Below, piece after piece: positions 1-28,303 of a DNA stretch of 28,303 nucleotides; the stretch's first letter is position 1, and every line of letters starts with the position of its first letter. The notes under the pieces were generated by a model that worked only from the letters and a program-made list of their open reading frames with translations, had not been told where the DNA came from and did not search any database. Location: IMG/VR virus record IMGVR_UViG_3300009169_000077, positions 1 through 28,303 of that record. The stretch is one strand, 5' to 3'. Position numbers and translations under genes: made by a program. Source of the DNA: a virus.

Positions 1-633
1 ATCATCATAGGAATTAAAAGTTCCCTTAATTTCGTTTGGTGAAAAGTCCTCAACATCATCCGTTGTTAAAACATATTCATTTTTTCCCGATTTTTCCATA
101 TCTTCTTCTTTGTCAATAAAAAAATCTGATAGTTTTTGATTAAACGGTCCTGAATCCAAACTTCTTAATTCTAATTTTTCTTGTGGGGTTTTAGGTCTCA
201 TTTTTTCAACTTTAACCTCAAGAGCATTAAGAGCATTCATAATTTTATCCATTTCACCCAACTTAGATTCCATATTCTCAAGTTGACCAAATAAATTATT
301 AAAATATTCTTCTTGTTTATCTTCAATATTTTTTTGTGATTTTACCAAATCAGTAATCTCAATATCTTCTTTTTCGTCCTCCTCTTTACCAACTTCTTCA
401 ACATCAGGATCGTTTGCAACGTCAATAGGTTCAGGTGTTGGTCCAGCTGGTGGTACAGGTGCTGCCGCATCAGGTGCAGGTGGAATATCTCCCGGTAATG
501 GTGCCGCATCAGGTGCCGGTGGTACATCTCCCGGTAATGGTGGTGGTAAATCAGGAATGTCTTGTTCCATAATATAACTATTAATAGAATTATATCTCTT
601 AATTTCCTCTAAAATCTTTTTATCTACACTCAT
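1..633 (-). CDS. Partial proline-rich putative virion protein (C-terminus off the window)
   Basis: An open frame of 211 codons begins with ATG at 633 and runs off the left edge with no stop. Residues 26-69 are proline/alanine-rich, with a near repeat (LPGDVPPAPDAA then LPGDIPPAPDAA). An acidic segment follows (about 76-94, many E and D). Residues about 95-146 look like an amphipathic coiled coil, ending at the motif RPKTPQEKLELRSLDSGPF (146-164). A flexible Pro/Ala linker joined to a coiled coil, as the last gene of a tail operon, suggests a virion structural or assembly protein. I do not recognise the family. It starts 4 nt after the stop of the upstream 74-residue gene, so the two are probably translated from one message. 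Confidence 0.7.
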   Translation of the reverse strand, partial: MSVDKKILEEIKRYNSINSYIMEQDIPDLPPPLPGDVPPAPDAAPLPGDIPPAPDAAAPVPPAGPTPEPIDVANDPDVEEVGKEEDEKEDIEITDLVKSQKNIEDKQEEYFNNLFGQLENMESKLGEMDKIMNALNALEVKVEKMRPKTPQEKLELRSLDSGPFNQKLSDFFIDKEEDMEKSGKNEYVLTTDDVEDFSPNEIKGTFNSYDD

Positions 634-637
634 TTTA

Positions 638-862
638 TTATCCGTTTAATAATTGTTTAATACCTGTTTTAGTCTCTACTTGGATTTTTTTGTTTGTATT
701 CATAGTATTGTCAACTCTCTCAATTAAACCATCTTTCATTCTAATTGTGTAGCAATCACCACTATCAAGGTCACAAACTTCTTTATAACCATTACCCTTG
801 TCTTTTTCTGTAACTCTTGTGTTTTTACCCAAGTAGTTATCCAATATTAATTTAGTGTTCAT
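638..862 (-). CDS. Small uncharacterised protein (74 aa)
   Basis: The frame has an ATG at 862 and a TAA at 640-638. A sense-strand TATTTAT element lies 14 nt upstream of the ATG, a spacing shared with several other genes here. The product is lysine-rich and soluble, with no membrane segment. It has two cysteines seven residues apart (C30 and C37, in CDLDSGDC) within what looks like a short beta-hairpin (YKEVCDLDSGDCYTIRM). I do not recognise it. It lies between a baseplate gene and a proline-rich structural gene and is probably co-transcribed with the latter. It could be a small virion or assembly protein, but no function can be assigned. Confidence 0.6.
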   Translation of the reverse strand: MNTKLILDNYLGKNTRVTEKDKGNGYKEVCDLDSGDCYTIRMKDGLIERVDNTMNTNKKIQVETKTGIKQLLNG

Positions 863-876
863 AATTTCTTTTATAT

Positions 877-883
877 ATAAATA
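877..883 (-). promoter_or_regulatory. TATTTAT element upstream of the 74-aa gene
   Basis: TATTTAT on the minus strand, 14 nt before the ATG at 862. Candidate phage promoter element shared with other genes in the window. Confidence 0.4.
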
Positions 884-917
884 TCATTAAGTGTTAAAAA
901 ATTTATGTGTTGGTAGA

Positions 918-3900
918 TTATTGACCTACATTCAATCTATATTCGTTAATCGCCCCAATAACTATGTTCTCATATTTGAGTTTTTCATCTTCAGGTAATT
1001 TGTTATATACATTATCATCACTTTTAAATGGAAAATTAATAACATAGAATTTAACAATTGCTTTAGCCAATTGTTGAGGATCAAGATATGTTATAAAATT
1101 TAAAACATAACTATTGAGATCAGATAATTGACTACCATATTTACTAATCATAAAATCAACAAAATTATCAAAACTTTCAAATATTGCCAATGGTACTTTA
1201 TTTGTATCACAAAAATATTTTTTATTGAAGTTTGTGTCCGACCCACCATACGACGATGTTAATGGTATTGTTCCGTAATTGTTGTCATAACTATTAAATT
1301 TACTACTTAACCTTAATGACATTATTGAATAAATTAACAATGATAAATTTTCTTTCTTTGTTGGGTCATTTAATTCGTTGACTTTTTGGTTAATTGTTTT
1401 TATTGCATCTTTAATTGTTATCGTTGTCTTAACCGGTGTTTCGGTTGTATAGTTTTTATATGTTGAATACAAATTATCACCACATTCTTGATTCACACTT
1501 AAACTAACACTCACATCTGTATTGTTAACAACATTATTTGTTTGTCCTATAACGTTAGTAGTATTCGCATTTATATCCTTATTATTTTGTTCTACTTTCT
1601 CCCTAATGTTTGAAAGTATTTTTGTACTTAACGACTGTATAAATGACTCAATTTTAGGAATACTATAGAATGGTTGTCTTTGACCTTCTATTACCGTATC
1701 AAATCCATCTAAACCTATCGTATGTTTAACACTAGTGATCATATATGGCCCACTAAACATAGGTACATTTCGTAAATTAAAATACATCATAGGTTGCATA
1801 AGAGCATTACCCATCATATCAATACTACACCTATAACTTCTATTTTTATATAAGTTATATAATGAAACACTTTGTGTATACCCACCTCTATTTTGGTCTA
1901 AATTCGCCATTTGGTTTAATACCTCTAACGACTCACTTGTTGGTAATCCCGGATCTTGAGAAATATCAATCTGTTTAAATATTTGTTGGTTTTGTGGTCC
2001 AATATCAACATTAAACCCAACAACTTTATTTGATTTATCCCAATTAGTTTTACCATCTTGGTTTTCCAATAAAGGATTATCAGTCGCTCTTCTTAAATCA
2101 AAGGCATCATCCCTATATCTATAATCAGTATTTTCATTCATCGCTAAATGCTTACTTGGGGGATTACTATACAAACAAAGAAACTTTGCCGATGTTTCTC
2201 TATAATCAACATCTAAAAATGTTCCAAATAAAGTGTTTGCAAATTCTAGTGTCCCTTCAGGTTTTGGTGATGGATTTTTACTCACATCTTTTACATTATA
2301 GAAATTGGCATAAGCAGGTAATGTAAAGTTTACAAAATTATTAGCAGTTAAAATTGATTGGACAATATCAAGTAATTTATTTGCATAATTAGCATTTTCC
2401 ATTAAATTCTTTAACATGAAAATATCCACAAACACTTTCTGACCAACATCCCTACTAGCTCTATCCATTATTAACACATCCTCAAATAATGTATTACTTT
2501 TAAAGTCAGTACCGGATATCCAAGTATCATTTATTGTTTTAAATAAATCCCATAGTTCATATCTAGTTTGTTCACCTTCAAGATCCGACTTAACATTACC
2601 ATCCGCACTGGTTATTTCAATAGTAGGTAACTCTTTTCTCAATCTAGTTAACTCCAAATCCAAAACAGTATTTAAATATGTTGTATTTTTTGTAATATAT
2701 GTGTCCATTAAACTATAAAACCCAACCTTAGTGATTGCACTATTTTGTAGTTTCTGAGTGGCATAGATTTTAATAATTGGTGCAAAATTCTTAATATTGT
2801 TCTCACTAAATTCAACATCAATATCAACAAAAAAGTCAGTAATATAAGATCCATTATCAGAATATACTAATTCAGGTATTTCAGAAAAACCAACATATGT
2901 TTCCAAAGTTTTCCACGTTTCAGGATATTGCGTTTTAGATTGAGATAACGTTAAAGTTCCACCCGCAGTTGGTAAACTATTTGGTGAGTTTTGATTATAA
3001 CCCTGATAAGAATATGGGTCAATAATAAATTGATTAGAGAATGTATAGAATAATTTTTTATCGTAATTTGATGGGTTACCATACTTCATTACAACTTTAT
3101 ATTCCATAAATGTAGTTAAATAACTAGTAAAATTAGTTATTTGATTTTCCTGAATTTCTTTTACAATAGAATTACCATTTGTGCTAGTTGCCGATGGTTT
3201 TGGTAATTTCATAATAGATCTCATCAAAGATTGGAAATTCTTATTTATTTTACTTGACTTAAGTTCATCATTTGATGATAACGTTGAGTTATAATCATAT
3301 TCTGATCTACTAAAATTTAAAAATTCAGTTTCAAGAATATCTAATATTTCTTTATTAAAGGTCGTAAATAATTCACTTATTGTTGAATATTTATTTGTTT
3401 CCCCATTAATTGATAAGTTTTGTTGTATTGCAACATCGTTAAATACTTCCTTTAAATAACTATCTGGTGATGGTATTGATAATCTTGAATTATCAAAATA
3501 CCCATAATTAGGTGCTTTCCAAAATGTCCTAACCGAACCGTTATACATCGCACCATTATCTGAAACTTCAGTCTTCAGTGTTCCATTAGGTCTAAAACAT
3601 TCAACAAGTGTTTGATTTATCGTAGATCCAAATGACGGCATAGGATATATTGATTCACCATCAGTTGTTGCAACATAACAACTCCAAGGTGTTATACTTA
3701 AACCTCTAGTAATACTCCCAAGATCAAAACCTGGGGTTTTAGTTATAACAGAATCTGTTGTATTAACCAACGATAGTCCGTTATCAATCGCACCCTGAAT
3801 ATCACCATTTGTATAACCACCAACAGGTGCATTTGTAATGTTAAATGGTGTTGTTGTACCTGTTTGACTAACATTAACAAGATATGCTCCAATACCGTTA

Positions 3901-6900
3901 GTAGTTCCCGAAATTTGACTTATAATTGAGGTACCAATAGATAAACCACTCCCCGATAAAACGGCACCAATAAATATATCATTTGTATTAACCGAAATAA
4001 CTTCAAGTGTTGTTCCACTAACACTACAAGTACCATTTATAGATTGAGGTACTACACCAAATACTTTTTTACCCTGTAAAAAAACATTAAAATCATCAAT
4101 AGTCCTTGGGTAAAACCCAGGATTTATTTTTGTTTGAGTTAAAAGACCACTTGTAAAATTATCTTGTAAGATAATTTCTTTAGTAACACCATTTATTGTT
4201 ACCGTATAATTTTTTGTTGTAGCACTATTTGTTGGGTCGTAATTATAAGCATAATTATAGTCCGTCCATACCTCACTTAATATATCAACACCCGTTTCCT
4301 TCCACGTTTTATAACGATGCCAAATTGACCCATATTTTAATATCCAAGCATATGGTAATTCATGAACCGCACCAAATTTCTTAAATGTTGATATGATATA
4401 ATCAAGTTCCTTTGTACTTGCGTTATCCCCATATTCCTTATATTTTTCCTTAAGAGTTGCCAACGGCAAACTATTCAAGAATAAAAACGCCGCAGATTTA
4501 TATGGTGATTGATCGTTTGATTTATACCTAAAATTATACACACCTTGTTGTATTGCATTAACAAAATAAGGAGTGTTTAACATAGATGTGGTTTGATCGG
4601 CATCTAATTTGTTTTCATAGTTAGAATAATATATGTTTCCTTCCGTAATAAATTGATCTTCAAATTTCCTATTTTTATAAAAAACCTTTAGATCTAATAG
4701 TGTAAAATCTATTGTTTGACTAAAAATTGCCGGTTTGTAGTTAAAGTTAGTTATTGGATCTTTACCCTTACCCCTATTTAAATAATTTGTGATAATTTTA
4801 TTAGTGTTATTATATTCTAAAACTTGTGTTGTTTTAAAGATGTTTTCAGCTTTTTGTATTCCCTTTGCGTTTGCCAAATAAGTGTTATCCCACCCCAAAT
4901 TTGTTATAGGATATAGATCAGTAAAATCATAATTTTCAATATTATCATTATTCCCAAAATATTCTGTAGATTGTGATATATCCTTTAACGATAATAACGG
5001 CATTGATTTATCATCATCAATAATGTCCCCACTTAATAACCCAAAAGAACTATTAACTTCATTTTTTATATATGATGTGTTAAATTCTCCTCTAACAAAG
5101 TTTTGCCAAGATTCTCCCGACCCTTCGTTTGATATGTGTCTTAAGAACGCCAAATACGAACCTGACGTTAAATTATATTCTTTTAATTTTTTTGTTAAAT
5201 AAGGATTATCAGGCCCCAACGCAGTAATAATATCTAATACTTCACATTCTGCGTAATATTCCTTCATGTTGAAGTCTGTATTTGAATCTCTACTTAATTT
5301 ACTGTAGAATGAGTTCAATAACATTCTTTCATAAATCTCATAGAAAAACTTAACCTCCTCAGTATTTTGATATACTTCATTACTAATTGGGAATTCAATA
5401 GCGTTAAAACTTAATCTACTTGGTTTTGTTTCTGAATTTGTAACTGACCCAGGGAAATCTTGTTTAACCGATCTTTCAACAGTTCCTTTAATAAACTCCT
5501 CAACAAACTGAACTTCAGGCCATATTTCAGGAGAAAACGCTCTTACTTTTGTTGCAATTGATGGGTGTCCCGGATACATTAATTCAAACCTTTCCCCATC
5601 TTCTTTTAGATTGTTTTCAACAATCAATTGAGGCCAAGGATATATTGGTGTTTTTTCAATACTTAAATCTTTAAGGTCAACACTATTAACGGTAGATGAA
5701 TTAGATAGTATTGCATTTTTTCTTAATGGACTATCTCTAAGATCCCACGCCTTTGTATGAACATCATCAAGTAATCGTAAAAATGCCTCACCTTGTGCAA
5801 AAAACACTGCAAGAACGTTTCTAATGGTTGGTGCAAAACCAATACCACCACTTCCACCACCTTTTCCGTCAGATTTAAAGGTCGCACTAACTTTATTTGA
5901 CAAATCTTTAGTGATATTTTCCTCAACCTTTTGTTTTTGTATTTGAAAATTTTCTGCAATTGTGGATGTTTGATCCATAAATGATCCTTTACCCTCAAAG
6001 AAAAATAATTGACTTGAATTAAATTCAAGTTTTACTTTTACCTCAAATGCCGCTTTTTCTTCTTCGGTTATTTTTTTATTTGATCTTGTGAAATATGTTT
6101 TAACTAAATCTACATCCGTAATTATCGCTTTACTATAAAACGTACTAATCTTTTTATCTAAATCTAAAAAAATATTTACAGGAATACTGTTTGGTTTATT
6201 ATCACCAAGAGCATTATTACCCTTAAGTGATTTATTAAAAGTTTTAACAAGACCCGATAATTCGGTTAACGCCAATTGTCTTTTTTCCTCACTATCATAT
6301 TCCTTTTTAAATTGGTATAGTGTTAGACCATCTTTTTGTCCTGTTGATGGTGTTGTAATAAAAACATTACTGTAATCTAAATATTTTCTTGACCAACCAT
6401 CTTCTTGTCTAATATAAACTTGAGATTCATATTCTGATAAATTTTTTGCATAATCATCAAGATCATTAAGAACATTCATATTTGTTTTTGAATACTCCTC
6501 AATTATATTTTTAAGGAATGTATCTAATCTAACCTTTAATTCTTGTAATGTTATTTCAGGAAAATTATCATCAATTAATCCTTTGGATTTATATGTCGCA
6601 TAAAGTTCTTTCATTTTTGAAAAACCAGTACTTGACCAAGAACTTGTAACCTTATCATTACCATTACCATTTTTTGTGGTAGTAGTTTGTTTTGTTTTAA
6701 CATTTGATTGATACATTAATGGTGCCGCCATCATTCCACCCCAATTTACGCTGGACATAATAGTATACTTATACGTATATAATTTTAACTGAACTCTAAA
6801 GTTTCCTGAACCAGGATCAAAAGAGGCATTAAATGTAACTAACATTAATGGTAATCTAACCGCTTTACCCAAATAACCCTTTATTGTTAAATAAAATAGT

Positions 6901-7481
6901 GGATATGGTAATTGGAAAAATGCGGCATATGGTGAATTATTTCCACCCTCAAACAATGCCCGACCTTTAACATCTTCCAACGTAACATCAATTATGGGCA
7001 TAAAAGCCGTATTATAACTTATATTAATATTTGTAATTCCCAATAAACCATTATCTACCGCTCCGGGATTACCATTTGAAACCAATGTTTGGGTTATATA
7101 ATAATCATCACTCTTATCAATATTTGAAGTATTTCCCGGTATGATATTAGATTTTTTCTGATTAACCCCCTTACCTTGTAGGGTGTTTTTACCGGTAATT
7201 TCGTCCGACCAATCGGTATCTAAAAAAGGTTTATTTCCAGGATTCAAGAAGTTCATACTTGCAACTGAAACAGTTCTAATTGTATCACTTAATGGTGCCC
7301 CAAGTGCCAATTTTGTTCTTGGTAGTACCGTGCACTCCAAATTAGCATACATAACGAGATCTTCGTGATTTATGAGTCTTTGTTGTGGTTTACCGTCTTT
7401 ATCAATAATTTTATTTGGATCTATTACTGTAATGTTTTGGTAATCAAACTCTACTAATATATTTTCCCCGTTATCTGCCAT
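918..7481 (-). CDS. Giant baseplate/tail hub-like structural protein (2187 aa)
   Basis: This is the largest gene in the window. An N-terminal region (residues about 140-265) has the pattern NNSPYAAFFQLPYPLFYLTIKGYLGKA followed by beta-rich sequence, which resembles baseplate proteins of large T4-like phages. Residues about 1138-1220 form a Gly/Ser/Thr-rich insert (SGTTLEVISV...GAVLSGSGLSIGTSI) like the small beta domains widespread in phage tail proteins. Residues about 1885-1940 (GNALMQPMMYFNLRNVP, GPYMITSVKHTI, then FDTVIEGQRQP) look like the hub domain of gpD/gp27-type proteins. The start overlaps the end of the LysM-like gene by 11 nt, indicating translational coupling. A single chain this long in place of several separate wedge and hub proteins is unusual. 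The structural role is well supported by context, but the exact T4 equivalent is inference. Confidence 0.75.
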   Translation of the reverse strand: MADNGENILVEFDYQNITVIDPNKIIDKDGKPQQRLINHEDLVMYANLECTVLPRTKLALGAPLSDTIRTVSVASMNFLNPGNKPFLDTDWSDEITGKNTLQGKGVNQKKSNIIPGNTSNIDKSDDYYITQTLVSNGNPGAVDNGLLGITNINISYNTAFMPIIDVTLEDVKGRALFEGGNNSPYAAFFQLPYPLFYLTIKGYLGKAVRLPLMLVTFNASFDPGSGNFRVQLKLYTYKYTIMSSVNWGGMMAAPLMYQSNVKTKQTTTTKNGNGNDKVTSSWSSTGFSKMKELYATYKSKGLIDDNFPEITLQELKVRLDTFLKNIIEEYSKTNMNVLNDLDDYAKNLSEYESQVYIRQEDGWSRKYLDYSNVFITTPSTGQKDGLTLYQFKKEYDSEEKRQLALTELSGLVKTFNKSLKGNNALGDNKPNSIPVNIFLDLDKKISTFYSKAIITDVDLVKTYFTRSNKKITEEEKAAFEVKVKLEFNSSQLFFFEGKGSFMDQTSTIAENFQIQKQKVEENITKDLSNKVSATFKSDGKGGGSGGIGFAPTIRNVLAVFFAQGEAFLRLLDDVHTKAWDLRDSPLRKNAILSNSSTVNSVDLKDLSIEKTPIYPWPQLIVENNLKEDGERFELMYPGHPSIATKVRAFSPEIWPEVQFVEEFIKGTVERSVKQDFPGSVTNSETKPSRLSFNAIEFPISNEVYQNTEEVKFFYEIYERMLLNSFYSKLSRDSNTDFNMKEYYAECEVLDIITALGPDNPYLTKKLKEYNLTSGSYLAFLRHISNEGSGESWQNFVRGEFNTSYIKNEVNSSFGLLSGDIIDDDKSMPLLSLKDISQSTEYFGNNDNIENYDFTDLYPITNLGWDNTYLANAKGIQKAENIFKTTQVLEYNNTNKIITNYLNRGKGKDPITNFNYKPAIFSQTIDFTLLDLKVFYKNRKFEDQFITEGNIYYSNYENKLDADQTTSMLNTPYFVNAIQQGVYNFRYKSNDQSPYKSAAFLFLNSLPLATLKEKYKEYGDNASTKELDYIISTFKKFGAVHELPYAWILKYGSIWHRYKTWKETGVDILSEVWTDYNYAYNYDPTNSATTKNYTVTINGVTKEIILQDNFTSGLLTQTKINPGFYPRTIDDFNVFLQGKKVFGVVPQSINGTCSVSGTTLEVISVNTNDIFIGAVLSGSGLSIGTSIISQISGTTNGIGAYLVNVSQTGTTTPFNITNAPVGGYTNGDIQGAIDNGLSLVNTTDSVITKTPGFDLGSITRGLSITPWSCYVATTDGESIYPMPSFGSTINQTLVECFRPNGTLKTEVSDNGAMYNGSVRTFWKAPNYGYFDNSRLSIPSPDSYLKEVFNDVAIQQNLSINGETNKYSTISELFTTFNKEILDILETEFLNFSRSEYDYNSTLSSNDELKSSKINKNFQSLMRSIMKLPKPSATSTNGNSIVKEIQENQITNFTSYLTTFMEYKVVMKYGNPSNYDKKLFYTFSNQFIIDPYSYQGYNQNSPNSLPTAGGTLTLSQSKTQYPETWKTLETYVGFSEIPELVYSDNGSYITDFFVDIDVEFSENNIKNFAPIIKIYATQKLQNSAITKVGFYSLMDTYITKNTTYLNTVLDLELTRLRKELPTIEITSADGNVKSDLEGEQTRYELWDLFKTINDTWISGTDFKSNTLFEDVLIMDRASRDVGQKVFVDIFMLKNLMENANYANKLLDIVQSILTANNFVNFTLPAYANFYNVKDVSKNPSPKPEGTLEFANTLFGTFLDVDYRETSAKFLCLYSNPPSKHLAMNENTDYRYRDDAFDLRRATDNPLLENQDGKTNWDKSNKVVGFNVDIGPQNQQIFKQIDISQDPGLPTSESLEVLNQMANLDQNRGGYTQSVSLYNLYKNRSYRCSIDMMGNALMQPMMYFNLRNVPMFSGPYMITSVKHTIGLDGFDTVIEGQRQPFYSIPKIESFIQSLSTKILSNIREKVEQNNKDINANTTNVIGQTNNVVNNTDVSVSLSVNQECGDNLYSTYKNYTTETPVKTTITIKDAIKTINQKVNELNDPTKKENLSLLIYSIMSLRLSSKFNSYDNNYGTIPLTSSYGGSDTNFNKKYFCDTNKVPLAIFESFDNFVDFMISKYGSQLSDLNSYVLNFITYLDPQQLAKAIVKFYVINFPFKSDDNVYNKLPEDEKLKYENIVIGAINEYRLNVGQ

Positions 7482-7794
7482 AGTAGAAGAAATGATTTTC
7501 TAATGTATTTTTATAGTCTTGTAATGAACTTAACAAAGGATATGGAATTGTCAAGATAGCCGCGTCAGGTATGTTAAATTCAAAACCCGTAAATTGTGGG
7601 TTTGCTTGTAATATTAACCAACCAAAAAATGGTGTTCCATAAAATTGTTGCGATACTTTATCCAACCTTGAAATTCCAACTTTATATATATAGAGCTTAT
7701 CAGACGATTTTATCGGCAAGTTAATATAAGGAACAACGGTTTGTTGTCCATCTTGTAAAAATTGATTGTATCTATTATAATATTGTAATGCCAT
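7471..7794 (-). CDS. LysM-like baseplate wedge protein, gp53-like
   Basis: A 107-residue protein. Residues about 31-86 have LysM-like architecture: SSDKLYIYKVGISRLDKVSQQFYG, then WLILQANPQ, then a proline-containing end, IPDAAILTIPYPL. In T4 the baseplate wedge protein gp53 contains a LysM fold, and contractile tails in general use small LysM proteins at the baseplate-tube junction. The gene starts 2 nt after the stop of the 1699-residue baseplate gene and overlaps the start of the 2187-residue gene by 11 nt, so the three are tightly coupled. The LysM-like fold may serve assembly and need not bind peptidoglycan. The identification rests on sequence pattern plus position. Confidence 0.7.
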   Translation of the reverse strand: MALQYYNRYNQFLQDGQQTVVPYINLPIKSSDKLYIYKVGISRLDKVSQQFYGTPFFGWLILQANPQFTGFEFNIPDAAILTIPYPLLSSLQDYKNTLENHFFYYGR

Positions 7795-7796
7795 TA

Positions 7797-10700
7797 TTAA
7801 TTAAATTTAACTTTACCATTATATGTTTTATTACTTGTCTTAACATTCGCATCAAGATAAAGATTTTTTATTCTATTTATCTTCTGTAAATTATTTCCAG
7901 TTTTTTCTGTAGTATATTGTACTTTACTATCAAACTCCACAAGTTTAAAGGTTTCATATTTTTTATACTCTTCAGATGTTTCTATATCATTAAATAATTT
8001 TATTTCAGCATCGTGTTCTGCTTTACATTTAACCTTAAAAATTTCACAATATTTTTTTATATCATCAACAATTGTTGTTTCAGATTCTTTAATTTTTTTA
8101 CTTGTCGTTAATGACGTAACAAATGCATTATATTTATTATCATCCAAAAATATGTGGGACATTGCCATATAAAATCTACTTTCAGGAATCGACATTGCGG
8201 TAATCCCAACAAAATTATTTTCATCTTTTTTATATACTAATTTTTTAAAAATCTTAGGTGTTAGAAAAACATTTAAAAAACTTGTAATCTGTGTTCCAGC
8301 GGTAAATACATATACATCCTTTATATTACTTATAACACTATCACCACTTAACGAATAAACTTTATAATCTCCCGTACCTAATTTAATACCATCAATACTA
8401 TCACACACAACGTCCAACTTTCTTAACGTATAATTAAATCCTTCTTGGTAGGAAGTCATTTCATTTATTGGTCCAATAACAATACTATTTAATTCACTTT
8501 CAGCTTTTTCAACCTCTTTTTCCATATTGTCCTTAAGTTCTCTTTTTAATGAACTTTGATAACCCTTACTACTACCAACAATATCAGAAATTATCGGAGA
8601 CACCCCATCATTAACATCTTTTTTTGTTTGTTTAACCAAACTTTGAACGTATTTTTCAACACTATTTGACTTACCGTATATATCCACATTAGTTGGGTCG
8701 TCACCATACTCATTAAATTCACCCTTATTAAATTCCATATCAGCACTTGCCAATGACATTATACCACCATTTGTGGTTGAAGTAAGTGTCTTCAACTGAT
8801 TAAAGATTGTTTTAAAGTATGTTTGAGTCCCTGTTGATAAATCGCTCATTAATGTTTTATATTCAATGTCTCCAGTAGAATCAGTATTTCCAGATGACGT
8901 ATTTGTAGTTAATATCGTACCAATAGTACTACCACCCTTTTGTGGGATTTGATTATCAACTTGGTTTGCCGTAAGTGGATCACCATTAACCGACCCATCT
9001 TTTATTATTGCTTTCACTAAAGTATTATCTTCCTCAGATGTATTCTCAGTTGCAACCGATCTTTCATCATATATTTCGGTATTCGCATAATAATTAAATG
9101 ATAACGCATTTTGCAGTTCTTTTACAGGACCAGCAATTCCTTGACCACCAATAAAACTAAAATTAAGTTGAATTTTTGCAATCATCGGTTGAACTCCAAT
9201 CCCTTCTGGATTAATATCAAACACCAACGGATCAAATGTAATGCCAAGAGATTCATGTATTATTTTTGTATTATAAAAATCCCCAATTCTTAACACCAAA
9301 ACGGGAGGTGCACCAAACGATGTATTTAACGCATCATTATATTTTGGTTTCCCATCAGGACCAATAACAGGTATTGTTTGTCCCGGTCTCATACATTGAT
9401 TAAGGAATGTTAATCTAGCATTTAAACCTTCAGGTGTCATTGAGTGAAATGCCGGATTAAAGTATTTAATTTTATCTTTAATACTTTCAAACACCATAGG
9501 GTTAGTTTTCTCTATTACCTCAAAATAATCACATTCCGAGAACAACGATCTTAACACCTTTTTTGATATTCCGTCTTTAACAGATTGTTTAATGTCAGGT
9601 ATCGGAGCAACTTTAAGTGGGGGAACATATATTGGTTGTGTTGTACCGGTTGTTGTACCTTCAATAACAACTACAGGTATTGGCTCAATAACAACAGGAT
9701 CATCAACAACAGGACTTTCAGGTATTCCACTCGCCTCAATAGTTTTTATATAAACTCTTCTACAAGCCATTGCCGGTGTTGAATACCACTGACCACCAGT
9801 ATTAACAACGTTTCCGGTTTTACTATCATTACGAACATTTTGGCTACAATTAATTGGTGAAAAAGGACCTTTTTTTGTTTCTGGTATAACATTTGCAACT
9901 TCACCCAAACTTGATGCTATAACATTTAATTTTTTATCATCAATATATTTTTGACCTTTAAGTTCCCCAAAAGTTAAACTTGCTAACCATGCGATAACTG
10001 AATTAATTCTTCTATCAGAAAGAAATTTATTATAGGTCTCATTTTGAATTGGTGATGCGGATCCTTCCATCGTAATAGTAACACTACCTTTCATATCCAC
10101 AAGAATTTTTGATAATGATGTAATAAAATCTTTTTGTAATGTTTCAAAATTATATTTAACAACATCATCAAAGAATGAGTTAATACCATTTTTACTGAAT
10201 GTTGTTCCTTGATCTAAAGTCGCACCAGTTGATGCCCAAACAGTTTCAGGCGCTTTAGTATTATATGTCCCCTGTAATCCAATATAATAATTATAGTAAT
10301 CAACATAAGTAAATGATGACCCATCCACAGGATCCGCTGGTGGTCTTCCTAATGGTCCTTGAATTTTCCATTCCGCAGGATCTGAAGGGTTTACAATGTT
10401 TGGATTATAATATGGTGAATCATTTTCAAAATAAAAACCATAATTTAAATATGGGTTTAACGTATCTAAAGATATCGGGTCGGTTGCATTCGCAACTATA
10501 GTAGTAGTAATGTTTGCATTTTCAGCCTGACTAGAATTACCAGGTTTACCAGGATTACCACCAACACTTTCTTCAGTATTAACAGGAACTTCTTTAATAA
10601 TATTTATATATTCTTCTTCCGTTAATCTTGGATCATTAAGAATTTGTTGATATGTATATAATTCACTTGTCGGTATTGTATTAAATTTTGCCGCCAAATC

Positions 10701-12896
10701 ATAGATATCGTATTTAACGCATCCCGCAAAAAATGAATCCATAATAGAATTTATCTCTTGAGAACTTCTATTTGCCAATTGTTTTTCAACAATTGTGTTC
10801 ATCATCGCGGGTGAATCAACAACTATCTTCCAACTTAAACTTCCCGTTCTTGTTGTATTCTTATAGGTATATATTGGTTCAGGTCTACCCAAAAATGAAG
10901 TTGGACTCCAATTTGCCTTACTATCCTCACTAAATGTTATATCATAAGGTGGAAACCACATTATTCTACCCCCATTTTGTCCTTTTTCACAACTAGGTAA
11001 ATCATCATATGTAAAACCTGGTTGATCTGATGTTCTCCACGCCAAATTCTCCAATGAGAACATATATTTTTTAACTTTACCATTAACAATATTTGTTGAT
11101 CCCGGATTTCTTATTGGGGCAATATTCAAGTTATAAGTATTATCAAAAATAGAATAACTAAACTTTCTACCTGACATTGTTATACCATCAGTTTTTTGTA
11201 AATCGGCATATGTTAAATATGGTGTGTCTTTTTGGAATACTCTACAATATTCTTTACCAACCTCAAACCCACTAACACCAATCGTATTACTGTCCGAACT
11301 TTGATCATAATACGCAATAACTTGAGAACCTTTAGTCATCTCTTTATATCCATCGTTGAACACTTTTGATACTTGATTAATTGCGTTACCAACGTGTTTT
11401 AATCTTTTTGCACCTTGGACATTGTCTGCCGCTTGCACAATTCGTTGGGTGTTGTCTAAAATAGATCCTCCCTTATATTCTATACCCGTTGAAAGGTTTT
11501 GTCCGTATTGACTCTCAATAATGTTAAACTCTTCATCTTTTTGGAAGTTCTGCCCACCAGGACCCACCTTAAAACCTGCATTGTCTTTATATTTTGGTGA
11601 TGTCCATACAAATTTACCATCCGTACCATCACCATCAGTATATGATTTCGCCTTTAATCCAAAATTTATTTTATCCTCATTACCTTCATATAATTTGGCA
11701 AGTTCATCAGGACCATAAACAATAGTTCCAACCTGTTTACCAAATCTATCAACGGCAACTTCATTTGCGGGTGTTGTAATTTGACTTGGTTCAGAATCAA
11801 CACTACCAACATAATAACCACCAACAGATGATGACCCTCCACCAAATAAGTTATTGATTGCACTTGACACCCCTTGGATGAGGTTCTTTTGGTATTGTGG
11901 TCTATATATGTTATAATCTAATGTTGCAAACAATACTGATTGTTGTCCATTACCAGTATTTGCCAAAAATATTTCCGATGGATTCCTAAATTTATTTAAT
12001 ATTGGACCTAAAGCACCACCCGTTAAATTATTAACAGTATTTAATGCTGATGGAACATTACCAACAGGATCTTCCCCATCAAAATAATCACCAGGAATAA
12101 ATGAAACAGGAAAATATGTTCCCGTCAACCTATTCGCAAACGATATTGCGGCAAATATCGGATTTTCAGGTACCGTAATTTTCCAATTTTTAAGAAAAAA
12201 TGGTTGTTGACCTGAAGCCAATAAACTCGCACTGAACGGATCAGATAATGTATCCAAATTAATAGACCCAATTGTCAGTTGTTGGATCTCTAATGCAATC
12301 CTATCCTCAAAATACGCCCTTAACTGTGTTGCACCAATTTTAGCAAGATATGAATCTTGTGATAAAGATCCATTAGACCCATTTGGATTAGTATTACTTA
12401 ATATCTCAAATGGTGAATAAAATGATGGAACAAAAATTGATGGATCCCAATATGGTAAATACATCTTACCTGATGTAATAACATCTGTAACAACGACCAA
12501 ATCTTTATACCCACCTTCAGGTCCATATTTATTTTGAATATATGCGGTATCAATATAAAATTCGTTAATTAAATCTAATATCGTATCATTTGGATCGTAA
12601 GGTCCTTTATTTGGTTCAACAGGGTAAGGTGCTCCCGGCACATTATATTTTCCACTATACCCACCTTCAGGACCATACTCATTTAATGTATAAAGTTGAT
12701 TTGCCCCTTGATTTGTCGAAATTAACGTATCAGGTGAGTCAATTACATTACTATCCGTTAATGGTGTTGCCTCATAAGTTACATTTCCAGAAGGGGCAGT
12801 ATATACACCTTGCACCTGATAAGGTGCTAAATTCCTCGCAATTAATTTGTTTCTAAATGATGACGATGACGCAAATGATAATATACTATCTGACAT
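7797..12896 (-). CDS. Giant baseplate protein with an OmpA-like domain (1699 aa)
   Basis: A multidomain tail protein. Near the N-terminus the motif YGPEGGY occurs twice, about 50 residues apart. Around residues 640-680 is WFPPYDITFSED followed by FLGRPEPIYTYKNT, a pattern seen in baseplate proteins of large phages. Residues about 885-1055 read as an OmpA-family peptidoglycan-binding domain: VTITMEGSAS, then YNKFLSDRRINSVIAWL, and finally RRVYIKTI. A Pro/Val-rich linker (about 1060-1095) precedes a second baseplate-like beta domain (about 1197-1280, with NPEGIGVQPM). A Lys/Glu-rich probable coiled coil lies near 1445-1470. A TATTTAT element sits 16 nt upstream of the ATG. The gene lies between the tape measure and LysM genes, as expected for baseplate components. 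OmpA-like assignment is from motif order and spacing only. Confidence 0.75.
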   Translation of the reverse strand: MSDSILSFASSSSFRNKLIARNLAPYQVQGVYTAPSGNVTYEATPLTDSNVIDSPDTLISTNQGANQLYTLNEYGPEGGYSGKYNVPGAPYPVEPNKGPYDPNDTILDLINEFYIDTAYIQNKYGPEGGYKDLVVVTDVITSGKMYLPYWDPSIFVPSFYSPFEILSNTNPNGSNGSLSQDSYLAKIGATQLRAYFEDRIALEIQQLTIGSINLDTLSDPFSASLLASGQQPFFLKNWKITVPENPIFAAISFANRLTGTYFPVSFIPGDYFDGEDPVGNVPSALNTVNNLTGGALGPILNKFRNPSEIFLANTGNGQQSVLFATLDYNIYRPQYQKNLIQGVSSAINNLFGGGSSSVGGYYVGSVDSEPSQITTPANEVAVDRFGKQVGTIVYGPDELAKLYEGNEDKINFGLKAKSYTDGDGTDGKFVWTSPKYKDNAGFKVGPGGQNFQKDEEFNIIESQYGQNLSTGIEYKGGSILDNTQRIVQAADNVQGAKRLKHVGNAINQVSKVFNDGYKEMTKGSQVIAYYDQSSDSNTIGVSGFEVGKEYCRVFQKDTPYLTYADLQKTDGITMSGRKFSYSIFDNTYNLNIAPIRNPGSTNIVNGKVKKYMFSLENLAWRTSDQPGFTYDDLPSCEKGQNGGRIMWFPPYDITFSEDSKANWSPTSFLGRPEPIYTYKNTTRTGSLSWKIVVDSPAMMNTIVEKQLANRSSQEINSIMDSFFAGCVKYDIYDLAAKFNTIPTSELYTYQQILNDPRLTEEEYINIIKEVPVNTEESVGGNPGKPGNSSQAENANITTTIVANATDPISLDTLNPYLNYGFYFENDSPYYNPNIVNPSDPAEWKIQGPLGRPPADPVDGSSFTYVDYYNYYIGLQGTYNTKAPETVWASTGATLDQGTTFSKNGINSFFDDVVKYNFETLQKDFITSLSKILVDMKGSVTITMEGSASPIQNETYNKFLSDRRINSVIAWLASLTFGELKGQKYIDDKKLNVIASSLGEVANVIPETKKGPFSPINCSQNVRNDSKTGNVVNTGGQWYSTPAMACRRVYIKTIEASGIPESPVVDDPVVIEPIPVVVIEGTTTGTTQPIYVPPLKVAPIPDIKQSVKDGISKKVLRSLFSECDYFEVIEKTNPMVFESIKDKIKYFNPAFHSMTPEGLNARLTFLNQCMRPGQTIPVIGPDGKPKYNDALNTSFGAPPVLVLRIGDFYNTKIIHESLGITFDPLVFDINPEGIGVQPMIAKIQLNFSFIGGQGIAGPVKELQNALSFNYYANTEIYDERSVATENTSEEDNTLVKAIIKDGSVNGDPLTANQVDNQIPQKGGSTIGTILTTNTSSGNTDSTGDIEYKTLMSDLSTGTQTYFKTIFNQLKTLTSTTNGGIMSLASADMEFNKGEFNEYGDDPTNVDIYGKSNSVEKYVQSLVKQTKKDVNDGVSPIISDIVGSSKGYQSSLKRELKDNMEKEVEKAESELNSIVIGPINEMTSYQEGFNYTLRKLDVVCDSIDGIKLGTGDYKVYSLSGDSVISNIKDVYVFTAGTQITSFLNVFLTPKIFKKLVYKKDENNFVGITAMSIPESRFYMAMSHIFLDDNKYNAFVTSLTTSKKIKESETTIVDDIKKYCEIFKVKCKAEHDAEIKLFNDIETSEEYKKYETFKLVEFDSKVQYTTEKTGNNLQKINRIKNLYLDANVKTSNKTYNGKVKFN

Positions 12897-12912
12897 ATTT
12901 AACCTTTATCTT

Positions 12913-12919
12913 ATAAATA
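12913..12919 (-). promoter_or_regulatory. TATTTAT element upstream of the 1699-aa baseplate gene
   Basis: TATTTAT on the minus strand, 16 nt before the ATG at 12896, in a 43-base gap after the tape measure gene. Confidence 0.4.
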
Positions 12920-12939
12920 CCTTAGATGTATTTTTTTTA

Positions 12940-14796
12940 TTATCGTTTTTTATTGGGAGTTAAACCATTATTAGTTCCACCACCAACTTTAAGAATATTT
13001 TGAGCCTCATCTTGAGTAATATTTGTTTTTGCCCAATCTTTTAAAATTGTTGTTATTTGTTCGTTTGTCATATTTGATGGTAAATTATTAAAATCAAAAG
13101 TATGTGTGATATCAACTTTTATTGGTGTTGTTGATGTTGCCGATGGTACATTACTATTACCCTCAGATAACGCTTTATCAAGGGACATATTAGGATTTAA
13201 AGATGGGATACTTTTACCCGTTTGGGTATTTTCCATACCTTCACCACCACCCATACCAAAATCAAAATTACCGATCTTGTCCCAAGCATCTTTAGCGAAT
13301 TTTGAGGTTTTAGTTAATAGATCATCAAAACTTAAACTAAATAAATCTTTTATATCTTTCGCAATTTCATCAACACCAAGACCATAAGTTTCAGAATCTT
13401 TATACCCATCAGGAACCTCATTTCTAACTGTTTTATCAATTTCACTCAAAGTACCTTTATAAAAAGTTTGACTTGTTTTACTAGATGCAATACCAAATTT
13501 ACCCGAAGCAATTATTTCATTAATTCCTGATGCAGTCTTTTTTAATTCGTCTAATTGATTTCTTGCAATATCCTCCATAGACATTTGACTACCAAGTTGT
13601 TGTTCTGCTAAATTTTCTACATCTTTTGATGAAAGCGCACTAACTAATTTTTCTTCATAATATCCAGTACCTAATCCTTTGTCATCCTTTTTTTCAACCA
13701 TAACAGTTGCCAAACCTTTAAAGTCTCCTTTAGAACCAATTTGAGACATCGTAGCAACTAATTCTCTATCTTCGTCTTTAATATTTGGAGAGAATTTAAT
13801 TTGTTTCATCTTATAATCTAAATTACCCGCATTTATTGCCATCTTTTGGAATTCTCCGGCACCCAAACCAAGTTCCTTACCAATTTCCACCATTCTTCTC
13901 TTAGCTCCAGGTAAAATTTCAAATTGATTATTTTGTTTATTAAATACCGTAAATTCTTTACTAAGATTAACAATTTGATTTTGTAACTCTCCAGGATCAT
14001 TTTGAGCTAAATCCATCATTCTTAACGGATCCAATAACTCACTTGAAGCAACACCTAATCTTTGTAATCCGGCAGCCATCTCAATGGCAGTTTCAGGATT
14101 AAACGCCTTATCAATTGTAACAAATACAGAATCCATATTAATCCCTAATTTTGATGCCTGTGCCGCCATTTTAGCAAGACCCTTGGTACCTCCATCAAAA
14201 TTGTATATGTTCATTTTGTCAAGATTATTAACAACACCAGTTGAAACTGCTGAAACTAAAGCCCCTGATTGTCTTGCAACATTATTAACTTCTAACATTC
14301 TTGCACCAACATCACCAATCCCAATACCAACATCCCTAAATTTACCCGCTAAATCTTTAACCGAAACTCCAGTCACAATAGATGTCGCCTTTAAACTTGC
14401 TAGTGATTCCGCGCCTAACGATACGTTAGACCCAAAACTTGTACCAATTTCTGCTAATGTTAGTGAAGCATCCTCAACAGTTGCACCAAATGATACAAAC
14501 ATCGGTATTGCCTGTGCAATTGTTGATGTAAATTCTTTCGCACGGAGTTTACTTATACCAAAAGTTCTAACTAAACTTGACGCTTCCTCATCAAGTTTTT
14601 TAATTGCTCCCAATATACCTGAAGGTCCGAGATTTTTATATAATTGATTTCCCGTTTCTAATAGCGCATCAAAAGGTCTTTTTAGATCAACACTATTTAG
14701 AATTGCCGCAACATCAATAAGTTTATCAACACCTTCTGTGGCTTCAGTAATATTCGCACCAATTTTAACATCTTTAGGTCCATCAAGTTTTAACAT
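12940..14796 (-). CDS. Tail tape measure protein
   Basis: A 618-residue protein, largely helical and rich in Ala, Gly, Leu and Lys. It has long stretches typical of phage tape measure proteins (for example GATVEDASLTLAEIGTSFG and VSVKDLAGKFRDVGIGIGD) and a low-complexity C-terminus. It directly follows the gp26-like chaperone and its out-of-frame extension, the standard position for a tape measure. It sets tail length by spanning the lumen of the tube during assembly. At about 0.15 nm per residue, 618 residues predict a tail near 93 nm, close to T4 (gp29, 590 residues). A TATTTAT element lies 18 nt upstream of the ATG. No lytic domain was noticed. Confidence 0.8.
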   Translation of the reverse strand: MLKLDGPKDVKIGANITEATEGVDKLIDVAAILNSVDLKRPFDALLETGNQLYKNLGPSGILGAIKKLDEEASSLVRTFGISKLRAKEFTSTIAQAIPMFVSFGATVEDASLTLAEIGTSFGSNVSLGAESLASLKATSIVTGVSVKDLAGKFRDVGIGIGDVGARMLEVNNVARQSGALVSAVSTGVVNNLDKMNIYNFDGGTKGLAKMAAQASKLGINMDSVFVTIDKAFNPETAIEMAAGLQRLGVASSELLDPLRMMDLAQNDPGELQNQIVNLSKEFTVFNKQNNQFEILPGAKRRMVEIGKELGLGAGEFQKMAINAGNLDYKMKQIKFSPNIKDEDRELVATMSQIGSKGDFKGLATVMVEKKDDKGLGTGYYEEKLVSALSSKDVENLAEQQLGSQMSMEDIARNQLDELKKTASGINEIIASGKFGIASSKTSQTFYKGTLSEIDKTVRNEVPDGYKDSETYGLGVDEIAKDIKDLFSLSFDDLLTKTSKFAKDAWDKIGNFDFGMGGGEGMENTQTGKSIPSLNPNMSLDKALSEGNSNVPSATSTTPIKVDITHTFDFNNLPSNMTNEQITTILKDWAKTNITQDEAQNILKVGGGTNNGLTPNKKR

Positions 14797-14814
14797 AAAA
14801 AATTACAATTTACA

Positions 14815-14821
14815 ATAAATA
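14815..14821 (-). promoter_or_regulatory. TATTTAT element upstream of the tape measure
   Basis: TATTTAT on the minus strand, 18 nt before the ATG at 14796 and just beyond the stop of the chaperone extension. Confidence 0.4.
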
Positions 14822-14827
14822 CTTTTT

Positions 14828-14980
14828 TTATTGTTTTTTATGGTCTTCAATAATTTTATCCACCAAATATCTACGAATATAAGTTGGCATTTTTAAAAAT
14901 TCAGTATATGAAGTTCTTAAAAATTTTGACATAAAATAATACTCATCAAGGAGTATTGCCGAATATTTAGAAGAAAGGCC
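14828..14980 (-). CDS. Tail assembly chaperone second frame (probable frameshift extension, 50 aa)
   Basis: This frame is +1 relative to the gp26-like gene and overlaps its last codons. From GGC at 14980 it reads GLSSKYSAILLDEYYF, then MSKFLRTSYTEFLKMP and TYIRRYLVDKIIEDHKKQ, stopping at 14830-14828. The pattern LLDEYYFM...TSYTEFLKMPTYIRRYLVDK resembles the small second chaperone domains encoded just before tape measures, which often show (Y/F)TE..xMP..xRR. An ATG at 14932 would give only the last 34 residues. The conserved-looking part begins upstream of it, so expression by frameshift from the upstream gene (fusion of about 300 residues) is favoured over independent initiation. There is no good ribosome binding site before 14932. 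Confidence 0.6.
   Translation of the reverse strand, partial: GLSSKYSAILLDEYYFMSKFLRTSYTEFLKMPTYIRRYLVDKIIEDHKKQ
14938..14957 (-). other. Hairpin downstream of the frameshift site
   Basis: On the minus strand AATACTC-CTTGAT-GAGTATT forms a perfect 7-bp stem with a 6-nt loop. It starts about 21 nt after the T6-C run and ends 5 nt before the internal ATG at 14932. It could stimulate frameshifting or occlude initiation at that ATG. The stem is weak and the distance is longer than usual for a stimulator. Confidence 0.4.
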
Positions 14981-15731
14981 GAAAAAACTCCACCCCAAAA
15001 GCAATGTTTACCATTACTCTTTCTCCAGACGGGGCGAAAACTTCTTTAGTTAAATCTAATCTAGGTTCATTACTATTCATGAACTTACTAATATGTTTTG
15101 AATCCATAATGGGCATTGTCTCAATAAATTTGGCAATTTTTCCTTTATCAGAGTCCCCATCAATATCAACAATCATTTTACTTAATCTTAATGTCGTTGT
15201 TGGGGGTATCCTTCCTAAAGGATATTCAAGTAGAGTTCTATCCATTTCCATTGAATCTCTTAAGGTTAAGAATTTTAATCTTACAACCACCTTACTTCTT
15301 GGTAATGTCGTAGTTAAACAACCATCATTGTCAGGTAATTCATTAGTTTTTTTAATGTTAAGTTCATCTAATAAAACATCTGTGGTAAATTCTTTATTTG
15401 TTTGTGGGTCAGTAAGTTTAACGTTATATTCTGGACCAAACGATGTGTTACGTAAAAATATTAACAAAGCTTCTAAATCACCATCTAACAGATCTTCAGG
15501 TCTAAGATCAGATTCATATATTTTACCTCGTAATAAAGGTAAAACAACCGATTCTTTAATTGATTTGTTAGGGTTTATGTTTGATAAAATATTTTCATCG
15601 GATGCCGTTAAGTACCCAACTTTCACACTTTTCTTTTTTGATTTATAAAATATACCTTTTGAGGGAAGTTCTACCACATCGTGTGGTAAATTAAAATCCA
15701 TTTGACCATATTGTGATGCATCATTTTCCAT
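14967..15731 (-). CDS. gp26-like baseplate/tail assembly chaperone
   Basis: A 254-residue protein resembling the T4 gp26 baseplate-assembly family. It has an early LPSKGIFY motif (about residues 23-30), a mid-region FLTLRDSMEMDRTLL, and a C-terminal GVEFFRPFF. Together with its place between tube and tape measure, this indicates a non-virion or minor assembly factor acting on the tape measure or hub. The last codons contain TTT TTT CGG, where the +1 frame is open and leads into a conserved-looking extension, so the gene probably makes a short and a long product. It starts about 50 nt downstream of the tube-gene terminator, so it probably has its own promoter. Confidence 0.65.
   Translation of the reverse strand: MENDASQYGQMDFNLPHDVVELPSKGIFYKSKKKSVKVGYLTASDENILSNINPNKSIKESVVLPLLRGKIYESDLRPEDLLDGDLEALLIFLRNTSFGPEYNVKLTDPQTNKEFTTDVLLDELNIKKTNELPDNDGCLTTTLPRSKVVVRLKFLTLRDSMEMDRTLLEYPLGRIPPTTTLRLSKMIVDIDGDSDKGKIAKFIETMPIMDSKHISKFMNSNEPRLDLTKEVFAPSGERVMVNIAFGVEFFRPFF
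14979..14987 (-). promoter_or_regulatory. Candidate +1 ribosomal frameshift site
   Basis: The minus strand reads TTT TTT CGG in the frame of the gp26-like gene. A tRNA-Phe in the P site on TTT can re-pair with TTC after a +1 step, and the next zero-frame codon, CGG, is a GC-rich arginine codon likely to be rare in this AT-rich genome. The +1 frame has a stop about 30 nt upstream and is then open through the extension, which limits where the shift can happen. This is inference from sequence; a -2 shift would give the same frame but would need poorer re-pairing. Confidence 0.5.
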
Positions 15732-15780
15732 ATAATTCTTTTTATTAAAAAATAATTCACATTAGACCATAGTAAATAAA

Positions 15781-15814
15781 AAACCTACAAGACTATTGTA
15801 AATCTTGTAGGTTT
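15781..15814 (-). terminator. Strong intrinsic terminator after the tube gene
   Basis: A perfect 12-bp inverted repeat (AAACCTACAAGA and its complement, 10-nt loop) is flanked by A-rich and T-rich runs, so it could act in both directions. It lies 23 bases beyond the stop of the tube gene and ends that message before the chaperone gene. This isolates abundant tube mRNA from assembly factors needed in small amounts. Confidence 0.85.
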
Positions 15815-15836
15815 TTATTATTTTGAAGTAAAAAAA

Positions 15837-16325
15837 CTAGTAAACTAATATACAACGATCCATTTGGATTGTTGCACTAATGTCCGCTAACGCATCTGCA
15901 TTATACGCCAATGTGCCAAAATCAACACCAGTCAAAAATGCCCCTTCTAATATCCATTTCTCAACAACCACACCTGTTGGGTCTAACATTTCAATATCAA
16001 TATTTTTCTTGTATCCAGCAGCATAACCCATACGTCCTGTAACAGATTCAGCACATAAACGAACCCATTCCATTAATGCTTGAGCCGCTGATGGTCCAAT
16101 TGGGTCACGGAATTTAACTGTTAACGCTTCCCAATTAAATCTACCTGCAACATATGTTGATGTATTTAAGAATTGAATCTCAACTGGATTTATTTTAATT
16201 TTTGGTCTTGCAGCACTTTCAACAAACCACTCGTTTATCCCCAATGATGATGGAAATCTTACTATAAATCGGTTCTGTCTTTTCGGTTCGTAAGGAACTG
16301 GCATTTTCATTAATAAATCAGCCAT
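15837..16325 (-). CDS. Tail tube protein, gp19-like
   Basis: A 162-residue protein with the size and pattern of the T4 gp19 / type VI Hcp-like tube family. It has an N-terminal RQNRFIVRFPSSLGINEWFVES, a central sheet region with YVAGRFNWEALTVKFRDPIG, and ends at ISATIQMDRCILVY. It forms the stacked hexameric rings of the inner tube through which DNA passes. It has its own leader (67 nt to the preceding gene, with a TATTTAT element 37 nt upstream) and its own terminator. It therefore appears to be a separate, abundant transcript. The T4 order sheath-tube is interrupted by the HAD hydrolase gene. Confidence 0.9.
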   Translation of the reverse strand: MADLLMKMPVPYEPKRQNRFIVRFPSSLGINEWFVESAARPKIKINPVEIQFLNTSTYVAGRFNWEALTVKFRDPIGPSAAQALMEWVRLCAESVTGRMGYAAGYKKNIDIEMLDPTGVVVEKWILEGAFLTGVDFGTLAYNADALADISATIQMDRCILVY

Positions 16326-16362
16326 AATTTTTTATTTTAATTTTTAGTTTATTGTTTTTATT

Positions 16363-16369
16363 ATAAATA
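16363..16369 (-). promoter_or_regulatory. TATTTAT element upstream of the tube gene
   Basis: TATTTAT on the minus strand, 37 nt before the ATG at 16325, with a long A-rich leader between. The gene also has its own terminator, so a separate promoter is expected. Confidence 0.4.
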
Positions 16370-16392
16370 TACCGGAGTAATAATTTTTCTAT

Positions 16393-17292
16393 TTACTTTG
16401 ACTTAATTTTTAATATTGTTCTATTAATTAGTTGCTCTAGCATAGTTTTTTCATCATCTTTAGTATGATAAGTTCTTAATATATTATCTGGTTCTTTTTC
16501 AAAATGTTTTTTCATAACATCAACATTTCTTATATCATCATCTGAAAATCCTACCATAGGTGCAACTGGAACAAATTTATTACTCACATCATTTACAAAT
16601 TGATATTCTTTTTTCTGTAATCTAAGTGATAATCTTTTCACATAACTTATAAATTCTTCCATCGCCCGAACTTTACCTTCTTCAGGGTTGGTTGCAGATC
16701 CTTCACCAAAACTTACCGGATAAAATTTACATCTATCTAAATAATCTTTAATTAAGGTATTTTCATCAGACATTGGTTTAAGTCCCATTTTTTGTCTATA
16801 AATATTTAAACTATCAACTAGTTGTTCTTTATCTAAACCACCACGACCCATCATTATTAATTTATAAACACCTTTTTTAAGGGTATTTGGATTATGTCCT
16901 CTAGCGGTAATGATTGAAAAAATTGACCCGTTGTTAACTGCCTCAACAAAATCCATCCAAGGACCTCTCACTAATGGAGCATTTTCTATATCACGTAAGA
17001 ATTTTTGATCACCCGCAGTTCTAAAATATCTGAACGGATCATTACCAAAACCAATAATAGTCTCACCATTATAGTTAAATGGTTTTTCTCCAATCTCGGT
17101 TCTATATTCCGCAAAGTCTTCAGTTGACATACCAACTTCATTACCTTCTTCATTCTTTAGAACAATTTGTGTTGGCATTTTCATTAGATTATCGTCCCAA
17201 TCAAAAGCATAATACTTTAAACCATATTGTTTTTCTTCTATTTCATTTACCATTTCGGTAATGATTTGTCTGGTTAAAATTTTATAATTCAT
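16393..17292 (-). CDS. HAD-superfamily hydrolase with an ITE leader
   Basis: The start is placed at ATG 17292 (299 aa, MNYKILTRQIITEMVNE). A TATTTAT element ends 15 nt before it, whereas the in-frame ATG at 17307 abuts that element directly. Numbered from 17292, motif I is FDWDDN (D31 and D33), motif II is in SIITARG, and an acidic motif IV is GFSDDDIRN near the C-terminus. These are the signatures of a Mg-dependent HAD phosphatase; the substrate is unknown. The leader ends IITE at residue 13, matching the (L/I)-x-E processing motif of T4 prohead protease substrates. The protein may therefore be packaged in the head despite being encoded between sheath and tube. The HAD call is good; packaging is inference. 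Confidence 0.75.
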   Translation of the reverse strand: MNYKILTRQIITEMVNEIEEKQYGLKYYAFDWDDNLMKMPTQIVLKNEEGNEVGMSTEDFAEYRTEIGEKPFNYNGETIIGFGNDPFRYFRTAGDQKFLRDIENAPLVRGPWMDFVEAVNNGSIFSIITARGHNPNTLKKGVYKLIMMGRGGLDKEQLVDSLNIYRQKMGLKPMSDENTLIKDYLDRCKFYPVSFGEGSATNPEEGKVRAMEEFISYVKRLSLRLQKKEYQFVNDVSNKFVPVAPMVGFSDDDIRNVDVMKKHFEKEPDNILRTYHTKDDEKTMLEQLINRTILKIKSK

Positions 17293-17307
17293 ATTAATAA
17301 ATATCAT

Positions 17308-17314
17308 ATAAATA
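17308..17314 (-). promoter_or_regulatory. TATTTAT element upstream of the HAD gene
   Basis: TATTTAT on the minus strand, 15 nt before the ATG at 17292 and directly after the sheath terminator. A second copy at 17297-17303 lies only 4 nt before the ATG. Confidence 0.4.
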
Positions 17315-17316
17315 AA

Positions 17317-17341
17317 AAAAGGGAGAACTTGTCTCCCTTTT
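17317..17341 (-). terminator. Intrinsic terminator after the sheath gene
   Basis: AAAAGGGAGA, a 5-nt loop and TCTCCCTTTT form a 10-bp stem. On the minus strand it is followed by a T-rich run. It lies just beyond the sheath stop codon (17360) and before the HAD gene start, and should end the abundant sheath message. The A/T tracts on both sides could also work on the plus strand. Confidence 0.8.
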
Positions 17342-17359
17342 CTTTTATTATTGTTTTTT

Positions 17360-20300
17360 TTAGATATTTTCGAACGATGCTCCTGTTGGAGTAATGTAGA
17401 ATGTAATATCTATAAATTCAAGTGAACGAGTTGGTTTGATATAAATCTTACCCGTCATTTGATTTCTGTCTAAGTCCGCAGTATCACTTGAAACTGTAAC
17501 TCGGAAATCATATAAACCTCGGTCTCTTCTAATAGAGTCTAAAATTGGATTAACCGCATTTAAGAAATCTTGTCTTACTTGTTCGTCATTTTGATCAAAC
17601 AACAATCTAACTGAAACTGAAGATATCAACTTACGTGCTTGTAATAACAATCTTCTTACGTTGATTCTATCAAGTGCGGATTCTCTTGATTGAAGGGTCT
17701 TATTACCCCAAATTACTGTACCAACATCAGAGAAGGTTGCAATTGGGTTAAGTCTTCCAAGGTAAAGTGTGTCTCTATCTTCTTGAGTCAACTTCTTACG
17801 TGCTTTAACCGCATTTACAATACCACGAGTGTAACCCGCTGCTGCAAACCAAGGGAAGGCGATATTATCAGTTAATGCCAAGTTTCTTGTCACCTCAGCC
17901 GTTGGTGGAATGTAGATTTGTGTGTTGTTAACACTATCACGAGTTAATACCCAAGGATAGTAAGTTGCCGTGTAGTTGGAATCAATACCTGTTGTATCTA
18001 AATTATCAACCGCCTCTTGTGGGTAGATTAATCCGTCAATACCTGTTGTTGTTGGTAGGAACAAGTTGTAATCAGGTGTTGTTGTGATATACAATGAATC
18101 CGCTCTTTCGTTTTCAACCATATCAATTGCTGATTCAACTAAATCAGAGTTATTAACATAATCAATACCCGGAGTAACAAATACATTGATATTAACCGCT
18201 TCAGGGTTAGAGAATGTTCTAATACCTAACAAGTATGCGTAGTAGTCAGTATTTGCCCAAGTACGAGTTCCATCACCAATAGAGATTTGTTTAAACGCTC
18301 CCCATCCAGATGCCGTTGGGTATCTATCTGTAGGACAAGCCCCGTTAAGGAATCCTATTCTACCTAAAACATATTTATCACCGTTAGTTCTAAATTCTCT
18401 ATAGATATCCCATCCGTCAAATCCTCCTTGTACAAACAAAGTGAATTTTCTTGAGAATATTCTGTAGTAAGGACTTAACTCACTTGTTGGTTCAGATGCA
18501 AACGGTGCGTCCCCAACAAAGAATCTTGGTGTTCCACTTGTAGCAAACGCACTTGAGATCGTAAGACCACTTGCGTTTTTATCCATATGGTAACCTTTTG
18601 TTCTGTAAGACCACTCACCACCTTCTAAATTACAAGATGAAATTGGGTTTCTTTTACCTTTATATTCAAAGAAGTTACTATCATAACCCCAGAAATTTGA
18701 CATACCAAGATAAGTTCTTCTTATGTTATCACCACCTGTTGTAGTGGAATTGTCTCCACCTGTAGGTAAACCGAATGGTGGGTTATAAATTACTTCACCT
18801 GGGAAATCATATTTTGTTTTATAAATTGGGAATGGAGGAATTGCTCCTGAATACTCTCTAAAGTTAAATCCTTCAAATCCACAAGGTAACGCATCTACCG
18901 GAGCATCTTCGTTCATTTCAATCATAACATATTTAGAATTCAACTCATATTCACCGTCAAGTGTTCCAATCTTCTTTGCAATAAAGTTATTTTGACTTGG
19001 ATCTAACGTACAGTTTGTGAATTTCTCCAATACTGTAGGTGCCGAATCATTATCAAAATAATCACGAACCAATACTGTAAATGTTTGATTTGCAAATGAG
19101 ATATCAGAAATAGATATTTTAACTTCAGTATTTGCAGTATTACCATCTGATATCGTATAGAACTTAAATAAGTTATAAATTTTAGTACCTCTTAATTCAG
19201 ATACAACCCAAGGAGAACTTGGTGATTGGTATCTATCCAAGTACCACCCAATTGAATTTGAATCTTCACTTTGAGCAGAATTCAAAGAAATTAGGTTATT
19301 ACTTAAACCTCTAATGTACCCTTTCTTGTATGCATAATTTAACAAGTTTTGGAATCTTTCTTCCAACATTAATGGAACAACATTTCTTGGTTTTCCGAAA
19401 TTGGAAGTTCCGAACACTTTAGGTATGTATTTAGCATCACTCGCGGTGAAAGAAGTTTCAAACGAATAATTAGTTCCTTCATAATTTGTCGCATTAATAA
19501 CGAACGACATATAAGGATTTTTAGCAACACCTGAATAAGGTCCTGTCATGTCAAGTGTTACATCAGTAACTCCTGTTATTTCATATGTTGGGTTTGTACC
19601 ATCAACATAATCAGAAATACCTCTTGATCTTAATGTTCCAACTACCATATCATCATAGTCAGTAAATGAATTACCTGTATATAGATATAATTTACCTACT
19701 ACTTGACCTGAATAACAAGTTGTTATTTCTCCTGTATTTTGTGTTCCACCACTAGCGAAAGAACAAGGATTACAAGGATCATTTATTTGAACATTAACCG
19801 TCCAAGTTGTTGTTAAAGTACTATCTTCAGATGTTAATATATATGTTACAGAACCTGATGAAAAATCATTTGATGTCCCACCACTTGATTGTATTACCGA
19901 ATTAACGCTAACACCACTCGTACATGCGCTGAATGTAGGAACCAACGTAGATAACACACAAGTTGATGTCCCAGATGGTAAACATACGTTTATTGTGTTT
20001 GTATTATAATTAATGATACCGTTAGTAGTTGCGCCAACAATACCAACAACAACATAAGCATCATTGTTAGAAGTTAATTGTGAAATTAGGACAGTATCAC
20101 CTACTTGATAACCACTACCTTCACAATTAACTGTTACTCCCGTAACAACATTCGCACCATCAACCTCTATATCAACGGTTAATCCCGCACCTACACCTGT
20201 GATTGTTGTTGTTGTTAGATTTGTTGATGCGGTATATCCTGTACCTCCTGAAACAATAGGATCAAATGAAGTAACCGATCCTCCAACACTAAGTGAGTTA

Positions 20301-21184
20301 AATGATGCACAATTACTTGATGTTGATGTGGCAGTTGTTCCCGTCACATAAGAATAGAATGAGAAACCTGTATAATTACCATTTCCTGTATTATCAAATA
20401 ATGCATAATACCAAGAATCATTTAATGGTGATTCAAGATTAGTTGCATCTAAAGAGACTGAAGGAACACTAAAATTGTTATTCTCAGTTCCCGCAGAAAA
20501 AATTGGGTGTAAAACATTATAATCATCAGTATCAATAGAACCGAAATAATCAATAACTGTTTGACCTGAAGAAGGAATATCTAATGTGATGATATCATAA
20601 ATTGTTCCTGTTATATCATCATTTAAAGTTGATGTCCCACCATTAAATTGTTGGTAAGAATTATTTAAGATTGATTGAATTTGACTTGGGAAGTTACTTG
20701 TAAATCCTACAGATGATATGTTGTTTGTACATCCCGTAAAATCAACAAGGATATCAACAGTGTTTGCTGATGTACATTCAAATAAACAATCAACCGTTAC
20801 ACCACTAGCACAATCAAATCCGATTGTTGTTGGATCAACGTTTGCCACAGTTACGATAGACCAAGATGGTCCTGCATCATAACCTGATAATCCCAATACT
20901 CTTGTTACGAATAATTGGTTAGATTGTTGTAAATATGATTTTGCGATGTAAGCCGCTTCATATTTAGGGATTTGAGTATTTACGAATTTCTCAGCAGATG
21001 TTCCACCAAAAAATGCAGTAAATTCATCAAAGTTTCTGATAAAGATTGGTTCGAAAGCAGGTCCTTTTAAAGTCTCTCCCACAATACCTAAAGTGGTAAC
21101 ACCAACGCTTTGTGCAACGAAACTTAAGTCTACTTCTGAAGTATATACACCTGGTGATACAAATACTTTACTGTTAGTTGCCAT
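17360..21184 (-). CDS. Tail sheath protein with a large insertion
   Basis: The N-terminus (VFVSPGVYTSEVDLSF, then IVGETLKGPAFEP) and the C-terminus (about residues 1160-1274: SRESALDRINVRRLL, DIRRDRG-like RRDRGLYDFRV, TGKIYIKPTRSLEFIDI) are diagnostic of the phage sheath family. It contracts around the tube at infection. At 1274 residues it is about twice T4 gp18 (659). The extra length is mostly residues about 110-515: Ser/Thr/Gly-rich beta sequence with about 12 cysteines and a GGTGYTAST...GSGYQVGDTVLI module (about 310-363) like decoration domains of phage surface proteins. The leader is A-rich with no Shine-Dalgarno sequence. A TATTTAT element lies 33 nt upstream and a terminator follows the stop. 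Confidence 0.92.
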   Translation of the reverse strand: MATNSKVFVSPGVYTSEVDLSFVAQSVGVTTLGIVGETLKGPAFEPIFIRNFDEFTAFFGGTSAEKFVNTQIPKYEAAYIAKSYLQQSNQLFVTRVLGLSGYDAGPSWSIVTVANVDPTTIGFDCASGVTVDCLFECTSANTVDILVDFTGCTNNISSVGFTSNFPSQIQSILNNSYQQFNGGTSTLNDDITGTIYDIITLDIPSSGQTVIDYFGSIDTDDYNVLHPIFSAGTENNNFSVPSVSLDATNLESPLNDSWYYALFDNTGNGNYTGFSFYSYVTGTTATSTSSNCASFNSLSVGGSVTSFDPIVSGGTGYTASTNLTTTTITGVGAGLTVDIEVDGANVVTGVTVNCEGSGYQVGDTVLISQLTSNNDAYVVVGIVGATTNGIINYNTNTINVCLPSGTSTCVLSTLVPTFSACTSGVSVNSVIQSSGGTSNDFSSGSVTYILTSEDSTLTTTWTVNVQINDPCNPCSFASGGTQNTGEITTCYSGQVVGKLYLYTGNSFTDYDDMVVGTLRSRGISDYVDGTNPTYEITGVTDVTLDMTGPYSGVAKNPYMSFVINATNYEGTNYSFETSFTASDAKYIPKVFGTSNFGKPRNVVPLMLEERFQNLLNYAYKKGYIRGLSNNLISLNSAQSEDSNSIGWYLDRYQSPSSPWVVSELRGTKIYNLFKFYTISDGNTANTEVKISISDISFANQTFTVLVRDYFDNDSAPTVLEKFTNCTLDPSQNNFIAKKIGTLDGEYELNSKYVMIEMNEDAPVDALPCGFEGFNFREYSGAIPPFPIYKTKYDFPGEVIYNPPFGLPTGGDNSTTTGGDNIRRTYLGMSNFWGYDSNFFEYKGKRNPISSCNLEGGEWSYRTKGYHMDKNASGLTISSAFATSGTPRFFVGDAPFASEPTSELSPYYRIFSRKFTLFVQGGFDGWDIYREFRTNGDKYVLGRIGFLNGACPTDRYPTASGWGAFKQISIGDGTRTWANTDYYAYLLGIRTFSNPEAVNINVFVTPGIDYVNNSDLVESAIDMVENERADSLYITTTPDYNLFLPTTTGIDGLIYPQEAVDNLDTTGIDSNYTATYYPWVLTRDSVNNTQIYIPPTAEVTRNLALTDNIAFPWFAAAGYTRGIVNAVKARKKLTQEDRDTLYLGRLNPIATFSDVGTVIWGNKTLQSRESALDRINVRRLLLQARKLISSVSVRLLFDQNDEQVRQDFLNAVNPILDSIRRDRGLYDFRVTVSSDTADLDRNQMTGKIYIKPTRSLEFIDITFYITPTGASFENI

Positions 21185-21217
21185 TTTGTTTGTTTGTTTA
21201 TAGATTTATTTTATTAT

Positions 21218-21224
21218 ATAAATA
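21218..21224 (-). promoter_or_regulatory. TATTTAT element upstream of sheath
   Basis: TATTTAT on the minus strand, 33 nt before the sheath ATG at 21184. A minus-strand TATAAATA, matching the T4 late promoter consensus, lies further upstream at about 21261-21268 and overlaps the plus-strand element of the RHH gene. Confidence 0.45.
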
Positions 21225-21260
21225 TTGGAGTTTTAAGCAAAAACTTTACTTATATGAAAC

Positions 21261-21267
21261 TATTTAT
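21261..21267 (+). promoter_or_regulatory. TATTTAT element upstream of the RHH gene
   Basis: TATTTAT on the plus strand, 36 nt before the ATG at 21304. Its complement reads TATAAATA toward the sheath gene, so the site may serve either strand. Confidence 0.4.
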
Positions 21268-21303
21268 ATTATGGTATGATTTTATTCTACCTTTTTTCTA
21301 CCT

Positions 21304-21468
21304 ATGAGTGAAGATGTTAAAAAAATAAAGAATTTAAAGATTTCAGTTGAGTCGCACGAAGTTTTAAAACGTTATTGCGATAAACGTGGGATCAAAATGT
21401 ATCGTTTTTTGGAAAACCTTATATTTGAAAAGTGTAAGGAGAAAAAAGATATTTATGGGGAAGATTGA
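21304..21468 (+). CDS. Ribbon-helix-helix DNA-binding protein (54 aa)
   Basis: A small frame, ATG at 21304 to TGA at 21466-21468, encodes a basic 54-residue protein. KNLKISVES (residues 9-17) fits the DNA-contacting beta ribbon, followed by two helices, HEVLKRYCDKRG and KMYRFLENLIFEKCKEK. That is the layout of Arc/MetJ/CopG-type ribbon-helix-helix repressors, which bind operators as dimers. It lies on the plus strand between two minus-strand tail genes, its stop abutting the stop of the gp15-like gene with no gap. The upstream 120 bases hold divergent TATTTAT elements for this gene and for sheath. It could regulate the sheath promoter or itself; the target is unknown. Confidence 0.7.
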   Translation: MSEDVKKIKNLKISVESHEVLKRYCDKRGIKMYRFLENLIFEKCKEKKDIYGED

Positions 21469-22506
21469 TTATAATAACTCTTGGTTATATATAATTTTGG
21501 TATCGTCAGACTCGTTTGGTTTAACAACTGTTATTCTTAACACATCATTTGTATTGATTTGTATAAACTCAATATTATCACCATAATAGTCACCATTAAT
21601 GTATACACTAAAATTATCAACATTAGTTGTTTCGCCTAATGTTAAATTAACAGTATATTCAAAGGTTTGGATAGATTCCGTTACTCCTGATGGATATGTT
21701 GGAATATAATCCGATGGTATATTTGGTTCTTCCCTTTTTTGTCGTTTCTTTTTTATTTGTGTATCTACTTCATACATTTGAAAAATTCTTGTAACCGCAG
21801 GTTGAACCTCAAACTCATCTTCATCAATTAAAAATCCCAACATTGTGAATGTATATTTTTGAATATATACTTTTCTTTTTTCAAGATCTAGTACCGACTC
21901 GTCCGTAATTTCATCATTTACTATTGGAATGTAATGTCCTTTAATATTTTGGTATGCTTGTCTTGACGAAAATTTCTCCAATATAATTTGGTTAAACTTA
22001 TTAAGTTCTCTCATTCTATTACAAATAATTGCAACAGTATATTTTATATCAACAGGAACGGGTTGTGGTATTTTATAAATATCCATACCGTGTCTTTGAC
22101 CATCCCAAGTTGGAACTTGAGCATAATAATATTGTCTTCTATTTGGTATATTATACCTTAATGCCGGATTTGTTCCGTATTTAACTTCAGGTGTTCTAAT
22201 GACAGTAATAAGTGGTGGTTCAGTATTTTTATCAATATTTTGGAAATCCCAAGTTTCGACAAACTGAGACCAATTTTGTGTGGATATTAAAATATCAACC
22301 ATTGGAACCGTTTTTCCCTCAACAACACATTTTAATTCATCCCTAACAAAATCCAAAAATCCACGATCAAGATCTGCGTGAAGTAATGATTTGGGAAGAT
22401 AAGTTCCATCGCGTTCAATCATTTCCTTTAATTCCTGTCTTCTAGGATATAAAGTTCTTGGTTGTGTTAATGGTAATGTCTTTTTTATTTTTTTAGGTAA
22501 TCCCAT
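21469..22506 (-). CDS. gp15-like tail terminator / sheath completion protein
   Basis: A 345-residue protein immediately upstream of sheath in the tail operon. The core (about residues 75-255) includes PALRYNIPNRRQYYYAQVPTWD, then PVPVDIKYTVAIICNRMRELNKFN, and KYTFTMLGFLIDEDEFEVQP. This looks like the alpha/beta terminator fold of T4 gp15, which caps the last sheath and tube rings and joins the tail to the head. A basic stretch (KKKRQKREE, about 257-265) leads to a C-terminal extension of about 80 residues that is beta-rich, ends at a LRITVVKPNESDDTK region, and looks Ig-like. It starts 11 nt after the upstream neck-like gene, so the two form an operon. Function is inferred from pattern and position. 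Confidence 0.65.
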   Translation of the reverse strand: MGLPKKIKKTLPLTQPRTLYPRRQELKEMIERDGTYLPKSLLHADLDRGFLDFVRDELKCVVEGKTVPMVDILISTQNWSQFVETWDFQNIDKNTEPPLITVIRTPEVKYGTNPALRYNIPNRRQYYYAQVPTWDGQRHGMDIYKIPQPVPVDIKYTVAIICNRMRELNKFNQIILEKFSSRQAYQNIKGHYIPIVNDEITDESVLDLEKRKVYIQKYTFTMLGFLIDEDEFEVQPAVTRIFQMYEVDTQIKKKRQKREEPNIPSDYIPTYPSGVTESIQTFEYTVNLTLGETTNVDNFSVYINGDYYGDNIEFIQINTNDVLRITVVKPNESDDTKIIYNQELL

Positions 22507-22517
22507 ATTAATATATA

Positions 22518-23030
22518 TTATAATCCTCTAAATTCATTTGGACCAACAGGTGATGCACTAATAGTACGATAAAATGGTTTATAACCCCCATACGTATGTT
22601 TGTTATCCGAAATAACACGACCATCGTTATTTACCGTATAATATCTAACTACCGTTTCACTTTCATAATAACCAATATAATCCCCAAAACTAATATCAAT
22701 ACCCAAATCATCCAATGTTTTTTGATATACGGAGACTTTAATATTTCCTGGTTCCATTTGCTCAATACGAGTGGATCCCATAAGTTTATTTTCAGGGGCA
22801 GTGATCTGAACATAACCATTAAACTCAACGGGGGGTAAATATTTTATACCATCCTCAAGGGCTTCACCATAAACATCGTCAGTTTTTGTTTTATATCTAT
22901 CAATACGATAAAGAACGCAAGTGAAGTTCATATCGCCGATTAACCATTCCTCGCCGAGTGAAATTTCTAAATTGTAATCACTCTCACCAAAGAATTTCCC
23001 TAAACGTGTTATTGGAACTTTATTTTGCAT
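22518..23030 (-). CDS. Putative neck / head-tail connector protein
   Basis: A 170-residue protein, first gene of the leftward tail operon. It contains DDVYGEALEDGIKYLPPVEFNG (about residues 52-73), NKLMGSTRIEQMEPGNIKVSV and a beta-rich C-terminal half with GDYIGYYESETVVRYYTV. The D-x-x-YGE element followed by a proline pair resembles neck proteins of the T4 gp13/gp14 region. I hold that at low to moderate confidence. A TATTTAT element lies 17 nt upstream of the ATG and forms an inverted pair with the element of the divergent helicase gene. The sequence is soluble, with no membrane segment. Confidence 0.5.
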   Translation of the reverse strand: MQNKVPITRLGKFFGESDYNLEISLGEEWLIGDMNFTCVLYRIDRYKTKTDDVYGEALEDGIKYLPPVEFNGYVQITAPENKLMGSTRIEQMEPGNIKVSVYQKTLDDLGIDISFGDYIGYYESETVVRYYTVNNDGRVISDNKHTYGGYKPFYRTISASPVGPNEFRGL

Positions 23031-23047
23031 AAAAACCTGTTTTATTG

Positions 23048-23063
23048 ATAAATATCTATTTAT
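23048..23063. promoter_or_regulatory. Divergent TATTTAT pair between tail operon and helicase operon
   Basis: ATAAATA-TC-TATTTAT is a perfect inverted repeat with a 2-nt spacer. The left half reads TATTTAT toward the neck-like gene (17 nt to ATG 23030) and the right half reads it toward the helicase gene (46 nt to ATG 23110). It is a compact candidate bidirectional promoter or operator for the two operons. Confidence 0.45.
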
Positions 23064-23109
23064 TGATTATTATTAACACAAACTAACTATTTTGGAGAAC
23101 ACGTCTACA

Positions 23110-24855
23110 ATGATAGAACATAAGGCATTAGAATTACTTGAAGTTTACTCGGGGGCAAATAACTATATCCTTTCGTTAAAAACAAAAAAAGAGAAGAATA
23201 AAAAATTCTTTCCCACAAGAACACAATCCGATTATATTAACAACTATCACGATGTAACACCAAAAGTTGCTCGTAAGTGGGTTGATCTTGATACTTACTT
23301 TGCAAAGAAATTTGCTGAAGAAAAATACCTTTTAGAGGTTCCCGATAAAATTTATATTGAAAAACTTTTGGTTGAGAAAGAAAAATCGTATCATATTTGG
23401 GGTAAGTTTTTTGAGAAAGATGAGATAACCGAATTTTGGGTTCCTAAATCATCATTAATAAAAACCCACACCATTGAGAAGGTTGATGTTGATTATTCCA
23501 AATACGATAACCGACCACCACTTAATCACCAAAAAGAAGCGATTGAGAAATTGGTTGGGTCAAGAAGATTTATTCTTGCTGACGATATGGGATTGGGTAA
23601 AACAACCGCAACTATTATTGCCGCATTAGAGACTGGTGTTAAGAAGATATTAATTATTTGTCCCGCATCGTTAAAGATTAATTGGCAACGAGAAATTGAG
23701 AACTACACTGATCGTAGTATTTTTATTTGTGAGGGTAAAAAGTTTTCAACTGACCACGACTTTGTAATCATTAATTACGACATCCTTAAAAACTTTTATG
23801 ATCCAAAGGTAAAAGAGAAATCTTTATTGGAGAATTCTGAATTTGATTTGGTTATAATGGATGAAGCTCATATGATCTCTAATCCCCAAGCTCAACGGAC
23901 AAAGATTATTAATTCATTTGTTAAACAAATTAAACGAGTTTGGTTATTAACGGGAACTCCGATGACCAATAGACCAATGAATTATTTTAATTTATTAAAT
24001 ATTATTGAGAGTCCCGTTGCTCAGAATTGGATGGCTTATGCGATACGTTATTGTCAGGGTTATCAATTTATGGCAGGTAAAAGAAAAATATGGAATGTTC
24101 AGGGGGCATCTAATTTGGAAGAACTAAGAGATAGAACATCAAAACAAATGTTGAGACGATTAAAAGACGATGTGTTGGATCTACCAGAAAAAATCATATC
24201 CCCAATTTATCTTAATTTAAAATCAAAAGATTATGAGGAGATGATGGGTGAGTATTATGATTGGTTTGAAAAGAAGTCGGAGGAATCTACATCACTTACA
24301 ATACAGTTCAGTAAATTAATGAAGGTTAGAAAAATTATTGCTAACGAAAAAGTAAAACATACTATTGAGATTGTTGAGAACATTATTGAACAGGGTAAGA
24401 AAGTTATTATATTCACCAACTTTACTGACACCTTACAATTAATACATAATCATTTTGGGAAACAATCCGTTTATTTGGATGGTAGTTGTTCAAAACCAAA
24501 ACGACAACACGCAATTGATGAATTCCAAGAAAACGATAAGATTAAGGTGTTTGTTGGAAATTTAAAGGCTGCTGGTGTTGGGTTAACATTAACTGCCGCT
24601 GAGGTTGTTATTATGAATGATTTATCTTTTGTTCCAGCAGAACATGCTCAAGCAGAAGATAGGGCGTATCGTTATGGTCAAAAAAATAATGTGTTAATTT
24701 ATTATCCGTTATTTGAAAATACTATTGAGGGAGCAATTTATAACATTTTAAACCACAAGAAAAAGATCATTAATACCGTTATGGGTGATGATCTACTTGA
24801 GAATGGTGGGGATATTGTTGAGGAAATGTTAAATTCTATTAATAGAAGAATGTAA
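23110..24855 (+). CDS. SNF2-family DNA helicase/translocase
   Basis: A 581-residue protein starting at ATG 23110; a TTG at 23092 would add six residues but overlaps a GGAG that is better read as a ribosome binding site. Helicase motifs in order: LNHQ (about 139-142), DDMGLGKT (158-165, Walker A), DEAH (251-254), LTGTP (280-284), LKAAGVGLTLT, and QAEDRAYRYGQ (514-524, motif VI). This is a complete two-lobed superfamily 2 core of the SNF2 type, similar in layout to SMARCAL1-like enzymes. It is expected to translocate on double-stranded DNA or anneal strands using ATP. T4 recombination helicase UvsW is a different subfamily. It heads a rightward operon divergent from the tail genes. Confidence 0.9.
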   Translation: MIEHKALELLEVYSGANNYILSLKTKKEKNKKFFPTRTQSDYINNYHDVTPKVARKWVDLDTYFAKKFAEEKYLLEVPDKIYIEKLLVEKEKSYHIWGKFFEKDEITEFWVPKSSLIKTHTIEKVDVDYSKYDNRPPLNHQKEAIEKLVGSRRFILADDMGLGKTTATIIAALETGVKKILIICPASLKINWQREIENYTDRSIFICEGKKFSTDHDFVIINYDILKNFYDPKVKEKSLLENSEFDLVIMDEAHMISNPQAQRTKIINSFVKQIKRVWLLTGTPMTNRPMNYFNLLNIIESPVAQNWMAYAIRYCQGYQFMAGKRKIWNVQGASNLEELRDRTSKQMLRRLKDDVLDLPEKIISPIYLNLKSKDYEEMMGEYYDWFEKKSEESTSLTIQFSKLMKVRKIIANEKVKHTIEIVENIIEQGKKVIIFTNFTDTLQLIHNHFGKQSVYLDGSCSKPKRQHAIDEFQENDKIKVFVGNLKAAGVGLTLTAAEVVIMNDLSFVPAEHAQAEDRAYRYGQKNNVLIYYPLFENTIEGAIYNILNHKKKIINTVMGDDLLENGGDIVEEMLNSINRRM

Positions 24856-24872
24856 AAGAATAGATTGTTTAG

Positions 24873-24879
24873 TATTTAT
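24873..24879 (+). promoter_or_regulatory. TATTTAT element upstream of paralogue 1
   Basis: TATTTAT on the plus strand, 15 nt before ATG 24895, supporting that start over the TTG at 24865. Confidence 0.4.
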
Positions 24880-24894
24880 GTTAAAACATTTAAT

Positions 24895-25347
24895 ATGGAT
24901 AAGATTTTAATCTCTAACATAAATAGAATTAATGGTGTTATGGGTCTTAATGAAATTACTTATAGAGAGCTTCAGGCGTTAGGTAATGATGGTCGTGTTG
25001 GGTCTACTATATCTGAAATTGCATTAAAATGGTTAAACAAGGGGTTTGGTAATTTAATTAAGATGGTTATTGATGATAAGATATATTATGTTGATGAAAA
25101 CAAATTTCCGTTACTTATGTATGGTAAGGATGACACAACAACTTTTGATGACACAACAATTTTTGTAAATTACGAAAAAATTTGGGTATTTTTTGAATCC
25201 ATTTTTGGTCTGAAAGACTTGCAAACACAGGAGATACTGAAGGTATGGTTGGAACAGACCTATAATTTAAGGGATTTTGGGGTAACTTATATGGCGGACT
25301 TAATGATGAAGATGTTAGATGATTTACCCCCACTTAAACCATTATGA
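24895..25347 (+). CDS. Aromatic-rich repeat-family protein, paralogue 1 (150 aa)
   Basis: The start is placed at ATG 24895 because a TATTTAT element ends 15 nt before it; a TTG at 24865 in the same frame would add ten residues and overlap that element. Residues 1-41 are unique and end in ISE. Residues 42-128 are the repeated domain: ALKWLNKGFG, IYYVDENKFPLL, IFVNYEKIWVFFESIFGL and VWLEQTYNLRDFG. The C-terminus is methionine- and leucine-rich and ends in PPLKPL. I do not recognise the domain. Its abundance of W, F and Y and its recurrence in three neighbours mark a phage-specific family. ISE directly before the domain fits a prohead-protease-like cleavage site. Confidence 0.75.
   Translation: MDKILISNINRINGVMGLNEITYRELQALGNDGRVGSTISEIALKWLNKGFGNLIKMVIDDKIYYVDENKFPLLMYGKDDTTTFDDTTIFVNYEKIWVFFESIFGLKDLQTQEILKVWLEQTYNLRDFGVTYMADLMMKMLDDLPPLKPL
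25248..25270 (+). repeat. 23-bp direct repeat, source copy
   Basis: GTTGGAACAGACC followed by TATAATTTAA is in frame here, within WLEQTYNL of paralogue 1. The identical sequence occurs at 28173-28195 in another frame. Confidence 0.85.
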
Positions 25348-25367
25348 TCAATTTTTAATATGTTGGA

Positions 25368-25374
25368 TATTTAT
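25368..25374 (+). promoter_or_regulatory. TATTTAT element upstream of the SOD polyprotein gene
   Basis: TATTTAT on the plus strand, only 5 nt before ATG 25380. If it is a -10-like promoter element, the message would be leaderless or nearly so. Confidence 0.35.
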
Positions 25375-25379
25375 AAACA

Positions 25380-27842
25380 ATGAAAGTATCTATTAAACAT
25401 ATTAAATGCTCAATGTCCCAAGAAAGTAAGGATCTTGCCAAAAAATTTATTAAGTTTTTAAATGATAAATACCCATTAAAGGACGACATTTTAGTTTCTT
25501 TCTTGGGTGATCGCACAGGTCAAATGACGACTGGTAGTAGAAGTGATGAGTTTGGTATTAAAATATTAACTAAAGGTCGGTTGAACCGAGATATCTTAAG
25601 AACCCTTGCTCACGAATGGATTCACGAACATCAAATGACCATATTAAAACGGGAAATTGGCCAAGATATTGGTGGAAAAAATGAGGATGAGGCAAATGCT
25701 GGTGCTGGACGATTAATTAAAATGTTTGAAAAGGAACACCCCGAAATGGTTAATATTGTTTATGAGGGGTTAAAACCCATTTCAAATAGAATTGATATCT
25801 TAACAGAACAAATCGTATTATTAGATAAAATTAACATTCAAAAAGAATTCATTACCGAAATGAAAAAAATTGGTATTGAGAAATTACCCTATTCATATTC
25901 GGCATTAAAACAATTTGTTGATCCTGAAACAATGGATGTTCATTATAACAAACATTATAAAGGTTATGTTAAAAAATTAAATGATGCCTTATCAAGTAGA
26001 AAAGGTGATATAGAACTTGAGGATATTATTAAAACAATCACTAAATTTAATACAAAGGTTAGAAATAATGCTGGTGGTGCATTTAATCACGCATTGTTTT
26101 GGAAAATGTTATCACCAAAAAAACAAACTTTAAAAGGGGATCTTTTAGATAAAATAACAAACCAATACAAATCATTTAAAAATTTTAAAGAAGAATTTAA
26201 TAAGGCCGCCTTGGATAGTTTTGGTTCAGGTTGGGTATGGTTGGTTTTAACAAAAACTAATAGATTAAAAATTATTACAACACCAAACCAAGATAACCCA
26301 TTAATGAATGATGTTAATGGTGGATATCCAATACTTGGGTTAGATCTTTGGGAACACGCATATTATTTAAGATATAAAAATAAACGAGACCAATATATTA
26401 ATAAATTTTGGAACCACATTAATTGGGAATTCGTTAACGATCTTTTTAATTTAAAAACAAACAAAAAAGAAACAATTAATGAATCGGTTGATCATAAGGA
26501 AAAATCAGCATTAAAATGGTTAAACAAGAAATTTGGTGATTTAACTCCGGTGGTTAAAGATGATAAAACATTTTATGTTAATAAAGACAGATTACCATTA
26601 TTTTACTATTATCATAATGGTTCAACAACTGGTTATATATATATAAATTACAAAAGAATTTGGGTATTTTTTGAAAACATTTTTGGTCTAAATAATTTAC
26701 AAATAAAGGATATCCTAAATGTATGGTTGGATGAGACCTATAATTTGAGGGACTTCACACCCGTTGATTTTTCAAGAATTAAATTCGACCCATTGGATGA
26801 GAACTATAATTCAGAAACAATTAACGAACATTTTATTTTATCTGAAAATAAAGAAGTCTTCCCATTAACCTCAAAATCTTTTAGAAGTTTAATAAACAAT
26901 GCTTACCCTAAATGTGAAGGTTTAAAATACACAAACGGTTGTTTAGGGAAAATTGAAACAGAACAATGTAAAACTGATGTGGGAATTATTGGTGGTAAAT
27001 ATTCGGAACAAAATTATGGTGGTAATGGTAATTGGTCAATCATAAACAGATTTGATACAAATAGTTCGGTACATAAAGAAATTCAAAAAATTTGGTCTGA
27101 GGAGACTGGTTCTACGGAAAATTTTAGAAAATGGATTATAAACAACATTGGAGAACTAGTAGGTGACAAAGGTAGATTTACCGAAAGATTGGTTGATATA
27201 AATAAAAACACTATTTTAACTGGTAGAGAAAATGAAAGTTATGCAAAAACAGTTATAATAAACAAATTTAAATTAAACCCTGATGAAGAAGGTCTTACTT
27301 GGAATATTATAGAAAGATGTGCTGGTGATGTTAGGGATAGAAAATTAGGTCAAGATTTTGATGTGATAATTGATGGGACTTCTTATTTTGTGCAAGTTAA
27401 ACCGGTTGATTATTCGTTGATTGAAAAATTTGGATCCGAAAGAGGGTATTATTATAAAGTTCCTTCTTGGCATAATCACAATAAATATAAAGAATCTAAT
27501 GTTGATATTATTCTTTACGTTGATAGACCTAAGAATAAATACATAATGTTTAGAAACGATTACTCAAGAATACAAACTGTGGCAAACCCAACGACATTCC
27601 CTAAGTTTTTTGTATATTATTATGAAAATCCAATTTATACAAATATGGAGTTTGAGGTACATATTGAAACAGAAAAGATTGATGCTAAACCAAAACTTGC
27701 AAGGAATAAAGAAAACGAAATAGATTATTATAAAGAAAGAATACAATATTATAAAGATAAATTAGGAGAACTTGGTGATTCTGAATATATTACTGAAAGG
27801 CTTAAGTTTTACAATAAAGAGTTATATCAACTTATTAATTAA
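25380..27842 (+). CDS. Putative polyprotein: HEXXH zincin, Mn superoxide dismutase, repeat domain, PD-(D/E)XK-like
   Basis: An 820-residue multidomain protein. Residues 1-143 hold HEWIH (H78, E79, H82) and a downstream EDEANAGAG (E104), the layout of ImmA/IrrE-like zinc metallopeptidases. Residues about 163-355 are a full Fe/Mn superoxide dismutase: LPYSYSALKQFVD, TMDVHYNKHY (ligand H188), GGAFNHALFW (H237), FGSGWVWLV and LGLDLWEHAYYL (D322, H326). NQDNPLM (Q304) and GG at 232-233 favour manganese. Residues about 377-459 are the aromatic-rich repeat domain. The C-terminal part (484-820) includes GQDFDVIIDG...FVQVKP (D659, Q672, K674), a PD-(D/E)XK-like core. The tripeptides ITE158-160, INE366-368 and INE481-483 precede the SOD, repeat and C-terminal domains, as expected for a protease-processed precursor. 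A TATTTAT element ends 5 nt before the ATG. Dismutation is well supported; processing and packaging are inference. Confidence 0.85.
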   Translation: MKVSIKHIKCSMSQESKDLAKKFIKFLNDKYPLKDDILVSFLGDRTGQMTTGSRSDEFGIKILTKGRLNRDILRTLAHEWIHEHQMTILKREIGQDIGGKNEDEANAGAGRLIKMFEKEHPEMVNIVYEGLKPISNRIDILTEQIVLLDKINIQKEFITEMKKIGIEKLPYSYSALKQFVDPETMDVHYNKHYKGYVKKLNDALSSRKGDIELEDIIKTITKFNTKVRNNAGGAFNHALFWKMLSPKKQTLKGDLLDKITNQYKSFKNFKEEFNKAALDSFGSGWVWLVLTKTNRLKIITTPNQDNPLMNDVNGGYPILGLDLWEHAYYLRYKNKRDQYINKFWNHINWEFVNDLFNLKTNKKETINESVDHKEKSALKWLNKKFGDLTPVVKDDKTFYVNKDRLPLFYYYHNGSTTGYIYINYKRIWVFFENIFGLNNLQIKDILNVWLDETYNLRDFTPVDFSRIKFDPLDENYNSETINEHFILSENKEVFPLTSKSFRSLINNAYPKCEGLKYTNGCLGKIETEQCKTDVGIIGGKYSEQNYGGNGNWSIINRFDTNSSVHKEIQKIWSEETGSTENFRKWIINNIGELVGDKGRFTERLVDINKNTILTGRENESYAKTVIINKFKLNPDEEGLTWNIIERCAGDVRDRKLGQDFDVIIDGTSYFVQVKPVDYSLIEKFGSERGYYYKVPSWHNHNKYKESNVDIILYVDRPKNKYIMFRNDYSRIQTVANPTTFPKFFVYYYENPIYTNMEFEVHIETEKIDAKPKLARNKENEIDYYKERIQYYKDKLGELGDSEYITERLKFYNKELYQLIN

Positions 27843-27845
27843 TAT

Positions 27846-27888
27846 AAAATGATATGAAAATAATAATAACTGAAAGTAGTAGGGACAG
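27846..27888 (+). repeat. 43-bp direct repeat, copy 1
   Basis: This stretch (AAAATGATATG through GGGACAG) is identical to 28194-28236, 348 bp downstream. It covers the last 8 bases before the ATG and the codons for MKIIITESSRD. Flanking sequence is similar but diverged, so it marks a tandem gene duplication. Confidence 0.9.
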
Positions 27889-28195
27889 GTTGGTTTTAAA
27901 ATGGTTAAACAGAGAGTTTGGCGATCTTACTTCGGTGGTTAGAGGTGATAAAACATATTATGTTGATGAGGACAGAGAACCATTATTTTACTATAACCAG
28001 GATGAAAAAAATGGGGTTGTTTATATAGATTACGACAGAATTTGGGTATTTTTTAATTCTATTTTTGGACTGAAAGACCCTCAAACACGAAAGATTCTGA
28101 AGGTATGGTTGGGGGAGACCTACAATTTAAAGGGTCTCACACCAAAAAATGGAATAATCTCTTTCCACCACTGTTGGAACAGACCTATAATTTAA
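27854..28195 (+). CDS. Aromatic-rich repeat-family protein, paralogue 3 (113 aa)
   Basis: The protein begins MKIIITESSRDRLV and continues straight into the repeat domain: LKWLNREFGDL, KTYYVDEDREPLFYY, VYIDYDRIWVFFNSIFGL and VWLGETYNLKGL. The leader ends in ITE at residue 7, like T4 capsid-targeting sequences cut after (L/I)-x-E. The last residues, SFHHCWNRPII, come from a 23-nt stretch that elsewhere (25248-25270) encodes part of WLEQTYNL in a different frame, so the C-terminus is a recombination scar. It starts 11 nt after the 820-residue gene and is followed 6 nt later by the next copy. No known function; possibly an internal head protein. Confidence 0.8.
   Translation: MKIIITESSRDRLVLKWLNREFGDLTSVVRGDKTYYVDEDREPLFYYNQDEKNGVVYIDYDRIWVFFNSIFGLKDPQTRKILKVWLGETYNLKGLTPKNGIISFHHCWNRPII
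28173..28195 (+). repeat. 23-bp direct repeat, out-of-frame copy
   Basis: Identical to 25248-25270 but read in another frame, giving the C-terminus WNRPII and stop of paralogue 3. It indicates that an extra repeat unit was largely deleted, leaving its end fused behind this gene. Confidence 0.8.
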
Positions 28196-28236
28196 AATGA
28201 TATGAAAATAATAATAACTGAAAGTAGTAGGGACAG
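28194..28236 (+). repeat. 43-bp direct repeat, copy 2
   Basis: Exact copy of 27846-27888, beginning within the stop codon of the preceding gene and covering the start of the next paralogue. It shows that the leader region is conserved at the DNA level and could support unequal recombination. Confidence 0.9.
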
Positions 28237-28303
28237 ATTGGTGTTTAAGTGGTTACACAAAGAGTTTGGTGATTTAACTCCGGAGGTTAAAGGTGATAAA
28301 ACA
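28202..28303 (+). CDS. Aromatic-rich repeat-family protein, paralogue 4 (partial)
   Basis: The frame opens with ATG at 28202 and runs off the right edge after 34 codons. It begins MKIIITESSRDRLV, identical to the preceding gene for 14 residues, then FKWLHKEFGDLTPEVKGDKT. Its first 35 nt lie within a 43-bp exact repeat of the preceding gene's start region. The array therefore continues to the right. This region has the same ITE leader and start of the repeat domain; the rest cannot be seen. Confidence 0.75.
   Translation, partial: MKIIITESSRDRLVFKWLHKEFGDLTPEVKGDKT

Follow-up and report, generated by a model that had tools for sequence, protein, structure and literature searches.

The 820-residue protein encoded in the window (the complete 28,303-nt stretch of viral DNA analysed here) joins a zincin-like domain, a superoxide dismutase (SOD), a repeat domain, and a module with a nuclease-type fold, and the junctions between these modules carry a conserved [LI]xE motif. 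In phage T4, L/I-X-E is the cleavage motif of gp21, and the capsid targeting sequences are N-terminal propeptides which gp21 removes (available text of PMC9026906). Modules of the window protein are also found on their own behind short leaders that end in this motif, and a gene for a gp21-family protease is present in relatives. We lean towards the view that the protein is a precursor composed of leader-cargo units, which would be packaged in the prohead, cut by a gp21-type protease, and ejected in parts together with the DNA. The relevant features of the window are as follows (a slash follows the Glu of [LI]xE).

24865..25347, plus strand: neighbouring ORF, with GLNE/I ... TISE/I followed by a copy of the repeat domain
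25380..27842, plus strand: polyprotein gene, 820 aa (ORF call and translation)
25380..25766, plus strand: zincin-like domain, residues 1-129, HEWIH at 78-82, EDEAN at 102-106 (invariant motifs; weak family matches; 7 distinct free-standing relatives)
25767..25859, plus strand: linker 130-160, corresponding to the leader of the SOD module, ILTE/Q (143) and FITE/M (160) (column conservation; alignment with the N-terminal leaders of zincin-less SODs)
25860..26453, plus strand: Mn-type superoxide dismutase, residues 161-358, H188, H237, D322, H326, and Q304 (Pfam, structures, alignment)
26454..26483, plus strand: SOD/repeat junction, INE/S at 368 ([LI]xE column conservation)
26484..26804, plus strand: repeat domain, one copy, about residues 369-475 (three further copies in the window)
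26805..26846, plus strand: repeat/nuclease junction, INE/H (483) and LSE/N (489) (conservation of column 489)
26847..27797, plus strand: C module I (C-I), residues 490-806, PD-(D/E)XK-type nuclease fold, E619, D659, Q672-V-K674 (AF2, Foldseek, VIA)
27798..27839, plus strand: C-terminal tail after YITE (806) (conservation of column 806)
27854..28195, plus strand: neighbouring ORF, leader MKIIITE/SSRDRL followed by a copy of the repeat domain
28202..28303, plus strand: ORF cut by the window end, MKIIITE/SS followed by the start of a copy of the repeat domain

The frame, start, and length given for this ORF in the initial annotation were all borne out by the ORF check, and the single polypeptide does combine several disparate enzyme-like domains. 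Searched as a whole, the protein has no match in PHROGs at E <= 0.1; among NCBIfam models it matches only those for SODs, all below their cut-offs, and all 50 matches listed in the fold search with the whole-protein model are SODs.

The SOD is the best-defined part. It had been annotated as an intact Fe/Mn SOD, and this is confirmed by both Pfam halves, which score above cut-off (Sod_Fe_N at residues 167-245, E = 7.5e-21; Sod_Fe_C at 252-354, E = 3.9e-40). The four proposed metal ligands H188, H237, D322, and H326 are invariant across the 36 proteins of alignment A1. Among solved structures, the closest matches are bacterial Mn SODs, that of Staphylococcus included, and the glutamine of the NQD motif, which we take to be a signature of the Mn type, suggests the same for the window protein. 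All ligand motifs and this glutamine are kept in 123 of 124 distinct relatives (proteins holding a GLD or NQDN string), the exception being L127, a 327-aa variant without the first part of the SOD, first ligand included. Ligand conservation in the relatives rules out a disrupted SOD, and a decaying gene is ruled out because dN/dS of the SOD is low (0.02-0.12 in nine pairs). As judged from the sequences, the SOD is thus intact and under purifying selection. Given an intact SOD, the initially proposed role against oxidative stress is plausible; the enzyme may blunt superoxide from respiration that is disturbed at entry, or it may protect the genome inside the particle when virions are in sunlit water.

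In bacterial and archaeal genomes, 67 loci match, mostly from Bacteroidota and at no more than 50% identity, and they do so solely inside query residues 121-390 (reading frames were inspected at 8 of them). One contig filed under a Fluviicola MAG (L202/L262) is probably phage sequence because its SOD is identical over 241 aa to the SOD of a 222-kb viral contig.

The zincin region had been annotated as residues 1-143. Its HEXXH/EAN motif stands, but its end is better placed near residue 129 because this boundary is shown by free-standing relatives (7 distinct proteins of 128-137 aa, which end at or shortly past the linker start). Across 32 aligned zincins, H78, E79, H82, and EDEAN 102-106 (including E102 and E104) are invariant, and the domain thus has the HEXXH plus downstream Glu of zincin metallopeptidases. 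Matches of these 32 to HEXXH peptidase families are weak: DUF6055 in 21 (best E 1.5e-5), SprT-like in 11 (best 0.0078), and DUF4344 in 4 (best 0.0015); the window copy itself matches none of the three. A zincin profile found nothing at E < 0.05 among PDB sequences, and a search of annotated phage records found the domain in one phage only, Synechococcus phage S-SRM01, in two records. The window zincin, which is the first module, and the stand-alone zincins are devoid of an N-terminal leader. In the tails of the free-standing forms there is one formal [LI]xE match (L155), which lies inside the domain.

The repeat domain exists as annotated, but its limits are about 369-475 rather than 377-459. 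Flanking ORFs contain two more copies, and the window end truncates a third; related contigs L006 and L008 also hold copies, and the domain seems to multiply locally. When it stands alone in this window, it starts with MKIIITE/SS. Its placement between SOD and nuclease is a rarer arrangement, seen in the window and in L005, L006, and L008. There is no match to the repeat domain or to C-I in annotated phage records, and Pfam gave nothing convincing for the repeat region or the C modules.

For the C-terminus, which had been described as PD-(D/E)XK-like, the core fold is supported with weak scores, but the canonical D/E of (D/E)xK is replaced by Q672. C-I, modelled alone by AF2 over residues 490-820 from 22 sequences, has a mean pLDDT of 83.6. 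Foldseek returned 89 matches, none at E <= 0.001, with the top four being chains of I-Ssp6803I (E 0.014-0.065, probability 0.95-1.0). VIA gave nuclease rows over model residues of about 120-266 (Z 5.1-7.5) as well as helical-hairpin rows over 286-331. The fold resembles I-Ssp6803I, Hjc, and DpnI, plus chains of SPARDA complexes. E619, D659, Q672, and K674 are invariant in the 22 sequences, with QxK in place of (D/E)xK. With all Foldseek matches above E 0.001 and with middling Z values, we treat this as a model-based fold assignment, not as proof of activity. Profile searches with C modules I, II, and III found nothing at E < 0.05 among PDB sequences, and C-I has no match in BFVD at E <= 0.001. 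According to the model, C-I could be a nuclease against host DNA. The zincin motif and the nuclease fold are the basis for the remodelling of host proteins and DNA that the initial annotation had raised, and they do no more than suggest it. A packaged nuclease needs a reason for sparing phage DNA; QueC, which would provide one through DNA modification, was not found in the five records searched.

Fusions of this kind are not confined to the window. An initial scan of viral contigs detected 135 stretches with a relative (80 kept); scanning with the zincin detected 129 (80 kept), and the L202 SOD as query detected 218 (80 kept). The first two scans yielded 89 distinct proteins, the window protein included. 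The remaining 88, classified by BLAST, comprise 7 zincins alone, 21 zincin-SOD proteins (a class that includes proteins cut by contig ends and some with a repeat domain after the SOD), and 29, 16, and 15 proteins in which zincin-SOD is followed by C-I, C-II, and C-III, respectively. There are thus at least three exchangeable C-terminal modules after zincin-SOD, and a fourth, recognised by eye from its GxD...QxK pattern, follows zincin-less SODs (L327, L329, L331, L340). The zincin-SOD proteins occur in dozens of metagenomic phage contigs, and an assembly artefact is therefore ruled out as the source of the fusion. In 50,697 annotated phage records, 28 match the whole protein, all within query residues 126-371. 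The domain combination, initially regarded as unique, is so with respect to the annotated phage records searched; in metagenomic phages, zincin-SOD fusions are common. The carriers are a group of uncultured phages frequently encountered in environmental DNA.

Several further features were seen in these genomes. The window encodes a tail sheath protein of 1274 aa (17360-21184, minus strand), in which sheath domains match only about the last 290 residues, and a protein with IITE/M near its N-terminus followed by an FDWDDN motif, presumably like that of HAD phosphatases (16393-17307, minus strand). A 290-kb relative carries 22 clustered tRNA genes (L111, 1915-8107).

The evidence for processing starts from the junctions. 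In an alignment of 59 distinct proteins, we searched for columns with at least 15 rows and [LI]xE in at least 60% of them. Only columns 143, 149, 160, 368, 489, and 806 passed, and all of these belong to linkers or to the C-terminal tail. The motif is present in 53/59 rows at column 143, 58/59 at 160, 44/47 at 368, 34/42 at 489, and 18/27 at 806; at column 149 the window protein itself has Asp. Directly ahead of the SOD, it is found in 79 of 81 fused proteins, both misses having V for L/I (L127 is set aside, as its deletion covers this place). Ahead of the SOD, the 123 distinct proteins fitting the search pattern have Glu in 122 cases and [LI] in 121, followed by Met (Met161 in the window protein) in 119, and the middle residue of the motif varies. 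All 63 proteins that continue for at least 60 residues past the SOD have [LI]xE within 35 aa of its end. Of those ending with the SOD, 2/15 score formally, one in the last SOD helix (L128) and one at the stub of a further module (L171). In the first set, 47/47 junctions carry the motif versus 24.5 after shuffling (maximum 35), and the background inside domains is 22-31% of 35-aa windows. These counts are not to be read as probabilities because the relatives are not independent. The window protein has 14 [LI]xE in total, seven of them inside domains (83, 325, 452, 592, 645, 682, 797). Linker 130-160 has pLDDT < 50 in 24 of its 31 residues.

The second line of evidence is that modules also occur alone behind leaders. 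Of the 11 distinct zincin-less SODs, nine (L309, L327, L328, L329, L330, L331, L336, L338, L340) carry at their start a leader whose final [LI]xE directly adjoins the SOD; the exceptions are L273, which has no leader, and L262, which has LRE some 15 residues upstream of the SOD. Six of the nine leaders were aligned with the zincin-SOD linker, and the layout matches. In the zincin-less SODs, the frame is open with a Met about 30 codons upstream of the SOD. Among the newly fetched loci, two nuclease-like modules stand alone as well: C-I in one distinct ORF of 43 (L432 and L433 being one sequence) and C-II in one of 37 (L410). The former starts MKYIFTE/SQLDILKNKILINE/D (the middle part begins SQ and ends LINE), the latter MENIYYTIAE/QKMEKLSHVLNE/I (beginning Q and ending LNE). 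In L328 (878 aa), SOD, C-I, and C-II follow in succession, and the stretch before C-II resembles a complete leader with its own Met, as a tandem fusion of leader-cargo genes would leave.

Leaders of this type are enriched beyond the SOD-related genes. In G001 (290,887 bases), [LI]xE[SANQ] occurs within residues 2-35 of 61 of 282 ORFs, compared to 24.4 in shuffled sequences (maximum 38), where ORFs in this and the following counts are mechanical calls and not curated genes. Of the control motifs, the reversed one is somewhat elevated (40 vs. 24.8, maximum 38), and the others are near their shuffles. Agreement is strong in G005 (30/127 vs. 11.7, maximum 21) and weak in G004 (16/110 vs. 7.4, maximum 15). 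For immuto, an isolated Flavobacterium phage, the excess is weak (22/176 vs. 13.2, sd 3.2; maximum 23 in 300 shuffles).

Recurrent N-terminal leaders in G001 (L100-L114) are of the types MKRIVRLTESDLxRIV (4 ORFs), MNLQENIxRIKxMM (5), MKIIITExQ (10), and RFKQLLES...SEQ (2). Ten leader-bearing G001 proteins were scanned; two match M23 peptidase, one of them also phage lysozyme. In immuto, two pairs of proteins share leaders, among them two hypothetical proteins (MW353175, 25061-25456 and 111675-112139) with the common leader MKKQILSEQF(K/R)RMQ(F/K)LAGIITES. This pair offers a cultured place for testing the leader idea. A leader is common to immuto26A_41 and immuto26A_188.

A protease suited to such sites is encoded by most of the larger relatives examined. 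Peptidase S77, the gp21 family, was found in 5 of 16 relatives' records and in 7 of 10 further ones, where the records are hand-chosen relatives, two of which, G001 and G002, may be almost identical versions of a single phage. Among the records larger than 140 kb, 10/11 have it, while no S77 match was found in G003 (274 kb) and no such gene was seen in the 28-kb window fragment. A gp23-type capsid protein is present in the same 5/16 records. In the capsid proteins of G001, G002, G004, and G005 (G008 was left out), LINE/A is located some 60 residues from the N-terminus; T4 gp23 maturation removes 65 residues (521 to 456). In the G002 protein, the first segment homologous to T4 gp23, a weak match, starts right after LINE, corresponding to residue 80 of full-length gp23. 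The proteases inspected also have [LI]xE near the N-terminus, ahead of the core and mostly before S (e.g., IIKE/S). At the module junctions, [LI]xE is positioned as at the propeptide boundaries of gp21 substrates.

In the mechanism that we favour, the linkers between zincin, SOD, repeat, and nuclease module would descend from short N-terminal leaders for prohead-core targeting. They would bring the precursor into the prohead core, where the S77 protease would cut after [LI]-x-E during head maturation, freeing the zincin, a native-length Mn SOD (from Met161), the repeat protein, and the nuclease. The freed parts would leave the particle with the DNA, so that the dismutase and the host-directed enzymes would reach the cell at the very start of infection. 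As the zincin comes first and has no leader, packaging would rest on the internal leaders, for which we know of no precedent in T4. The initial annotation had envisaged several effectors delivered together. This gains indirect support from the gp21 consensus at the boundaries, the modules that stand alone behind leaders, and the protease in relatives. Cleavage of a precursor into separate proteins is more probable than action as a single uncut polyprotein.

Three other explanations were weighed. The SOD might be an auxiliary metabolic gene within an uncut multifunctional cytoplasmic protein, with the nuclease acting on host DNA and the junctions serving as binding or helix-forming linkers. We consider this unlikely, although isolated jumbo phages have annotated stand-alone SODs, the zincin-SOD linker is predicted to be helical (with low confidence), and the gene adjoins one for an SNF2 helicase and in G001 lies far from the capsid cluster. 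A structural linker does not readily account for a pre-SOD Glu and [LI] that are nearly invariant around a variable middle residue, for the motif past the SOD whenever a module follows, or for leaders of the same kind on other proteins. Alternatively, the zincin might cleave the chain to which it belongs, either ahead of packaging or inside the host cell, freeing SOD and nuclease, a role that Iyer et al. propose for the zincin-like domains in polyvalent proteins of phages and plasmids (available text of PMC5512222). The invariance of the zincin motif would fit, but SOD-nuclease proteins that lack a zincin carry the same junction motifs, the seven free-zincin loci inspected have no SOD or C module within 5-6 kb, and the motif at the junctions is the one recognised by the head protease and is present in that protease's own sequence as well as in the capsid protein, which makes self-processing quite improbable. 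That the modules arise from internal translation starts such as Met161 rather than by proteolysis appears very improbable: Met161 is likely the ancestral SOD start, yet conservation of the preceding Glu is slightly higher, and the open frame of the zincin-less SODs reaches a Met well upstream of this position.

Beyond the single protein, we give about even chances to a genome-wide capsid-loading code in these T4-like phages, with interchangeable [LI]xE leaders on dozens of different proteins and with cargo genes joined into genuine polyproteins for cleavage by the prohead protease inside the head, a SOD being among the cargo. This would be the first SOD known to us in a bacteriophage particle, delivered at entry. 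It would supply a rule for reading the protein cargo of a phage head from sequence, extend the viral polyprotein strategy to tailed phages (eukaryotic viruses also cut polyproteins), and place an antioxidant enzyme inside the particle of phages that recur across many environmental samples. The role of superoxide in the first minutes of infection, or for DNA in light-exposed virions, would become testable. In the available text of the literature searched, neither a SOD in a phage polyprotein nor enzymes freed by a head protease were found described.

T4 cargo consists of one protein per leader, and to our knowledge no T4 cargo is a SOD. The window protein differs from the T4 internal proteins in having several domains per chain, internal leaders, and a first module without a leader; because a leader at its own N-terminus, a defining feature, is missing, we do not file it among them. 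It resembles T4 IPI-III and Alt with gp21 in its [LI]xE sites and short leaders, and in the gp21-family protease and gp23-type capsid protein of its relatives; T4 Alt is processed at its C-terminus, too (available text of PMC9026906 and PMC7411985). With the polyvalent proteins (Iyer et al. 2017, PMC5512222) it shares the multidomain phage protein, disparate enzymes, a zincin-like domain, and predicted delivery with the DNA, but the available text of that paper contains neither "superoxide" nor "dismutase" and assigns processing to the zincin rather than to a head protease.

Individual modules have other counterparts. C-I shares its fold with I-Ssp6803I and Hjc-type PD-(D/E)XK nucleases but differs in its weak scores, lack of a sequence match, and QxK. 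Large Pseudomonas phages such as PA5oct and MIJ3 also have a SOD of the Fe/Mn family, but it is only 28% identical in the aligned part and matches only at query residues 156-357. Cu/Zn SODs are unrelated to Fe/Mn SODs. A functional parallel is nevertheless provided by the Cu/Zn SOD of chlorovirus PBCV-1: this viral enzyme, which differs also in its eukaryotic host and in having a gene of its own, is reported to be packaged in the virion, and infected cells to contain less superoxide than those infected with virus lacking the SOD (available text of PMC7019647).
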